From: Nitrospira sp.
GTDB lineage: Bacteria; Nitrospirota; Nitrospiria; Nitrospirales; Nitrospiraceae
Length of the DNA stretch: 64,000 nucleotides
Direction: 5' to 3'
Assembly (NCBI GenBank): GCA_022226955.1
Contig: CP092079.1
Coordinates: 1,581,053-1,645,052 of the forward strand
In this document: piece by piece, positions 1-64,000 of the stretch
How positions within the stretch are numbered: position 1 is the first letter of the stretch
How the letters are laid out: the number at the start of each line of letters is the position of its first letter
Translations under genes and position numbers: made by a program
Notes under the pieces: model-generated
What the model was told of the DNA's origin: nothing
Seen by the model: only the letters and a program-made list of their open reading frames with translations
Database searches by the model: none

Positions 1-1
1 T

Positions 2-352
2 CAGAAAATGCAGGACTATCTCGGCATCACGCCCAAAACGGATGCCGAAGGCGTGCTGCAGGATGTTCACTGGTCGTTCGGCGCCTTCGGCTATTTCCCG
101 ACCTATACGCTGGGCAATCTCTATTCGGTCCAGTTCTTCGAGCAAGCCAAGCTGGAGATCCCCAACCTGGACGATGAGATCGCAGCCGGCCAACTGTTAG
201 GACTGCGCCGCTGGCTGGAACAAAAGATCCATCGCTGGGGCCGCATGTTCACCCCGGACCACCTCGCTCAGCGTGTGACGGGAAAAAGCATCGATCCGGA
301 ACCCTTCTTGACCTATCTGGAAAGGAAATATAGCGAGCTCTACCACGTATAA
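2..352 (+). CDS. M32 family carboxypeptidase, C-terminal part (5' end outside window)
   Basis: The reading frame is open from the left edge and ends at a TAA at 350-352, so only about the last 116 residues are visible. The visible part has the conserved C-terminal helical sequence of thermostable (Taq-type) metallocarboxypeptidases, including the VHWSFGAFGYFPTYTLGN stretch followed by an RWLEQKIHRWG helix and an LTYLERKYSELY end. Family knowledge: these are cytosolic zinc HEXXH enzymes that remove C-terminal residues from peptides; the catalytic motif would lie upstream of this window. No terminator is evident after it. Assignment to the family is firm; specificity cannot be judged from the fragment. 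Confidence 0.88.
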   Translation, partial: QKMQDYLGITPKTDAEGVLQDVHWSFGAFGYFPTYTLGNLYSVQFFEQAKLEIPNLDDEIAAGQLLGLRRWLEQKIHRWGRMFTPDHLAQRVTGKSIDPEPFLTYLERKYSELYHV

Positions 353-539
353 AAGATACCCGCCTACCGCTGTAATGACGACTAAAGACTCTCGATTTTC
401 CGTTATACGGCTCTATCTCAAAATCTATTAATTCGCTATCCTTACACAATAACGACTAGACCGGATGCGATCGCCACCGCATGCCGGCCTGATCGACATA
501 GCCGTCGCCGCCCCTCACCGAATAAGCAGGAGCAATCCC

Positions 540-953
540 ATGCCCACCATTTTGCTTATTAGTGACGACACCCTGCTCCGAGATTCCATCCGGCAGTCCA
601 TCAAAAGATGCGGAACTACTGTGCTGGGTGTCCCGAATACTCGAGAGATTTTGTACCAACCCGGAGCGCGACAGGTATTCGGATATGATCTTATCGTCGC
701 GGAAGTGCGTTCCGGAGATCATGACGGGCTCTCGCGGCTCGTGCTATTTCGCAACCTACATCCCAATACGCCCTTCATCGCGGTGACTCGTGAAAACGAG
801 GAAGCCGGGCTGGCATATGGCGGATCTGCGGCTCGCGCCCTGCGCGCCTGGCTCGTTCCCGTCACTTCCGATTGCCTGTCAGGATTAACCGATACGGCTA
901 TGCGCGCATTGACCGGCGAATGGCCTCCGCTGCCGGAAGCGCACGCGCGCTGA
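540..953 (+). CDS. Stand-alone degenerate receiver-domain protein (pseudo-receiver)
   Basis: A 137-aa protein whose ATG at 540 follows an AGGAG at 529-533. Residues 1-125 follow the CheY-like alternating pattern: hydrophobic beta1 (TILLISDD) with the acidic pair, and a beta3 segment YDLIVAEVRSGDHDGL. At the usual phospho-acceptor Asp the residue is Glu55, and the beta5 Lys-Pro is replaced by Val-Pro (LVPVTSD). It is therefore likely not phosphorylated in the normal way; a Glu there may mimic the phosphorylated state (inference). No output domain and no adjacent kinase. It ends 10 nt before the convergent gene at 964. The fold call is fairly secure, the role unknown. Confidence 0.7.
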   Translation: MPTILLISDDTLLRDSIRQSIKRCGTTVLGVPNTREILYQPGARQVFGYDLIVAEVRSGDHDGLSRLVLFRNLHPNTPFIAVTRENEEAGLAYGGSAARALRAWLVPVTSDCLSGLTDTAMRALTGEWPPLPEAHAR

Positions 954-963
954 GGCCGCCGCG

Positions 964-1527
964 TTAATACCCCATCGCAATGTTGAGCTTGGAAAGAACC
1001 GCTGGCGAGAGCGTGAATTCCGCCTGGGCTTCAATGCGATGCGGAACCAGCAGCGTCGTGTGGAAGACAATGTCGCGGATGGGAATCTTGAACTCGGGAT
1101 CTTGAGGCGTGCTCAGCTCGACCGCTTCAACGGAATTCGTGATAGCCCCGCTGTCCTGCGGGCCATAGGTGGCCATCACCGCGTCGATGATCTCCTTCAC
1201 CTTTTCATTGGGCTCTACGCCCTCGATGTTCTTCAGCAAAAGAGGGATGACTTCTTCTTTGGCCTGATCCGAGAGGGTGAAGTTTTCAATCCGCTCTTTC
1301 CGGCGCAGGGACATCAAATCGTTATCGAGGTCCTTGCTAAAAGCACCATAGGCAAACCTGAAAAACTCGAAATGAAACCCCTTGAAGCCCTTCCCGAACG
1401 TTTGCAGCTCGCACAGAAAGCCCAATTGCTGTAACTTGACGTCGCTCAACAGACCGTGCGGTTCGGCAAGATAGAGCACATAGAGCAAGAGCGCGCGGTC
1501 GACCGTAATCTGATTGGGCTTTCTCAT
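964..1527 (-). CDS. Panacea (SocA/DUF4065)-like domain protein
   Basis: A 187-aa soluble protein starting at ATG 1527 with a GGAGAGG ribosome binding site just upstream. The N-terminal half (DRALLLYVLYLAEPHGLL, then KLQQLGFLCEL and FRFAYGAFSKDL) resembles the Panacea/SocA domain pattern of KLQK-LLYFAQ and YGPFSxxL. Family knowledge: Panacea domains often serve as antitoxins or proteolytic adaptors. No partner toxin is recognisable beside it: the neighbours are a pseudo-receiver (convergent) and fur (divergent). It may be an orphan antitoxin or an unrelated regulator. The domain assignment is by pattern only. Confidence 0.5.
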   Translation of the reverse strand: MRKPNQITVDRALLLYVLYLAEPHGLLSDVKLQQLGFLCELQTFGKGFKGFHFEFFRFAYGAFSKDLDNDLMSLRRKERIENFTLSDQAKEEVIPLLLKNIEGVEPNEKVKEIIDAVMATYGPQDSGAITNSVEAVELSTPQDPEFKIPIRDIVFHTTLLVPHRIEAQAEFTLSPAVLSKLNIAMGY

Positions 1528-1673
1528 CCAACCTCTCCAACGATTTCAGCAAACGGCAAACTATAGACAGCCGGTACGCGCATCGTCAAATCCATCCGCC
1601 GGCGATTTCCCCTCTTGACCCTCCGCCGACTTTGGTTTTTAATGTCGTCCGGACAATAGGATCGACAGACGCT

Positions 1674-2105
1674 ATGCCCAAGCATGTAAAAGAGATGGAA
1701 GCGCTCAAAGCGCATCTCGGCAAACATCAGCTGAAATACACCCGCCAGCGCGAGCTCATTCTCGAGGCCTTTCTCCAGCAGGAACATATCACCGCTGAAG
1801 AGATGTACCATCAGCTGGCGAAAAAGGACCCGCATCTGGGGCTTGCGACCATCTATCGCACGCTCAACCTGTTTTGCGAAGCCGGCCTGGCGCAGGCGCG
1901 CCATTTCGGCACGCAAACGCAATACGACAACATCTCCCACAAAGGCCACCACGACCATCTGATCTGCACCGACTGCGGCAAGATCGTGGAATTCGAAAAC
2001 TGCGAGATCGAAAAGCTTCAGCAGGAAGTCGCCACCCGGAACGGCTTCACCATCTCGACCCACCGCCTTGAGCTCTACGGCCTCTGCGGGCGCTGCCGCC
2101 ATTGA
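1674..2105 (+). CDS. fur: Ferric uptake regulator family protein (Fur)
   Basis: 143 aa when started at the ATG at 1674; an upstream in-frame start at 1632 would add 14 unconserved residues. The N-terminal winged helix contains KYTRQRELILEAF and LATIYRTLNLF (recognition helix), followed by a dimerisation domain with the metal-ligand segment HKGHHDHLICTDCGKIVEFE and a closing CGRC. Two CxxC motifs suggest a structural zinc site. Fur-family members include Fur, Zur and PerR; Fur is preferred because a ferric-iron importer preceded by a Fur-like box begins 85 bp downstream and two more such boxes lie within 22 kb. A TTGACC hexamer at 1616-1621 may be its -35. Acts as an iron-responsive repressor (family knowledge). 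Confidence 0.88.
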   Translation: MPKHVKEMEALKAHLGKHQLKYTRQRELILEAFLQQEHITAEEMYHQLAKKDPHLGLATIYRTLNLFCEAGLAQARHFGTQTQYDNISHKGHHDHLICTDCGKIVEFENCEIEKLQQEVATRNGFTISTHRLELYGLCGRCRH

Positions 2106-2115
2106 CCTCCGCCGT

Positions 2116-2145
2116 TTGACCCTCTGCTGTTTTTCTTGCTATATT
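2116..2145 (+). promoter_or_regulatory. Sigma-70-like promoter of the fbpABC operon
   Basis: TTGACC (2116-2121) and TATATT (2140-2145) separated by 18 bp, directly upstream of a Fur-box-like sequence and 45 bp before the fbpA start. Both hexamers are close to consensus. Confidence 0.6.
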
Positions 2146-2147
2146 CT

Positions 2148-2162
2148 TGAGACGATTTATCA
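2148..2162 (+). promoter_or_regulatory. Fur-box-like operator upstream of fbpA
   Basis: TGAGACGATTTATCA fits the 7-1-7 Fur inverted repeat (TGAtAAT-n-ATTaTCA) at 10 of the 14 conserved positions and lies immediately after the -10 element, where a repressor would block initiation. It is followed by an 18-nt sequence (2160-2177) that is repeated with one mismatch after the second Fur box at 9635-9652. Confidence 0.6.
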
Positions 2163-2189
2163 ATTTCAATTACAAGGCGGCCGGCGCAC

Positions 2190-3257
2190 ATGACAATTCA
2201 CGTGGAACAGCTTCGCCCTCTCGCAGCACGGATTCACCGCCGGTTCATGCCGGGATTGCTCACGCTCCTTCTCGTGCTCAGTTCAGTCTTGGCGCCGTTC
2301 GCCTCGTCCTTTGCCGCCGACAAACTGGTGGTCTATTCAGGCCGGGCGGAACGACTCATTAAACCGGTGCTCGATGCGTTTACCGCCAAGACCGGCATTC
2401 AGGTCGATCTGCTTTCATCTGGAACGACCGAACTGGTGAACCGCTTGAAGGCGGAAGGCGATCGAACTCCCGCCGACCTTCTTTTGACCAACGATGCCGG
2501 GAGCCTTGAACTCGCGCGCGGAGCCGGGCTCTTGCGACCGCTCAACATGCGCGAGGTCGAGCGGGCCATTCCTCCGCAGTTCCGCGCAGCGGATAACAGT
2601 TGGGTGGGGCTTTCCGGGCGCTTCTGGATCATTGCGTACAACACGACCCTGGTCAAACCCGATCAGATCGGCTCACTGCTCGATCTGGCCCAACCGCAAT
2701 GGAAAGACAAGATTGCCATCCCCAATTCAGGCAGTGAATACCTTCAGGCCGGCGTCTCGGTCATCCGCGCCAGCCATGGCGACGAACGCACCAAGAAATT
2801 CCTGGAAGGCCTGCGCGACAATGCCGGCTCACAGGTCTATCAAAAAAGCTCCCAGATTGTGGATGCCGTGGCCAAGGGACAGGTCGCGCTGGGCATCGTG
2901 AACCATTATTACGTCTATCGGCATCTCGCCACACAACCCACGGCTCCATTGGCCGTCCTGATGCCGGACCAGAAAGATGGCGCGATGGGCGCGATCATGA
3001 ATGTCACGGGTATCGGCATCACCAAATCGAGCACCCATGCCGAGAATGCCAAGCTCTTGATTGAATTTCTCATCTCGCAAGCCGGGCAAAAGATGTTTGC
3101 CGACCTGGATAAGGAATATCCATTACATCAGGATGTAAAGGCAGACCCGGCACTGGTCGATCGCAAGAGCTTCCACGCGGCCATGGTGCCGCTGACACGA
3201 TTAGCCGAGCTCCGCGAGCCGACCCTCACGCTCATTGAACAAGTGGGCCTCCGCTAA
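2190..3257 (+). CDS. fbpA: Ferric iron ABC transporter, periplasmic substrate-binding protein
   Basis: 355 aa with an N-terminal hydrophobic signal segment (about residues 26-44, cleavage near ASSFAAD) and then the class-II binding-protein fold starting KLVVYSGRAERLIKPV, as in FbpA/AfuA/IdiA/FutA proteins. It binds periplasmic Fe(III) and hands it to the FbpB permease. The ATG at 2190 is preceded by AAGG at 2174-2177. It heads an operon with the permease (15 bp downstream) and ATPase, under a promoter with a Fur-box-like site. An iron substrate is supported by sequence type and by the adjacent fur; thiamine or 2-aminoethylphosphonate binders of the same superfamily are less likely. Confidence 0.88.
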   Translation: MTIHVEQLRPLAARIHRRFMPGLLTLLLVLSSVLAPFASSFAADKLVVYSGRAERLIKPVLDAFTAKTGIQVDLLSSGTTELVNRLKAEGDRTPADLLLTNDAGSLELARGAGLLRPLNMREVERAIPPQFRAADNSWVGLSGRFWIIAYNTTLVKPDQIGSLLDLAQPQWKDKIAIPNSGSEYLQAGVSVIRASHGDERTKKFLEGLRDNAGSQVYQKSSQIVDAVAKGQVALGIVNHYYVYRHLATQPTAPLAVLMPDQKDGAMGAIMNVTGIGITKSSTHAENAKLLIEFLISQAGQKMFADLDKEYPLHQDVKADPALVDRKSFHAAMVPLTRLAELREPTLTLIEQVGLR

Positions 3258-3272
3258 TTCACGAGGCTCGCT

Positions 3273-4856
3273 GTGACCACCCTTCGCCAGCAGCTCGCGT
3301 CTCCGCTGCAACTGGCCGCGCTCGCCACCGCTGGGCTAATTCTGCTCCCCCTCGGCTATGTCTCGATCCTCGCGCTATCGGCGGACCCAGCCGTCTGGTC
3401 CCGTCTGTGGGCAACGCGAATTCCAGAATTACTGTTCAATACCATTACCCTCGCAGGAGCTGTCGCCCTCCTCACCTTGATCCTGGGCGTCTCCACGGCC
3501 TGGCTGGTCGTTCGGTTCGACTTTCCCGGGCGCCGCGTCTGGGAAGCCGCATTGATTCTCCCCCTGGCCATGCCCACCTACGTCCTGGCATACGTCTATA
3601 CCTATCTCCTGGGATTCGGCGGGCCGGCTGAGCGCCTCTGGCAACTCTGGGCCGGACCGCAAGCCCGCATTGTGTCACCGCACAGCTTTTGGGGCACGAC
3701 GCTGGTCATGGCTCTGGACACCTTTCCTTTCGTCTACTTGCTCACTCGCAGCGCCCTGCTCAGCCTGAACGTCTCGTTCGAGGAGGTATCGAGAGCCTGC
3801 GGGGTCTCTCGTCTGATGACGCTCTGGCGTGTCACCCTCCCTCTGATGCGTCCTTCCATCGCCGCAGGAATAGCGCTGGTCATCCTCTATGTGGTTTCCG
3901 ATTTTGGCGCAGTCTCGCTGCTGCGCTATCAGACGCTCACTTATGCCGTGTTCCAACAGATGACCGGGCGTTCCGATAACACCGCCGCGAGCATCCTCAG
4001 TGTCTTGCTCGTCGTGCTGGCCCTGCTGTTCCTCATCACGGAGCGCTGGTTCCGCCAGCGCAGCCGCTTCTATCAGACCGCTGGCCGCTATCGCCCGCCG
4101 CAGCGCGTGCGCTGCTCTTGGCTTGGAACAGCTTCGATCACCGCGTTCATGAGCCTGATCGTCGCCGTATCGTTCGGCATTCCCGCCTACTTGCTGGTCA
4201 CCTGGAGCCTCTCCCCCGAAGCGCAAGCCATTCTCGACAGCCGATTCTACGGCTTCATTTGGAATAGCGCGCTACTGGCAACCGCGGCCGCAACGGTCGG
4301 CGTGATCGTCGGCCTCCCCCTGGCTTATCTGGCAAGCCGGCGCCCCACGGCTCTGACAATCGGCTGCCTCCAGGCCGCCTATGCCGGTTATGTACTACCG
4401 GGACCGGTCGCCGCGCTCGCCGTGCTGGTGCTCAGCCTGAAGATCGCTCCAGTGCTGTATGGAACGGCCATCCTGTTGATCATTGCCTACGTGATCCACT
4501 TTCTTCCCGCTGGGCTCCAATCGCTGGAGCCGGCCCTGCAACAGATCACCCCGAATCTCGAAGAAGCCGCCCGCACACTTGGACTGGGCGTCCGTGAAAC
4601 CTGGCGCCGCGTGACCCTGCCGCTGATCCGCAACGGCTTTGTCGTCGCCTGGGTCCTCATGTTTCTTCAGACCATGAAAGAACTGCCGGCCACATTGCTC
4701 CTGCGCCCGGTCGGATTCGATACGCTGGCCATTCGCGTCTGGCTGGAAGCGAGCGAGGAATATTTTCAATTAGCGGCGCCAGCAGCCCTGCTCATCGTGC
4801 TCCTGAGCCTGCCGGCCTTGTTCCTCTTAGTGTCAAAAGATTGGAGGGCCGCGTAA
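3273..4856 (+). CDS. fbpB: Ferric iron ABC transporter, two-domain inner-membrane permease
   Basis: 527 aa, GTG start at 3273. About twelve membrane segments arranged as two homologous halves, each with a binding-protein-dependent transport EAA loop (EEVSRACGVSRLMTLWRVTLP near residues 170-190 and EEAARTLGLGVRETWRRVTLP near 430-450). The fused two-half arrangement is typical of FbpB/AfuB/SfuB ferric iron permeases. Spaced 15 bp after fbpA and about 30 bp before the ATPase, so the three genes are clearly one transport operon. It moves Fe(III) delivered by FbpA across the cytoplasmic membrane. Confidence 0.9.
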   Translation: MTTLRQQLASPLQLAALATAGLILLPLGYVSILALSADPAVWSRLWATRIPELLFNTITLAGAVALLTLILGVSTAWLVVRFDFPGRRVWEAALILPLAMPTYVLAYVYTYLLGFGGPAERLWQLWAGPQARIVSPHSFWGTTLVMALDTFPFVYLLTRSALLSLNVSFEEVSRACGVSRLMTLWRVTLPLMRPSIAAGIALVILYVVSDFGAVSLLRYQTLTYAVFQQMTGRSDNTAASILSVLLVVLALLFLITERWFRQRSRFYQTAGRYRPPQRVRCSWLGTASITAFMSLIVAVSFGIPAYLLVTWSLSPEAQAILDSRFYGFIWNSALLATAAATVGVIVGLPLAYLASRRPTALTIGCLQAAYAGYVLPGPVAALAVLVLSLKIAPVLYGTAILLIIAYVIHFLPAGLQSLEPALQQITPNLEEAARTLGLGVRETWRRVTLPLIRNGFVVAWVLMFLQTMKELPATLLLRPVGFDTLAIRVWLEASEEYFQLAAPAALLIVLLSLPALFLLVSKDWRAA

Positions 4857-4887
4857 GAGGCCTTGCCTCAATACCGGCAGTACCCGC

Positions 4888-5991
4888 ATGTCCACTGAAA
4901 CAGCGCAGGGCCTCAGCCAACCGAACCTCTATCAGCCCGCCTCCAATGTGCTGGAACTGCGATCCGTCGCCTGCGCCTATGAAACCGGGCACCCGGCGAT
5001 CCGCAATATTTCGCTGGCGGCGCGCGAAGGAGAAATCCTCTGTTTGCTGGGCCCGTCCGGTTGCGGGAAGACCACCATTCTCAGGGCGATTGCCGGATTC
5101 GAACCGGTTCGATCTGGCGAACTGTTTCTTTCTGGACGCCTGGTCTCACACGCCAACCTCACGGTCCCAACCGAAGAACGGCGCGTCGGCATGGTCTTTC
5201 AGGAGTACGCGCTATTCCCCCATCTGCGCGTGGCGGACAATATCGCCTTTGGACTCCAGCATCTGTCGCGAGGCGACCGCAAGTGCCAGGTTCAAGAAAT
5301 GCTCGCCCTCACCGGGTTGGAAGGATTCGACCGCCGCTATCCGCATGAACTATCCGGCGGGCAACAGCAGCGTGTCGCACTGGCGCGGGCGCTGGTTCAA
5401 AACCCCGTCATTCTCCTGTTGGATGAGCCCTTCAGCAATCTGGATCCCGACATGGCAGGCAGGATGCGCCAAGACCTCCACGCGCTGCTGCGCCGCACAA
5501 AGACCACCACTCTGCTTGTTACGCACGATCACGAAGAAGCCTTTGCGATGGCCGACCGGATCGCGGTGCTCAATCAGGGGGCGCTAGAACAACTGGATAC
5601 CCCGGAATCGATCTACCACATGCCTGCCAGCCCATTCGTCGCGGATTTCGTGGGACAGGCCGACTTTATCCAGGGTGAAATTCGAGACGGCATGATCCAT
5701 ACGGAACTGGGAGAGTTTCCCAATACACATCCCAGCGCGGAAGGCACCGCCGTCCTGGTCATGATCCGGCCTGACGATATCCACCTGACACCCGCCAAAG
5801 GGGCCGGTGCCCGCATTGAAGCGCGCCAGTTCCGAGGCTCTGAGAATCTCTACACGATCAGCCTGCCCTCGGGGCAACGGATCCATAGTAGCGAAAGTTC
5901 GACCAGTGTGTATCAGGCAGGAACCGCCGTTGAGCTTCAGATTATGGCGACCCACACCGTGGTCTTTCCGGCTCCCTCCGCGAAGCCGTAG
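4888..5991 (+). CDS. fbpC: Ferric iron ABC transporter, ATP-binding protein
   Basis: 367 aa. Walker A GPSGCGKTT near residues 55-63, Q-loop VFQEYALFPHL, signature LSGGQQQRVALARAL near 155-170, Walker B LLLDEPFSNLD and the switch histidine in VTHDHEEA. A C-terminal regulatory TOBE-like extension (about residues 245-367) is present, as in FbpC and PotA/MalK-type ATPases. It energises FbpB. Last gene of the three-gene importer; a short hairpin with a T-run follows at 6005-6026. Confidence 0.9.
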   Translation: MSTETAQGLSQPNLYQPASNVLELRSVACAYETGHPAIRNISLAAREGEILCLLGPSGCGKTTILRAIAGFEPVRSGELFLSGRLVSHANLTVPTEERRVGMVFQEYALFPHLRVADNIAFGLQHLSRGDRKCQVQEMLALTGLEGFDRRYPHELSGGQQQRVALARALVQNPVILLLDEPFSNLDPDMAGRMRQDLHALLRRTKTTTLLVTHDHEEAFAMADRIAVLNQGALEQLDTPESIYHMPASPFVADFVGQADFIQGEIRDGMIHTELGEFPNTHPSAEGTAVLVMIRPDDIHLTPAKGAGARIEARQFRGSENLYTISLPSGQRIHSSESSTSVYQAGTAVELQIMATHTVVFPAPSAKP

Positions 5992-6004
5992 GTCCAGCCG
6001 CGAC

Positions 6005-6026
6005 CCTGTCATATTGACAGGCCTTT
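6005..6026 (+). terminator. Weak intrinsic terminator after fbpC
   Basis: CCTGTCA-TAT-TGACAGG (7-bp perfect stem, 3-nt loop) followed by CCTTTT. The stem is short, so read-through into exbB is plausible and the fbp and exb/ton genes may be one iron regulon. Confidence 0.5.
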
Positions 6027-6112
6027 TCACCATCTGGCATTGATGAAGGGCGACCGGGCCTTAGTCCCAGCCGGGCCCGACTCAACATCAGCCTTAGCGA
6101 AGGAGTGCATGC

Positions 6113-6547
6113 ATGGACTCACTGAAACATGTCGTGGACTACGGCATCATCGGGCTGTTGCTCGGCCTGAGCCTCTGGTCGGTCGCCATTGCCGTTGAGC
6201 GCTGGCTTTTCTATCGCAACATCAACGCCGCGCACTATCCCAACGCCCAAGTATTTGAAATCGCCCTGACGAAGCGACTGGTGATCATCGGAACGGTGGC
6301 GGCCAACGCTCCCTACATTGGGTTACTGGGCACCGTTCTCGGCATCATGTTGACCTTCCACACGATGGGCACCTCCGGCACCATGGCGGTGAACACGATC
6401 ATGATCGGATTGAGCCTCGCGTTGAAAGCGACCGCCGTAGGATTGCTCGTCGCAATCCCCTGCGTCGTCATGAATAACATTCTCCGGCGCCGGGTCGCCG
6501 AACTGCTGACCCAGTACAAGGTGGACCATGGATCGTCAGCAAGTTGA
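6113..6547 (+). CDS. exbB: ExbB/TolQ-family proton channel subunit (short form)
   Basis: 144 aa with three hydrophobic segments: about residues 12-28 (GIIGLLLGLSLWSVAIA), 65-82 (NAPYIGLLGTVLGIMLTF) and 98-120. The central APYIGLLGTVLGIMLTF segment is the hallmark of MotA/TolQ/ExbB channels. It is much shorter than the roughly 240-aa E. coli ExbB because the cytoplasmic loop between TM1 and TM2 is reduced. With ExbD it uses proton motive force to energise TonB. AAGGAG precedes the ATG at 6113; the exbD start overlaps its end by 20 nt, implying translational coupling. Confidence 0.85.
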   Translation: MDSLKHVVDYGIIGLLLGLSLWSVAIAVERWLFYRNINAAHYPNAQVFEIALTKRLVIIGTVAANAPYIGLLGTVLGIMLTFHTMGTSGTMAVNTIMIGLSLALKATAVGLLVAIPCVVMNNILRRRVAELLTQYKVDHGSSAS

Positions 6548-6905
6548 TCAGATCAACGTCATCCCGCTCGTAGACGTCATGCTCGTGCTCTTGGTGATCG
6601 TCCTGACGACCGCCACCTTCATCAGCACCGGACAAATCCCCGTCAATCTGGCCAAAGCGAAATCGGCCAGCGACCGCAAAGATGTGCCTCTCGTCATTAC
6701 GCTCACATCGGAAGGGCATCTGTTCCTGAACGACAAACCCATACCGGATGGCGGCTTGCCCTCGGCGCTCGGCGGGGAATCGCGCGACGCGGCGGTCGTC
6801 GTTCGGGCGGATAAAGTGACGGTGCTCGAACGCTTCGTCGCCCTCGTCGATGAAGTGCGCGGACTCGGCTTTCAGCAGGTCAGTCTTGAGGTCATCCGGT
6901 TGTGA
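6528..6905 (+). CDS. exbD: ExbD/TolR-family biopolymer transport protein
   Basis: 125 aa: short cytoplasmic N-terminus, one membrane segment (INVIPLVDVMLVLLVIVLTT, residues 9-28) containing the conserved proton-carrying Asp17, then a periplasmic domain. It starts inside the end of exbB and its stop overlaps the tonB start, so exbB-exbD-tonB is a tightly coupled unit supplying energy to TonB-dependent receptors. No receptor sits beside it; the one in this window is at 26.6 kb. Confidence 0.88.
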   Translation: MDRQQVDQINVIPLVDVMLVLLVIVLTTATFISTGQIPVNLAKAKSASDRKDVPLVITLTSEGHLFLNDKPIPDGGLPSALGGESRDAAVVVRADKVTVLERFVALVDEVRGLGFQQVSLEVIRL

Positions 6906-8110
6906 TGCAGGTCGGGGCGCAGCATCCGCTGGATGCGGGACGAACACACAAAACAGGATGGCTGGTTTCACTTGGCCTCCATGGCAGCCTTCTGCTCGGA
7001 GCCATGATCTTGTTGCAGCAGATGGACCTGGCGCTGCAAGAGAAGCCCTTCGAATGGGATATTGCAATGGTGCAGCCGGCGGTGCCGCAATCGCCAGCGG
7101 CCGCCAATGAATCTCCACCGAGTCCGGCGCCCCCCGCGGTCCCTGCGCAGAAACGCGCAAGCAGCGAATCCGCTCCACCGGCCCCGTCTCCCATCGTTGC
7201 AACAGCACCCACAACGCCACCGGCTCAACCTACGAAGCCTCAAGCGGAACCACCTCCACCGGCTCCAGCCCCCATCGTCCCGACACCACTCCCGCCGCCA
7301 CCGGTCCAACCCACGAAACCTCAGGCTGAACCGACACCACCGTCTCCATCGCCTGTCGTCGCAACACCACTCCCGTCGCCACCAGTCCAACCCACGCAGC
7401 CTCATGCGGAACCGGCCTCACCGGCTCCGGTCCAAGCCTCGACACATCCGAAGCCCGAACCCGCCTCTGAGCCAACCCGCGAAGAATCGCGCCCTCAGCC
7501 ACCCACGGCCATGCCATCGAATGACGCTCCGTCTAAAACAATCTCACCCTCGACGCCCGCGGCCGCAACTCCACACGCAATTGCCCCCCACGAACCGCCA
7601 TCAGTGGCCGCACCGCCCAGTGCAACGGCCAAACATTCAGAATCAGTCTCACCTCCGCCAGAACCTGCGCAGACTCACGTAGAGCCCCCACACCAGCCAG
7701 CGACTGCGCCCGCGATGACAACAGAAACCGCGACGCCCGTCGAGCGCCCTACCGCGCCAACATCCACGGATGTGGCCGCACTCCCTCCGCCAAGTCAGTC
7801 CGGCACCGCAAAGCCCGATGATGGCTGGCTCTCAACGTTGATGGGGAAGTGGATTGCCGATCTGGAAAAGCACTACCCGGCGTCCCTGCGCATGGAGGGT
7901 GTGCAGGGAAAAGTCGTGCTCGTGGCGATACTGCATGAAAACGGAACGTTGACGGATGTGAAACTCTCAAAAAGCTCAGGCAATGCGGTGCTCGATCAAG
8001 CAGCCATTGCCGATGTGGAGCACGGCCCCCCGATCAAGCTCTCACGCCCGCTCGGGCGCCCGCAACGCATCAAGTTTTCCATCAGTTACGATCTGAAAAC
8101 GGCTCGGTAA
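6902..8110 (+). CDS. tonB: TonB energy-transducing protein with repetitive proline-rich linker
   Basis: 402 aa from GTG 6902 (ATG 6905 also possible), overlapping the exbD stop. One N-terminal membrane anchor (about residues 20-38, with the conserved SxxxH-type His27), a very long Pro/Ala/Thr-rich periplasm-spanning segment (about 58-300) and a C-terminal TonB domain (about 305-402: WIADLEKHYPASLRMEGVQG, then VVLVAILHENGTLTDVKLSKSSG). The linker contains three 27-residue tandem repeats (residues 93-173). It transmits energy from ExbBD to outer-membrane receptors. Its last 29 nt overlap the convergent lipoprotein gene. Confidence 0.88.
   Translation: MMQVGAQHPLDAGRTHKTGWLVSLGLHGSLLLGAMILLQQMDLALQEKPFEWDIAMVQPAVPQSPAAANESPPSPAPPAVPAQKRASSESAPPAPSPIVATAPTTPPAQPTKPQAEPPPPAPAPIVPTPLPPPPVQPTKPQAEPTPPSPSPVVATPLPSPPVQPTQPHAEPASPAPVQASTHPKPEPASEPTREESRPQPPTAMPSNDAPSKTISPSTPAAATPHAIAPHEPPSVAAPPSATAKHSESVSPPPEPAQTHVEPPHQPATAPAMTTETATPVERPTAPTSTDVAALPPPSQSGTAKPDDGWLSTLMGKWIADLEKHYPASLRMEGVQGKVVLVAILHENGTLTDVKLSKSSGNAVLDQAAIADVEHGPPIKLSRPLGRPQRIKFSISYDLKTAR
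7178..7420 (+). repeat. Three 81-bp tandem repeats encoding the TonB linker
   Basis: Each copy encodes a 27-residue unit of the form PxPxPIVxTPLPxPPVQPTK followed by PQAEPxP (residues 93-119, 120-146, 147-173 of TonB). In-frame repeat number changes would lengthen or shorten the periplasmic span. Confidence 0.75.
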
Positions 8111-8456
8111 TGACCGCCGGTTTGGTTGCACAGTCCTGGTCGTGCCAGTCCCGCAACATTCCCTCCCGATCGAACGTCAGCAGATAGGCCCGGCAATACT
8201 CCGCTTTGGCATACCCACTATAGCTGCTGGTCCCGCTTCCACGCACATAATACGTCCACAGAGAGCGTCCGTCCGACTGCGTCTCCTGCTTATGTGGCTT
8301 TCCATATCGCTTCGCCACATCGTCCTGCGTGACCTGATTCACCTTACTCTCGAAATAGCCGGTCTCGAACTCTCCGCAGGCACCCAATAGAACCAGCGTC
8401 AGAATAAGGGCGCCATAGATCCATCGTTCTGACCGCCTCACACTCCAACTAGACAT
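8082..8456 (-). CDS. Small predicted outer-membrane lipoprotein
   Basis: 124 aa from the ATG at 8456, which has an ideal AGGAGGT site 6 nt upstream; the longer reading frame begins with TTG and lacks such a site. Signal peptide with lipobox LVLLGAC (lipid-bearing Cys near residue 27), then a small domain with VTQDDVAKRYGKPHKQE and SLWTYYVRG. That turn-and-strand pattern resembles SmpA/OmlA (BamE-like) domains, but the match is weak. Convergent with tonB (29-nt overlap) and upstream of nothing recognisable; apbE lies 30 bp upstream on the same strand, so the two may be co-transcribed. Confidence 0.65.
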   Translation of the reverse strand: MSSWSVRRSERWIYGALILTLVLLGACGEFETGYFESKVNQVTQDDVAKRYGKPHKQETQSDGRSLWTYYVRGSGTSSYSGYAKAEYCRAYLLTFDREGMLRDWHDQDCATKPAVITEPFSDRN

Positions 8457-8486
8457 CGACACACCTCCTATCGACAATACCGATAT

Positions 8487-9524
8487 TTATGGATATCGCA
8501 CCCGCGTCTTGAGTCCTGACGAAACTGCGGTGCGCCCCCGGTCGTCGATAATCACGGCTTCGACCCCGGGCAGCCGTTCGACCAACTCCATCCCACGCTC
8601 AGGCCCAAGCACGAAGATTCCTGTATCGAGGCCATCCGCCACCGTCCCTTCTGACGCGATCACGGTAACACTTTGACATTTCCGTGCCGGCTCAAGCGAC
8701 TGCGGATCGAGGATATGATGATACCTAATACCCTGCAGCTCAAAGTACCGTTCATAATCGCCGGCCGTGGAGATAGCCTCGTCCTTGAGATCGATTGTAG
8801 CGATGAGCGCGTCATCCTGACGCGGATGGCGTATTCCAACAGGGAATCCACTCATGCCAGGCAAATCGCCAAACGTCTTGATATCGCCTGAAAGCGCGAC
8901 GACCCCTCCTTGCGCTCCCATTTTCCTCATTACTTCCACGGCCCGATCGGCCGCATAGCCCTTGCCAATGCCACCCACATCGATACGCATCCCTGGTTTC
9001 GGCAAAAAGATAGTATGGGCCTGCCGATCGACCTGAATTGCAGACCAATCGACCAGCGGCTTGAGCGCCCGCAGTTCCTCTTGGGTCGGAATGCGCTCGC
9101 GTTCTGTCACGCTCCAGGCCTCTACGGCCGGACCGATCGCAATATTAAATCCGCCGTCGGTCAGGCCGACCATCTCAAGCGAACGAAGAACCAGCGCCAG
9201 CGTTTCCTGGCCGACCGACACCGGCCCACGCCCAGCCGCCGCATTGACCTGAGAGAGCTCACTCGTAGCAATCCATGTGCTCAGAAGCTGCTCCAGCCGT
9301 TTGATCTCATGAAACCCCGCTTCAATAGCGGCCTGCGCCGCTGTTGTATCGGCCGCCACGGCTGTGATGGACACCACCGTCCCCATATGCATCTGCGCCC
9401 GCTTAATGACGACAGGCGGAGACTCAACCGAAACCGTGGCACAGCCCCCGATCCATACAAACGCAAGCATCGCCCATATCCCGATACATCGCCGCCACTT
9501 CTCCACGACTGCCCTCCCTATCAA
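8487..9524 (-). CDS. apbE: FAD:protein FMN transferase (ApbE), lipoprotein form
   Basis: 345 aa. Signal peptide with lipobox (WIGGC, Cys28), then the ApbE domain: MGTVVSITAVA near the start, RIDVGGIGKGYAADRAVEVM, SGDIKTFGDLPG, a RYHHILDPQSLEPA stretch and the metal-site segment EGTVADGLDTGIFVLG. ApbE attaches FMN from FAD to Thr/Ser in extracytoplasmic proteins such as NqrC/RnfG. A likely substrate is the FMN-binding-domain protein encoded divergently at 11920-12606, which has an SGAT motif. The divergent spacer holds the promoter and Fur box for that operon. Confidence 0.9.
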   Translation of the reverse strand: MIGRAVVEKWRRCIGIWAMLAFVWIGGCATVSVESPPVVIKRAQMHMGTVVSITAVAADTTAAQAAIEAGFHEIKRLEQLLSTWIATSELSQVNAAAGRGPVSVGQETLALVLRSLEMVGLTDGGFNIAIGPAVEAWSVTERERIPTQEELRALKPLVDWSAIQVDRQAHTIFLPKPGMRIDVGGIGKGYAADRAVEVMRKMGAQGGVVALSGDIKTFGDLPGMSGFPVGIRHPRQDDALIATIDLKDEAISTAGDYERYFELQGIRYHHILDPQSLEPARKCQSVTVIASEGTVADGLDTGIFVLGPERGMELVERLPGVEAVIIDDRGRTAVSSGLKTRVRYP

Positions 9525-9595
9525 TTCGGCCTCGGATTATAGGTAACCCCTTTTCGGAATGCACCGGTGGAGGCTCTGAAACCGCGAGTCTCCTC

Positions 9596-9625
9596 TTGAC
9601 AATCGCCCGACAGCCGAGATACTAA
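9596..9625 (+). promoter_or_regulatory. Sigma-70-like promoter of the porin/FMN-binding operon
   Basis: TTGACA (9596-9601, perfect -35) and TACTAA (9620-9625) with an 18-bp spacer. The -10 overlaps a Fur-box-like sequence. Confidence 0.55.
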
Positions 9626-9637
9626 TAATCGTTCTCA
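9623..9637 (+). promoter_or_regulatory. Fur-box-like operator upstream of the porin operon
   Basis: TAATAATCGTTCTCA matches the 7-1-7 Fur consensus (TGAtAAT-n-ATTcTCA) at most positions and overlaps the -10 element. The next 15 nt (to 9652) repeat the sequence that follows the fbpA Fur box, with a single mismatch over 18 nt. Confidence 0.62.
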
Positions 9638-9665
9638 ATTTCATTTACAAGGATCGCCGATCACC

Positions 9666-9842
9666 ATGGTCACTACAAACCCAGACATGAAGCTCTGCCA
9701 CAGCGATGAAACGCGTTGCGAGTGCGGCCAGCTGATGGCCAAAGTGCGCGGACGCGGAATCGAACTGAAATGCAAGCGCTGCAAACGCATCGTCGTCATT
9801 CCGTTTTCGTCCATCGAAGGGTGGAGTGCCGTCGCGTCGTGA
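9666..9842 (+). CDS. Small Com-like zinc-ribbon protein (58 aa)
   Basis: 58 aa, ATG at 9666 with AAGG at 9649-9652. Core: RCECGQLMAKVRGRGIELKC then KRCKR and a hydrophobic VVIP. Two CxC/CxxC knuckles separated by about 18 residues suggest a zinc ribbon like the phage Mu Com translational regulator or similar small Com-family proteins. First gene after the Fur box, 125 bp before the porin. A paralogue with the same CGQL..KCKRC core lies at 17699-17869. Function unknown: RNA binding is a family-based guess, and metal sensing is an alternative. Confidence 0.65.
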   Translation: MVTTNPDMKLCHSDETRCECGQLMAKVRGRGIELKCKRCKRIVVIPFSSIEGWSAVAS

Positions 9843-9967
9843 TGCCGTTCTCCGAACGTTCAAGATCAGGTGCGGGTCTTGCGCGTCTCTCATCGTTCAC
9901 GCACAGGCACAGACCAGAGACCGTCGAGTCCCGAGTCAGACCATTTTTTTCATTATGGAGGTTTCCA

Positions 9968-11416
9968 ATGAGGATGCGGTCAATCCTCGGGGCTCTTATG
10001 ATTGTCAGCCTGTCGGCCATGCCGGCATTGGCGGTCGACATGACCCCGGAAGAGATCAAGAAGCTAGTCGACGACGCCGTGAACAAGCGCATGCAGGAGC
10101 ATGAACGGCATGAAAGCCAGGCCGAACGGGCCATGGAAAAGAAGGAAGGCCAACCAGGCACTGCCCAGTATCCCATGGCAGCCGGCCCGATTACCGATAT
10201 TCGAGTCGAACGGAAAGGCGAAGAAAGCGTTCCGCTAGGATTCGGATCGACCGGATCAGGAAAACTGATCTACGCCAAGCCATTTTTGAGCGCACCCAAG
10301 GCAACCGTCGGCGGCTACGTCGATGTGATGTACAACAACCTGTCGCGTCCGAACTTGGACAACCCCAGCCGCAACAGCTTCGGTCAGCAGCGGTTGGTGC
10401 CCTTTATTTATGCCGACATCACCGACCATATCAAATTTGCGACGGAACTTGAGTTCGAGCGAGGCGGGGCGAACGCCCCGCAGACCGGAGACGGCTCGTT
10501 TCAGATTGAGTTCGCTCAACTGGACTATTTAATTAATGAAGCCATCAATCTCCGCGCCGGTATCTTGCTGATGCCGGTCGGCAAGTTCAACTTGCTGCAC
10601 GACTCGCCGTTGAACGATCTAGTGGACCGGCCAATGGTCTCGCGCATTATTATTCCCAGCACCTGGTTTGAATCGGGCGCCGGTATCTATGGAACCTTGT
10701 ATCCAACCTCTCTGTCGAAGATCGATTACGAACTTTATGCCGTCAACGGCATGAGCTCGACAGCTGGGACCGTCAACGATCTTGGAGTGCGCAGTGTGCG
10801 CGGCAGCGTTTCCAGGGACCGCGATCAGAGCAAAGCCATTGTCGGTCGCGTCGCCATTAGCCCAATGCTGGGCATCGAAGTGGCGGGGTCCGGTTATCAC
10901 GGGCAACTGAATCCCGGTGGGCAAATCAACAACGGGATCAATGGCGTGAGCAACATCACCATTGCAGCGGTCGACTGGACCTTCCAACGGGGCCCATTCG
11001 AATTCATCGGTGAATCCGCCTGGACCACGATCACCAACCCCGGCATCGGGCCAGGCAGGATGCAGGGATACTACGTTCAAGGGAACTATCACTTTATGCC
11101 TGAATTCCTGAAGAAATGGGCGCCGAGCCACTTCACCGATGCCTCGACATTCACGGCGGTCGTCCGTTGGGAGCAAGTCGATACCGACGTGGATAACCGC
11201 ACGCTGAACAACGCAGGAGGCGGCAACCGGCGAGAGCTGGACCGGCTGACCCTCGGCTTGAACTTCCGGCCGATCGAAGACACCGTCATCAAATTCGACT
11301 GGCAGCTCAACACGCAGAACAACGCAAGAGGGCTCGTTCCGGCCGGCGATCTGGCGACCGGGGCTAGTCTCTTAAACGGCAACGGCTTCCTGATTCAGGC
11401 TGCCACGTATTTCTAG
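9968..11416 (+). CDS. Outer-membrane beta-barrel porin, paralogue A
   Basis: 482 aa starting at ATG 9968, preceded by GGAGG; the open frame extends upstream to 9716 but that part is the out-of-frame shadow of the small zinc-ribbon gene. Signal peptide (cleavage near ALA-VD), a short charged coiled-coil (residues 25-60), then a barrel rich in alternating aromatic strands ending in ATYF with a terminal Phe, as expected for Bam recognition. Characteristic stretch: LVPFIYADITDHIKFATELE and GILLMPVGKFNLLHDSPLND. Resembles OprO/OprP-like or DUF-type porins; the solute is unknown. A paralogue sits at 13350-14864. Fur-box control suggests an iron-linked role (inference). Confidence 0.8.
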   Translation: MRMRSILGALMIVSLSAMPALAVDMTPEEIKKLVDDAVNKRMQEHERHESQAERAMEKKEGQPGTAQYPMAAGPITDIRVERKGEESVPLGFGSTGSGKLIYAKPFLSAPKATVGGYVDVMYNNLSRPNLDNPSRNSFGQQRLVPFIYADITDHIKFATELEFERGGANAPQTGDGSFQIEFAQLDYLINEAINLRAGILLMPVGKFNLLHDSPLNDLVDRPMVSRIIIPSTWFESGAGIYGTLYPTSLSKIDYELYAVNGMSSTAGTVNDLGVRSVRGSVSRDRDQSKAIVGRVAISPMLGIEVAGSGYHGQLNPGGQINNGINGVSNITIAAVDWTFQRGPFEFIGESAWTTITNPGIGPGRMQGYYVQGNYHFMPEFLKKWAPSHFTDASTFTAVVRWEQVDTDVDNRTLNNAGGGNRRELDRLTLGLNFRPIEDTVIKFDWQLNTQNNARGLVPAGDLATGASLLNGNGFLIQAATYF

Positions 11417-11423
11417 AGCAACC

Positions 11424-11456
11424 CGGGAGACCGCTCCGCTCAGGAGCGGTCTCCCG
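11424..11456 (+). terminator. Strong hairpin without T-tract after porin A
   Basis: A perfect 13-bp stem (GGGAGACCGCTCC pairs with GGAGCGGTCTCCC) with a 5-nt loop and no following T-run. It sits inside the operon between porin A and the next gene, so a processing or mRNA-stabilising role is as likely as termination. Confidence 0.55.
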
Positions 11457-11479
11457 CACAAAGAGACGACTGAATTCTT

Positions 11480-11935
11480 ATGTTACGACGATCCGTTCTC
11501 GTTCTCGCTCTATCGACGATGCTGACCGCCTGTGCCTCCATGAGCGGAATGCAGCAGCGGTTTGCCGTCTGTAGTTACGACCACGCCTGGGAAGCAGCCC
11601 TCGACGCCGTCAAGGATCGCGCGATCGTCACGCAAGATAAAAGCGACGGCCTAATCGTAACCGGCTGGCTCGAAATTCCCATGCCGGGACGGACCTTTGG
11701 TGCCCTCCAGCGAGACTTGGGGGATAGCAGAGATCGGTCCCGTATCACCCTCACCATCAACCGGCTTGACGATGTCATCAAGGTCAGCTTTGTCGAAGAG
11801 CGGCAACGCTGGGCTTTTCGCGGAGGCTCGCGTCTCTTTGGCTGGACCACCACCGATCCCTCGGCGGAGGTCATGGCCGATGTACAACGCCGCCTCGACA
11901 CCAAGCTAAAGGAGCATGAATGTTCTCTCAACTGA
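11480..11935 (+). CDS. Predicted lipoprotein of unknown function
   Basis: 151 aa. Signal peptide with lipobox LTAC (Cys18). The mature part has the sequence CSYDHAWEAALDAVKDRAI then a two-layer alpha/beta pattern similar to the DUF3576/NlpC-like or BamC-like small lipoprotein folds, but no clear family match. Its end overlaps the FMN-binding gene by 16 nt, so the two are translationally coupled, which argues for a shared function in the flavin/porin operon. Confidence 0.65.
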   Translation: MLRRSVLVLALSTMLTACASMSGMQQRFAVCSYDHAWEAALDAVKDRAIVTQDKSDGLIVTGWLEIPMPGRTFGALQRDLGDSRDRSRITLTINRLDDVIKVSFVEERQRWAFRGGSRLFGWTTTDPSAEVMADVQRRLDTKLKEHECSLN

Positions 11936-12606
11936 GTGCGTTCCGCACCGTGACCATGGCAGTGCTTTGCCTCGCTTCAGCCCTTCCGGCATTGGCAAGC
12001 GAGAAAGTATGGGATGCCGAATTACGCCGCTATCTGAAGGACGACGACTTCAAGTATGAAGAATTCATGTCGGAAGAAGAAGCGGTAAAGACGATCCTTC
12101 CGAAGTCCCAACGCGTGCGCAAGGAACTGATCCGCCTCACAGCGGAAAAGAAGGCGTTGATTGAAGAACGGATCGGATGGAAGTTTCCGGAGGAATCATT
12201 CGACCTCTATATCGGGGAAACCGGAGATAAGATCGACGGCTATGCCATGATCCACAACACCATCGGCAAATATAAACATATGACCTATATGGTCGGGGTC
12301 GATCCCAAAGGTGTCTGCACCGATGTGGAACTGCTTGTCTTTCGCGACGCGAAAGGCAGCGAAGTCGGGAAAAAGCGCTTCAACGCGCAATACGACGGAA
12401 GAACCGTGTCCGACCCTATTCGCATCAACAAGGACATCATCAACATCAGCGGCGCCACCATGTCCGTCCGCTCGATGAGCGCCGGCGTCAAACGAGTGTT
12501 GGTCCTTGTCGACGAGTTTTATTTGAAGCCGATTGGACTGGGAAGCGACACGGTTGCCTCCCGCAAATCTGATAAAGGCTTTTTCACATCCATATTCGGC
12601 AATTGA
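11920..12606 (+). CDS. Exported FMN-binding-domain protein (probable ApbE substrate)
   Basis: 228 aa. Signal peptide (cleavage near ALA-SE, residue 27), a helical region (30-90), then an FMN-binding domain like that of NqrC/RnfG (about 95-195). It carries NISGAT at 175-180, where Thr180 matches the residue that ApbE esterifies with FMN in that domain family. Preceding features such as GYAMIHNTIGKYKHMTYMVG are typical of the domain. It is coupled to the upstream lipoprotein and followed 24 bp later by a four-helix membrane protein. Likely role: periplasmic flavin electron carrier between the membrane and an acceptor (inference). Confidence 0.85.
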   Translation: MFSQLSAFRTVTMAVLCLASALPALASEKVWDAELRRYLKDDDFKYEEFMSEEEAVKTILPKSQRVRKELIRLTAEKKALIEERIGWKFPEESFDLYIGETGDKIDGYAMIHNTIGKYKHMTYMVGVDPKGVCTDVELLVFRDAKGSEVGKKRFNAQYDGRTVSDPIRINKDIINISGATMSVRSMSAGVKRVLVLVDEFYLKPIGLGSDTVASRKSDKGFFTSIFGN

Positions 12607-12630
12607 ACAAGGCGGACCGAGCGTCCCTCC

Positions 12631-13149
12631 ATGAAAAACTTTAACCAACGATTCAAACTCCGGGACTCCGACCGCCATATCAGACTGCTCTATACCCAGT
12701 TTCTGTTCTTGATGTTGGTGGGATTCCTGTTTTCGTTTTTCTGGGCTCACAGCATGACCAGCTTGTCGCCGCAAGGCATTGCCGAACATTACCGGGGCTC
12801 CGATGCCACCTTCGGCGAACCGATGTCGTTTCGTGAGCTGGCGGAAGTGACCCACTTTCACCTGTTCACCATGCCGGTCGTCTTCATGATTCTGGTGCAT
12901 GTGTTATTCCTGACCAGCGCCAGCCAGGCCGTCAAGGTCTGGACCACCTGGCTATCCTTCGCCGGGGTCGGATTGGACTTGGTATCGCCCTGGTTGATCA
13001 GCTATGTGTCTCCGGTATTCGTGCTCACCATGCTGACCGGCGATACCTTGATGATGGCGACGTTCCTAGTGATGATGTGGATCCCCCTGCATGAAATGTG
13101 GGTCATGAAGCAGCCGCTCATGGGCGGGAAGCGCCCCGATGGGACCTAA
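12631..13149 (+). CDS. Four-helix membrane protein, possible cytochrome b-like electron entry module
   Basis: 172 aa with four predicted membrane helices (about 20-42, 76-98, 103-126, 128-156). Histidines lie at or in helices: His75/His77 and His90 (helix 2), His154 (end of helix 4) and His40 (end of helix 1). That spacing would allow heme ligation, but no family was recognised with certainty. It closes the operon with the exported flavoprotein and is followed by a terminator, so it may feed quinol-derived electrons to the FMN protein (inference). Confidence 0.6.
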   Translation: MKNFNQRFKLRDSDRHIRLLYTQFLFLMLVGFLFSFFWAHSMTSLSPQGIAEHYRGSDATFGEPMSFRELAEVTHFHLFTMPVVFMILVHVLFLTSASQAVKVWTTWLSFAGVGLDLVSPWLISYVSPVFVLTMLTGDTLMMATFLVMMWIPLHEMWVMKQPLMGGKRPDGT

Positions 13150-13207
13150 CAACGACAAGCCGCCCGGTCCTGACAGTCTAGAACGGCCAGAGGTTATTCA
13201 CCCAGCG

Positions 13208-13246
13208 CCCAAGATCACAACAGTGGTCTCGGGCTTTGTGTTTTTC
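13208..13246 (+). terminator. Intrinsic terminator closing the porin/flavin operon
   Basis: CCCAAGATCAC-AACA-GTGGTCTCGGG (11-bp stem with one mismatch and one G-U pair) followed by CTTTGTGTTTTT. It lies 59 bp after the four-helix membrane protein. The rest of 13150-13349 shows no gene; the RBS for porin B is GGGAG near 13339. Confidence 0.6.
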
Positions 13247-13349
13247 CAGTGAACCGAAAAGAGCGTGAACAGCAGCAACCTTGTCATAGACCAGAGGCCG
13301 TAGCGCCCCGCGTCGTTCTTTCCTTCAATACCTTATCGGGAGACTTGTT

Positions 13350-14864
13350 ATGAAGACCGCATTACGGCTCGCTCTGCTCATGGTTGCGCTATGGCCAGGA
13401 TCTTCAGCCTTTGCCGAAGACAAGGCGCTTGAAGACCGACTCAAGCAGGTGGAAGAAGAACTCCGCCAATACCGGGCCGCCATTAAACAATATCAAGAGC
13501 ATGAATCTCGCGAGGGAGCCGCGGAGCGGCGGGACGGGGTGTCACACACGTCGAGCGAACCAGGGATCGGCTCTCTTCCTGAAGTCGGCAAAGACCTTCG
13601 CACACAGACACAGGCCCCGCTGTCATTCGGATCGAGTGGATCGGGCCGCTTGGTCTATGCCAAGCCGTTTGTGTCGGCTCCGAAGGCGATCGTGGGCGGC
13701 TACATGGATATTCAGTATCGAAGCCATCGCAAGGGTGTCATGGAAACGGGCGACTATAACGCCATCCGAAACAACCAGGGCACCACAAACGGGTTCGACC
13801 AGCAGCGTTTCGTTCCATTCATTTACGCGGATATTACCGAGCATCTGAAGTTTGCCTCGGAACTCGAAATCGAACACGGAATCCGAGGGGCCGGAGAAAC
13901 AGAGATCAGCCTGGAGTTTGCCCATGTCGACTACCTCGTTAGCGAACCCTTCAATCTTCGCGCGGGTATTCTCTTGGTTCCGATCGGCAAGTTTAACTTG
14001 CTCCATGACTCTCCGTTGAACGACTTGACCGACCGCCCGCTGGTCAGCCAATTCATCATCCCCTCGACCATGTCCGAAACCGGCGCCGGCGTCTACGGCA
14101 CGTTCTACCCTGGACCAACCAGCAAACTCGACTACGAGCTCTATGTGACCACCGGCCCCTGCGGAAGCGACCCGAACGGCACGCCGCGCATCAACGAAGA
14201 AACCGGCACGAAAAACTCACGCCAGCGGAAATGCGAAAGCACCGCTGACGGGCTCGATATCAATAATGGCAAAGCGGTCTCCGGCCGCGTGGCCTTTAGC
14301 CCGCTCCTCGGCATAGAAGTCGCCGGATCCGGCTATTTCGGCAACTCGTCTCCAAGCAGCTACAACCCGCTTAGCATTACGGCCATCGATTGGACGCTTC
14401 AAAGAGGACCATTCGAGATCATCGGTGAAGCCGCCTGGGCTTACGCAAGAGGAAACGCTCGCGCCATTCCCGGCAATACCATTGGTTTTGCGCCAAACAC
14501 CATCATGACGGGCATCAATACGTTTAACCCCCTGGCAGCGCCGCCACAACGGATGCAAGGGTTCTATATCCAGGGCAACTATCACTTCATGCCCGCCTTC
14601 TTGACGGCCCTCTCACCCAAGAGATTCGGTGAAGGCTCCACCTTCACGGCAGTGATTCGCTATGACCAGGTGAACTTGAATCGAGACAACCGCGGTGAGA
14701 GCCAAGGGCAACTCGAACAGATTTCCTTCGGCTTGAATTATCGGCCGGTGGAAGATGCGGTCTTCAAGATCAGTTACCAATATATGCCCAAAGCCTTCAA
14801 TCCGAATAGCGGCCAGCGCATCCACGACAGCGCGCTGGTCCTCTCCGCGGCCACGTATTTCTGA
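13350..14864 (+). CDS. Outer-membrane beta-barrel porin, paralogue B
   Basis: 504 aa, same architecture as the porin at 9968: signal peptide (cleavage near AFA-ED), a coiled-coil (residues 25-50, DRLKQVEEELRQYRAAIKQY), then a barrel with near-identical landmarks (FVPFIYADITEHLKFASELE, GILLVPIGKFNLLHDSPLND) and the same terminal ATYF. It has an extra loop near residues 265-290 containing two Cys (GPCGSDPN and RQRKCES) that could form a disulfide. It probably starts a separate transcript, since a terminator precedes it and no Fur box is visible. The pair likely arose by tandem duplication and diverged in regulation. Confidence 0.8.
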   Translation: MKTALRLALLMVALWPGSSAFAEDKALEDRLKQVEEELRQYRAAIKQYQEHESREGAAERRDGVSHTSSEPGIGSLPEVGKDLRTQTQAPLSFGSSGSGRLVYAKPFVSAPKAIVGGYMDIQYRSHRKGVMETGDYNAIRNNQGTTNGFDQQRFVPFIYADITEHLKFASELEIEHGIRGAGETEISLEFAHVDYLVSEPFNLRAGILLVPIGKFNLLHDSPLNDLTDRPLVSQFIIPSTMSETGAGVYGTFYPGPTSKLDYELYVTTGPCGSDPNGTPRINEETGTKNSRQRKCESTADGLDINNGKAVSGRVAFSPLLGIEVAGSGYFGNSSPSSYNPLSITAIDWTLQRGPFEIIGEAAWAYARGNARAIPGNTIGFAPNTIMTGINTFNPLAAPPQRMQGFYIQGNYHFMPAFLTALSPKRFGEGSTFTAVIRYDQVNLNRDNRGESQGQLEQISFGLNYRPVEDAVFKISYQYMPKAFNPNSGQRIHDSALVLSAATYF

Positions 14865-14871
14865 TGAAGCC

Positions 14872-14902
14872 GGGCCGGAGTTTCAGAAAGAAATTCCGGC
14901 CC
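14872..14902 (+). terminator. Hairpin after porin B
   Basis: GGGCCGGAGTTT pairs with AAATTCCGGCCC across a 7-nt loop, 12-bp stem with one G-T pair; no T-tract. It mirrors the hairpin after porin A and precedes the HD-GYP gene, so partial termination or mRNA stabilisation is likely. Confidence 0.5.
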
Positions 14903-14927
14903 ATGCTCATCTCCATGGAGGTTCTGC

Positions 14928-15641
14928 ATGACCATTGAAACTGACGCGCCTGTCACAGCCGTGCTGCCTCGGGTCATCGCAATGCTCAGCAAGATCGATG
15001 GTCTTCGACTGCCTCCCAGCTCCCGCCGCGATGTCGAGGCCATTCTCGTTCGTCAGGTCACCAAAGAGCTCGACCATGCATTGCCCTGGCATGCCGGCCA
15101 TGGACGCAATACCGCCAACCTTGCCGGCATCATCGGACGAGCCCTGGCCCTCGATGCCGAGGCATTGCACCAGCTCAAACTTGCCGCCTTCCTGCACGAC
15201 ATTGGACTCTTGATGCTCTCGCCTCACCTGACCGAGAACAAGGCGCCGCTTGAACCTGAATCCTACCTCGCCCTTCAACATCATGCCCGCCTCGGAGCCA
15301 ATCTACTCGAACCCTTTCGGTTTATGCGGGAAGCCTCGGTGCTCATCGCCCATCATCACGAGCGATGGGATGGATCGGGCTACCCTTACGGCATTCGAGG
15401 GGCTTATATCCCCCTAGGCGCCAGAATCCTGGCCATCGCCGATGCGTTCGATGCCATCCAGGTACCGGACTCGTCCGACCAAGATACGCGCAACCGTGTG
15501 GCCCTTCGAATCCTTCGAGTCGCTGCCGGCACCCAATTCGACCCAGAGCTGGTCGACCTGCTCTGCCGCATCGTCCGCTCAGCCGTACCGTCGAAACACG
15601 ATGAATCGTTCGCGTATTTTCATGGTTCTACTTTGCCTTGA
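14928..15641 (+). CDS. HD-GYP-type phosphohydrolase
   Basis: 237 aa, no signal peptide or membrane segment. HD domain with the metal motif FLHDIG (His90-Asp91), a downstream HHHERWDGSGYPYG (142-154, including the GYP triad at 151-153) and IPLGARILAIADAFDAI. These are the HD-GYP hallmarks; family members hydrolyse cyclic di-GMP. No receiver or PAS input domain is fused, so control must come from elsewhere. Twelve base pairs upstream of the cytochrome peroxidase-like gene, so likely co-transcribed. Whether it is active on c-di-GMP needs assay. Confidence 0.85.
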   Translation: MTIETDAPVTAVLPRVIAMLSKIDGLRLPPSSRRDVEAILVRQVTKELDHALPWHAGHGRNTANLAGIIGRALALDAEALHQLKLAAFLHDIGLLMLSPHLTENKAPLEPESYLALQHHARLGANLLEPFRFMREASVLIAHHHERWDGSGYPYGIRGAYIPLGARILAIADAFDAIQVPDSSDQDTRNRVALRILRVAAGTQFDPELVDLLCRIVRSAVPSKHDESFAYFHGSTLP

Positions 15642-15653
15642 GGAGATTGTCCC

Positions 15654-17423
15654 ATGTCCGCCTCTTACCAACCAGCTCCTGCATCCGTTCACGTCGGTGG
15701 AATCCTCGGCAGCCTGTTGCTCTGCGCCCTGTTCATCGGGTGCAGCGGAGGCAATGACCAGGGCAGTGGAACACCTCCATCGGCAGCGTTCTCCACCAGT
15801 GGCACCCCCGGTGCCGAAGAGGCCGTCGGCGAACGCTTGTTTCTCGAAACCCGTTTCGCTCAAGCCTACAAAGTCTTTTTGGATAATGGTGGGAACATCA
15901 ACGATCCCAACGCTGGCGATCCGGTCATGGCCCAGCTGGAAACCCTCGGCGCGCCGCTGACTGGCCCCTTCGCGGGCATGACCATGAATTGCCGCGCCTG
16001 CCACCTCGTCGACGATGTGCTGACCGCTCCGGGCGGCGGCATGCGCACCTATGCCGATTTCGCCCGCCGCAGCCCGGTTCCGGCCAGAGCGGACGGGAAG
16101 ACGCATGCGCCTCGCAATTCGCCGGCACTCGTCAATTCGACAGTAGACCGGCCTGACGGAGTGCTCTTCCATTTCGACACAGAGTTCAATTCAATGGAGG
16201 ATCTGGTCGCCGCCACCTTCACCGGCCGGAACTACGGCTGGCTGCCTGGCGAAAAATCCCAGGCCATCGCCCATCTCGCGCGCGTCGTGCGCGGCGACGA
16301 CGGCTCATTCGACTTGACCGATACCGGACTGTCCTACCGCATTCTTTTCACAGGAACAAATCAGGATATTCCAGACGAGCTCCGCCTATCGCAACAATTC
16401 CGCGTCTTCGTCGGCTCCAGCACCGATCAAGAAATCTTCAACGCCGTCGTGAAAGTGGTGGCGGCCTATGTCAACGGCCTGCTCTTCTCTCAAGCCGACG
16501 ACAACGGAGCACTTATCCGCTCGCCATACGATGTCTTTCTGGATATCAACGGCCTGCCGCAGCAGCCGGATGCGAATGAACTTCCGCTCGACTACAGCCG
16601 TCGCTTACGGACACTGATCAATGCGCCAGGGTTCACTCCGCAATTCGTGACGTCGAACCCAAACCGGCAAGACGGCCAATTCCAGTTCCACCCAGGACAG
16701 ACCTTTACATTTGGCGCGACTGAACTCGCCGGGCTCAAAATGTTTCTGGCTGAGCCCGCGGCGCCCTTCGCCTCGCCCGCTGAGTTAACCGCGGGGAGCA
16801 TCGGCAATTGCGTGGCCTGCCATGCCGCGCCGAATTTCACCGATTTCAAACTGCATAATACGGGCACGACGCAGAAAGAATTCGACAGCCCCGCCACAGG
16901 CGCGGGCCATGCGCCAGGCGCGTTTGCCAGCCTGGCCATTCCCTCTCTCTCCACCAGAACGGCAAACGATCTGCCTGCAACAGAACAGCACCCCACCGCA
17001 AGCGATCGGTTCAGGTCCATCCCTTCGGCAGGGACATCCTTGACAGACCTCGGTGTCTGGAACGTCTTTGCCAATCCGGACATGCCAGGCCCGCAAGCCA
17101 AAATTCGCATCCTCTTGTGCGACGGGCAGGCTCCTTGTCCAGCCGATTCAGTCCTCTTGGATCGCGCGATTGCCCGATTCAAAACGCCGGGGCTCCGAGA
17201 CCTCGGGCACTCCGCTCCGTTCATGCATACCGGCCAATTCGATACGCTGAACGACATCATCACGTTCTATCGCGATGTGTCCGCCCAAGCGCGCGTGGGG
17301 ACGGGAACGGGCGCAGGCATGCTGCGCAACGGAGCGGTCCAATTACAAGGCATCGCGCTCACGCCCAGCGATGCCACGCCTCTTGTCGCATTTCTGAATG
17401 CGCTGAACGAGGATTATCAATAG
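15654..17423 (+). CDS. Di-heme cytochrome c peroxidase/MauG-like lipoprotein
   Basis: 589 aa. Lipobox LFIGC (Cys30) predicts an outer- or inner-membrane-anchored periplasmic protein. Two CxxCH heme sites: CRACH at 113-117 and CVACH at 386-390, in the order and separation of the CCP/MauG family, which is typically 320-450 aa; the extra length is in the first half and in loops. A later segment LGHSAPFMHTGQFDTLNDI, with His/Met candidates for heme ligation, matches the family C-terminus. Possible roles: H2O2 reduction or oxidation of a partner protein or metal. It follows the HD-GYP gene closely and ends 192 bp before a terminator. Confidence 0.85.
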   Translation: MSASYQPAPASVHVGGILGSLLLCALFIGCSGGNDQGSGTPPSAAFSTSGTPGAEEAVGERLFLETRFAQAYKVFLDNGGNINDPNAGDPVMAQLETLGAPLTGPFAGMTMNCRACHLVDDVLTAPGGGMRTYADFARRSPVPARADGKTHAPRNSPALVNSTVDRPDGVLFHFDTEFNSMEDLVAATFTGRNYGWLPGEKSQAIAHLARVVRGDDGSFDLTDTGLSYRILFTGTNQDIPDELRLSQQFRVFVGSSTDQEIFNAVVKVVAAYVNGLLFSQADDNGALIRSPYDVFLDINGLPQQPDANELPLDYSRRLRTLINAPGFTPQFVTSNPNRQDGQFQFHPGQTFTFGATELAGLKMFLAEPAAPFASPAELTAGSIGNCVACHAAPNFTDFKLHNTGTTQKEFDSPATGAGHAPGAFASLAIPSLSTRTANDLPATEQHPTASDRFRSIPSAGTSLTDLGVWNVFANPDMPGPQAKIRILLCDGQAPCPADSVLLDRAIARFKTPGLRDLGHSAPFMHTGQFDTLNDIITFYRDVSAQARVGTGTGAGMLRNGAVQLQGIALTPSDATPLVAFLNALNEDYQ

Positions 17424-17615
17424 GAGAGAAGAAGAACCAATCGACCAGCCGGCGTGCTCCACGCGCCGGCAACGGAGTGGGAGCCATGACCTCCCACTTC
17501 ACCGGCGGGGGCCCTCAGTCCTCCTGGGGCCCCCCGCCATCCCTCGTGAGCGAACAGCGCGTCCGCTGATCCGTCATCGATCAGTAAGGACAAGGCCAAC
17601 GGACATTTCGTCCAG

Positions 17616-17649
17616 AGCCCATGGTCAGATACTAGCCATGGGCTTTTTT
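17616..17649 (+). terminator. Strong intrinsic terminator
   Basis: AGCCCATGG, 14-nt loop including TACTAG, CCATGGGCT, then TTTTTT. It closes the HD-GYP/cytochrome peroxidase unit. Between 17424 and 17615 no gene is seen; 17504-17537 forms a very GC-rich hairpin (GGGGGCCC / GGGCCCCC) without T-tract. Confidence 0.75.
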
Positions 17650-17698
17650 ATGGCCCCCTGTGCGGAGCACCGGCTCCCGTTTCGGATAAGGAGCGCAC

Positions 17699-17869
17699 GT
17701 GGACAGACCGAGCCAGCAACCGCCTCGCGACGGCAGCCTTCGCTGCGCATGCGGACAACTGATTGCCCGATGGGCGGGGAAGCGCGTGGAGATCAAATGC
17801 AAGCGATGCCGCCGCCTGGTGTACATCCCGATTGAATCGATTCAGGGAACACCGCCCCGGATGTCTTAA
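17699..17869 (+). CDS. Small Com-like zinc-ribbon protein (56 aa), second copy
   Basis: 56 aa, GTG start at 17699 with AAGGAG at 17688-17693, well spaced. Core LRCACGQLIARWAGKRVEIK then CKRCRRLVYIPIESI, aligned with the protein at 9666 (shared CxCGQL, E-I/L-KCKRC, VxIP and SI). Four Cys form two pairs. Lies between a terminator and the AraC gene, possibly co-transcribed with the latter. Function unknown; small nucleic acid-binding or metal-binding protein. Confidence 0.65.
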   Translation: MDRPSQQPPRDGSLRCACGQLIARWAGKRVEIKCKRCRRLVYIPIESIQGTPPRMS

Positions 17870-18016
17870 TCGCCCGTATTCAACAAGGCCACACGCATTC
17901 GTGTGGGAAGGCCAGAGGACATGAGTCCAGAGCCCGCGATCGTACCGCATCATTGGATCCGGCATGCCGGTGGCGCCCCGCCGGCATGCCGCAGTGGAAA
18001 GGGATACGCGTCACCG

Positions 18017-18577
18017 ATGACGAAATCTGCACAATCGCCCCTGCTTGCCGGACGCCTTGGCACGCTCACCGAAGAGCTGAGCCTCTATGCTCCGCAATGG
18101 GCCAATCGGCTCGCCCGGGCGAAATCGGAACAGGAACTTCTGGCAGTGGTCAGCGCCCTGTTTAACTTGACCCATGCCTTGAATCCTAGAATGAAGCGCG
18201 TCGCCGTCCATCAGCCATCTCTCTCCACACGCATGCACCAGTTTATCGGAGCCAATCTTCATAAGGGCGTGACCCTCAAACTCTTGTCGCAGTTTCTCGG
18301 GTATTCAGAAAAGTATTGCTCTGACCTCTTCCACAGCACGATGGGCGAATCGTTCTCGGCACATCTCAAACGCCGCCGGCTTGAAACCGCTCGCATCTTC
18401 CTGCAAACCACGGACATGGGCGTGGCTGAAATCGCGACGGCCATCGGATTTGGCGATCAATTTGCTTTCAGCCATTTCTTTAAGCGAGCGACCGGCCAAT
18501 CTCCACTCCGGTATCGATCGGAGCGCGGCCGTCGCGCGCTCACCCCAGGCCCCAGCCAGGCAAAGCGGCCCTCATGA
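18017..18577 (+). CDS. AraC-family transcriptional regulator
   Basis: 186 aa from ATG 18017 (in-frame starts upstream at 17903 and 17921 are possible). The C-terminal half is a double helix-turn-helix: TLKLLSQFLGYSEKYCSDLF and, in the second, MGVAEIATAIGFGDQFAFSH followed by FFKRATGQSPLRYR. The N-terminal part (about 80 aa) is too short for a full cupin sensor and has no match. Its stop overlaps the start of the adaptor-protein gene (ATGA), so it is translated together with the efflux operon it probably controls. The ligand is unknown. Confidence 0.85.
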   Translation: MTKSAQSPLLAGRLGTLTEELSLYAPQWANRLARAKSEQELLAVVSALFNLTHALNPRMKRVAVHQPSLSTRMHQFIGANLHKGVTLKLLSQFLGYSEKYCSDLFHSTMGESFSAHLKRRRLETARIFLQTTDMGVAEIATAIGFGDQFAFSHFFKRATGQSPLRYRSERGRRALTPGPSQAKRPS

Positions 18578-19815
18578 CCACTCCGCCGATTCGAGATGCC
18601 GATGTGTCCGTCCTCACCTTGCCGCGGGAGGACCCGCCTCACGAGTCTCGCCCATCGACCGCATGGCGTCGATGGGTCGTCGGAAGCCTCCTGATCTGTA
18701 CCTGCCTGGCAGGACTCTATTGGTTTCTTCCCGCGTTCTCCTCTGCGCCGGAGGTCGAGACCGCTCCGGTGAAAATCATCGGGAGCGCTGGACCGTCATC
18801 GCTCTTGAGCGCCAGCGGATACGTCGTCGCACAGCGGCAAGCCTCCGTCGCCTCCAAAGGCACCGGGCGATTGGAACATCTGAACGTCGCGGTCGGAAGC
18901 CGCGTCACAGTCGGAGAGATCATCGCCCGGGTACAGCAGGACGACGTGCAAGCCATCCAACGGCAGGTGCGCGCACGTTTGGATGTAGCTAAATCGGCCT
19001 TGATCAATGCGCAGGCCGAATGGCGCGATGCCCAGCAAAGCCATGCGCGGGCCACCGCCTTGCTGCCCAATCAGTTTGTCTCGCAAGCCGAATTCGACAC
19101 GACTGCTAACCGCCTCAGACGGGCGGAAGCCATGGTGCGGTCTTCTACGGCGGCCATCACGGCGGCCGAAGCCGATGTGCAGGCGGCCGACGTGATGCTG
19201 GAGAACACGCTGATCCGAGCGCCGTTCGACGGGGTGGTGCTCAAAAAGTTCGCCGAGATCGGTGAAGTTGTCGCGCCCATGGCCAGCTCCGCCAGCTCGC
19301 GGGGCGCCGTGGTATTGATCGCAGACATGACGTCGCTGACGGTTGAAGCGGACATTTCCGAATCGTCGATCGCGCAGATCTCGCCAGGCCAGACCGCCGA
19401 CATCACCTTGGACGCCATCCAAGGCAAGCGCTATCCGGCGATCGTGCAGCAAATCGTGCCGACGGCCGACCGGTCCAAAGGAACCGTGCTGGCCAAAGTT
19501 CGGTTCTTGGAACTGGACGAACACGTGCTCCCAGAAATGAGTGCGAAGATTTCCTTTCACGCGCCACCGCAGCCGCAGGCCACATCCACCCCGCGCTTTC
19601 TGATTCCGTCCAGCGCGCTGGTGCTGAAGAACGGCACACCTGTGGCCTATGTGCTCGACGGCGACATTGTGCGTGAAATCTCGATTGAAGAAATCGCGAC
19701 ACGCGGTAGCGAGCGTGAGGTGCATGGCGCCTTGACCGCTGCGGACCGGATCATTCTCGCTCCGCCATCGTCGCTGGCACCCGGCGACCGAGTGCATCCC
19801 CGTGCCACCCAGTAG
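18574..19815 (+). CDS. HlyD/MacA-type periplasmic adaptor protein
   Basis: 413 aa: cytoplasmic tail (1-30), one membrane helix near 35-52 (WVVGSLLICTCLAGLYWFLP), a biotinyl-lipoyl half (ASKGTGRLEHLNVAVGSRV), a long alpha-helical hairpin (about 130-205, RQVRARLDVAKSALINAQAE), the second lipoyl half (IRAPFDGVVLKKFAEIGEVV) and beta-barrel and membrane-proximal domains. It links an inner-membrane ABC pump to an outer-membrane channel. Followed by an ATPase and two permease genes, as in MacAB and DevBCA-like systems. No TolC gene lies nearby. Confidence 0.88.
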   Translation: MTTPPIRDADVSVLTLPREDPPHESRPSTAWRRWVVGSLLICTCLAGLYWFLPAFSSAPEVETAPVKIIGSAGPSSLLSASGYVVAQRQASVASKGTGRLEHLNVAVGSRVTVGEIIARVQQDDVQAIQRQVRARLDVAKSALINAQAEWRDAQQSHARATALLPNQFVSQAEFDTTANRLRRAEAMVRSSTAAITAAEADVQAADVMLENTLIRAPFDGVVLKKFAEIGEVVAPMASSASSRGAVVLIADMTSLTVEADISESSIAQISPGQTADITLDAIQGKRYPAIVQQIVPTADRSKGTVLAKVRFLELDEHVLPEMSAKISFHAPPQPQATSTPRFLIPSSALVLKNGTPVAYVLDGDIVREISIEEIATRGSEREVHGALTAADRIILAPPSSLAPGDRVHPRATQ

Positions 19816-19829
19816 GAGATCTATTACCG

Positions 19830-20504
19830 ATGAATCAGCCAGCCATTGAGTTTCGCCGCGTCACGAAATCCTATTTCCGTGGAAACCAGGAAGTGCCGAT
19901 TCTTCGAGACTTCAACCTGTCGATTCCCGCAGGGCGATTTCTGGCGGTCATGGGGCCTTCGGGATCTGGCAAGACCACGATTCTTAATCTGGTCGCCGGT
20001 CTGGACCGCCCCACCAGCGGCACCATCCAGGCGGCCGGCGTGACAGTATCTCAACAGCGAGAATCGGAGCTTGCTCGATGGCGGGCGCGGCATATCGGCT
20101 TTGTATTTCAATTCTACAATCTCATTCCCGTTCTGACGGCAGCAGAAAATGTGGAGCTGCCGCTGCTGCTTAGCAGGCTGGCCAAACGGGAGCGCGCCAC
20201 GCATGTGCAAGCCGCGCTCGGCCTCGTTGGATTGCACGACCGCCTCCACCATTATCCCCGCCAGCTCTCGGGAGGCCAGGAGCAGCGCGTCGGCATCGCG
20301 CGCGCCATCGTCAGCGATCCAACCATTCTCCTGGCGGACGAACCGACGGGCAATCTCGACCGAAGCGCGGCCGAAGCCGTCATGGCTCTGCTCTCGCGGC
20401 TGCATGTGGAGCTCAAGAAAACGATTCTGATGGTCACTCACGATCCACGCGCCGCCGAATACGCCCAGGAGACGCTTCATTTCGATAAAGGCGCGGTGAG
20501 CTGA
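19830..20504 (+). CDS. MacB/LolD-type ABC transporter ATP-binding protein
   Basis: 224 aa, single ATPase domain: Walker A GPSGSGKTT near 45-53, Q-loop FVFQFYNLIPVLTAAENVE, signature LSGGQEQRVGIARAI, Walker B ILLADEPTGNLD and H-loop MVTHDPRAAEYA. The FQFYNLIPVLTA segment is typical of the LolD/MacB subfamily that drives extrusion by periplasm-facing permeases. Four bases separate it from the first permease gene. Confidence 0.9.
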   Translation: MNQPAIEFRRVTKSYFRGNQEVPILRDFNLSIPAGRFLAVMGPSGSGKTTILNLVAGLDRPTSGTIQAAGVTVSQQRESELARWRARHIGFVFQFYNLIPVLTAAENVELPLLLSRLAKRERATHVQAALGLVGLHDRLHHYPRQLSGGQEQRVGIARAIVSDPTILLADEPTGNLDRSAAEAVMALLSRLHVELKKTILMVTHDPRAAEYAQETLHFDKGAVS

Positions 20505-20507
20505 CCC

Positions 20508-21677
20508 ATGACCATCGGGACATTGATCGTCCGTAATCTTCGGCGGCACCTGCTCCGTGTGACAATGACGGCACTCGGCATCGCGACCGTCATTCTCGCG
20601 TTCAATCTCATTGTCACCACCGTCCGCGCCTGGTATGCCGGCGTCGAATCGGCCGTCCCCAACCGGCTGATCACCCGCCACGCCGCCTCGCTCTCCATTC
20701 ACCTCCCGCTGGCCTATCGAGACCGCATTGCCAGTCTCGACGGGGTGACCGGCGTGACCTATGCCAATTGGTTCGGCGGGGTCTACCGGGACGCCAAAGG
20801 ATTCTTTCCGCAATTCGCCGTGGAGCCGGATTCCTTTCTGAATCTTCACGCGGAGCTCTCGGTGCGCGAGGACGAACGGCAGGCGTTTCTCAGCGATCGT
20901 CGGGGCTGTCTGATCGGCCGCCGCCTGGCCGATCTCTACGGCTGGAAAGTCGGCGACGTCATCGCACTCAAAGGGACGATTTATCCGGGAGATTGGGAAT
21001 TCGTCGTCCGGGGAATCTATCGAGGGGCGACATCCACGACAGATGAAACCTGGATGCTGCTGCGGTGGGATTATCTGAACGAACGCCGCCTGTTGATCGA
21101 TCCGGATCGGGCCGGTACGGTTGGATGGTATGTCGTGCGCCTGGCCGATCCCGCGCGCGCGGGCTCACTGTCGGCCGCCATCGACACCGAGTTTGCCAAT
21201 TCGATGGCGGAAACCAGGACCGAGACCGAACAGGCCTTCCAGATGGGCTTTGTCGCCATGTCCGGCGCCATTATCAGCGCGTTGAACGTGCTGGCGATTG
21301 CGCTGAACGGGATCACGCTCTTGGTCCTCGCCAACACCCTCGTGATGGCCGTTCGCGAGAGAACGAAAGAACTGGCGGTGTTACGGACCCTGGGATTTCG
21401 TCCCTCCCATCTCGCCGCGCTGGTAGCGGGTGAAGCGCTGCTGATCGCGGGGCTCGGGTCGTTTCTCGGCATCGCCCTCACGATCCCGGCCACCGCTCTC
21501 TACGCCGGCATGGTCGGAGCCAAGCTGGGAAATTTTTTCCAACATATGAACTTATACCCCAGCACCGTTCTCCTGAGCGCTGCGGTAACCCTGAGCATCG
21601 CCGTCTGCGCATCGGCGATTCCCATCGCCACCGTGCTGCGCCGATCCATCGCCTATGACTTGCGCCACGCTGGGTAG
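20508..21677 (+). CDS. FtsX/MacB-type ABC permease, first subunit
   Basis: 389 aa: one N-terminal helix (about 17-37), a large periplasmic domain (about 40-255) and three C-terminal helices (about 258-288, 308-340, 348-375), the layout of FtsX-like permeases. The segment NTLVMAVRERTKELAVLRTLGFRPSHLA is the conserved coupling loop. Paired with the next gene, which suggests a heterodimeric pump with the LolD-type ATPase and the HlyD-type adaptor. Substrate unknown. Confidence 0.88.
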   Translation: MTIGTLIVRNLRRHLLRVTMTALGIATVILAFNLIVTTVRAWYAGVESAVPNRLITRHAASLSIHLPLAYRDRIASLDGVTGVTYANWFGGVYRDAKGFFPQFAVEPDSFLNLHAELSVREDERQAFLSDRRGCLIGRRLADLYGWKVGDVIALKGTIYPGDWEFVVRGIYRGATSTTDETWMLLRWDYLNERRLLIDPDRAGTVGWYVVRLADPARAGSLSAAIDTEFANSMAETRTETEQAFQMGFVAMSGAIISALNVLAIALNGITLLVLANTLVMAVRERTKELAVLRTLGFRPSHLAALVAGEALLIAGLGSFLGIALTIPATALYAGMVGAKLGNFFQHMNLYPSTVLLSAAVTLSIAVCASAIPIATVLRRSIAYDLRHAG

Positions 21678-21689
21678 AAGCTGACAACG

Positions 21690-22862
21690 ATGCCATTGCT
21701 CTGGAGCTATAGTGTGCGAAACGTCTGGGTGCGCAGCAGCACCAACGCATTAACCGTTGCCGGACTCGCCTTGGTCAGCCTGGTGCTCCTCGCAGTCCTG
21801 ATGCTGGGAAACGGATTGAACCGCGCCCTGATCGAAAGCGGTTCGACGGATAATGTGTTGCTCTTGAGAAAGGGAGCCACCACCGAAATCGCCAGCGGCA
21901 TCTCTCGCGATCAAGCGCACATCGTCCAAGCGCTGGCCGGCATTGCGCAAACCTCCGCCGGGGAGCCGCTGGCCATTCCTGAACTCGTCGTCTTAATCAG
22001 CCTCAAAAAAACCGGCGCCGAGAGCGCCGCCAATGTCGTGGTCCGCGGAACTCAACCGGATACCTTCGCGCTGCGGCCGCAGGCCACCCTCGTGCAAGGA
22101 CGCCTGTGGCGGCCCGGCACCGCTGAAATCGTGATCGGTGCGCAGATTGCGAAGCGGTTTCTTCCAGGTGGACTCGGAGCGCATCTGCGGATCGGCAAGC
22201 GCGAGTGGCAGGTCGTCGGCATCTTCGACGCGCAGGGCACGGCCTTCGATTCAGAAATCTGGGGCGATGCCGATCAACTGATGGCTGCATACGGACGAGA
22301 CTCCTATTCGTCGCTGACCGCTCGCCTTGCACACCCCACTGCATTCCAACCGCTCGATGACACCATTGGAACAGACGCGCGATTGCTGCTCCAGGTAAAA
22401 CGGGAACGGGAGTATTACCGCGAGAAATCCATGACGATGGCCACATTTATCAGACTCCTCGGATTGACCTTCACCGGCATTTTCGCCGTTGGAGCGATTC
22501 TGGGCGGCACGATGACGATGTACGGGGCGGTGGCGTCCCGAACCAGGGAAATCGGCATGCTGCGCGCGCTAGGATTTTCCTCCTCGACCATCCTCGCCTC
22601 GTTTCTCTGCGAGTCCTTGCTGATCGGCGCCCTGTCCGGATTGCTAGCGATCGGCGGCGGCACCGCCTTGCAGTTCGTCACGCTCTCCACGATGAACTTC
22701 AGCACCTTTTCCGAATTGGCGTTTCGCCTGACTCTGACTCCAGCCTCGATCCTCATCACCCTGGCCTTTGCGATCGGAATCAGCCTGCTTGGCGGAATTC
22801 CACCGGCGCTGCGAGCCGCGCGGCTCCCCGTCACCTCCGCACTGCGCGCGCCCGGCCAATAG
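21690..22862 (+). CDS. FtsX/MacB-type ABC permease, second subunit
   Basis: 390 aa with the same four-helix topology: helix near 17-38, periplasmic domain, then helices near 260-288, 308-335 and 350-380. The coupling loop reads YGAVASRTREIGMLRALGFSSSTIL. It starts 12 bp after the first permease gene. The pairing of two distinct permeases differs from MacB, where one fused ATPase-permease forms a homodimer. Confidence 0.88.
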   Translation: MPLLWSYSVRNVWVRSSTNALTVAGLALVSLVLLAVLMLGNGLNRALIESGSTDNVLLLRKGATTEIASGISRDQAHIVQALAGIAQTSAGEPLAIPELVVLISLKKTGAESAANVVVRGTQPDTFALRPQATLVQGRLWRPGTAEIVIGAQIAKRFLPGGLGAHLRIGKREWQVVGIFDAQGTAFDSEIWGDADQLMAAYGRDSYSSLTARLAHPTAFQPLDDTIGTDARLLLQVKREREYYREKSMTMATFIRLLGLTFTGIFAVGAILGGTMTMYGAVASRTREIGMLRALGFSSSTILASFLCESLLIGALSGLLAIGGGTALQFVTLSTMNFSTFSELAFRLTLTPASILITLAFAIGISLLGGIPPALRAARLPVTSALRAPGQ

Positions 22863-22902
22863 GCAGCGCTTACACAGCTCCTCAGCACGCACTCCCTTCC
22901 GA

Positions 22903-22953
22903 CTGCCATCTGGAAAAAGAACATGCCCGTCAGGAAATTGAGCATGGCCACAC
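22903..22953 (+). repeat. Diverged direct repeat, left copy, flanking the GNAT gene
   Basis: CTGCCATCTGGAAAAAGAAC... aligns at about two thirds of 51 positions with 23526-23576 (CTGCCATCCGGAAAGTAAAC...). The pair brackets the acetyltransferase gene. The rest of 22863-23035 has no gene. Confidence 0.4.
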
Positions 22954-23035
22954 ACAAATCGCTCACTTACAGTACGTTAGCCTGATGAAGACGGCAGCCT
23001 AGATGGATCATCCACTGCGCAAGGAGAGGAGGATC

Positions 23036-23482
23036 ATGGACATCCAAGTGCGCATCAATCCCGGCAATGTGGACTATCCCCAATTGAGAGCGCTCCTCGG
23101 CATATCCGGATGGGGCCTCGAGGAGGATTACTCCGACGCCACATTAGAACAAACGATCAAGAGATGCTCGTACTTCATTGCCGCGTATGACTCAGACAGA
23201 CTTGTGGGGTACGCTCGGGCATTTACCGATGACATCATGGTGACGTGGCTCGCCGAAATCCTCGTCCATCCAGAGTACCGCCGGAAGGGAATCGGCAGGA
23301 TGATGATGAACGAGCTGTTACCTGTGACGAGTCACACAGCGATCTACACTCAAGCGTTTGTCGGAAATGAGGACTTCTTTACATCATTCGTGATTAAATC
23401 AAAAGCAATGCTTGTGGCCTGTTCTCGCAAACCGCTCACAACAGACAAGCTACCCACCAACCGCATCAGGCAGGCCTCTTAG
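23036..23482 (+). CDS. GNAT-family N-acetyltransferase
   Basis: 148 aa, started at ATG 23036 because of a very strong AGGAGAGGAGG upstream; an in-frame ATG at 23003 would add 11 residues without a binding site. Acetyl-CoA motif A is VHPEYRRKGIGRMMMNELL, preceded by the core strand YFIAAYDSDRLVGYARAF and followed by FFTSFVIKSKAMLVACSRKP, as in small acetyltransferases. Substrate unknown. It is less GC-rich at third positions than its neighbours by eye and is bracketed by diverged repeats, so it may be an insertion. Confidence 0.8.
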   Translation: MDIQVRINPGNVDYPQLRALLGISGWGLEEDYSDATLEQTIKRCSYFIAAYDSDRLVGYARAFTDDIMVTWLAEILVHPEYRRKGIGRMMMNELLPVTSHTAIYTQAFVGNEDFFTSFVIKSKAMLVACSRKPLTTDKLPTNRIRQAS

Positions 23483-23485
23483 CTC

Positions 23486-23527
23486 GAGAGAGTGATTGCC
23501 AGTTTCGTCTGGCATTTCCCTCTCTCT
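23486..23527 (+). terminator. Imperfect hairpin after the GNAT gene
   Basis: GAGAGAG-TGATTGCCAG pairs imperfectly with CTGGCATTTCC-CTCTCTC around a short TTTCGT loop. There is no downstream T-tract, so a weak terminator at best. Confidence 0.4.
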
Positions 23528-23576
23528 GCCATCCGGAAAGTAAACATATCGATCCGGCGGATGAACATGTCCACCG
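23526..23576 (+). repeat. Diverged direct repeat, right copy, flanking the GNAT gene
   Basis: Partner of 22903-22953. It ends 25 bp before the Fur-box-like site of the next operon. Confidence 0.4.
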
Positions 23577-23601
23577 GACTCGCGAATGGGTTATATGATT
23601 T

Positions 23602-23616
23602 TGAGAATTGATCTCA
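23602..23616 (+). promoter_or_regulatory. Fur-box-like operator heading the tonB/chelatase cluster
   Basis: TGAGAATTGATCTCA is a 7-1-7 inverted repeat with both TGAGA/TCTCA arms perfect, the best symmetrical site of the three in this window. A possible -10 (TATGAT, 23594-23599) lies immediately upstream; no good -35 was found. Confidence 0.68.
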
Positions 23617-23634
23617 TGAACTGGAGCCGCGATC

Positions 23635-24840
23635 TTGTCGCATTCCGACCTCCATCAGGGCCTCATCCTCATGGCGCCAACCGAGCGGCCTCACCAACTG
23701 ATGTCAGCTTGGGGAATATCCCTGTGCGTGCATGCCCTCATCGTCGTAACAGCCGCCGGCCTCCTCCGTGAGTTGCCTCAACTCCCTCCTCCGACATACC
23801 GCATGGAGCTGCTCCTCCATGAGTCTTCGCATGCACCTTCGCCTCACTCTTCAGCTGCCGCCGATACGCCCTCCGCCAGCAAGGACAGGGCCAATCAGCC
23901 GCAAGCCGCACCAGTCATGGCAAGCCCACAGCACAAATCCGCCGCATCGAGCGCGCAACCGATCAAAGCGCCTGTAGACAGGACGCCCTCCGTCGTCCAG
24001 CAGACTCCGACTCAGGTCACCACTGTCACCCGAGTCGCCCACAGCATCCTGTCATCGACCGCAGTCCACACCACGACTCCCATGACCACCTCTCAACCAA
24101 TTGAACAACGTATTGAGAGCAGTCCAACGGCCAATGAATTCTCCGCTCTTACTCCTCAGCCTGCGCCTCACACAGTTGAGCGGTCGTTGGTATCCACGAC
24201 CGCTCCCACACTGTCACCTCCTGCATCTCGAGAAGTCGTCACCGAGCGGCAGGAACGCTCAATTGCGCAGGTGCAGCAACAATCGGCAAAGTCTGCATAC
24301 ACCCCTCTCACCCATTCCGGGCAGGCACCGGCTTCGCCTCATGGCGCTGACGGAACGGACGGAACGGAAGCGGATACCGACTCGCCTTCATCGGACGCCA
24401 CACAGCACAACGCGAAAGCCGGAGCAGCTGCATCTGCCCCTACACCTTCCTCTCACGCTGAAGAGGCAAAAGATCCAGAGGCTCCCGATGCGCCACATGC
24501 CGTCGTGGCCATGGGCCACCCCTCTATCACCCGGACAATTTCCGCCGGATCGGATTTTGGCTGGCTGACCGACCTGCTCAAGCGAAGAATAAAAAGTTTT
24601 CAAGCCTATCCGCGGCTGGCCGCCATGCAGGGCTGGGAAGGAAAAGTCGTCGTGCAGGCCACGATCGGACAGGATGGCCGGTTACTCAGTGCGGTCGTGA
24701 CGGAAAGCTCGGGCTTTGCCTCCCTGGATCAAGACGCATTGACCCTCATGCATCGCGCCACTCCTATCCATTTCCAACAGGAGCTTGGGCAAACCCACAT
24801 CGACGTATTTATTCCCGTCATCTATCACCTGAACCGCTGA
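23635..24840 (+). CDS. tonB: TonB-family energy transducer, second copy
   Basis: 401 aa if the TTG at 23635 is used (GGAG is 8 nt upstream); ATG 23671 is an alternative. Membrane anchor about residues 23-43 with His33 (WGISLCVHALIVVTAAGLL), then an Ala/Pro/Ser/Thr-rich region to about 300 and a C-terminal TonB domain (LLKRRIKSFQAYPRLAAMQG, VVVQATIGQDGRLLSAVVTE). Only the C-terminal domain and anchor resemble the TonB at 6902; no ExbBD is nearby, so the ExbBD at 6.1-6.9 kb may serve both. It is the first gene of the receptor/chelatase cluster and likely serves the receptor at 26588. Confidence 0.85.
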   Translation: MSHSDLHQGLILMAPTERPHQLMSAWGISLCVHALIVVTAAGLLRELPQLPPPTYRMELLLHESSHAPSPHSSAAADTPSASKDRANQPQAAPVMASPQHKSAASSAQPIKAPVDRTPSVVQQTPTQVTTVTRVAHSILSSTAVHTTTPMTTSQPIEQRIESSPTANEFSALTPQPAPHTVERSLVSTTAPTLSPPASREVVTERQERSIAQVQQQSAKSAYTPLTHSGQAPASPHGADGTDGTEADTDSPSSDATQHNAKAGAAASAPTPSSHAEEAKDPEAPDAPHAVVAMGHPSITRTISAGSDFGWLTDLLKRRIKSFQAYPRLAAMQGWEGKVVVQATIGQDGRLLSAVVTESSGFASLDQDALTLMHRATPIHFQQELGQTHIDVFIPVIYHLNR

Positions 24841-24856
24841 TGAAAGGACGACCGTC

Positions 24857-26545
24857 ATGCACATACACACCCTGTCCTTAATCGCCGCAGGCTTGCTGCT
24901 CTGCGCCACCTGGGCACCGGCAGTTGCCGCGCCACCCTCGACGGTCGGGTTCCTGGTCGTCGCGCAAGATCGAGGTTTTCTTGGCAATCAAGAAATCAGA
25001 GCCCTGGTCGATGAATTTAAGCAGTCGTATCCAGCCGCCTTGGGATTAGTCGGTCGCGACGCGGCAAGCGTCGACGGTGAATATGCCGGCTACCTCTCTC
25101 GAGCCGCGCAGGAGTTGAAGCAAGCCGGCGCCACTGAAATTGTCGCTATCCCGCTCTTTCTCTCCGACGCGGACCCATTGCTCACGCACATCAAGCCGCT
25201 CGTGCCCGCGCATACCGGCGGGCTGCCTGTTCGGTGGGCGCCGGCCATGGCTCACGACTACCTCATCGGCCAAATCGTGCTCGATCGGGTCGAGGCCTTG
25301 AGCGAACAGGCCGGATCGGAGCGCCTCATTCTCGTCGGCACCGGCGCGATGGATGAAGCCAGCGCCATGGCCTTGAAAGTCGATCTCGAGAAGTTGCTCG
25401 CCTACGTCGCGCGTTATAAAAAGTTTCGCGATGCGGAAGTCGTCATGTACTACGACCGCGCCGCTGAACGTGCCGGGCAGAACAACAAAGACGTCACGGC
25501 CTACCTCCTTGCTCAAATCGCCAAGCAAGGCCGCACGCTGCTGGTGCCAGTCTCAATCGGGCCCAAGTTCGATACGGCCATGTCCCTGACCAGCTGGCTG
25601 GGCGGACAATTCAAACACACCCAGGCTGTGTACAAACCAAACGAACTGCTGCCACACCCAAATGCCCTGCTGTGGCTGAAGAAAACAGCGAATCGGGACA
25701 CCCCGCTCTCAGCCGCATCGCTGGGGCTGGTGATCATGCCGCACGGATCGACGCAACCGTGGAACGACGCTGTGGAATCGGCCATCCAGCCGCTTCGATC
25801 CCACTACCCCGTCGAAATGGCCTATGGGATGGGCGATCCCTACATCATTCAAGAGGCGGTCTCCCGCCTTGAGCAACGCGGCATCAGGCGGATCGTCTTC
25901 GTGCGGATGTACGCCCTGGATCATCATATGAAATCGCTCACGGACTACATCCTCGGCCTGGCTGAGCATGCCGACGAACCTGGCCATGAGAGCGGACACG
26001 GCCATGCGTCCGAGGCGCCGCCTCAAGTCAGGACCGCGGCGCTCTTCTCCACGTTCGGCGGGTATGAACAGAACCCGGAGATCGCCCACGTCCTCCACGC
26101 ACGCATCGCCGAAATGAGCACGGACCCCGCCAATGAAACGGTCTTGCTCATCGCGCATGGAGAAGGCACCGACGAGGGCAACGATCGATGGCTGGCGGTC
26201 ATGAATCAGAACATCGCGCGGCTTCGGCAAGATCCCCATTGCGCCACGCTCAAATCCGTGCAAGCGCTGACCGTCCGGGAGGACTGGCCCAAAGAGCGCG
26301 AACAGGCCGTGGCGCAAGCGCGCGCCATCGTCGAAGACGCGGGGAAGAACGGGCGGGTCCTCGTCATTGCCAACCGCCTGTACGGGTCCGGCCCCTATAA
26401 AACCATGCTGAAAGGGCTGACCTATGACATGAATGAGAAAGGGCTGGTCCATCCCATCTTGACTCGCTGGCTGGAAGACGGTGTCCGCCGGCTCACCGCA
26501 GAATTAATCCCGCACGACGCAGAACAACACCTGGCAAGGCCTTAG
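24857..26545 (+). CDS. Exported four-repeat CbiX/chelatase-like protein with His-rich loop
   Basis: 562 aa. Signal peptide (cleavage near AVA-AP, residue 25) places it in the periplasm. Four CbiX/SirB-like half-domains follow: about 29-125 (motif decayed to AQDRG), 156-250 (VGTGAMDEA), 289-370 (MPHGSTQPWND, His296, with ALDHHMKS at 353-360) and 428-525 (IAHGEGTDEGND, His434). A His-rich loop (371-383, HADEPGHESGHGH) precedes the fourth. Class II chelatases insert metal into, or remove it from, tetrapyrroles; a normal two-half enzyme has about 260-300 aa, so this is a tandem of two. D. vulgaris has a periplasmic CbiK-type precedent. Between tonB and the TonB-dependent receptor. Confidence 0.75.
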   Translation: MHIHTLSLIAAGLLLCATWAPAVAAPPSTVGFLVVAQDRGFLGNQEIRALVDEFKQSYPAALGLVGRDAASVDGEYAGYLSRAAQELKQAGATEIVAIPLFLSDADPLLTHIKPLVPAHTGGLPVRWAPAMAHDYLIGQIVLDRVEALSEQAGSERLILVGTGAMDEASAMALKVDLEKLLAYVARYKKFRDAEVVMYYDRAAERAGQNNKDVTAYLLAQIAKQGRTLLVPVSIGPKFDTAMSLTSWLGGQFKHTQAVYKPNELLPHPNALLWLKKTANRDTPLSAASLGLVIMPHGSTQPWNDAVESAIQPLRSHYPVEMAYGMGDPYIIQEAVSRLEQRGIRRIVFVRMYALDHHMKSLTDYILGLAEHADEPGHESGHGHASEAPPQVRTAALFSTFGGYEQNPEIAHVLHARIAEMSTDPANETVLLIAHGEGTDEGNDRWLAVMNQNIARLRQDPHCATLKSVQALTVREDWPKEREQAVAQARAIVEDAGKNGRVLVIANRLYGSGPYKTMLKGLTYDMNEKGLVHPILTRWLEDGVRRLTAELIPHDAEQHLARP

Positions 26546-26587
26546 CGCCGCGACGCTGTCACCCTCTTCACGCAAAGGATGCATTGA

Positions 26588-28654
26588 ATGACTATGCAGA
26601 GAACCGGATTTCGACCTTCCCCTAGAACCGCGCTCGCCATGCTGACTATCGCCGCCCTGTACACAATAACCCCTCTCGCGACCCAGGCAGCCGACGACAT
26701 CACAGCGACCGTATCGGACGCACCGCCAAGCGTGCCGGACGAGCCGGCCACACCGGCAACCGTTCCTCTAAAAAGTCTCTTCGTCGACGACATCGTCATT
26801 ACCGGAACGTGGACCCCGCATGCGCAGAAGGACTCGCCCGTCGAGATCGAACGGATCACCTCGAAAATGATCGAGCAGGCCGGCGCCACCAATCTTCGCC
26901 AAGTGCTGCAAGACGTGCCGGCCATTGAGTTTCGCCGCACAGGAGGACGCTTTCAACAGTTTCAAATCCAGGGCCTGGAGAGCATTCACACGCTGTTTCT
27001 GGTCAACGGACAGGAATTGATCGGCTCCACCGAAGGCGGGCAATTTACCGACGATCTGCTGGCCTCCCCTGATATCGAATCGATCGAAGTCGTCAAAGGC
27101 GCCGCCGCCGTTCAATACGGCAGCGATGCCATCGGAGGCGTCATCAACATCCGCACCAAACGGGCCACGAAAGCGCTGGGCGGCACTATCACCGGACAAT
27201 ATGGCCGCTACAACACTGTCACGACCTTTGCCGCCCCCGAGTTCCGTAGTGCCGACGGCAAGTTCGGCGGATACATCGCAGCCGGCGTGTCCAAGTCGGA
27301 TGGCGTCGACTACATTCCCAGCACGCCGGTCACGAACGGAGAGCCGCGCTACTCGACGAAGAATATCAGCGCCAACTTCGATTACGCATTCTCCAACTCC
27401 GTCAAGTTCTCACTCTACAATAAATACACCGATCAGGACCGTGTGAGCCTCGGAGGGGCCGCCGTCACATCCACGCGAAGCCAGACCACCAGCAACAACG
27501 AGCGCAATCAGACGGTCGCCAGGATGGATTGGAGCCCCGATGCCGTCTCGACCTTGAGCATCTGGGGGCACTACCAAAGTTTCCAAAATGAATCGCGCAC
27601 CAACACACTGGGCACCGGCGCGCAAACCCGAGTCTCCAAATATACCCAGACGCTCTGGGAGCCGCAGTTTCAATACACCAGGCAGCTCGATCAGCACAAT
27701 CTGCTGACGCTCGGCGGCGAGCACGACATGCGTTCTATCGAGGGGTTGAGCTTCGCGTCTCCGTTGGCTATCAAACACCTTACGGAAACCGCAGGCTGGG
27801 TCCAAGATGAAATCGCCGTGCTCCCCTGGATGGACATTCTCCTGGGCAGCCGCTACACCACCAATAGCGAGGCCGGAGGAGCCTGGAGCCCGCAAGCCAC
27901 GTTGCTGCTCAAACCAGGCAACTTTCGCGGCCGATTCTCCTACACCAAAGGGTTTCGATCCCCCAGCTTATCCGAACTCGGCGCCTCGTTCGTCGAAGGC
28001 GGATTCTTCGGCATCGTCGGCAACCCCAACCTCGCCCCCGAGAAATCGACGAGCTACACCGCCAACGTTGAATACTATTTTGAGCATGCCAAGATCGGCG
28101 CCTCCGTCTTCAGGCATGACGTCGACAACCTGATCCAATTCGTCAACGGCACCTGCTCGGCAACAGACGCCGCCAGTCTCGGCGTCGCGCAGAACTTCTG
28201 CCAAAAACCGTTCAACACCGCCGTGACGCGAAGCCAAGGCTTCGAACTTGAGGGAGGCATCAGGCCGCTTCCCTGGCTCTACCTCGAAACCGGCTACATG
28301 TATCTCGATGCGCGCGACCACACCACGGACCAATACCTATTCGGCCGATCGCGCCATACATGGAAAACCCGCGCGAACATTGAGTACGACGGATGGACCT
28401 ACACCACCAGGCTTCGCTACTTCTCCTCCTTCGGGTTCGCCGACGCGAATGCCAATGGACGCATCGACCGCGATCAAAACGAGCTCGCGCCGTCGAATGT
28501 CCAGCTCGACATGAGGCTGGCGAAAACGTTCCCGAATGGGATGGAACTCTATGTCGGCGCCGACAACATCACCAAGGCGCGCGTGCAAGTCGGAGGCGTC
28601 CCGCCTCCGGAAGGACAGCAACTCTATTACGTCGGCATGCGGATGGCCCTGTAA
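26588..28654 (+). CDS. TonB-dependent outer-membrane receptor
   Basis: 688 aa. Signal peptide (about 1-35), a TonB-box-like VDDIVITG (66-73), a plug domain (about 80-195, with [20 protein letters not shown] and [20 protein letters not shown]-type landmarks) and a 22-strand-type barrel to the C-terminus, ending [11 protein letters not shown]. The plug motif [16 protein letters not shown] is typical of siderophore, heme and cobalamin receptors. Flanked by two exported chelatase-like genes, so a metal chelate or tetrapyrrole is the likely ligand. The substrate cannot be read from sequence. Confidence 0.9.
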
Positions 28655-28725
28655 GAAGAGCTCAGGGGCGCATGGAGGGGGCGAGGCTGCATGCTCCTCC
28701 GCCCATAACACAACGGAGGTGGCAC

Positions 28726-29655
28726 ATGTACTACGCACTCATCGCACTGGTGGCCCTCACAGGGGTATTTTTTTCACCAACAAATCCAGCCTACGCCGCG
28801 CCGCAGGACGAAGGCAGAAAAATCGGCGTCTTGCTGGTCAACCATGGATCTCGCTCGGAGACCTGGAGAAACGGCCTCTTGCAGCTTGAAGCGCATGTCG
28901 CTCCATCGATCCTCCGCAACCCGACCGTCAAAGGATTGAAAACGGCCTTCATGGAGTACACCGAGCCTTCCATCGCGACACGCATGAAAGAGTTCGACCG
29001 CGAAGGATTTACCGATGTCATCCTCGTGCCGGTTTTTCTCACTGTCAGTCCTCACACCTTCGACGATATTCCCACCATCGTGGGGTTGAAGGAAGATCCG
29101 CATTCGATGCAACAACTCAAGATCGAAAAAATCGAACGCTATACTCCGCGCGCGCAGGCCCACATCACGCCGCCGCTCGACTTCACGGATATGCTCCAGA
29201 AAAATCTGCTGCGGCGCGTCACCGCGCTGTCGCACGATCCAGCGCATGAAGGCTTGGTGTTGATTGGATATGGCGATGAGACCTACGACAAGGAATGGGT
29301 CGACTTGTTCGGCAAAGTCGCCGGCTACGTCCGGCAGCACACCGGAATTGCCGAATACGCCTACGGCTGGTGCGGCCACATTGCCAACTACAAACCGGAA
29401 GAAACAACCGCGGCGATCAATACCGTCCTCAAGAACGCACAGACCGCCCTCGTGATCCCCGTTCTCGTCGCGCACGACGAACAGTTTCAAATCAAGATTA
29501 TCGGCGACGGCATCGCCAAGGTGGCCAACAACAAAACCCGCGTCCTCTACAAACCGGACTCGATCCTGCCCGATCCAAATGTCGAACTCTGGGTCATCTC
29601 TGTAACTGATGAATATGTGCGCAAGATTCAATCGCACGCATCCAAGGTCAACTGA
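28726..29655 (+). CDS. Exported CbiX-like two-domain chelatase homologue
   Basis: 309 aa from ATG 28726, chosen for CGGAGG 6 nt upstream; the open frame runs back to 28393 but that overlaps the receptor gene. Signal peptide (cleavage near AYA-AP, residue 24). First half about 32-130 with [10 protein letters not shown] (His40) and [15 protein letters not shown] (102-116), close to the CbiX metal-site pattern. Second half about 175-285 with [21 protein letters not shown] (His218) and PVLVAHDEQ (His250). Shared fold with the four-repeat protein but a better-conserved active site. It follows the receptor and overlaps the next gene by 1 nt (TGATG). Confidence 0.82.
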
Positions 29656-30251
29656 TGCAGGCACAAACCAAACCTCTGCTGCACTGGCCAGACCGGGACG
29701 TTCTGGTACGGCTCAACCTCGCGACACACCGGGATGTCGGCTATGTCTGCGCCTCCTTGATCCTCGCCTATTGCCTATCGGGGATCGCGCTCAATCACAT
29801 CGGCGATTGGAACCCAGACTTTGTAATCTCCAAACAGGCTGTCACGCTGCCGCACGCCTATACAAAAAACGAGATCACCCGGGAGACAATTGCAGATTTT
29901 GGGAAGCTCGTGGATGAAGACGCATACAAAGTCTATGACTTTCCCACCGGCGATCAGGTCAAGATTTACTACGACAACGCCTCGCTGCACCTCAACCTGG
30001 CGACAGGCCATGGCACGTACGAAAAAGTGTCGCGCCGGCCCGTCTTATATCAGGTGAATGCCTTGCACCTGAATCGGCTCAAAGGCTGGAAATGGGCGTC
30101 GGATCTGTTTGCACTTGTCCTGATTATTCTGAGCCTCACAGGACTCCTGGTCCTGCGGGGCAAATATGGGCTGGCCCGCCGGGGGAAATGGTTGGTGATC
30201 GCCGGAATGCTGCCGCCGCTGCTGGCCTTGATTCTTTTCGAGCTTAAATGA
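29655..30251 (+). CDS. PepSY-associated inner-membrane protein
   Basis: 198 aa. N-terminal helix about 27-47 (GYVCASLILAYCLSGIALNH) with His25 and His48 near each end, a periplasmic PepSY-like domain (about 55-135, VDEDAYKVYDFPTGDQVKIY), then two C-terminal helices (about 148-168, 178-195). The NALHLNRLKGWKWASDLFAL segment is typical of PepSY-TM proteins. Such proteins (PiuB, FoxB) act as membrane redox partners in reductive release of iron from siderophores; that would fit the cluster (inference). The start overlaps the chelatase stop codon. Confidence 0.8.
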   Translation: MQAQTKPLLHWPDRDVLVRLNLATHRDVGYVCASLILAYCLSGIALNHIGDWNPDFVISKQAVTLPHAYTKNEITRETIADFGKLVDEDAYKVYDFPTGDQVKIYYDNASLHLNLATGHGTYEKVSRRPVLYQVNALHLNRLKGWKWASDLFALVLIILSLTGLLVLRGKYGLARRGKWLVIAGMLPPLLALILFELK

Positions 30252-30394
30252 CTCACGTGAACAAAAGGAGGGACCTCATCCCCTAGCACGACATCGCACA
30301 ACAGACTCTAGCCAAGGCCATGCGGCCACCACATATCCAACCGTAGGGTTACAAACCGCCTGTCCCCATAGGCTTTATGCACAAGGAGTGACGC

Positions 30395-31879
30395 ATGCTC
30401 GCACAGGTTTCGCATCCCACGTTATTTTCGTCTTCCCACGCCTCCCTCGGCGTCCTCACCTTGGCGGTACTTGCCGTCCTCAGCGGCTGCTCAAGCGACG
30501 ATCCCGCCGCGCCCACAGCGGCGCCAGCGGCACTCTCACTGACTGCCACGAACACTCAGATCGCCCTATCGACCGATGAGAACGACCAGCTTCTTGGCGT
30601 TGTCGCTCATGACACCCAATACTATGCCACGGGGTTTAAAACCGTGAATAAGGACCGGCACCTCGTCCTCGCCCGATTTGACGCGGCAGGGACGCTAGAC
30701 CCCACCTTCGGGACAAACGGTGTTGCCACCATTAACGTGGCTGTGGCCGCCACGCCAGGTCAGGAGGCAACTCAGGAAGTCGCGCGCAGCGTCGTCGTGC
30801 AATCAGACGGGAAAATCGTGATTGCCGCGACCATCGAGCACGACCTCGCGGCCACCGGTGTGGCCGTGAACGATACGGACATTGCCCTGGTGCGCTTTAC
30901 GGCTACCGGGCAACTCGACCCCACCTTTGGCACAGCCGGCATCAGCCAGCTGGATCTCAAACCAGGCGTCCCCAATGCGGCCGGTACCGCTATGGTGGGC
31001 GATACGGTCTATGGCCTCACCCTTCTGTCCAACGACGCGCTGCTCATTGTCGGCGCGCAACCCAACGGCGGCGTGGGCCGCACCGACCGCGATTATGCGA
31101 TTGTCAAATTCACACAAGATGGAGCAAAGGACACGACGTTTGCCACCGACGGCGTCTTCGCGCAAGACATTGGACAGGGCTCGGACAATCCACGGAACGC
31201 CCTTGTCCAACCCGATGGAAAGATTATTGCCAGCGGCTATACAGGCACTGGGAATGTAATCTCGACGGTCTTGTTCCGTCTCTCACCCACAGGCCAACTC
31301 GACCCCACCTTTGGCAATGCTGGGATCGCACAAGTCCCGGTGCTCTCAGCCGTCACGGAAGCCTACGATATTGCCTTCCAGCCCAACGCCAGCGGTTCAG
31401 ATAATATTGTCATGGCGGGCTATGGACGAGACAACTCCAGCAGCACCGTCAATATTATTAGCGCCAGATTCCTCTCCAATGGTTTCCTGGATCGAAGCTA
31501 TGGCACCAATGGGATCGTGAGCCTTGATGTCTCAGGCCTCAATCTCAATGACCGAAGCCGGAATCTTGAGGTGCTCCCCAGTGGGCATGTCCTAATCGTT
31601 GGGCAAGGTTTCCGTGCCGCCTCAGAGCAAGATGGCGTCTTCGCACTCTTGACCCAAAACGGCCAGCCGGAGACCCGCTTGAATGGCACAGGAATCGCGT
31701 TTGCTCATTTTGGAGGGCCCAGCGATGCGCTCTTCGGGCTAGCCCTCGCGCCAGACAAGCGCTCTGGACTTGCGGTGGGGTTTAAAGGACTGAATACCAG
31801 CATCACGACCCCGGCGCCGCCAACGCCCACCAACAACGACGATGCCTATGTCGTGCGGTTTACGTTGCCTGCACTCTAG
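30395..31879 (+). CDS. Lipoprotein with delta-60 (NHL-like) repeats
   Basis: 494 aa, ATG 30395 with AAGGAG 9 nt upstream. Lipobox LSGC (about residue 33), then five recognisable repeats of the form LDPTFGTNGVATINV (delta-60 repeats), each ending in a segment such as VVQSDGKIVIAATI or VQPDGKIIASGYTG. These fold as beta-propeller blades. Located after the PepSY gene with a 143-bp gap and likely has its own promoter; a strong hairpin follows at 31895-31922. Function unknown: an outer-surface or periplasmic binding platform is plausible. Confidence 0.8.
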   Translation: MLAQVSHPTLFSSSHASLGVLTLAVLAVLSGCSSDDPAAPTAAPAALSLTATNTQIALSTDENDQLLGVVAHDTQYYATGFKTVNKDRHLVLARFDAAGTLDPTFGTNGVATINVAVAATPGQEATQEVARSVVVQSDGKIVIAATIEHDLAATGVAVNDTDIALVRFTATGQLDPTFGTAGISQLDLKPGVPNAAGTAMVGDTVYGLTLLSNDALLIVGAQPNGGVGRTDRDYAIVKFTQDGAKDTTFATDGVFAQDIGQGSDNPRNALVQPDGKIIASGYTGTGNVISTVLFRLSPTGQLDPTFGNAGIAQVPVLSAVTEAYDIAFQPNASGSDNIVMAGYGRDNSSSTVNIISARFLSNGFLDRSYGTNGIVSLDVSGLNLNDRSRNLEVLPSGHVLIVGQGFRAASEQDGVFALLTQNGQPETRLNGTGIAFAHFGGPSDALFGLALAPDKRSGLAVGFKGLNTSITTPAPPTPTNNDDAYVVRFTLPAL

Positions 31880-31894
31880 CCGTCTTGGCACACA

Positions 31895-31922
31895 GGCGGG
31901 AGGCGCGCAAGCGCCTCCCGCC
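31895..31922 (+). terminator. Perfect GC-rich hairpin between convergent genes
   Basis: GGCGGGAGGCGC-GCAA-GCGCCTCCCGCC, a 12-bp stem with GCAA tetraloop. It is symmetric, so it may act for both the plus-strand lipoprotein gene and the minus-strand bacterioferritin. There is no T-tract on either side. Confidence 0.55.
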
Positions 31923-31932
31923 CAACCTAATA

Positions 31933-32406
31933 CTAGGACTGCTTGATCTGTTCGGCGAGATAGCCCGTCAAGCCAACCTGAGCAATCGTCGCCAATTGCC
32001 GCTCGAAGTAATCCACATGCTCTTCTGAATCGACCACCATCTCTTCAAGTTTATGCCGGGTCGTAAAATCGCCTGCGCTGGCCGCATGCGCGATCGCCGC
32101 CCGCAACATCTCCACGTCTTCCCGTTCGAATGCCAGGTTGGTCTCAAACAGGTCTTTGACGGACGCCCCGCCTTTCACCGCGTCCAACACTCCGACGTCC
32201 GGCTGGCCGCCCAGATACAGCATATGGCGAACCAGCTGCCCGGAATGAGTCACTTCCTCTGTGTAGAGATGCTGAAACTTGTCCGCCAGCCGCTCATAGC
32301 CCCAATGGCGGCAGAGCTCTGCGTGGAGCAAGTATTGATGCACCGCGGTTAACTCGGCGGTGAGAATTTTTCCAAGTCGTTCAAGGATTCCGTCTTTGGC
32401 TTTCAT
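31933..32406 (-). CDS. bfr: Bacterioferritin subunit with ferroxidase residues, lacking heme Met
   Basis: 157 aa four-helix ferritin. Numbered as E. coli Bfr it has Glu18, Glu51, His54, Glu94 and His130 of the di-iron ferroxidase centre, but residue 127 is Ser with Glu at 128-129, and the heme-binding Met52 is Val. It lies 41 nt downstream of the second subunit, which has the opposite pattern. RBS AAAGGA on the minus strand upstream of ATG 32406. Iron storage in mixed-subunit cages is the expected role (known for Pseudomonas and Neisseria pairs). Confidence 0.85.
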   Translation of the reverse strand: MKAKDGILERLGKILTAELTAVHQYLLHAELCRHWGYERLADKFQHLYTEEVTHSGQLVRHMLYLGGQPDVGVLDAVKGGASVKDLFETNLAFEREDVEMLRAAIAHAASAGDFTTRHKLEEMVVDSEEHVDYFERQLATIAQVGLTGYLAEQIKQS

Positions 32407-32447
32407 TGGCGCCTGTCCTTTCCGTATCCGTCTGTTCCAACTCGTCG

Positions 32448-32924
32448 CTAACTGTCTTTCTTGATCTGCTCGGCCAGATAGTTCTCAAGCCCGACCTGCT
32501 TGACGGTTTCCATCTGCGTTTCGATCCAATCGATATGGGCATCGACGTCTTTGGCCATATCTTCCAGCATATGCCGGGTCGTGAAATCCCCAACCTTCAC
32601 GCACTGCACAATCCCTTCGTTCAACAACGCCAGCATCTCCTGCTCAGCCTTCAAATCGAGCGTGAACTGCTCCGGCACGGTTTCACCGACATGCACCGTA
32701 TTCATCCGCTGCACGTTCGGCACGCCTTCCAGATACAGGATGTGCCCGATAATCTGATCGGCATCTTTCATTTCGTCGATGCTCCGCTCGCGCACCTTGT
32801 GCTGCAGCCGGTCGAACCCCCAATTTTCACACATCTTGGCATGGACAAAATATTGGTTGATGGCTGTCAGGTCGGCGGTCAAGACCTTGTTCAAGATATT
32901 GATGACCCCCTCTTTCGCTTTCAT
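32448..32924 (-). CDS. bfr: Bacterioferritin subunit with heme Met, degenerate ferroxidase centre
   Basis: 158 aa from ATG 32924 (AAGGAGGG 10 nt upstream); the longer reading frame to 32990 lacks a binding site. Met52 (in SIDEMKDAD) is present as the heme ligand. Of the ferroxidase residues, position 18 is Asp, 54 is Asp and 127 is Val, while Glu51, Glu94 and His130 remain. It likely provides heme-mediated iron release in a hetero-oligomer with the downstream subunit. First gene of the pair, behind a sigma-70-like promoter at 32962-32990. Confidence 0.85.
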   Translation of the reverse strand: MKAKEGVINILNKVLTADLTAINQYFVHAKMCENWGFDRLQHKVRERSIDEMKDADQIIGHILYLEGVPNVQRMNTVHVGETVPEQFTLDLKAEQEMLALLNEGIVQCVKVGDFTTRHMLEDMAKDVDAHIDWIETQMETVKQVGLENYLAEQIKKDS

Positions 32925-32961
32925 CGTGATGTCCCTCCTTCTCAGAAAATGGTAGCCCCCA

Positions 32962-32990
32962 AAATTAGGAGCGCAATAATATCGAATCAA
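32962..32990 (-). promoter_or_regulatory. Possible promoter of the bacterioferritin pair
   Basis: On the minus strand TTGATT (32990-32985), 17-bp spacer, TAATTT (32967-32962), 37 bp before the bacterioferritin start. The -35 is moderate; no Fur box is obvious. Confidence 0.4.
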
Positions 32991-33181
32991 TACCGCACGA
33001 TGAACTCATTATCGTCTCCGACCAGGCGGACGTCAACAGCGAAAACACTGTCTGGCAGAGGCGAAACGTCGATCTTAATGAGGTTGGTTCTCAGTTTCGC
33101 CGAAGCGGCAAACCTGGGCGGGAGTGAATAGGCAGTCCTGATGCGGAGATTATCCGGCTTCTCGATAGCCACAGTCTTCAT
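32987..33181 (-). CDS. Possible small protein overlapping the end of topA
   Basis: A 64-aa open frame from ATG 33181 overlaps the topA stop by 32 nt. The second half (SAKLRTNLIKIDVSPLPDSV, then an alternating hydrophobic and charged pattern) looks more protein-like than a random shadow frame, but there is no clear ribosome binding site and no family match. Otherwise 32925-33149 holds only the bfr promoter. Confidence 0.25.
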   Translation of the reverse strand: MKTVAIEKPDNLRIRTAYSLPPRFAASAKLRTNLIKIDVSPLPDSVFAVDVRLVGDDNEFIVRY

Positions 33182-35489
33182 TGCGGCATTGCACACTTCG
33201 TCCGGCTTGCTTGCTCACTTTTTCAATGAGGAACGGTGCGTGACATGTCGGGCAGGCCTTATTGATGGGACGATCCCACAGCGCGAACTCGCACTTTGGG
33301 TAGTTGCTGCACGCAAAGAACGACCGCCCCTTCTTCGTGCGCTTCTGGACGAGATCGCCGCCGCAATCCGGTTGCGGGCACTTCACCCCGAGCGCCAGCG
33401 GTTTCGTCGTCTTGCATTCCGGATAGGCCGAGCAGGCGATGAATTTGCCGAACCGGCCCGTCTTCACCACCATTGCACTCCCGCACTTGTCGCACTTCTG
33501 GTCGGTGGTCAGTTCGATTTTCGGCACAATCTTGATCGTGCCGTCTTCGAGCTTCTGAAAGTTCTGCGTATTCTTGCAAGGCGGATCCGCCTTGTAGGCC
33601 GGACAGGCGAGAAACTTTCCGTTCCTGCCCCACTTGATCTCCATCATCTTTCCGCACTTTTCGCAGGGAATGTCCGTCGGCGGCTCGACCGTATCTTTCG
33701 GACCAGGAATCGTCTTCGCCAATTCCAGCTCTTTTGTAAACGGCGTATAGAAATCCCTGACCGCCGTCACCCAGGGCTTATTCCCCTCTTCCACTTCATC
33801 GAGCTGCTCTTCGAGATGCGACGTGAAATCGACATTGATCAGTTCTGGAAATCCCTTCATCAAGTAGTCGTGCACCGTCTTGCCCGTCTCCGTCGGCACC
33901 AGCCGGCCCTCGGTCTTCTCGACATACTTGCGATCTTGGATCGTGGAGATAATCGCCGCATAGGTCGAGGGACGCCCAATGCCTTTTTCTTCCAGCTCCT
34001 TGATCAACAGCGCTTCGTTATACCTGGGGGGCGGTTGAGTGAAGTGCTGCTTCGAGGTCAGGCCGAGGACTGATTCCCCCTCCTGCTGAACAAGGCGCAG
34101 TTGTTCCCCTTCGGACAGTGCCGGGAGCTGGCGATCATTATCGTCGTCCACCTCCTGATCGGCTTTCGGCTTTTCGGTGGGCAACTCCTTATCGACACCT
34201 TCCATATACACAATCGTGTGCCCAGGAAACTTGACGACCGTTCCGGTGGAACGGAAGATATACTTCTGCTGCGTGCCGACCGGGGTCGAGTCGATTCGGG
34301 TGACATCGAGGATCGCCGGCACCATTTGCGACGCAATGAACCGGTTCCAAATCAACTTATACAGATTGTACTGGTCCTGATCGAGGTACTGGCGGATCGA
34401 TTCCGGATCGCGCGCCGCCGACGTCGGCCTGACCGCTTCATGCGCCTCCTGCGCGGCCTTCGAGGTCTTGTAAATATTAGGCGTCGACGGAAGATAGTCC
34501 GACCCAAACCTAGCCTGGATAACTTCGCGCGCCTCCGTCATCGCCTCATTCGAGATGCGAGGTGAATCGGTTCTCATATAGGTAATGAGACCGGTCGTCC
34601 CTTCAGCGCCGATTTCCATCCCTTCATAGAGCTGCTGCGCCAGGGTCATCGTTTTCTTGGGCGAGAAGTGCAGCTTCCGGGACGCTTCCTGCTGAAGGCG
34701 GCTAGTGATGAACGGCGCAACAGGGTTCCGCTTCTTTTCGCGGCGTTCGATGGACTCCACAACAAAGTCCTTCCCCTGGACGCTCTCGACCACGCGGGCG
34801 GCCTGCTCGCCATTCTCAATCGTGGCGGATTCGCCGTTGATGCTCTGAAGCTTGGCTTCAAACGACGGCGGATTGACCCCGGACAATAGCGCACTGATCG
34901 ACCAGTATTCTTCGGTCCTGAAGGCTTCACGCTCGGCTTCGCGCTCGCAAATCAAGCGCATCGCGACCGACTGGACGCGCCCCATGCTGAGCCCGCGCCG
35001 CACTTTATTCCACAACAACTGACTGCCTTGATATCCGACGATGCGATCCAAAATCCGCCGGGCCTGCTGCGCATTAACCAAATTCATATCGATCTCGCCT
35101 GGCGATTCCAACGCGCGCTTCACCGCCGTCTTGGTGATCTCGTTGAACAACACCCGGAAAATCTTTCCGTCCTTCTTCTTTTTAGATTTGCCAAGCAACT
35201 CCTGCTCCAAATGCCAGGCAATCGCCTCCCCTTCGCGGTCAGGGTCCGGCGCCAGGAAAATCTTGTCGGCTGCTTCGGCTTTCTTCTTGATATCGGCAAG
35301 AACCTTGGCCTTGCCCTTGATCGTCACATACTGCGGCTCAAAATCATGCTCGAGATCGACGCCCAACTTGCTCGTCGGAAGATCCTTGATATGGCCGACC
35401 GACGCCATCACGGTATACCCACGGCCTAGATATTTCGTAATCGTCCTCGCCTTCGTGGGCGACTCAACGATGATCAGCGATTTCGCCAT
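33150..35489 (-). CDS. topA: DNA topoisomerase I
   Basis: 779 aa type IA topoisomerase. Toprim domain at the N-terminus (SLIIVESPTKARTITKYLG, with DPDREGEAIAWHL near 110), active-site tyrosine in LITYMRTDSPRIS (about residue 300), and four C-terminal zinc-ribbon-like segments beginning CEKCGKMMEIKWGRNGKFLAC and CDKCGSAMVVKTGRFGKF, then CPQPDCGGDL and CPTCHAPF. It relaxes negative supercoils behind RNA polymerase. Downstream of dprA by 85 bp on the same strand, a common pairing. Confidence 0.94.
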   Translation of the reverse strand: MAKSLIIVESPTKARTITKYLGRGYTVMASVGHIKDLPTSKLGVDLEHDFEPQYVTIKGKAKVLADIKKKAEAADKIFLAPDPDREGEAIAWHLEQELLGKSKKKKDGKIFRVLFNEITKTAVKRALESPGEIDMNLVNAQQARRILDRIVGYQGSQLLWNKVRRGLSMGRVQSVAMRLICEREAEREAFRTEEYWSISALLSGVNPPSFEAKLQSINGESATIENGEQAARVVESVQGKDFVVESIERREKKRNPVAPFITSRLQQEASRKLHFSPKKTMTLAQQLYEGMEIGAEGTTGLITYMRTDSPRISNEAMTEAREVIQARFGSDYLPSTPNIYKTSKAAQEAHEAVRPTSAARDPESIRQYLDQDQYNLYKLIWNRFIASQMVPAILDVTRIDSTPVGTQQKYIFRSTGTVVKFPGHTIVYMEGVDKELPTEKPKADQEVDDDNDRQLPALSEGEQLRLVQQEGESVLGLTSKQHFTQPPPRYNEALLIKELEEKGIGRPSTYAAIISTIQDRKYVEKTEGRLVPTETGKTVHDYLMKGFPELINVDFTSHLEEQLDEVEEGNKPWVTAVRDFYTPFTKELELAKTIPGPKDTVEPPTDIPCEKCGKMMEIKWGRNGKFLACPAYKADPPCKNTQNFQKLEDGTIKIVPKIELTTDQKCDKCGSAMVVKTGRFGKFIACSAYPECKTTKPLALGVKCPQPDCGGDLVQKRTKKGRSFFACSNYPKCEFALWDRPINKACPTCHAPFLIEKVSKQAGRSVQCRNEDCGYREAG

Positions 35490-35574
35490 AACGTCTCCAT
35501 CTCCAGATAACGCTCACTCCCATCACGTACCAAACTTTTTCTCATCCTGCAACTGGAATGCGCCCGGCCACGAG

Positions 35575-36699
35575 TCAGCGGCGCACATAGTGCGGGCCTG
35601 GCAGCTGCCGCACATACCCGCGAAGCTCCAGCGCCAGCATCGCCGCCGAAACCTGTGCGGCACTGAGCCCCGTCCGCTCGATCACCGCATCGACCGACTG
35701 CGCGTCATGCGACAGCATCTCGACAATGCGCTGTTCATCCGCCCCCAATCCTTCGCCTGCGCGCATGGGCGCCGTCATCGCTCCCACCGTTGCATGGGCA
35801 CGAAGAGCCGGTTCGACTTGCGGCAACAGCTCTTCCATTATATCCGCCGCACAGTCGACTAATTTTGCGCCGGCTTTGATCAACCCATTCGATCCGCGAC
35901 AGCAGGCTTCTTTGACGGAACCTGGAAGGGCAAAGACCTCGCGCCCTTGCTCCAATGCCAGCTTGGCCGTAATGAGCGATCCACTGTTCATCGCCGCCTC
36001 CGCTACGAGCACGCCGACCGACAGGCCGCTGATAATCCGGTTGCGCCGTGGAAAATGATGGCTCTGCGGCGGCGCGCCCAGCGGAAGCTCCGTCAGCACC
36101 GCGCCATGCTCCTCGATCTGCGCGCGCAGCCGGTCATGCTCCGGCGGATAGGTCTGATCCGCTCCGCAGCCAAGCACCGCAATCGTGCGACCCTGCCCCG
36201 CGAGCGCGCCGCGGTGCGCGGCCGCATCGATTCCACGCGCCAGTCCGCTGACGACGGTCCATCCGTTTCGAGCGAGCGCTTCAGCGATCTCTTCCGTGCT
36301 GGCCCGTCCCGCCGGAGAGGCCGATCGCCCGCCGACAATCGCCACCGCCATGCCGTCTTGCTCATGAAGCGCGCCAGTGCAATACAACAACGGCGGCGGA
36401 TCGTGAATCATCCTGAGCCGTTTCGGATACGAAGGATCAGTCAGCGCGATGACCTGAATGCCGAGCCGTTCAACCAGTTGTACCTGCCGATCAATCACAT
36501 GCCGAACGTGGGCCGGCGGCCCCCGGCGGATAACCTCGGCAAGGTCGGCACTGCACCCGGCTCGCATCAGATCTTCCAGCGACGCCGCCAACGCGCGTGC
36601 CGGAGAACCGCAGGCCTGGACCAATTTCAGGAGGGTGCGGTCACCGACTCCGTCGATCGATTGAAGGAGGAGCCATGGCGTCAGTTGAGTGGAATCCAT
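35575..36699 (-). CDS. dprA: DNA-processing/recombination mediator protein DprA
   Basis: 374 aa from ATG 36699 (an in-frame GTG at 36714 is possible). N-terminal helix-hairpin-helix-like region, then a Rossmann-like core: AIVGGRSASPAGRASTEEI, VVSGLARGIDAAAHRGAL, AVLGCGADQTYPPEH, HHFPRRNRIISGLS and GSLITAKLALEQGREVFALPG. A winged-helix tail (about 310-374) follows. DprA binds incoming single-stranded DNA and loads RecA during transformation (family knowledge); in other bacteria it also acts beyond competence. It precedes topA on the minus strand. Confidence 0.92.
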   Translation of the reverse strand: MDSTQLTPWLLLQSIDGVGDRTLLKLVQACGSPARALAASLEDLMRAGCSADLAEVIRRGPPAHVRHVIDRQVQLVERLGIQVIALTDPSYPKRLRMIHDPPPLLYCTGALHEQDGMAVAIVGGRSASPAGRASTEEIAEALARNGWTVVSGLARGIDAAAHRGALAGQGRTIAVLGCGADQTYPPEHDRLRAQIEEHGAVLTELPLGAPPQSHHFPRRNRIISGLSVGVLVAEAAMNSGSLITAKLALEQGREVFALPGSVKEACCRGSNGLIKAGAKLVDCAADIMEELLPQVEPALRAHATVGAMTAPMRAGEGLGADEQRIVEMLSHDAQSVDAVIERTGLSAAQVSAAMLALELRGYVRQLPGPHYVRR

Positions 36700-36758
36700 G
36701 CGACAGGTCCGCACCAGAACACCGCCTGGGGCTGAAGATGGAGACGACGCACTCTACC

Positions 36759-38273
36759 TTATAAGGTGACGAGATCGTACTGTTCCAAATGCAACTGGCT
36801 GTCCGACGTCACAATGATCTTTGCCGAACATTCCCGCTCCAACATTTCCAGGCCTTGCCGTTCTTCATCTTGGAGCAATCCGGCCACGCTCGGATGGGCG
36901 CCGATGACGATCCGTTGCTTCTCTCCCACCTCGCCGATCTTGCGGATCTCGCGGAAGATCTCGTACGCCACGGTCGTCGGAGACTTGGTATAGCCGCGGC
37001 CGTCGCAATAATGGCAGGGCTCGGAGAGAGACCGGAGCAGATCCTCACGCACCCGCTCGCGGGAAATCTCAATCAACCCAAGATCGGAAATCCTCGAAAT
37101 CCTCGTCCGCGCTTTGTCCGACGCCATCGCATCCACCAGCGCGTGATAGACCTTCTCCCGATTCTTTTCCCGCTCCATGTCGATAAAGTCGACGATGATG
37201 ATGCCGCCGATCCCGCGCAGCTTCATCTGATAGGCCACTTCCTTGGCCGCTTCCAGATTGTTCCGGAGAATCGTCTCTTCCTGATCGCGTTTGCCGACAA
37301 ACCGTCCTGTATTGACGTCGATGACCGTCATCGCCTCGGCATGATCGATCACCAAGTGGCCTCCAGATTTCAGCCAAACCCTCCGGCTCGTCGCCCGCGT
37401 AATCTCTTGCTCGATGCCCAAATGATCGAACAGGCTTTCATCCTTGTCGTAGAAATGAATGCGGGAGGTCTGCTCCGGCGAAAACCGTTGCACGAAATCC
37501 CGCACCGCTTCATATTCCTGCCGCGAATCGATCCACAGCCGGTCCACTTTCTTCCCGAACAAGTCCCGCACCACGCGAAAGCTGAGGCTCAGATCCGTAT
37601 GCAAGAGCGCCGGCGCGGCCAGCCGTTCGCGATTGGTCAAAATGTCCTGCCACAGCACATGCAGGAAATCCACGTCGGATTTCAGCTCGTCTTCTTTGAC
37701 GCCTTCGCTGACGGTGCGAACAATGTAGCCGCAGCCTGGGCGCCGGACCCGGCGCATAATGTCTTTCAACCGGGCGCGCTCCTCGTCCTTCGCAATGCGG
37801 CGAGACACCCCGATATGTTCGACGTTCGGCATGAATACCAGATAGCGCCCGGGAAGCGATACGTACGTCGTGACGCGCGGCCCCTTTGTCCCGATCGGAC
37901 CTTTCGAGATCTGGACCATTAGTTCCTGCCCTTCGGTCAGCAACTGCTCGATGGGCTTGGCGCTCTGGCGTTTCGGCCTGAGCATGTCCGCGTCTTTATC
38001 GTCATCGTCGTCGGCCGCGTCGACCAGCGTATCGCCAGGCTCGGCTTCTTCCGAGAGGTCGGACACGTGCATGAACGCGGCTTTGTCCAAGCCGATGTCC
38101 ACAAACGCAGCCTGCATGCCCGGCAGCACCTTGGCGACCTTTCCCTTGTACACATTCCCGACAAAATCTTTATGCTTGGCACGATCCCCGAATAAATCGG
38201 TCACCACGCCGCCATCCAACACCGCCACGCGGGTTTCTTCCCGCGCGACCGAAATCGCAATCTCAATTCCCAT
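36759..38273 (-). CDS. rng: Ribonuclease G/E family endoribonuclease
   Basis: 504 aa from ATG 38273, chosen for AAAGGAG 6 nt upstream (the longer frame from 38333 lacks one). Starts MGIEIAISVAREETRVAVLD, followed by an S1-like segment (YKGKVAKVLPGMQAAFVDIG), a DNase I-like core with VIDVNTGRFVG, and the CHYCDGRGY zinc-link motif near the C-terminus, as in RNase G. The long C-terminal scaffold of RNase E is absent. It processes rRNA and mRNA 5' ends. It follows rodA and is last in the mre/rod series, as in many bacteria. Confidence 0.92.
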   Translation of the reverse strand: MGIEIAISVAREETRVAVLDGGVVTDLFGDRAKHKDFVGNVYKGKVAKVLPGMQAAFVDIGLDKAAFMHVSDLSEEAEPGDTLVDAADDDDDKDADMLRPKRQSAKPIEQLLTEGQELMVQISKGPIGTKGPRVTTYVSLPGRYLVFMPNVEHIGVSRRIAKDEERARLKDIMRRVRRPGCGYIVRTVSEGVKEDELKSDVDFLHVLWQDILTNRERLAAPALLHTDLSLSFRVVRDLFGKKVDRLWIDSRQEYEAVRDFVQRFSPEQTSRIHFYDKDESLFDHLGIEQEITRATSRRVWLKSGGHLVIDHAEAMTVIDVNTGRFVGKRDQEETILRNNLEAAKEVAYQMKLRGIGGIIIVDFIDMEREKNREKVYHALVDAMASDKARTRISRISDLGLIEISRERVREDLLRSLSEPCHYCDGRGYTKSPTTVAYEIFREIRKIGEVGEKQRIVIGAHPSVAGLLQDEERQGLEMLERECSAKIIVTSDSQLHLEQYDLVTL

Positions 38274-38435
38274 AACTACTCCTTTAATCTGCGAGCCCTG
38301 GAACTGCGCAATGGGCGACGGACGCAGGCGCAAGGCCCAGGTCCATCACATCCACCATCCACGCTATATCCCAGCGGCTCAATGTCACTACTCACCACAT
38401 TCCACTCGTCACACTGCGCAACAGGCATACTCGGC

Positions 38436-39557
38436 TCAATAGAACAGGCTCAACCGTCTTCGTTTGACGTTCAGCAACAACCCCAATGAGGCCATCGTCA
38501 TCACCGTAGCGCTGCCGCCGTAACTCATCAACGGCAGCGGAATCCCGACGATGGGAAACATCCCGGCCGTCATGCCGATATTCACCACGACACAAAAACA
38601 CAACATGGCGACGATCCCGGCGGCCAGTAACGCTCCTAATTGATCTTTCGCTTTCGACGCGATCTCCAGAGAGAGCCAGATCAGCGCGACAAACAGCACT
38701 AACAATAACAAGACGCCCAGAAATCCCCACTCTTCCGCATAGACGGCAAACACAAAGTCTGTATGGCCTTCTGGAAGGAACTTCAGCTGGCTTTGCGTTC
38801 CCCCGTAGAGTCCTTTTCCCATCAACTCGCCGGATCCGATTGCGATTCTGGACTGGAGGGCGTGATACCCTTTTCCACCCGGATCGTAGGCGGGATCGAC
38901 GAAGGCCATAATGCGCTGTCGCTGATAATCATGCAAGGACCCCCAGACCCCTTCCCAGGCGAACGGGAATAGCATGACGATGAGCAGAAGAATGACACCC
39001 AGCGCCTTCGACCGCACGCCGACCATCAACAGCATCGCCGCATAGACGGCAACAAAACTCAATCCGCTGCCCAAATCGGGCTGCTTCAGGATCAACACCA
39101 GCCCGGGAAACATCAGCATCCCCGGCATAATGACCCGTTGCAACCATCCCACCCTGGGCGTCTTCGAATAGTAATGCGCCAAGACCAGAATCAGCACCAG
39201 CTTTGCAAATTCTGAAGGCTGAAAACTGAACGGCCCCAGCGCGATCCAGCGCTGCGCGCCCTTGCTCGTCCGTCCGTCAAACAACACAAAGGCCAGCATC
39301 AACAGCACGACCCCATACAGCGGATAGGCCAGCCGCGCGATCCGGTGATAGTCTGACACCAGCATAAACACGAAGGCCGCGCTGCCCATGACAATCCAAG
39401 CGATCTGCTTGATATAATAGGGCGCGAGACCCGTCTGCTGGCTGTGCGTCACGCTATGAATCGACAGCACGCCGATTCCAAGAATCGCGAACACGAGCGC
39501 GAGAAAGCGATAGTCGAAACTATCGAGCCCGCGATTGTCGATCAGCCGGTCAATCAT
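38436..39557 (-). CDS. rodA: Rod-shape determining protein RodA (SEDS glycosyltransferase)
   Basis: 373 aa, about ten membrane helices, SEDS family. Landmarks are FAKLVLILVLAHYYSKTPRV, a QPDLGSGLSF segment with the catalytic Asp region, and the closing GIPLPLMSYGGSATVMTMAS. It polymerises peptidoglycan for lateral wall growth with the PBP2 encoded 33 bp upstream. The gap 38274-38435 to rng holds no recognisable feature. Confidence 0.94.
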   Translation of the reverse strand: MIDRLIDNRGLDSFDYRFLALVFAILGIGVLSIHSVTHSQQTGLAPYYIKQIAWIVMGSAAFVFMLVSDYHRIARLAYPLYGVVLLMLAFVLFDGRTSKGAQRWIALGPFSFQPSEFAKLVLILVLAHYYSKTPRVGWLQRVIMPGMLMFPGLVLILKQPDLGSGLSFVAVYAAMLLMVGVRSKALGVILLLIVMLFPFAWEGVWGSLHDYQRQRIMAFVDPAYDPGGKGYHALQSRIAIGSGELMGKGLYGGTQSQLKFLPEGHTDFVFAVYAEEWGFLGVLLLLVLFVALIWLSLEIASKAKDQLGALLAAGIVAMLCFCVVVNIGMTAGMFPIVGIPLPLMSYGGSATVMTMASLGLLLNVKRRRLSLFY

Positions 39558-39590
39558 GACTCTTCACACATACACCCAGCGGCCTACCCC

Positions 39591-41429
39591 CTACGATTGC
39601 GGGACAACCGCCAACTCCTGCGCGCGCAGTTTCATATAAGTCTCGATCACTTCTTTGGCAAGTGGCGCCGCCGCCGACCCACCATGCCCCATATGCTCGG
39701 CCAGCACGGCTACCGCAATCTTTGGGGACTCCACCGGGGCGAAGGCGACGAACCAGGCATGGTCGCGAAACTTCTTGGGAATGTCTTTCTCCGCCTTCTT
39801 CTCTTTTCCCAGAGCCGCGACTTGCGCTGTCCCGGTTTTCCCTCCGATTGTCACGATCGAGGACTTCGCGCGCGTCGCCGTCCCTTCCGTAACCACCGCT
39901 GCCAACGCCTCTTTAATGATCCGAAAGGTTTCCGGCTTGGCATGGGCCTTCCCCCGTGCCACAGCCGGCAATTCTTGCAAATTCCCGGTAGTGCGATCCA
40001 TGATGGCTTGCACCAAACGCGGACGATAACTGACCCCGTCATTGGCCACGGTGCCGATCATACTGGCCATTTGCAACGGCGTCACCGTCACATAGCCCTG
40101 CCCAATCGCGGCGGAAATCGTCTCGCCCGGCAGCCAGGCTTCTTTTTTCACTTTCAGCTTCCAGGCCATGGATGGAATCGACCCCACCCGCTCGGAAGGC
40201 AGTTCGATGCCGGTCTCGCGCCCAAGACCGAAGTCCTTGGCATACTCCGCCATGATATCGATCCCCATCCGTTGCCCAATGGTGTAAAAATACACATCGC
40301 AGGACTGGACCAGCGCCTTGTGAAGATCGACAGACCCATGGCCGGTCGCCTTCCAATCGTGATAGACCCGTTTGCCGAATTGGTAGCCGCCTGTGCAGAG
40401 CACGGAACTCGACGGCGACATGGTATTGGATTCCAAGGCCGCAACGGCCATCGGCACTTTGAACGTGGATCCAGGAGGATATTGCCCTTGCGACGCGCGG
40501 TTATTGAGCGGGCGCCGCTCATCCTGGACAATCTCCACCCACTGCTTGGACGTGAGTTCCCGTGACAGGACGTTTGGATCGAAACCAGGACGGCTTGCCA
40601 TCGCCAGAATGTCGCCGCTCGTCGGATCCAAGGCGACAATCGCGCCGGACTCTTCTCCCAGCAATTCCTCCGCAACCTTTTGCAGCGTAATATCGATAGT
40701 GAGATAGAGATCGTTTCCGGCAAGCGGCTTATCCACCGACACTGTTCGCTTCTCATGCCCCAAGGCATCCACCTCGACGCTTTTTTGCCCAGCCTGGCCG
40801 CGCACATGGCGGTCGAACGATTTCTCCACTCCATACTGCCCGACAATACTGCCCTGATGGAGATCCGCAAACTCCGGTTTTTCGAGCTGTTCAGGGGAAA
40901 TTTCTCCGACATACCCAAGGAGGTGCGCCGCGGCCATGCCGCCGGGATAGTTCCGTTGCGACTCGACTTGAATCATGACGCCCGGAAGATCCAGACGATG
41001 GGATTCAATCACCGTGGCATCGCGCAGGGTCAACCGATCCTTGACTTTTTTCGGCAGCATCTTACTGCCTCGCACCGCCAGTTTTTTCCGGATCATGACC
41101 GGGTCGAGTCCAAGCAAGTCCGCCAGCTTCTGAACCAGCCCCTCTCGATCCTTGACATCTTCCAGCGTGACATAGAGGCTAAAGCTCGGCACGTTGTTCG
41201 CCAGCAAGACCCCGTGACGATCATAGATCAACCCTCTGGCCGGCTCCAACAATACCGATCTGGTGCGATTATTCTCCGAGAGGTCGCGGTAGTACGGCCC
41301 TTCGCGAATCTGCAGATGCCACAATCGCACTGCCAGGAGTCCGACGACCAGGAGCAACCCCACACGCAGCAACATCAGCCGCCGCTGCAACTCTCCGAGT
41401 TCAGACTCATGGGTCCCACTGATCGCCAC
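39591..41429 (-). CDS. mrdA: Penicillin-binding protein 2
   Basis: 612 aa, GTG start at 41429 with AGGAG 5 nt upstream. N-terminal membrane anchor (about 16-36), a dimerisation/pedestal domain, and a transpeptidase domain with PPGSTFKVP (Ser-x-x-Lys), SCDVYFYTIG (SxN-type) and GGKTGTAQ (KTG). It crosslinks lateral peptidoglycan with RodA. Located between mreD and rodA in the conserved mre-mrd order. Confidence 0.94.
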   Translation of the reverse strand: MAISGTHESELGELQRRLMLLRVGLLLVVGLLAVRLWHLQIREGPYYRDLSENNRTRSVLLEPARGLIYDRHGVLLANNVPSFSLYVTLEDVKDREGLVQKLADLLGLDPVMIRKKLAVRGSKMLPKKVKDRLTLRDATVIESHRLDLPGVMIQVESQRNYPGGMAAAHLLGYVGEISPEQLEKPEFADLHQGSIVGQYGVEKSFDRHVRGQAGQKSVEVDALGHEKRTVSVDKPLAGNDLYLTIDITLQKVAEELLGEESGAIVALDPTSGDILAMASRPGFDPNVLSRELTSKQWVEIVQDERRPLNNRASQGQYPPGSTFKVPMAVAALESNTMSPSSSVLCTGGYQFGKRVYHDWKATGHGSVDLHKALVQSCDVYFYTIGQRMGIDIMAEYAKDFGLGRETGIELPSERVGSIPSMAWKLKVKKEAWLPGETISAAIGQGYVTVTPLQMASMIGTVANDGVSYRPRLVQAIMDRTTGNLQELPAVARGKAHAKPETFRIIKEALAAVVTEGTATRAKSSIVTIGGKTGTAQVAALGKEKKAEKDIPKKFRDHAWFVAFAPVESPKIAVAVLAEHMGHGGSAAAPLAKEVIETYMKLRAQELAVVPQS

Positions 41430-41437
41430 GGTAACTC

Positions 41438-41938
41438 CTAGACCTCTCGCCCCTCTACCAGCCGGTCAAGATTCACCCGGCTCCAGATCACCCAATAGCA
41501 CAGGCCTCCGACCACCGCATCGAAACAGGCTTGCGGCATCACGATCGTCCGAATCATCCACCAGCTATCTTGCTGATCGTTCGGCTTGAGCGACCACATC
41601 GTCATCAGGCTTGCGAGAGTTGACGCGACAACCAGGCCGCCTATCATCAGCAAGGGGGTAACCTGCGCCACCTGGCGGCCGGCCAGCCCGGCAAGAAATC
41701 CCACTGTTCCCTTGGCCACCATGCTTGCAGCCAGATCGGCGGCGGAAAACAAACTCATGGCCCACCCGACAAACAACCCAACCAGCAACCCTTCCAACTC
41801 ACCGGCCAGAAGGCCGACCAGGCAGACCATCACAAGCCCGATATCCGGTTTGACGCCCCACACGCTGATATATGGAAGCAGGGTGATCTGCGCCGCCACT
41901 AAGACAGCGACCGCGCAGACATACACGATTATCTTCAC
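41438..41938 (-). CDS. mreD: Rod-shape determining protein MreD
   Basis: 166 aa, GTG start at 41938 overlapping the mreC stop (GTGA). Five or six membrane helices with the typical VYVCAVAVLVAAQITLLPYI start and DIGLVMVCLVGLLAGELEG. It is an integral-membrane part of the Rod complex. Family membership rests on topology, short motifs and position. Confidence 0.88.
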   Translation of the reverse strand: MKIIVYVCAVAVLVAAQITLLPYISVWGVKPDIGLVMVCLVGLLAGELEGLLVGLFVGWAMSLFSAADLAASMVAKGTVGFLAGLAGRQVAQVTPLLMIGGLVVASTLASLMTMWSLKPNDQQDSWWMIRTIVMPQACFDAVVGGLCYWVIWSRVNLDRLVEGREV

Positions 41939-42813
41939 AGCTTGGCTTTCGGAAGAGGCTCATCGCTCTTGCCGTCCTCACCGGGAATATAGGGAGACTG
42001 AATAACCAACACTTCTTCGACCCGATTCACATCGACTTCCGGGCGTAATTCCGCCGATTGAAACAGCGCGCCTTCTTCTTTGCCGATAGTGGTAATGGTG
42101 CCGATGGCGAGCCCGCGCGGAAAGCCCCCGACGAGCCCCGAGGTCACGACGCGATCACCGGCGCGCACATTCGACAGCAAGGGAATATATTTGAGCCGCG
42201 CCAAACCCGGCGTCGTCCCCTCGACAATCCCCTCATCGCGCGTGCGTTGAATCAGCCCCGCAATGGCATTATTGGGATCGGACACCAACAGCACGACCGC
42301 CGTCGCCATCGTCGTTTTCACCACTCGCCCGACTACGCCGACAGACGTCACAACTCCCATGTCCGCCTGAATCCCGTCGGCACTCCCCTTGTTTAAGAGA
42401 ATCGTCCGATGCCAATTGCCCGCGTCGCGACCAATGACCTGCGCCGCGATCATCGTCGGGAGAGCCTGCGCCTTGAATTCAAGCAAGGCCGTCAACCGGT
42501 CTGTCGCCGACGCGGCCTCGCGCAGCTGGCTGTTTTGCCCCTGCAGTAGTTCCAGCTCTTTCCGCAACTGTTGGTTTTCATCTTCCACATCCTGCAACGC
42601 CACGTAATGGCTCCAGGTCTCCCCGATGCCGTCTTGCACCGAGGCCACCAGACGGATCGGCCAGCTGAGCGCCCACCCAACCGGGCCGCCGATCTCTTGG
42701 AAAAGAGCCTGCAGCTGCTGCGGAAGCAAGAAGAAACCGAGGAGGATCGCGAACAAGACTCCGAGGGCAAGACGCCGCGCGCCGTATGATGAACGAAAGT
42801 TGGCCATCCGCAT
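41935..42813 (-). CDS. mreC: Rod-shape determining protein MreC
   Basis: 292 aa: N-terminal membrane helix (about 15-32), a coiled coil (about 68-105, LQDVEDENQQLRKELELLQG) and two periplasmic beta domains (VIGRDAGNWHRTILLNKGSADGI and GDRVVTSGLVGGFPRGLAIG). It activates PBP2/RodA. Downstream of mreB by 15 bp. Confidence 0.92.
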   Translation of the reverse strand: MRMANFRSSYGARRLALGVLFAILLGFFLLPQQLQALFQEIGGPVGWALSWPIRLVASVQDGIGETWSHYVALQDVEDENQQLRKELELLQGQNSQLREAASATDRLTALLEFKAQALPTMIAAQVIGRDAGNWHRTILLNKGSADGIQADMGVVTSVGVVGRVVKTTMATAVVLLVSDPNNAIAGLIQRTRDEGIVEGTTPGLARLKYIPLLSNVRAGDRVVTSGLVGGFPRGLAIGTITTIGKEEGALFQSAELRPEVDVNRVEEVLVIQSPYIPGEDGKSDEPLPKAKL

Positions 42814-42828
42814 GGGAAGGACGGAACC

Positions 42829-43893
<1,065 letters not shown>

Positions 43894-43938
43894 TCATGAA
43901 CTCGCTTCGCGCTGCGCGAGTCCCTCACTATTCATAAT

Positions 43939-44397
43939 TTAGTCGGGCACCGCCAGCTGCCCTGCGTCCAAAACCTGGGTACGCGCCACCTCGTCGCCAA
44001 GGCGTCGTCCCTGCTCATTGCCTACAATTAAGACACTTTCAAAGGCCAACAGGGCCACGGATCCGATCCACCCGACATACGGCACCGCAAACAGCAATTG
44101 GGCTGCGCCGAATGGCAAATTCCGGATAATCGATTCCCGAAACCCAGCCGCCTCGCGAACATCGAGACGCATGGTCTGCAACCCCACCAACCGCTTCCCG
44201 ATACTTCTCCCACCCGCAAACCCATCCGCGATCAAAATATAGGCGAGTCCGGACAGAAACCCAACCGGCGGGGCAACCTCATCCGCAGCCACGACAATGA
44301 ACACATCGATCAACTTCGCGATAAATCGATTGAGTACATGGGCCTTGGGATAGACGGCCCCTTCGATGAGCTTCGCGGCAGACCCCACCCCTATCAA
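43939..44397 (-). CDS. RDD-family membrane protein
   Basis: 152 aa; TTG start at 44397 with AAGGAG about 8 nt upstream. Starts LIGVGSAAKLI, then the RDD triad (AKLIDVFIVV with Arg/Asp arrangement at VLNRFIAKLIDVF) and three membrane helices. A later IGKRLVGLQTMRLDV segment is typical of the family. Function unknown. Promoter at 44423-44451 on the same strand, and possibly co-transcribed with mreB. Confidence 0.8.
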   Translation of the reverse strand: MIGVGSAAKLIEGAVYPKAHVLNRFIAKLIDVFIVVAADEVAPPVGFLSGLAYILIADGFAGGRSIGKRLVGLQTMRLDVREAAGFRESIIRNLPFGAAQLLFAVPYVGWIGSVALLAFESVLIVGNEQGRRLGDEVARTQVLDAGQLAVPD

Positions 44398-44422
44398 GGA
44401 ATCTCCTTCTAATTAATGGCAA

Positions 44423-44451
44423 AGTATAACAAAATCAAATAACTTGCACAA
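44423..44451 (-). promoter_or_regulatory. Sigma-70-like promoter upstream of the RDD/mre genes
   Basis: Minus strand: TTGTGC (44451-44446), 17-bp spacer, TATACT (44428-44423), 26 bp before the RDD start. The rest of the 44452-44681 divergent spacer holds no other clear site. Confidence 0.65.
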
Positions 44452-44681
44452 ACAAACTGCCTGCCTCTTTCCTACGTCTATCGTTTTTATCGAGACGACC
44501 ATGCCAAACGGCGATAGGGATAATACGTGCCTGGCATGAACCTGATTCCTCCATGCGCCGCACCTCTTGCAACCCATCGTTCTTTAGCAGATCGAACGCG
44601 GTCGATGCCCGCACATGATCTTGCCTTCAGTCGCAGCGCCAAGTACAATCCCCGGACCATTTTGCGACGGAGAGGATTGGC

Positions 44682-45380
44682 ATGATCAAGGTCATTCGAG
44701 ACGCATCGCACAACTACCCCTGGCTCTTAAAATCAATCATGGGCATTCTGGCGATTGCCTTCATCATTACCATGGGCTGGTGGGGGTTTGGAGATGATCA
44801 AGGCAATACCGTCGCCACGGTCGGCGAACTAGCCGTTTCGCGGGATGAGTTTCGGCGCGCCTACGAAAACATGTATCGCTTCTACAAGGAAAAAGTGCCC
44901 GGAGAGTTCAAGGATGAAACGATCAAACAATTTGTCGTTGAACAACTAGTCGACAACCGTCTCTGGCTGCTCGCCGCGAAGGATATGGGCATCACTGTCT
45001 CGGACGGAGATTTGCGCGCGATGATCCTCCAGGTTCCCGAGTTCCAGAAAAACGGCGCGTTCGATCCGGAGCTCTATCAACGGCTCCTAGCCGCAAACCA
45101 CCTCACCCCGAAAGTCTTCGAAGAGGCGCAGGCCAAGGAAATCCTCGGCAATAAAGCACGCATGTTTGTCCGAGATGCGGTGGCCTTAACGCCGTCGGAA
45201 ATTTCCGAAGGCCAGGCCCTGATGACCAGGCAACCGGACGCCGATCCCACCAAAGCCACCGCGGCAAAGGATCGCGTGCTGGAAGACATGCTCTTCCAAA
45301 AGCAACAACGCGCGTTGGTGGCGTTTCAGGAGTCGCTCAAAGGCAAAATCCCCGTCAAAGTTCACCGGGAATTGCTGTAA
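44682..45380 (+). CDS. Membrane-anchored PpiD/SurA-like protein without a PPIase domain
   Basis: 232 aa. Cytoplasmic start, one membrane helix (about 15-37, LLKSIMGILAIAFIITMGWW), then a SurA_N/PpiD N-terminal chaperone-like domain (VATVGELAVSRDEFRRAYEN, LVDNRLWLLAAKDMGITVSD, GAFDPELYQRLLAANHLTPK). PpiD-type proteins normally continue with a parvulin domain of about 90 aa; here the protein ends instead after a helical tail. GGAGAGG precedes the ATG. It probably assists folding of exported proteins. Convergent with queA. Confidence 0.75.
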   Translation: MIKVIRDASHNYPWLLKSIMGILAIAFIITMGWWGFGDDQGNTVATVGELAVSRDEFRRAYENMYRFYKEKVPGEFKDETIKQFVVEQLVDNRLWLLAAKDMGITVSDGDLRAMILQVPEFQKNGAFDPELYQRLLAANHLTPKVFEEAQAKEILGNKARMFVRDAVALTPSEISEGQALMTRQPDADPTKATAAKDRVLEDMLFQKQQRALVAFQESLKGKIPVKVHRELL

Positions 45381-45417
45381 CAGGGCTCGCACGGATCCCG
45401 CGCACCGGATCGCCGAC

Positions 45418-46437
45418 TCAGAGGATCAGCATCGCATCGCCATAACTATAAAAACGATAGCGCTGCTCCACCGCTTCAGTGTAAGCGTTCCGCATCGTTT
45501 CCACGCCGGCTCGCGCAGAAACGAGCATCAGGAGCGTTGTCCTGGGCAAGTGGAAATTCGTCATCAGCGCATCGACCACCTTGAAGCGATACCCCGGCGT
45601 AATGAACAGCCGACTCTCACCGACGGCTGCCTGAAGCCCTCCCGCCTGCTGTGCGGCTGATTCGAGCGCGCGGACCGCGGTGGTTCCCACCGCAACAACC
45701 CGCCCTCCGGAAGATTTTGTCTTACGGACCGCCGCGACCGTCTTCGCACTCACCTCAAACCATTCCTCCCCCATCTGGTGATCTTCGATGCGCTCCACCA
45801 CCACCGGCTTAAATGTCCCTGGCCCCACATGAAGCGTCACCGCGGTTGTCTCCACTCCCCGATCACGCAAACGGCCCATAAGCTCGGGCGTAAAGTGCAG
45901 GCCGGCTGTCGGAGCGGCAATCGCACCCTCCCGGTCCGCAAAACAGGTTTGATACCAAACCGCGTCTTCCGGCTGCGCCGATCGCTTGATGTACGGCGGA
46001 AGCGGCATGCGCCCATAGACACGCAAGAAGTCGGTAACAGGAACCTGACTCGCCACGCGAATTTTCGTGCCGTTCTCATCGCGCTGCACGACTGTCGCGC
46101 TGGCATCTCCGTCAAACAAGATCGACTGCCCCACGCGAAAATTCCCTTTGAGCATGACCTCCCAGACCGCACCGCCACAATCCTTGACGAACAGTACATC
46201 CACAACCGTGCCCGCCGGCTGTTTGCGTCCGGACAGGCGAGCCGCTAAGACCTTCGTATTGTTCACCACGAGCAAATCCCCTGGCGCCAACAGCTCCGGG
46301 AGATCGGATACCTGTCGATGCGACAAGCCTCCCGTCCGTGAATCGAGACAGAGCAAACGCGCGGCATGACGCGGCAATACGGGCTCGGAAGCGATCAGAG
46401 TAGGATCGAACGGAAAATCGAATTCAGAGAGATTCAT
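45418..46437 (-). CDS. queA: S-adenosylmethionine:tRNA ribosyltransferase-isomerase
   Basis: 339 aa, full length. Starts MNLSEFDFPFDPTLIASEPV, with DLLVVNNTKVLAARLSGRK and DREGAIAAPTAGLHFTPEL; ends with FYSYGDAMLIL. These are standard QueA landmarks. It adds the cyclopentenediol ring in queuosine synthesis of tRNA. The ATG directly abuts the stop of the SpoIID-domain gene. Confidence 0.95.
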   Translation of the reverse strand: MNLSEFDFPFDPTLIASEPVLPRHAARLLCLDSRTGGLSHRQVSDLPELLAPGDLLVVNNTKVLAARLSGRKQPAGTVVDVLFVKDCGGAVWEVMLKGNFRVGQSILFDGDASATVVQRDENGTKIRVASQVPVTDFLRVYGRMPLPPYIKRSAQPEDAVWYQTCFADREGAIAAPTAGLHFTPELMGRLRDRGVETTAVTLHVGPGTFKPVVVERIEDHQMGEEWFEVSAKTVAAVRKTKSSGGRVVAVGTTAVRALESAAQQAGGLQAAVGESRLFITPGYRFKVVDALMTNFHLPRTTLLMLVSARAGVETMRNAYTEAVEQRYRFYSYGDAMLIL

Positions 46438-47652
46438 CTAAGAAGTCGGAACCGGGGGCATTTTCGTCAAGGAAGCATTCTGCAACTCAGTGCCAGGATA
46501 ATAGTACCGAAGGATTGATGAGAAGGAATACCCGAGTTCGGCCAGCTCCTTCGCGCCCCACTGGCAGAGCCCCACGGCATGGCCGGCGCCGTATCCGGCC
46601 AGGACAATGTCCTGGCCCACAGCCTCAATGGTAAATTGCGTGCTCGGCACCACGGTATACCCGATTGCCTTCCGAAGATCCTCGCCTCGCAGAATGAGCT
46701 CGCCCTTGGAATGCAGAATGCGCAATTTGGCAACACGCCCGGCGCGGCTGAAACCCACTGGCGTCATCGTCGCAATCGTTCCCACCGGAAAGCCCTGCTG
46801 CCTGAGATTGCGCTCCAGCGTCGCCACTCTAAAGGACGCCTTCCATTGATAATACGGAGACTCCACATCGAAGGGACATTCGACCCCCTTCAAATACGGC
46901 AAGTCTTTCGACCAGACCACCATCGAATCCTCGGTGATGCCTGCGGCGGTCGAAGAAAATGCCGCGTAGATCGGAGCCCCTTCATAGGTCACCACCAGGC
47001 CGCGAGTCGACTCCACCGCCTCCTGCACGCGCGCGTCCACGCCCTGCCGTCCACGATAGACCTGATCCTGAATGCTCGCCGCCACATCGTAATCGCGCGA
47101 CGCACTCAGCATATGCTGATAGAGCGCATAGGTTCTGGCCGCGACGGCCTGCACTTTGAGCATTTCCGCATGCCAAGTGGAATTCACTTCAGCCGGCACG
47201 ACTCCCTTCACATACTCCTCAAGATCGACCTGATTGATCACCAGCAGGCCTTTCCCGCGCCGGACCAGATGCACCAGCCCGCTCACATGCAACGCGCCCC
47301 GCTCATCGGCCGGTTGCAACGCGGCGCCATGGGTTCCGCCAGACGTCCTCGGCAGCCACAACTTCAGGTCGCGATCGCCTGCGCGAAGCGTGAGCTGTTC
47401 CCCGGCAACTTTAGTCCCGTTAAGCAAAAGCGCCGCGCCGCGCAATTCGATATGCAGCGCGTTCTTAAATGAATAGGACCGGCTCTGCCCGTCGGTGACC
47501 CACAGCACATTGTCGGCACGCACCTCGATCCGCTGGACATCCGAGGCCATCAAGACGCGAATCGACTCCGCCGCTTCGACCGGCGCGCTCATTCCGAGAA
47601 TGGTCCCGAGAGCGACAAGCCGCAGATACTGTCCTAACGCTTGAAAAGCCAT
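46438..47652 (-). CDS. SpoIID/LytB-domain protein (secreted amidase-enhancer/lytic family)
   Basis: 404 aa. Signal peptide (about 1-27), an N-terminal beta-rich part (about 35-130), then the SpoIID domain: DLEEYVKGVVPAEVNSTWHA, MLKVQAVAARTYALYQ and AGYGAGHAVGLCQWGAKELA. SpoIID is a lytic transglycosylase in endospore formers; non-sporulating bacteria have homologues of unclear function, likely in peptidoglycan remodelling. The start overlaps the preceding gene by 19 nt. Confidence 0.85.
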   Translation of the reverse strand: MAFQALGQYLRLVALGTILGMSAPVEAAESIRVLMASDVQRIEVRADNVLWVTDGQSRSYSFKNALHIELRGAALLLNGTKVAGEQLTLRAGDRDLKLWLPRTSGGTHGAALQPADERGALHVSGLVHLVRRGKGLLVINQVDLEEYVKGVVPAEVNSTWHAEMLKVQAVAARTYALYQHMLSASRDYDVAASIQDQVYRGRQGVDARVQEAVESTRGLVVTYEGAPIYAAFSSTAAGITEDSMVVWSKDLPYLKGVECPFDVESPYYQWKASFRVATLERNLRQQGFPVGTIATMTPVGFSRAGRVAKLRILHSKGELILRGEDLRKAIGYTVVPSTQFTIEAVGQDIVLAGYGAGHAVGLCQWGAKELAELGYSFSSILRYYYPGTELQNASLTKMPPVPTS

Positions 47653-47888
47653 GATAGAAAATAGAATAGCAGACTTAACCCGATACTAAGCACCAGGCTG
47701 GTTCCCAGAGGCGCAAACAACGAAAAGGAATCGCGTTTAATTGAAAGATCGCCCGGCAGTTTTCCGATCCATCCGAACCATCCGCCCAACCCAGGAATCC
47801 GGTCGCTGAGGACAAACAGCAGCCCCACCGCAACGAGCCCGCACCCGGCCGCAATCAGGAGTTTCCCGACAGCGCCCCATTCATCCAT
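47634..47888 (-). CDS. DUF2905 small membrane protein
   Basis: 84 aa from ATG 47888, overlapping the asd stop by ATGA. Two membrane helices (about 7-25 and 56-80) and the DUF2905 signature segment WFGWIGKLPGDLSIKRDSFS. Function unknown; conserved small protein often found with housekeeping genes. Confidence 0.85.
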   Translation of the reverse strand: MDEWGAVGKLLIAAGCGLVAVGLLFVLSDRIPGLGGWFGWIGKLPGDLSIKRDSFSLFAPLGTSLVLSIGLSLLFYFLSWLFKR

Positions 47889-48910
47889 CAGCCCTGCACC
47901 AGACACTCGGCAATTTGGACGGCATTCAACGCGGCGCCCTTTCGCAGATTGTCGGAGACCACCCAAAGATTGAGCCCATTCGTCACCGACTCATCTTCGC
48001 GAATGCGACCAACATAGACTTCATCTTTTCCAGTGGCGTCCAATGGCATGGGATAGAGTTTCTTCAACGGGTCATCGTAGACCAGTACTCCCGGCATGGC
48101 CGCCAGCGCCGCACGGGCATCGTTGGGGCTCAACGGCTTCTCCAATTCCACATTGATCGACTCGGAATGGCAGCGCAGCACCGGCACCCGCACCGTGGTG
48201 GAGGTCACCCGCATCTTCGGCGCATCCAGAATCTTTCTCGTTTCCCTGACAATCTTGATTTCTTCCGAACATTCGCCAGACTCAGCGAAAGACCCGATAT
48301 GCGGCAGCAGATTGAAGGCAATCTGATACGGATAGACCTCGGCTTTCACATCGCGAAAGGCCATCAACGCCCTGGTTTGGTCCAGCAATTCGTCCATCGC
48401 CGCGGCGCCGGTGCCGGACACCGATTGAAATGTCGTCACGACGACGCGCTTCACCCCCACCGCATCGTGCAGCGGCTTCAGCGCCATCACCAGCGGCGTC
48501 GTGGTGCAATTGGGAATGGACACGATCCCCCGTGGAAGCGACCGCAACGCAGCGGCATTCACCTCGGGAACCACCAGCGGCACTTGCGGATCCATCCGAA
48601 AAACCCCGCTGTCGTCGATCACGATCACCCCGGCCGCACCCAAGCGCGGGCCGTACTCTTTGCTGATCGCATCGGTCGCGGAAACAAACGCAAAGTCGAC
48701 GCCGGCAAAGGAAGACGACTCCGTCAACTCTTCAACCGTCCACTCCTTGCCTTGGCACGTCATCACCTCGCCGGCTGAGCGCTTCGAGGCAAACAAGCGA
48801 AGTCCGGCAAGCGGGAAATTCCGTTCCTCCAAAATTTCCAGGCTTTCTTTGCCGACCGCCCCGGTCGCTCCGAGAATGGCTATGGTATACGCTGACTTTT
48901 TCTTGAGCAT
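47888..48910 (-). CDS. asd: Aspartate-semialdehyde dehydrogenase
   Basis: 340 aa from ATG 48910 (AGGA about 11 nt upstream; the longer frame from 48940 is less likely). N-terminal NADP-binding AILGATGAVGKESLEIL, catalytic SIPNCTTTPLVMAL (Cys), GTGAAAMDELLDQ. It reduces aspartyl phosphate to the semialdehyde for lysine, methionine and threonine. On the minus strand after the NHL-repeat gene. Confidence 0.94.
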   Translation of the reverse strand: MLKKKSAYTIAILGATGAVGKESLEILEERNFPLAGLRLFASKRSAGEVMTCQGKEWTVEELTESSSFAGVDFAFVSATDAISKEYGPRLGAAGVIVIDDSGVFRMDPQVPLVVPEVNAAALRSLPRGIVSIPNCTTTPLVMALKPLHDAVGVKRVVVTTFQSVSGTGAAAMDELLDQTRALMAFRDVKAEVYPYQIAFNLLPHIGSFAESGECSEEIKIVRETRKILDAPKMRVTSTTVRVPVLRCHSESINVELEKPLSPNDARAALAAMPGVLVYDDPLKKLYPMPLDATGKDEVYVGRIREDESVTNGLNLWVVSDNLRKGAALNAVQIAECLVQG

Positions 48911-48920
48911 GTGCAGGATC

Positions 48921-50123
48921 CTATTCCAACGAGAGCGCACGAATACGGTGATTAAAGGTGTCGGCGATCAAGAGGGTCCTTTCGCCATCCGCGACAATGC
49001 CGAACGGATAACAGAGCCCAGCCTCCAGCGCCGCCCCGCCGTCTCCGGCGGATGATGCAGCCCCGACGCCAGCAATGCGTGTCAACAGACCGGTTGCCCG
49101 GTCCCACCGGCGAATCAGATGGCTGTCCGAATCGGTCAGGAACAGATTGCCATCCCGATCCAGCACAATGCCAGACGGGCGCGATACGCTGCTAGACGGC
49201 GGATCGTCGGGCGACTGATAACGATAGCTGCCTCCGTCGCCGGCCACCGTCGCAATCGTGCCGGTGGAAAGATCGACGGACCGGATGCGGCCATTGAACG
49301 TATCGGCAATATAGAGCGTTCCCGCCGTCACGGCTAACCCGCTGGGCCCAGCAAGCGCTGCTTCCACCGCCGGCTTGCCGTCTCCATCGTAGGCCGCCGA
49401 TCCCGTTCCCGCGATGGTGCGAATCGTCCCGCTCTTCAAGTCTACCGCGCGCACGCGATTATTACTCTGGTCCGCAATGTACAACTGTCCCTGCGCATCG
49501 ATCGCCAGCGCCGCCGGCTCGTTCAGCGCCGCACGATCAGCCGGCCCATCGTCGCCGGAAAAGCGCGCTTGTCCGGTGCCGGCTATCGTCGTAATAATTC
49601 CCGTCTTGGCATCCACTCGGCGAATGCGATGATTCATCGTATCGGCAATATACAGATGGCCCTGCGCATCGACCGCGACCGCTGTGGGAAAATTAAGGAT
49701 GGCCTGAGTGGCAAGCCCACCGTCTCCGTCAAAGCGTTTCGGCGCCGCGGCCCCAACGAGATACCGCACCGTCCCGCTGAGATCCGTCTGCTGAGTAAAC
49801 CGCTCGGTCGTCTTGTGGCTCGTGTCAGCCAGCGGATCCGCCTCTTCCTCGTAGACGGCATCCGCGCTTGCCGATGCAGGAGCCAACGCTGCGCCTTCTG
49901 GTGCGCAACCGGCCACCGTCGTCATCAAACCGGTGACGCGATCAACCCGACGCACAACATGGTTCTCGGAGTCGGCGATGAAGAGATGCCCTTGGCCATC
50001 AATCGCCAGTCCCTTCGGCTCGTTCAACGCCGCCTGCAAGGCCGGCCCGCCATCACCGGAAAATCCCGGATCGCCGGTCCCTGCCCGCGTCGCCAGCGTC
50101 CACGATGTAAAGAGGGTCGCCAT
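48921..50123 (-). CDS. Cytoplasmic NHL-repeat protein in the leu operon
   Basis: 400 aa, no signal peptide or membrane segment. Six NHL-type blades of the form GDGGPALQAALNEPKGLAID, then GHLFIADSENHVVRRVD, suggest a beta-propeller. One blade is interrupted by about 45 residues (GCAPEGAALAPASASADAVY and onward). No catalytic or binding motif known to me. It lies 14 bp downstream of leuB and next to asd, so it is co-transcribed with amino acid biosynthesis genes, and the reason is unclear. Confidence 0.75.
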   Translation of the reverse strand: MATLFTSWTLATRAGTGDPGFSGDGGPALQAALNEPKGLAIDGQGHLFIADSENHVVRRVDRVTGLMTTVAGCAPEGAALAPASASADAVYEEEADPLADTSHKTTERFTQQTDLSGTVRYLVGAAAPKRFDGDGGLATQAILNFPTAVAVDAQGHLYIADTMNHRIRRVDAKTGIITTIAGTGQARFSGDDGPADRAALNEPAALAIDAQGQLYIADQSNNRVRAVDLKSGTIRTIAGTGSAAYDGDGKPAVEAALAGPSGLAVTAGTLYIADTFNGRIRSVDLSTGTIATVAGDGGSYRYQSPDDPPSSSVSRPSGIVLDRDGNLFLTDSDSHLIRRWDRATGLLTRIAGVGAASSAGDGGAALEAGLCYPFGIVADGERTLLIADTFNHRIRALSLE

Positions 50124-50137
50124 GCGAAAATCCTGTC

Positions 50138-51211
50138 TCAGTTCAAATTGCGCAGAATCGCGTCGCCCATTTCGGTCGTGCCAACGACTCTGGTTCCTGG
50201 ACTCTGAATGTCCTTGGTGCGATAGCCCATATCGAGGGTTTTAACGATGGCCTGCTCAATCGCCTCGGCCTCTTTCTCAAGCTTGAATGCGTAGGACAGC
50301 ATCATGCCAGCGGACGCGATCGTCGCAATGGGATTCGCAATGTTCTTGCCGGCAATGTCCGGCGCGCTGCCATGAATCGGCTCGAATAATCCGACCTTCG
50401 CGCCGATGCTGGCCGAGGGCAGCATGCCGATCGACCCGGTCAGCATGGCCGCCTCGTCGCTGAGAATGTCGCCGAAAATATTGTTGCAGACCATCACATC
50501 GAACTGGCGCGGATTGCGGACCAACTGCATCGCGGCATTGTCCACGTAGATATGATGCAGCTCGACGTCTGGATAGCTCTTCTGCACCTCGATCATCACC
50601 CGGCGCCATAACTCGGACGATTCGAGCACGTTGGCCTTATCGACCGACGTGACCTTCTTACGCCGCTTGCGCGCCGCCTCGAAGGCCACCTTGCCGATCC
50701 GGCGAATCTCTTCGGTCGTGTAAACTTCGGTATTCACGCCGCGCTCTTCCCCATTGGCCAGCTTTTCGATGCCCTTCGGCTTCCCGAAGTAGATACCGCC
50801 GGTCAATTCGCGCACGACGAGAATGTCGATCCCATCGATCACTTCGCGCTTCAATGTGGAGGCATCCAGTAGATTGGGATAGACCTTGGCGGGGCGCAGA
50901 TTGGCGTAGAGCCCCAAGGCCTCGCGGATGCCGAGCAGCGCCCGTTCCGGCCGCAGGCTATACTCCAGCCCTTCCCACTTGGGCCCGCCGACCGCGCCCA
51001 GCAGCACCGCATCGCTTTGCTTCGCCAGCGCCAGCGTTTCTTGGGGGAGAGGCACGCCCACTTTGTCGATCGCCTGGCCGCCGATGTCGGCCGAGGCGAA
51101 TTCAAACGAATGCTGATACTTCTCCCCGATGGCTTTCAAGACCTTAACCGCCTCGGGAACGATCTCGCGACCGACTCCATCTCCCGCCAATACCGCAATC
51201 TTCGCTTTCAC
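50138..51211 (-). CDS. leuB: 3-isopropylmalate dehydrogenase
   Basis: 357 aa from GTG 51211, with AAGGAG about 8 nt upstream (the longer frame starts at 51241). [20 protein letters not shown] at the N-terminus, [10 protein letters not shown], and the metal/NAD segment [20 protein letters not shown] with [13 protein letters not shown]. It oxidises 3-isopropylmalate in leucine synthesis. Separated from leuA by a cupin gene. Confidence 0.95.
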
Positions 51212-51246
51212 GTCACGCGCTCCTTCCTGCAAACAACTCAACCGCC

Positions 51247-51609
51247 TTACTCCGCGACCTGTTCATCTTCACTCCGCCAGGCCGGATCGACCAGGCATAA
51301 AAACTCAATGTCCGTCGTGCCGATATTTTCAAGCGACTGATTCCCGCCGGGCGGCACATACACCACCGAGCCGCCTTCGACGAGCTGGGTGTCGTGCTCG
51401 ATACTGAACCGCCCTTGCCCGGCGATAAAGTAATACACCTCTGACGACGCTAGCCGATGCCATTTAGACCGTCGCCCTGGCGCCAGCCTGCCATGCGCAA
51501 GGCTATAGCCCAATTGCACCGACTGTTTGGCCGGATGCAGCAGTTCACGAAGAACCGTATGGTCTCCGGCGAGAAATTCCGGGCATTCCAAGAGAGTTCG
51601 CTTGAGCAT
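51247..51609 (-). CDS. Small cupin-domain protein
   Basis: 120 aa from ATG 51609; a GTG at 51648 is possible. Single cupin with [20 protein letters not shown] (metal-His motif 1) and [19 protein letters not shown] (motif 2, with the second His absent). It may bind a small ligand or act as an isomerase; no substrate can be named. It lies between leuA and leuB, so its expression follows leucine supply. Confidence 0.75.
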
Positions 51610-51693
51610 GACTGGCCGCCCCAACCGGTCCGCATCTCGCACACCCACCGCCCGCGGACCGCAGAGCTAATCACTCTAGCGTGGCGGGAATGG

Positions 51694-53241
51694 TCAAATC
51701 AAGCGGACTTTCTGCTCGCCCTCCGCCTGCTTGGACGCCATGTACGCCAGTCGATTCAACGCGGTCAGGTACGCCCGGGCCGCGGCCACAATGATATCCG
51801 TATCCGCTCCATGGCCCGAAACCGTGCGGCCATCTTCTTCCACCCGCACCGACACTTCTCCTTGCGCGTCCGTCCCGCCCGTAATCGCATTGACGCCGAA
51901 CATCAACAATTTGCTCTTCGTCTTTGTAATGGCCGCAATCGTCCGATAGACCGCATCGACCGGCCCATCGCCAGTGCCTGACGCTTTCACCGCCTGGCCA
52001 TCAATGCTCAATTCCACCATCGCCGTCGGCACGAGATTCGTGCCGCTTTCGACATGGAACGATTTCAAGACGATCCGCTCGGTCATCTTGGCCAGCTCTT
52101 CCGACACGATGACTTCCAAGTCTTCTTCAAAAATTTCCTTCTTCTGATCGGCCAGCTTTTTGAAACGTTCAAAGGCGTGATTGAGCTCCTCCTCGCTGAG
52201 CTTGTACCCCAAATCATCCAACCGCTGCCTGAAGGCATGGCGCCCAGACAACTTGCCCATGACCATCTTGCTCTCGATCAACCCGATCGATTCCGGCCGC
52301 ATGATTTCGTAGGTGGTCTTGTCCTTCAACAAACCGTCCTGATGAATGCCGGAGGTGTGCGCGAACGCATTCGCGCCGACAATCGCCTTATTGGGCTGAA
52401 CGACCATCCCGGTAATCTTGCTGACTAAACGGCTGGTCTTGGCGATTTCTTCGGTCCGGATGCCGGTATCGGCCTGATAAAAATCCTTCCTGGTCCTGAG
52501 TCCCATCACGATTTCTTCCAGCGACGTATTGCCGGCCCGTTCGCCGATCCCGTTGATCGTACATTCGACCTGGCCGGCGCCATTCACAATCGCCGCCAAA
52601 CTGTTCGCGACGGCAACGCCCAGGTCATTGTGGCAATGCACCGAGATCACCGCCTGCTTCGCATTCGGCACTTTGTCGAAAATCCCCTTGATCAACGCGC
52701 CGAACTCTTGCGGCACGGCATAGCCGACCGTATCGGGAATATTGATCGTTCCTGCCCCGGCGGCGATCACCGCTTCAATCACCTCGTAGACATAGGATTG
52801 GTCCGAGCGGCTCGCGTCCATCAACGAGAATTCGACATCGGCCAGATAACCCCGCGCGCGCTGGACCATCTCGACCGCGCGCTTCTTCGCCTCTTCCCGC
52901 GTCATCCTGAACTGATGTTTCAGGTGGATGTCGGACGTCGAGAGGAAGGTATGAATCCTGGCTTTCGGCGCGCCCTTGAGCGCTTCCCAGGCCCGGTCGA
53001 TGTCTTCCGGACGAGCCCGCGCGAGGCTGCACACCGTCGGCCCCTCAACCTCCAGCGCAATCCGGCGAACCGCCTCGAAATCGCCGGGTGAACTGTAGGC
53101 AAAGCCGGCTTCAATGATATCGACGCCAAGCCGCGCCAGCTGCTTCGCCACCATGACTTTTTCTTCCACATTCATGCTGGCGCCGGGCGACTGCTCCCCA
53201 TCGCGCAATGTCGTATCGAAAATACGAATCATCCGTTCCAT
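51694..53241 (-). CDS. leuA: 2-isopropylmalate synthase
   Basis: 515 aa from ATG 53241, with AGGAGGT 6 nt upstream. IRIFDTTLRDGEQSPGASM (active-site entry), SVHCHNDLGVAVANSLAAI (metal ligands), GNTSLEEIVMGL, and a C-terminal LeuA allosteric domain (about 375-515) that binds leucine. First committed step of leucine synthesis. Transcription passes through the T-box leader at 53393-53655 and the inverted-repeat element at 53262-53388. Confidence 0.95.
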   Translation of the reverse strand: MERMIRIFDTTLRDGEQSPGASMNVEEKVMVAKQLARLGVDIIEAGFAYSSPGDFEAVRRIALEVEGPTVCSLARARPEDIDRAWEALKGAPKARIHTFLSTSDIHLKHQFRMTREEAKKRAVEMVQRARGYLADVEFSLMDASRSDQSYVYEVIEAVIAAGAGTINIPDTVGYAVPQEFGALIKGIFDKVPNAKQAVISVHCHNDLGVAVANSLAAIVNGAGQVECTINGIGERAGNTSLEEIVMGLRTRKDFYQADTGIRTEEIAKTSRLVSKITGMVVQPNKAIVGANAFAHTSGIHQDGLLKDKTTYEIMRPESIGLIESKMVMGKLSGRHAFRQRLDDLGYKLSEEELNHAFERFKKLADQKKEIFEEDLEVIVSEELAKMTERIVLKSFHVESGTNLVPTAMVELSIDGQAVKASGTGDGPVDAVYRTIAAITKTKSKLLMFGVNAITGGTDAQGEVSVRVEEDGRTVSGHGADTDIIVAAARAYLTALNRLAYMASKQAEGEQKVRLI

Positions 53242-53261
53242 AGGATCACCTCCTCGCAATC

Positions 53262-53388
53262 TCAGACTGCTCAAACAGACTGTCCACCGAGGCCGCAGGC
53301 GACACATGCACCGCAGGCGTACCCGCAGGGTACGTTGAGGATGCATTGACGCCAAGAACAAAGTTGGCGGTCTGTTTCAGCAGTCTGA
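53262..53388. repeat. 127-bp inverted-repeat element between the T-box and leuA
   Basis: 19-bp terminal inverted repeats (53262-53280 TCAGACTGCTCAAACAGAC; 53370-53388), 18 of 19 positions matching. An inner perfect palindrome GTACCCGCAGGGTAC lies at 53319-53333. It would form a long hairpin in the leuA 5' leader. The architecture looks like a miniature inverted-repeat element; I recall similar ones in Nitrospira genomes but could not check. Confidence 0.6.
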
Positions 53389-53392
53389 AAAT

Positions 53393-53443
53393 AAAAAAGC
53401 CTCCACCCCCTACATCCTTGCTAAGGATCAGGGGCGAAGGCTT
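53393..53443 (-). terminator. T-box terminator stem before leuA
   Basis: On the minus strand, AAGCCTTCGCCCCTGATCC pairs with a downstream GGATGTAGGGGGTGGAGGCTT around a short TTAGCAA loop, followed by a TTTTTT run (53398-53393). Alternative pairing with the T-box antiterminator is expected. Confidence 0.8.
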
Positions 53444-53655
53444 GACGCGCTTCGCGGTACCACCCTGGTTCGGCGACGCATGACACCGGGTCATCCATCG
53501 CCCTTCATTGGCCCCTTACGAGGGCGAGGCGGAATCCATTACTCGATGTTCACGGATTCGGCTCGGAGGCGAGTTCGGCGTCGCACAAACCGGCTTGCAC
53601 CACCCGCCGGCTCTCTCGTATTTGCGCGATTCGCGTACTACTCCTCGTCGTCGCC
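53393..53655 (-). promoter_or_regulatory. T-box riboswitch (leucine specific) upstream of leuA
   Basis: The minus strand carries all T-box hallmarks in order: Stem I base GACGAGGAGTAGTA (about 53650-53637), Stem I terminal-loop segment AGAGAGCCGGCGGGTGGTGC (53616-53597), a specifier loop GAACTCGCC with Leu codon CTC (53574-53572), the T-box GGTGGTACCGCG at 53464-53453 (complementary to uncharged tRNA 3' NCCA), and the terminator. It begins immediately after the pssA stop. Uncharged tRNA-Leu should prevent termination and raise leuA transcription. Confidence 0.88.
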
Positions 53656-54459
53656 TTACAATTTGGTTTCTACCACAGGCTGATCGGCCTTGTGAAGAGG
53701 TTTCTTTCCGATCGTTTTGACCACCAGCCAGAATAATCGCTCCACCGGCCCCATTAACGCGTAACTGGCAAACACCACAAACACCATCACTTCAGGCCAG
53801 GCCGCGATCATCATGAGCGCAAGAATCCCCCAGACAAGATAGGTAATCTGCTGGCGGCCTTTGAATTTCAGATCCTTGAAGCTGCGATACTTCACGGTGC
53901 TGACCATGAGGAACGACAGGGCGAGCGTGATGATGAGCACTAAGACGGGCTTTACCTCCGCCCCCATCCGCACAATATGATGATCGAGGATCACCAGCGA
54001 GGCGACCACCCCGGCGGCCGCGGGAATCGCCAGCCCGGTAAAGTATTTGCCGTCAGCCAGCGCGACCGTTGAATTGAAGCGCGCGAGCCGCACGGCCCCC
54101 ATCGCCACATAGGCGAACATCACCGCCACGCCAAACATGCCTTGCCCGCTCAATGCCCAGGAGTAAATCAGCAGACCGGGGGCGACACCGAACGACACCA
54201 CGTCGGACAGGGAGTCGTACTCCAATCCGAAATGGCTGGTGCTATTCGTCAGACGAGCCGATTTTCCGTCCAGCACGTCGAAAATCATCGCGACCAAAAT
54301 GGCAATCGCCGCCGCCATATAGTTGGCGTTGAAGACGGACAAGATGGCGTACACGCCGCAAAACAAATTGCCCGTTGTGAGCAGATTGGGAATCAAATGC
54401 ATGGCCTGGCGTTTCCGCGCTTCTTTTCCCAAGGTGTGTCGAAAGCCGCTTGCCTTCAT
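53656..54459 (-). CDS. pssA: CDP-diacylglycerol-serine O-phosphatidyltransferase
   Basis: 267 aa from ATG 54459, overlapping the psd stop by ATGA. Seven to eight membrane helices; the CDP-alcohol phosphatidyltransferase motif reads DVLDGKSARLTNSTSHFG, then EYDSLSDVVSFGVAP. Makes phosphatidylserine, which Psd (upstream gene) decarboxylates to phosphatidylethanolamine. Second in the psd-pssA pair, immediately before the T-box leader. Confidence 0.92.
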   Translation of the reverse strand: MKASGFRHTLGKEARKRQAMHLIPNLLTTGNLFCGVYAILSVFNANYMAAAIAILVAMIFDVLDGKSARLTNSTSHFGLEYDSLSDVVSFGVAPGLLIYSWALSGQGMFGVAVMFAYVAMGAVRLARFNSTVALADGKYFTGLAIPAAAGVVASLVILDHHIVRMGAEVKPVLVLIITLALSFLMVSTVKYRSFKDLKFKGRQQITYLVWGILALMMIAAWPEVMVFVVFASYALMGPVERLFWLVVKTIGKKPLHKADQPVVETKL

Positions 54460-55106
54460 TGCAGATCCCCCAAGATGGTTGCGCCGCCTTTCACACGATC
54501 TCCCACAGCCACTCTCAGCTTCGTGCCGATCGGAAGAAACGTGTCCATCCTCGAACCGAATCGGATTAAACCGAATCGCTCTCCCAGCGTGGCCCGCTCT
54601 TTGGGAGACACCCAGCAGACAATCCGCCGCGCAATGAGCCCCGCCACCTGCACACACAACACCTTCGCGCCGTTGGCCGCCTTAATCATAAGCGCATTCT
54701 GCTCGTTCTTCACGGTCGCTTCGGGCTTGCTGGCGACCAAAAAGAGCCCCGGCTGATACTGGACATCTTCAATGACCCCTTCGCAAGGGATTCGATTGAT
54801 ATGCACATCGAAGACGTTGAGAAAAATCGTGACGCGGAGGCTGCGTTCCTTGAGGTAGCGCGGCTCGAATTCTTCTTGAATGGCGATGACTTTTCCATCG
54901 CCCGGCGCCACGACCAGGCCGGGACCTTCCGGGATGATCCGCGCCGGGTTGCGGAAAAACCACGACACGAACAGCGTAAAACCAGCCCCCACCACGGCAA
55001 CCGGCGTCCACCCCAGCCACCCAGCACAAAGTGTAACGCCCACGGTCGCGCCAATGAAGGGAAATCCTTCTTTGGCAAAGGGAATGCCGACTGCGCGATC
55101 AGCCAC
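54456..55106 (-). CDS. psd: Phosphatidylserine decarboxylase proenzyme
   Basis: 216 aa from GTG 55106 (AAGGGA 8 nt upstream); a longer frame to 55271 overlaps ilvC. Two N-terminal membrane segments, then VVAPGDGKVIAI, FLNVFDVHINRIP and the self-cleavage motif FGSRMDTF (Gly-Ser near residue 176), typical of the short type II enzymes. Processing yields the pyruvoyl-containing alpha chain. Makes phosphatidylethanolamine. Confidence 0.92.
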   Translation of the reverse strand: MADRAVGIPFAKEGFPFIGATVGVTLCAGWLGWTPVAVVGAGFTLFVSWFFRNPARIIPEGPGLVVAPGDGKVIAIQEEFEPRYLKERSLRVTIFLNVFDVHINRIPCEGVIEDVQYQPGLFLVASKPEATVKNEQNALMIKAANGAKVLCVQVAGLIARRIVCWVSPKERATLGERFGLIRFGSRMDTFLPIGTKLRVAVGDRVKGGATILGDLQ

Positions 55107-55120
55107 AGGGATCGTCCCTT

Positions 55121-56197
<1,077 letters not shown>

Positions 56198-56716
56198 CTA
56201 CTCGCGCGCCACTTTCTTCGGATGCGCCGCACCCGCTCGAATCGGCTCCCGCGCCACAGCCACCCGCCCGGTTCGAGTCAATTCCTTGATCCCCAGTGGC
56301 TGCAACAGATTGATGATGGCTTCAATCTTTTGAGGATCGCCGGTGACTTCGATCGTGTAGGTACCCGGCGTCGAATCGATAATGTTGGCTCGGAAAATAT
56401 CCGCGATCCTGAGCGCCTCCGCCCGGTCTTCGACCTTGGTATGCACCTTGATCAACGCGGTCTCGCGCGACACAAACTCGCTCTCGTTCAGATCGACGAC
56501 CTTGATCACATCGATAAGCTTATTGAGATGCTTCACGATCTGCTCGATGATGCGATCGTCGCCCGATGTCACAATCGTCATCTGCGACATCGACGGATCC
56601 AGCGTCGGCGCCACCGACAAGCTCTCGATATTGAATCCCCGCCCGCTGAACAGCCCGGCGACGCGGGACAACACCCCGAATTTATTTTCAACCGTGACGG
56701 AAATAATGTGTTCCAT
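56198..56716 (-). CDS. ilvH: Acetolactate synthase small (regulatory) subunit
   Basis: 172 aa: ACT domain at the N-terminus (HIISVTVENKFGVLSRVAGL with FSGRGFNIESLSVAPT) and a C-terminal ACT-like half. It confers valine feedback inhibition on IlvB. Lies 11 bp downstream of ilvB. Confidence 0.94.
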   Translation of the reverse strand: MEHIISVTVENKFGVLSRVAGLFSGRGFNIESLSVAPTLDPSMSQMTIVTSGDDRIIEQIVKHLNKLIDVIKVVDLNESEFVSRETALIKVHTKVEDRAEALRIADIFRANIIDSTPGTYTIEVTGDPQKIEAIINLLQPLGIKELTRTGRVAVAREPIRAGAAHPKKVARE

Positions 56717-56727
56717 ATTCTGGTACC

Positions 56728-58503
56728 TTACGCGGTCAAAACCGTATCGTTGCCATCCGGAGCCACTTTCTTTCCACCCGCCTGTTTATCTTTCAACTCC
56801 GGCGGATCCTCCAGAATCATCTCGTGATTGCACCCGCCGGCTGGAATCATCGGGTACACGTTTTCAAACCGATAGGTCGGCACATCCACAATCACCGGCC
56901 CATTCACCGCGATGGCTTCCTTGAGCACCGCGTCAAGATCGCCCACCTTGTTCGCCCGCAGACCGACGGCCCCGTAGGCTTCCGCCAGCTTCACAAAGTC
57001 CGGCGTATTCTCCAGATCGCTGGACGCATAGCGGCCCTGGTAGAACAAATCCTGCCACTGCCGCACCATGCCGTGGAACCGGTTGTTCAGAATAATGATC
57101 TTGACCGGAAGCTTGTTGACGACCGCCGTGGCCATTTCCTGCATATTCATCTGAATGCTGCCGTCTCCCGCAATGCAGAGCACCAGCCGTCCTGGAAAGG
57201 CCGCCTGCGCGCCCATCGCCGCGGGAAATCCAAAGCCCATGGTCCCCAGCCCACCGGACGTCAACCAGCGATTCGGCTTCGCCAGCTTGAAATACTGCGC
57301 GGCCCACATCTGATGCTGGCCCACATCGGTGGCGACAATCGGGTCCCGGTCTTTCGTGAGTTCATACAGACGCTTCACCACGTACTGCGGCTTGATGGGT
57401 CCCTCCGCATCCTGCTGATACGCCAATGGATGGGCGGCTTCCCACTCTCGAATTTGCGTCCACCACGGTTTCCGCAATTCCTTCTGCTCGCCATTCACCG
57501 ACGCGCGAAGAATCTGATTCAGCTCGCGCAGAACGGTCTTGCAGTCTCCGACGATCGGAATATCGACGTGGATGTTTTTTCTGATCGAGGTCGGATCGAT
57601 ATCGACATGAATCACTTTGGCATAGGGACAAAACTCCGACACCTTCCCAGTCACCCGGTCGTCGAAGCGCGCGCCGATCGCAATGACGAGGTCGGAATAA
57701 TGCATCGCCATGTTGGCTTGATAAGTCCCGTGCATGCCCAGCATGCCCAGCGACAACTGATGTTCGCCAGGGAATGCTCCAAGGCCCATCAACGTCATAT
57801 CGACTGGAATCTGCGTCAGTTCAGCCAGCTCGATCAATTCCGCCGAAGCCCCCGAAAACACCACGCCGCCGCCGACGTAAAGAATCGGTTTCTTGGCCTT
57901 CATGATGGCTTCGGCCGCCTGCTTGATCTGCCACTTGTTGCCGTCGTACGTCGGGTTGTATCCGCGGATCGAGACGGAGTTGGGATAGACAAATTCCGTC
58001 GTCGCCATCGAAACGTCTTTGGGAATATCGACGAGAACCGGACCGGGCCGGCCCGTCGTCGCGATGTAGAACGCCTCTTTGATCGTCATTGCAAGATCGG
58101 CAACATCCTTCACCAAGAAGTTGTATTTGGTGCAGGGGCGGCTGAGCCCGATATTGTCGGCTTCCTGAAACGCATCGTTGCCGATCAAGCTCGTAGGCAC
58201 CTGGCCGCTGAAGCAGACCAGCGGAACGGAATCCATGTAGGCATCGGCTAGAGCCGTAATGACATTCGTCATGCCGGGACCGGACGTCACCAAGCACACG
58301 CCCGCTTTCCCCGTCGCCTTGGCATAGCCCTCGGCCATGTGGCCGGCGCCCTGCTCATGCCGCGTTAAGATGACCTCTAGGTCTTTCTGCTGATGAAGCA
58401 TGTCGAACAGCTTGAGCACCACGCCACCCGGCAGCGCAAAGATCGTTTTGACGCCTTCGCGCTTCAGGCACTCGATAAAAATCTCAGATCCGTTGAGCTT
58501 CAT
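56728..58503 (-). CDS. ilvB: Acetolactate synthase large (catalytic) subunit
   Basis: 591 aa, ThDP enzyme: GSEIFIECLKREGVKTIFAL, catalytic Glu region VILTRHEQGAGHMAEGYAKA, the ThDP motif GDGSIQMNMQEMATAVVNKL and the closing NNRFHGMVRQWQDLFY. Full length. GGGAGGG lies upstream of ATG 58503. First gene of the branched-chain run, with promoter at 58633-58662 and a leader of about 120 nt that shows no Leu/Val/Ile-rich peptide. Confidence 0.96.
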   Translation of the reverse strand: MKLNGSEIFIECLKREGVKTIFALPGGVVLKLFDMLHQQKDLEVILTRHEQGAGHMAEGYAKATGKAGVCLVTSGPGMTNVITALADAYMDSVPLVCFSGQVPTSLIGNDAFQEADNIGLSRPCTKYNFLVKDVADLAMTIKEAFYIATTGRPGPVLVDIPKDVSMATTEFVYPNSVSIRGYNPTYDGNKWQIKQAAEAIMKAKKPILYVGGGVVFSGASAELIELAELTQIPVDMTLMGLGAFPGEHQLSLGMLGMHGTYQANMAMHYSDLVIAIGARFDDRVTGKVSEFCPYAKVIHVDIDPTSIRKNIHVDIPIVGDCKTVLRELNQILRASVNGEQKELRKPWWTQIREWEAAHPLAYQQDAEGPIKPQYVVKRLYELTKDRDPIVATDVGQHQMWAAQYFKLAKPNRWLTSGGLGTMGFGFPAAMGAQAAFPGRLVLCIAGDGSIQMNMQEMATAVVNKLPVKIIILNNRFHGMVRQWQDLFYQGRYASSDLENTPDFVKLAEAYGAVGLRANKVGDLDAVLKEAIAVNGPVIVDVPTYRFENVYPMIPAGGCNHEMILEDPPELKDKQAGGKKVAPDGNDTVLTA

Positions 58504-58632
58504 ATCGTTTCCCTCCCCCGGATACCCGGAGTACTGTTTTCAAGAACGTGCAGCCCTTCACAAGATGGCCAGAAGAGGCCTCCGGTCGATCCACCAAGAA
58601 ATTTGTGCAATATCAATAGGAAAGAATGGGAG

Positions 58633-58662
58633 ATCCTAACACCACGCCAGATAAGGGGTCAA
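58633..58662 (-). promoter_or_regulatory. Sigma-70-like promoter upstream of ilvB
   Basis: Minus strand TTGACC (58662-58657), 18-bp spacer, TAGGAT (58638-58633), 130 bp before the ilvB start. Confidence 0.6.
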
Positions 58663-58738
58663 GAGCCGCTCGGCCATCGCACCTCCTCAACGCCGCCGAA
58701 ACGACAAGGGAAACGAGTCATTGCCGGAGACAAAAAAG

Positions 58739-59171
58739 CGCGAGCGAGGAAACCTATAAGCCGGATTCTGTCCCGCATGAACCGGAGTCCATGCCTGGGT
58801 GATCATTTCTCTGGGATTCGAGTTACCCCGAACCTCGAGCGACCTACCCGAAGACCTCGACCGGGCCAGTCGTTGCGCCGCGCCCTTGCGAGCGCCGCAC
58901 GTGTCTTCCTATTTGGCCTTGCACCGGGCGACGCTTACCGTGCCAGCGATGTCACCATCCCTGCGGTGGGCTCTTACCCCGCCGTTTCACCCTTACCTGA
59001 GCCGCAGCGGCGAGAGCGAATCCCGTCGCCTTGGCCATCGGCGGTTTGTTTTCTGTGGTGCAGGTGTCGGATTGCTCCGCCTGGGGATTACCCAGCGCCC
59101 CGCCCATGGAGTCCGGACTTTCCTCCCGGCACACAAGGTACCGAGCGATCACCCAGTCTCCTCTCTCGCGC
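58739..59171 (-). ncRNA. rnpB: RNase P RNA, bacterial type A
   Basis: About 433 nt. Minus strand 5' region GCGCGAGAGAGGAGACTGGG, then the conserved GAGGAAAGTCCGGACTCCAT (P4 5' strand), a central GGTAAGGGTGAAACGGCGGG-type core and the 3' ACAGAATCCGGCTTATAGGT (P4 3' strand). The ends pair (GCGCGAG with CTCGCGC, stem P1) and the 3' end runs into a TTTTTT tract (58738-58733). Catalytic RNA of tRNA 5' maturation. The start was set from the promoter and P1. Confidence 0.95.
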
Positions 59172-59177
59172 CGCCGC

Positions 59178-59207
59178 AGTATAGGGGAAGGAGGCGGACA
59201 GTGACAA
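59178..59207 (-). promoter_or_regulatory. Sigma-70-like promoter of rnpB
   Basis: Minus strand TTGTCA (59207-59202), 18-bp spacer, TATACT (59183-59178); +1 expected near 59171, consistent with stem P1 of the RNA. Confidence 0.8.
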
Positions 59208-59262
59208 GGATCCGCCGCGCCGGACGCCCCAATGAAGCCCTGATCGATCGGCAAAACCTTTT

Positions 59263-60132
59263 CTACGATCCTCCGACAACCGGCAAGTTCGCCGCCGGCA
59301 CGGGCGGCTTCGTCTCGTAGATCGCCATCGCTTCTGGCATCCACTTCTTTAATTGTGCAATACGAGTCTCATGACCAGGGTGGGTGGACAAGAATTCGGC
59401 CTGAGCGCCTCCACCTGAATGCTGCGCCATCCGCTCCCATAAATGAACGGACTCACGCGGATCGTAGCCCGCATCGGCGGCCAAAAGAATCCCGATATAG
59501 TCGGCCTCCGACTCGTGCTTCCGGCTAAATGGCAAGAGGACACCGACCTGGGCGCCTGCCCCCAGCGCCGCCATCGCCGCTTGCGACATTAACCCGTTGC
59601 TACCGCTGGCGCCGGCGGCCGCACCTGCCACTTGCAACGCCGCGTTCGTCAATTGCCCCTGACTCATTCGCTCCGCCCCATGCCGCGCCAAAGCATGAAC
59701 GACCTCATGCCCCATGACCGCCGCCAACCCGGCCTCTGTTTTCGCGACTGAAAAGATTCCGGTATAGACCGCAATCTTTCCACCCGGCAACGCAAACGCG
59801 TTCAACGTCTTGTCATCTTTAATCACTGTGACTTCCCACTGAAACTGTTGCGCCATCTCTCCGTACTTCGAGCGTTTCGCCGCCTCGATAATCCGCGCCG
59901 CCACGCGCTTGACCGGCTCGATCTCGCGCAGATCCTGCGACGGCTTCATTTTTGGGTCGCTTTTCACCTGGCTATAGGCTTGCGCGCCCATTTGATTTTC
60001 CTCTTCGACCGACGTCATGAGCAACTGCGAGCGCCCCGTGTAGGGATTCGTTTCGCATCCGCCAATCCCCAACAACACACAGAGCATGACTCCAGCCACT
60101 GTGAATCGCCTTATCCGCATCCCGTGCCTCAT
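59263..60132 (-). CDS. M48-family metalloprotease, lipoprotein
   Basis: 289 aa from ATG 60132 (GGAGA 7 nt upstream). Lipobox GIGGC (Cys26). Zinc site HEVVH at 142-146 in AAVMGHEVVHALARHG, third ligand in ESEADYIG, then THPGHETRIAQLKKWMPEA. Belongs to the LoiP/YcaL/BepA-like periplasmic peptidases that degrade misfolded outer-membrane proteins. Divergent from rnhC. Confidence 0.9.
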   Translation of the reverse strand: MRHGMRIRRFTVAGVMLCVLLGIGGCETNPYTGRSQLLMTSVEEENQMGAQAYSQVKSDPKMKPSQDLREIEPVKRVAARIIEAAKRSKYGEMAQQFQWEVTVIKDDKTLNAFALPGGKIAVYTGIFSVAKTEAGLAAVMGHEVVHALARHGAERMSQGQLTNAALQVAGAAAGASGSNGLMSQAAMAALGAGAQVGVLLPFSRKHESEADYIGILLAADAGYDPRESVHLWERMAQHSGGGAQAEFLSTHPGHETRIAQLKKWMPEAMAIYETKPPVPAANLPVVGGS

Positions 60133-60245
60133 AGATATGTCTCCGTGCATCTGCTCATCAGTTTCATCATCTGAATAAATTGACCGCCCCCGCTCGATTC
60201 GATAGATTACCGCGCCCTAGCTATTTTTTCTACCGGGAGATCCGA

Positions 60246-60902
60246 GTGGCCAGCCCTCCCCCATCCATCGAACGCATCGGCATCGACGAGTCGGGAAAAG
60301 GCGACTACTTTGGCCCGCTCGTGATTGCCGCCGTCTTTGTGGATGCCGTAACCCAAGACGAACTGGCCCTCATGCAGGTGCGAGACAGCAAGAAAATCTC
60401 GGACGGCCGGATCCTTGACATGGCGCCGGACATCAAACGCATCTGCCCCCACAGCATCGTCGCCATCGGCCCGCAGAAATACAATGAACTGTACGCAAAG
60501 ATAAAGAACTTGAATCGCTTGCTGGCCTGGGGTCATGCCCGCGCCCTGGAAAATCTGCTCGATAAGGTATCGTCTACTCGCGCGATTGCCGATCAATTCG
60601 GAGACGAGCGGCTGATTCTGAACGCACTCCAAGCCAAGGGCCGCACGATTGTGCTGGAACAACGCCACAAAGCCGAATCAGACATGGCCGTCGCCGCAGC
60701 GTCGATCCTCGCGCGCGCCGAGTTTTTGACTCGACTTAACCGGCTATCCGAAGAGGTGGGGGTAACACTTCCGAAGGGAGCATCGGCCACCGTAGAACTA
60801 GCCGCTCGAATGGTGGTGAAGAAACACGGACAGGAACGGCTGGAACAGGTCGCAAAGATGCACTTCAAAACAACTCAAGCCGTACTGGCAAGACTCGCCT
60901 AG
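60246..60902 (+). CDS. rnhC: Ribonuclease HIII
   Basis: 218 aa from GTG 60246, preceded by GGGAG at a good spacing; a TTG at 60180 would add 22 residues. Catalytic block IERIGIDESGKGDYFGPLVI (Asp-Glu), followed by DSKKISDGRILDMA and ESDMAVAAASILARAEFLTR. RNase HIII removes RNA from RNA-DNA hybrids and is less common than HI/HII. The TBP-like N-terminal domain of typical RNase HIII (about 300 aa) is largely missing, so this is a short form. Confidence 0.88.
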   Translation: MASPPPSIERIGIDESGKGDYFGPLVIAAVFVDAVTQDELALMQVRDSKKISDGRILDMAPDIKRICPHSIVAIGPQKYNELYAKIKNLNRLLAWGHARALENLLDKVSSTRAIADQFGDERLILNALQAKGRTIVLEQRHKAESDMAVAAASILARAEFLTRLNRLSEEVGVTLPKGASATVELAARMVVKKHGQERLEQVAKMHFKTTQAVLARLA

Positions 60903-60934
60903 CGCAGTTTCTTGCGGCTGTGTCCAGTCTTGTG

Positions 60935-61386
60935 CGATTGCCTCCTGGTTACTATGTGACCTGGGGGGCCAATTCGAGAATGAACAGCGCGCTATGGCTC
61001 GCTTAGCCATCGCGGTACCCCTGGTGATCGGACTGATTTTTCTCCTCCTGTACTTCACATTCGGCAATCTCCGCCAAGCGGCGCTGGTTGTGCTGGCAAT
61101 TCCGTTTGCTATGAGTCGGTGGTCTCGCGGCGTTGCTGATCGGCGGACTCTATCTCTCGGTTCCGGCCTCCGTAGGATTCACGCTCTCTTTGGCGTAGCC
61201 GTTCTCAATGGCGTCGTGAAGATCTCGGACCTTAACGAGTTACGCCAAGAGGGTATGCCGCTCCATGAGGCGGCTCTTGGACTCATGCCGCTGCTTCTGG
61301 CCAGTGGGCTTGGCTCTGAAATCCAGCGTCCCTTAGCGACCGTCGTCATCGGCGGATTAATCTCGTCTACGGCGCTGACATTGTAG
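60935..61386 (+). pseudogene. Remnant of a CzcA/CusA-type RND efflux pump
   Basis: The translation holds fragments of the C-terminal part of a heavy-metal RND pump: LPPGYYVTWG at the start, then MARLAIAVPLVIGLIFLLLY, then LRQEGMPLHEA and RPLATVVIGGLISSTALTL. A base appears to be missing in the run of G near 60961-60966, a second frame change near 61110 is later restored near 61185, and about 25 residues before the final block are missing. No start codon or RBS of its own. It is a decayed piece of a metal-efflux gene, not functional. Confidence 0.8.
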
Positions 61387-61444
61387 GATGGTGACGTGCT
61401 TCGATCGCCTCAGTGCGGACAGACGGAGTCTGCTTCCGCCTTGT

Positions 61445-63073
61445 TCAGATCGCATGCAGCGCGTTGAGCAAGGTGCTCTCCCGAATGGGTTTAGATAAGA
61501 ACAGCACATCACTGTCGAGCATGAGGTCTTGATGCATGATCCCTGACATGCAGACAACGTGGATCTTCGGGTAGCGCAACTTCACCGTAGAGAGCAGTTC
61601 CAGGCCGGAGCCTGGCCCAGAAAGATTGATGTCGGTCAACAGGGCATCGGTTGTGCCGGCATGGGTGCGCAACCAGGCAAGCGCGCCGTTGACGGCAGCC
61701 TCGCGATGGCAGTTGTGGCCGATCTCTTCAATCATCCCGTTAATCGAATTGGCCACGTCCGGATCGTCCTCCACGAGGAGAATGTTCAGCCGTTTCCACG
61801 TGGAGGGTGGCCTGAGTTCGGTGGCGAGGATGCAGTCATCCGCCGCTTCAACGCGTGGGAAATACAGTCGGAAACAGGCACCTCGATTAATCGAGGTCTT
61901 CAACTCGATGTCGCCGCCGCTTTGCTTGAGGAAGCCGTAGACCATGGCTAACCCCATGCCAGACCCCTGTCCGGGCGACTTGGTGGTGAAAAACGGCTCG
62001 AACGCTCTCCGCGCGATGTCTGGTGTCATGCCGCCGCCGCTATCCTGGACTTCAAGCGCAACACCTTGGGGGGCCACATCGGTCGGTTCGGCCAGCCGCC
62101 AGCCAGTCTCCACTTGGGTCGCCGGTCTGGTTTTGATAGCCAACGTCCCACCGTCAGGCATGGCATCCCGCGCATTGACCACGAGGTTGAGAATCGCTGA
62201 TTCGAATTGGGTTTTGTCGACACGAATGTGATCTGCGTTGCTCCGAAAATCAAACGAGAGGTGAATATTATCGCGGAGCGAGGTCCGGAGCAGCGCTTGC
62301 ATGGCCTCCAGTGTTTTGTGCACGGACAGGACCGTGGGTCGCAGCATCTGCTTGCATCCATAGGACATCAGCTGCGACGTGAGGGCCGCCGCCTTGTCGA
62401 TCACTTTGTCGATGGTCTTGATATGCGCGAGCGCGTCAGGGTTCTGAACCTTCCTCTGAGCCAAATAGCTCGCCCCGGTAATCACTGACAGAAAATTATT
62501 GAAGTCATGCGCGATCCCACTGACCAACTGGCTCATCGTTTCGTGCTTCTGCAGTGCGATCAGTTTTTCTTCGGCCGCGACCAACTCGGTCACATCGCTG
62601 CCCGACATGATCAGAAACTCCGGTTCGCCCGCGCTGTTGAAGATTGGTTGATAGGACACAACGATGCAACGGGCCTGGTCTTTCGCTAGAATGTTGAGCC
62701 GGTAACGCACACCGAGGACTCCATTGGCGGCCCGGCGAACACGGGGCAAAATAATAGGGTGCAGATATTCCGGCAGATATTCCTCTACCGTCAGCCCTCG
62801 CCAGGTGGGTTTGTCCGAATTCACCATGTTGACGTAGCATTGATTGGCATAGATGTACTTCAGGTTGAGGTCAAGAATTGCGACCATCGACGGGACCGCT
62901 TCCAGCACATTGGCGGCGACGCGGAGTGACTGGGGTTTCGTGAGATCCTCAATCGACAGCGGTGTGGCCCCTTGGAAGGGTGTGAAATAGTGGGGCGGCG
63001 AGCAGCGAAGAGTTTGCTCGGGGTCCGGATCAACAATATCAGCGAGTGAGTCGGATTCTGGATGAGAAGTCAT
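61445..63073 (-). CDS. Hybrid sensor histidine kinase (PAS, HisKA, HATPase, receiver)
   Basis: 542 aa from ATG 63073 (GGAGG 7 nt upstream; longer frame to 63121 unlikely). PAS region about 70-185 (VAILDLNLKYIYANQCYVNM), HisKA with phospho-His in VSGIAHDFNNFLSVITGASY, HATPase with NARDAMPDGG (N box) and GSGMGLAMVYGFLKQSGG, and a C-terminal receiver with phospho-Asp in LLTDINLSGPGSG. The FNNFLS variant is typical of PAS-containing hybrid kinases. No membrane segment, so a cytoplasmic sensor. No response-regulator gene is adjacent. Confidence 0.9.
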   Translation of the reverse strand: MTSHPESDSLADIVDPDPEQTLRCSPPHYFTPFQGATPLSIEDLTKPQSLRVAANVLEAVPSMVAILDLNLKYIYANQCYVNMVNSDKPTWRGLTVEEYLPEYLHPIILPRVRRAANGVLGVRYRLNILAKDQARCIVVSYQPIFNSAGEPEFLIMSGSDVTELVAAEEKLIALQKHETMSQLVSGIAHDFNNFLSVITGASYLAQRKVQNPDALAHIKTIDKVIDKAAALTSQLMSYGCKQMLRPTVLSVHKTLEAMQALLRTSLRDNIHLSFDFRSNADHIRVDKTQFESAILNLVVNARDAMPDGGTLAIKTRPATQVETGWRLAEPTDVAPQGVALEVQDSGGGMTPDIARRAFEPFFTTKSPGQGSGMGLAMVYGFLKQSGGDIELKTSINRGACFRLYFPRVEAADDCILATELRPPSTWKRLNILLVEDDPDVANSINGMIEEIGHNCHREAAVNGALAWLRTHAGTTDALLTDINLSGPGSGLELLSTVKLRYPKIHVVCMSGIMHQDLMLDSDVLFLSKPIRESTLLNALHAI

Positions 63074-63121
63074 GGTGTCCTCCCTGCGGCAACTCGTGAA
63101 CCGCGATACCGGTAGGCCCAA

Positions 63122-63879
63122 TTCACCCCAGCGGACGATCCGGTAAACTCTCGCCTCGTGTCGTCCGGAGACTCTATCTAAGCGTTTGTCACAGGCTCAT
63201 TTTCTGACTAGGCTCACGCAGGGTCTGTTCAATAAGCTGTCTTCGTGAGCGTATGCTCAGCCGCTGCTTAGGCGAGACATTGTAATAGATAATATTATGC
63301 TAGCTCAACACAAACTTCATCGGCAGGCAGAGGACTTGTTCAATGGCAAATGACAATGGGGTTAGCATGAGTATTGACTTACAGCACTACTCACCCGCCG
63401 TTCAACCGGACGCACAAAACGGCAATGAGCCAGCCAACAATCTATAGTAGGGTCAGGTCTCGCAATCACATACTGACCGCTTCAACACTTGAATTCCACT
63501 TGCGGCAACCGCCGGCTCATCGTAACCAGGTGAACACCCTGATGAGCCGTGCCTGCCCATCTTTCCGCTGAGGCACAACATACAACGACGGTCGCCGAGA
63601 CCATGTCTGTCGGCAGAGGATCTCGCGATTCACGCGGTGGATTAATCCAGGGAAGATGGTGGCACGATGAGAACGAGAGCACTACGAGGTGGAGACTGAC
63701 GGGATATCCGCTATAGACAAAAACCTGTTGAGAGACTACGAACGGAGTTGAAAGCTGATCAACCTATTGAGAGGGTCAAGAGGAGCGGGAAAAGTCTGAC
63801 CTGAGGTATTCGCCGAACGAGCAGCTATCGACTTGACCTTAACAACTGACACGCCGGCGTAAAGGAATAGGCGTCTCGC
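63122..63879. other. About 760 bp with no convincing gene
   Basis: Open frames here lack ribosome binding sites and protein-like composition. A 7-bp inverted repeat (GCTCACG / CGTGAGC) occurs near 63212-63250, and AGTAGGGTCAGGTCTCGCAA at about 63447-63466 recalls sequences seen beside REP-associated transposases; too little remains to assign an element. Confidence 0.5.
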
Positions 63880-63999
63880 CTACACCGACTCGCCGAGTTC
63901 CAGGTCGTTCTTCCTGGCCACACTCAATGCCGAATGAGACTCGACCGGAACCTCGCCTTCCCAATAGAGCATCCGGCGGCAATAGGGACAGACTTGAAG
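63880..63999 (-). CDS. 3' end of a minus-strand gene with a CPYC motif
   Basis: The last 39 residues and a TAG stop (63880-63882) are in the window; the start lies beyond the right edge. Visible sequence begins LQVCPYCRRMLYWEGEVPVE and ends LGESV. The single CxxC may be half of a zinc ribbon. Family not recognised. Confidence 0.5.
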   Translation of the reverse strand, partial: LQVCPYCRRMLYWEGEVPVESHSALSVARKNDLELGESV

Positions 64000-64000
64000 A

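Follow-up and report, generated by a model that had tools for sequence, protein, structure and literature searches.

The release of iron from heme without a heme oxygenase has received a biochemical explanation only recently, and for one enzyme, HmuS of the Bacteroidota (studied in gut bacteria), which strips the iron from heme, needs a reductant, and leaves PPIX (PMC12583661). The Porphyromonas protein IhtB (FetB), encoded beside a TonB receptor and an ABC importer, has been proposed to strip heme iron on account of its similarity to CbiK (PMC10913741; PMC6460266); a 2026 review describes FetB as carrying out Mn insertion (PMC13402209).

We analysed a stretch of 64,000 nucleotides (the window) at 1.58-1.65 Mb in a complete Nitrospira genome, a single contig of 3.6 Mb, in which a cluster spanning positions 23602-30251 of the window encodes two probably exported chelatase homologues. 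The features of this cluster and of the block upstream of it are as follows.

17903..18577, + strand: AraC-family regulator, first gene of the upstream block (Pfam HTH_18, 5.2e-20; syntenic in Nitrospira chel1 loci)
18574..19815, + strand: HlyD/CusB-type periplasmic adaptor (Pfam HlyD_D23, 3.5e-18; syntenic in Nitrospira chel1 loci)
19830..20504, + strand: ABC ATPase (Pfam ABC_tran, 6.6e-36)
20508..21677, + strand: FtsX/MacB-type permease 1 (Pfam FtsX, 1.6e-15; MacB_PCD, 1.8e-8)
21690..22862, + strand: FtsX/MacB-type permease 2 (Pfam MacB_PCD, 8.1e-19; co-occurs with chel1)
23602..23616, + strand: probable Fur-type box TGAGAATTGATCTCA (10/14 against the consensus; 12-13/14 in relatives at the same position)
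23671..24840, + strand: tonB, ATG start with a possible earlier TTG at 23635 (Pfam TonB_C, 2.1e-12, above cut-off)
24857..26545, + strand: chel1, predicted exported tandem class II chelatase, 562 aa (Pfam CbiX above cut-off; AF2 model)
26588..28654, + strand: TonB-dependent receptor, CirA/heme-receptor-like (Pfam Plug and beta-barrel above cut-off)
28726..29655, + strand: chel2, predicted exported two-domain CbiX-type chelatase, 309 aa (Pfam CbiX, 6.4e-14)
29655..30251, + strand: PepSY_TM_like_2 membrane protein, candidate reductase, 198 aa (Pfam, 3e-15, above cut-off)

Reading frames and domain scans agree with the five genes (tonB, chel1, receptor, chel2, and PepSY) and the stop/start overlap described in an earlier sequence-only reading, the PepSY start ATG (29655-29657) sharing a base with the chel2 stop TGA (29653-29655). 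We consider that the cluster is probably a Fur-controlled heme-iron acquisition module with reductive removal of iron in the periplasm. It resembles the Bacteroidota hmu operon with HmuS (PMC12583661, PMC10100974) in its TonB receptor, its probably exported chelatase, its iron starvation context, and, as we infer here, its need for a reductant. However, HmuS, at ~1,450 aa, is homologous to the class I chelatases CobN/ChlH, whereas chel1 and chel2 are of the class II CbiX/SirB type, and neither gave a PF02514 (CobN) match in Pfam; HmuY, a part of the hmu operon, was found among relatives of the cluster but is absent from the window genome. The cluster shares with Porphyromonas gingivalis IhtB/FetB (PDB 9b86) a chelatase of the class II fold (that of the chel1 N-terminal unit), exported in Porphyromonas and probably exported here, and a TonB receptor, but IhtB/FetB is a CbiK-type lipoprotein accompanied by the ABC importer IhtCDE, whereas the adjacent ABC system here is of the FtsX/MacB type with HlyD. 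The published description of IhtB/FetB (PMC10913741) includes neither a tandem chelatase nor a PepSY/NosR partner, in contrast to the tandem chel1 and the PepSY protein of the cluster. A Pfam search with CbiK (PF06180) gave no match in the window proteins, and relatives scored 27.8 (L140b) and 25.8 bits (L147; L numbers denote loci) against a cut-off of 26.2.

The periplasmic CbiK of Desulfovibrio vulgaris (2xvx/2xvz), an exported class II chelatase, resembles the C-terminal unit of chel1 but is a single unit, and chel2 is CbiX-type by sequence. The sirohydrochlorin chelatases CfbA, CbiX, and SirB are the sequence family of chel2, with ligands of the H9/H75 type, but the known members are cytosolic and biosynthetic, whereas chel1 and chel2 have export-type N-termini and fall below the NCBIfam CbiX/CfbA/SirB cut-offs (chel2 with 71.3 against 120 and 64.5 against 120; chel1 lower). 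The earlier statement that no described system of such composition was known needs correcting in that IhtA/IhtB(FetB) and the hmu operon follow a similar logic; on the exact arrangement, no paper was found in a search that lay outside most subscription journals. The literature search also gave no paper combining HmuY, FMN-binding, and a chelatase, and "CbiX" occurred in the TonB literature as incidental mentions, the HmuS papers excepted. Chel1 and chel2 share the fold and the logic of IhtB/FetB and the logic of HmuS, but they fall into neither family, and the system has a tandem member and dedicated candidate reductases.

Two predicted exported class II chelatases

The AF2 model of chel1 (pLDDT 88.4, pTM 0.86) comprises an N unit (residues 26-285, with a degenerate site) and a C unit (residues 286-551), and a His-rich linker lies at ~374-388. 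Residues 26-285 matched SirB with a Z of 20.2 (rmsd 3.0 Å over 230 residues), CpfC/HemH with a Z of about 18, and FetB (9b86, the exported heme-binding chelatase of Porphyromonas) with a Z of 15.6, and residues 283-551 matched the periplasmic cobalt chelatase CbiK of D. vulgaris (2xvz) with a Z of 15.8. Aligned to each other by hhalign, the N and C units gave a probability of 99.6% and an E of 4.8e-25. Because of this structural and profile likeness, chel1 is interpreted as a tandem duplication of a two-domain class II unit, so that the protein first described as a "four-repeat" chelatase homologue is a chelatase homologue, more exactly one of two tandem two-domain units. As modelled, chel1 is a member of the class II chelatase superfamily, with the HemH/CbiK/SirB fold predicted for both units. 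The residues D38, R39, H296, R350, H434, E475, W477, R507, and P533 are invariant in the chel1 alignment (36/36 sequences), H296 and H434 being the histidines of the HG motifs in domains three and four; chel1 does not conserve the second of the canonical metal histidines. The HG motif and the canonical histidines are absent from the N unit, and therefore the C unit is the sole candidate catalyst within chel1.

The model of chel2 was weak (pLDDT 58), and this accounts for VIA-align having found no match above noise for chel2; Foldseek with the same model returned HemH and SirB at the top (E about 2e-5 to 7e-5). The metal site of chel2 was therefore assigned from sequence. The chel2 profile matched CfbA with an E of 3e-13, and H40, E77, and H110 of chel2 align to CfbA H9, E42, and H75 (numbers counted from the printed alignment). 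The CbiX/CfbA/SirB metal ligands (HGS and xxHxxxDIP) are matched by chel2, with H40/H110 corresponding to CfbA H9/H75, and H40, E77, H110, Y182, and WCGH (215-218) do not vary among the Nitrospirota, Gammaproteobacteria, and Bacteroidota. As judged from its profile, chel2 is a member of the class II chelatase superfamily. Metal-site histidines are thus kept in chel2 (H40/H110) and in chel1 at H296 and H434 (36/36) but not in the chel1 N unit.

The signal sequences proposed for both chelatases were recovered when the families were scanned with a hydropathy script (not SignalP): a start codon and a hydrophobic segment precede the core in 9/9 chel2 and 39/43 chel1 proteins, and the script together with inspection indicated lipobox-like N-termini in some relatives. 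The closest named relatives of chel1 are from Nitrospira MAGs. The GenBank label of chel1 on Manganitrophus plasmids is "hypothetical protein".

It is conceivable that chel1 and chel2 are non-catalytic shuttles that bind heme in the manner of a hemophore or storage protein and pass it on intact from the receptor. The degenerate site of the chel1 N unit, the incomplete His pair of the C unit, the two tandem binding units of chel1, and the deposition of FetB as a heme-binding protein are all in keeping with such a role. We nevertheless regard it as unlikely, given that the full His/Glu/His site of chel2 is kept across three phyla, that a dedicated reductase gene recurrently adjoins, and that the cluster is without an importer of intact heme.

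Gene linkage and probable iron control

When 85,000 species genomes were scanned for chel1, 43 loci were found, of which 42 were used in neighbourhood counts. These loci belong to Nitrospirota, Nitrospinota, proteobacterial classes, Planctomycetota (Scalindua), Bacteroidota (Fodinibius), Acidobacteria, Latescibacterota, and others, and a TonB receptor lies at most 6 kb from chel1 in 30/42 of them. Within the Nitrospirota, chel1 was present in 22/296 genomes and full-length chel2 in 9/296, and all nine chel2 genomes also had chel1. Relatives with chel1 ~73-84% identical repeat the order tonB-chel1-TBDR-chel2-PepSY, although the Nitrospirota neighbourhoods are partly non-independent of each other; an order-level search around a Thiotrichales genome covered only 3 genomes. 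The linkage of these genes is not due to chance, and conserved linkage in related genomes, the lack of which would have counted against the earlier reading, was found. The order in Nitrospira is AraC - HlyD - ABC - FtsX - FtsX - [Fur box] - tonB - chel1 - receptor - chel2 - PepSY, and bacterioferritin genes are often downstream of PepSY. One sister group keeps chel1, chel2, and PepSY but has a receptor of another subfamily in exchange, together with inserted genes for a PEP-CTERM-like protein and a winged-helix regulator.

Taken by itself, the Fur-like box of the window matches the Fur consensus at 10/14 positions, which was not significant (shuffle p 0.08). The equivalent position in close relatives has TGAGAATAATTATCA and TGAGAATTAGTATCA, with 12-13/14 matches and 0/300 shuffles, and because these stronger boxes occupy the same position the window box, weak alone, is probably a real site, as first suggested. 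Fur-like sites matching at 11-13/14 were also found ahead of chel1 in distant loci, including L077, L079, L081, L087, and L090.

The fold by itself does not distinguish metal insertion from removal. Chelatases of this family are known for the biosynthetic direction, the nearest solved relatives put Co, Ni, or Fe into sirohydrochlorin, and FetB is credited with Mn insertion in a review (PMC13402209); chel1 and chel2 could accordingly be imagined to insert Co, Fe, or Mn into an imported metal-free tetrapyrrole, comparable to FetB with Mn-PPIX or to the salvage of cobalamin precursors. However, the Fur-type boxes, the bacterioferritin neighbours, and the heme-type and HmuY partners described below point to iron supply, and insertion needs no adjacent reductase, which makes this reading quite improbable in our judgement.

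Probable cargo and proposed membrane electron transfer

Most likely, the cargo of the system is heme, because of heme-type receptors, HmuY neighbours, and the absence of CobN from the genomes checked, as judged from the gene families present. The best NCBIfam family of the window receptor is TonB-hemin, with 149.6 bits against a cut-off of 316.85. The window receptor is under the TIGR01785/TIGR01786 heme cut-offs, in contrast to receptors linked to the homologues in other phyla, which are over them: curated heme/hemoglobin cut-offs are passed by the receptors adjacent to chel1 in the proteobacterial and acidobacterial loci L070, L073, L075, L087, and L088; in L147, the receptor linked to chel2 scored 430 bits. 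The receptors between chel1 and chel2 in the Nitrospira relatives L056 and L059 scored 293.6 and 269.9 (cut-off 316.85), with heme as the best family. The proposal that the receptor imports a metal chelate or tetrapyrrole is therefore narrowed toward heme by the relatives, but the window receptor itself stays below the heme cut-off. Heme receptors usually carry a histidine in the FRAP/NPNL segment; the window receptor has none there.

The heme-binding lipoprotein HmuY, above cut-off, adjoins chel1 in L068, L072, and L078 (Nitrospirota) and in L085 (Fodinibius), where the order receptor - HmuY - chel1 is the hmu layout minus HmuS, and HmuY adjoins chel2 in L140 and L147 (Gammaproteobacteria) and in L144 and L145 (Persicobacter plasmids). 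Relatives in several phyla thus adjoin known heme-uptake genes, and so the cluster probably takes iron from heme outside the cytoplasm. In the Nitrospirota, HmuY is rare (5/296 genomes), and this search of 296 genomes found none in the window genome. HmuY of Nitrospinota and other Nitrospirota (L131-L139) was set aside as support since no TonB receptor adjoins it, and a HmuY piece suspected by eye at L086 (Latescibacterota) was unconfirmed by Pfam. CobN (PF02514, the HmuS family) was found in 0/19 genomes checked, and the window genome has no heme oxygenase (PF01126). FeoB was considered as the Fe(II) importer and dropped, there being none above cut-off in this genome.

PepSY_TM proteins are known ferrisiderophore reductases. 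Together with CirA as the solved structure (PDB) best matching the window receptor, and with the failure of this receptor to reach the heme cut-off, this raises the alternative that the receptor imports a ferric siderophore, which the PepSY_TM protein would reduce as has been proposed for pseudomonads, the chelatase homologues being metallochaperones. TonB-hemin is still the best family of the window receptor, though, and the receptor swapped in by the sister species around the chel1/chel2/PepSY core is heme-like; we hold this alternative to be very unlikely, the least probable of those considered.

A PepSY_TM protein is encoded in 15/42 chel1 loci and in the window, with H25, H48, H112, and H138 invariant in 11 sequences; a PDB sequence search with the window protein gave no credible match. 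A membrane protein with FMN_bind and Fer4_5 (NosR-like) adjoins chel2 in L140, L144, L145, and L147, so that in chel2 operons with HmuY a NosR-like FMN/Fe-S protein stands in place of the PepSY_TM protein of the window, and an FMN_bind protein adjoins chel1 in L088. With a membrane electron-transfer gene recurring beside chel1 or chel2, reduction by the PepSY protein, which had been put forward as an electron source, is probable.

In the heme-iron mechanism that we favour, the TonB-dependent receptor, powered by the TonB of the cluster itself, would deliver to the periplasm either heme or a closely related metallo-tetrapyrrole, and the PepSY_TM protein (or the NosR-like FMN/Fe-S protein in other phyla) would send electrons to the periplasmic side, giving Fe(II). 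The class II chelatases, acting in reverse, would then catalyse or assist the release of Fe(II), chel2 by way of its His/Glu/His site and chel1 by binding the tetrapyrrole and/or demetallating it through its C-terminal unit. The cluster thereby names a candidate electron donor, which the HmuS system still lacks. If the mechanism is correct, heme-iron recycling would join the ecology of Nitrospira, and de-chelation would become testable using small soluble proteins.

The upstream transporter block

The FbpABC importer at 2-6 kb of the window had been suggested as a next step in metal uptake; this link found no support, nothing tying FbpABC to the cluster, and the co-inherited transporter is instead the AraC-HlyD-ABC-FtsX-FtsX block (17903-22862), which looks like an exporter. 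Orthologues of the second FtsX permease (at least 67% identity) were found in 9/77 genomes of the genus, eight of them with chel1; the ninth, a draft of 80% completeness, has the permease ~2 kb from the start of a contig. No orthologue was found among the other genus members listed without chel1, and in the one further chel1 genome (G261) chel1 sits at the end of a contig. Because the orthologues track chel1, the block is taken to be co-inherited with the cluster.

FtsX-type ABC permeases of Gram-positives (HrtBA/PefAB) carry out heme and porphyrin efflux. By analogy, the HlyD-ABC-FtsX putative exporter might dispose of the metal-free porphyrin, and this is the step of the mechanism with the least certainty. 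We put forward tentatively the broader proposal of a phylum-spanning heme-iron system in which exported class II chelatases (the tandem chel1 and/or chel2 with its WCGH motif) replace HmuS and demetallate heme with electrons from a membrane reductase, PepSY_TM and NosR-like reductases are swapped for each other, and Nitrospira adds porphyrin export by the FtsX permeases. Such a system would point to a second, unrelated chelatase route in nitrifiers, manganese oxidisers, proteobacteria, Acidobacteria, and Bacteroidota. In the window, the co-inherited block stands across the Fur box from the cluster.

Genes downstream of the receptor-chelatase cluster

Three genes were found on the 3′ side of the cluster in the window:

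30395-31879, immediately 3′ of the cluster: exported delta-60 repeat (beta-propeller) protein
31933-32406, minus strand, downstream: bacterioferritin-like gene
32448-32990, minus strand, downstream: bacterioferritin-like gene

Both bacterioferritin-like genes are kept near the cluster in several relatives. An equivalent of the delta-60 repeat protein was not found at the same site among the relatives examined.

Multiple and broken chelatase genes

In the Nitrospira MAG DGJ02_3_Bin65 (L063), two versions of the cluster lie side by side on one contig, one of them holding truncated pieces of both the tandem chelatase gene chel1 and the two-domain chelatase gene chel2, as if receptor modules were under exchange. 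At L140 (4417-7227), a NosR-like gene (FMN_bind and Fer4_5 membrane protein) stands between two chel2 copies, and the lipoprotein signal of copy a is out of frame with the rest, an apparent frameshift or assembly error.

Four frames are needed to cover the broken chel1 of a Manganitrophus plasmid (L092, 10010-11557), unlike the intact gene present on two other Manganitrophus plasmids. A single Nitrospirota genome, G137, has three chel1 homologues (L047 and L048), two of them adjacent to each other, beside genes for lipoprotein-like products without a family assignment (cluster k190).

HmuY-domain proteins and a receptor fusion

In Nitrospinota and other Nitrospirota (L131-L139), HmuY-domain proteins occur at recurring sites, such as adjoining radical-SAM genes, and no TonB receptors were found beside them, which suggests that the domain has a role of another kind there.

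On two Persicobacter plasmids (L144, 12938-16609; L145, 12992-16627), a single ORF of about 1,210-1,220 aa encodes a NosR-like FMN_bind/Fer4_5 membrane protein fused in frame with a complete TonB-dependent receptor; the topology of this union of an inner-membrane and an outer-membrane part is odd.
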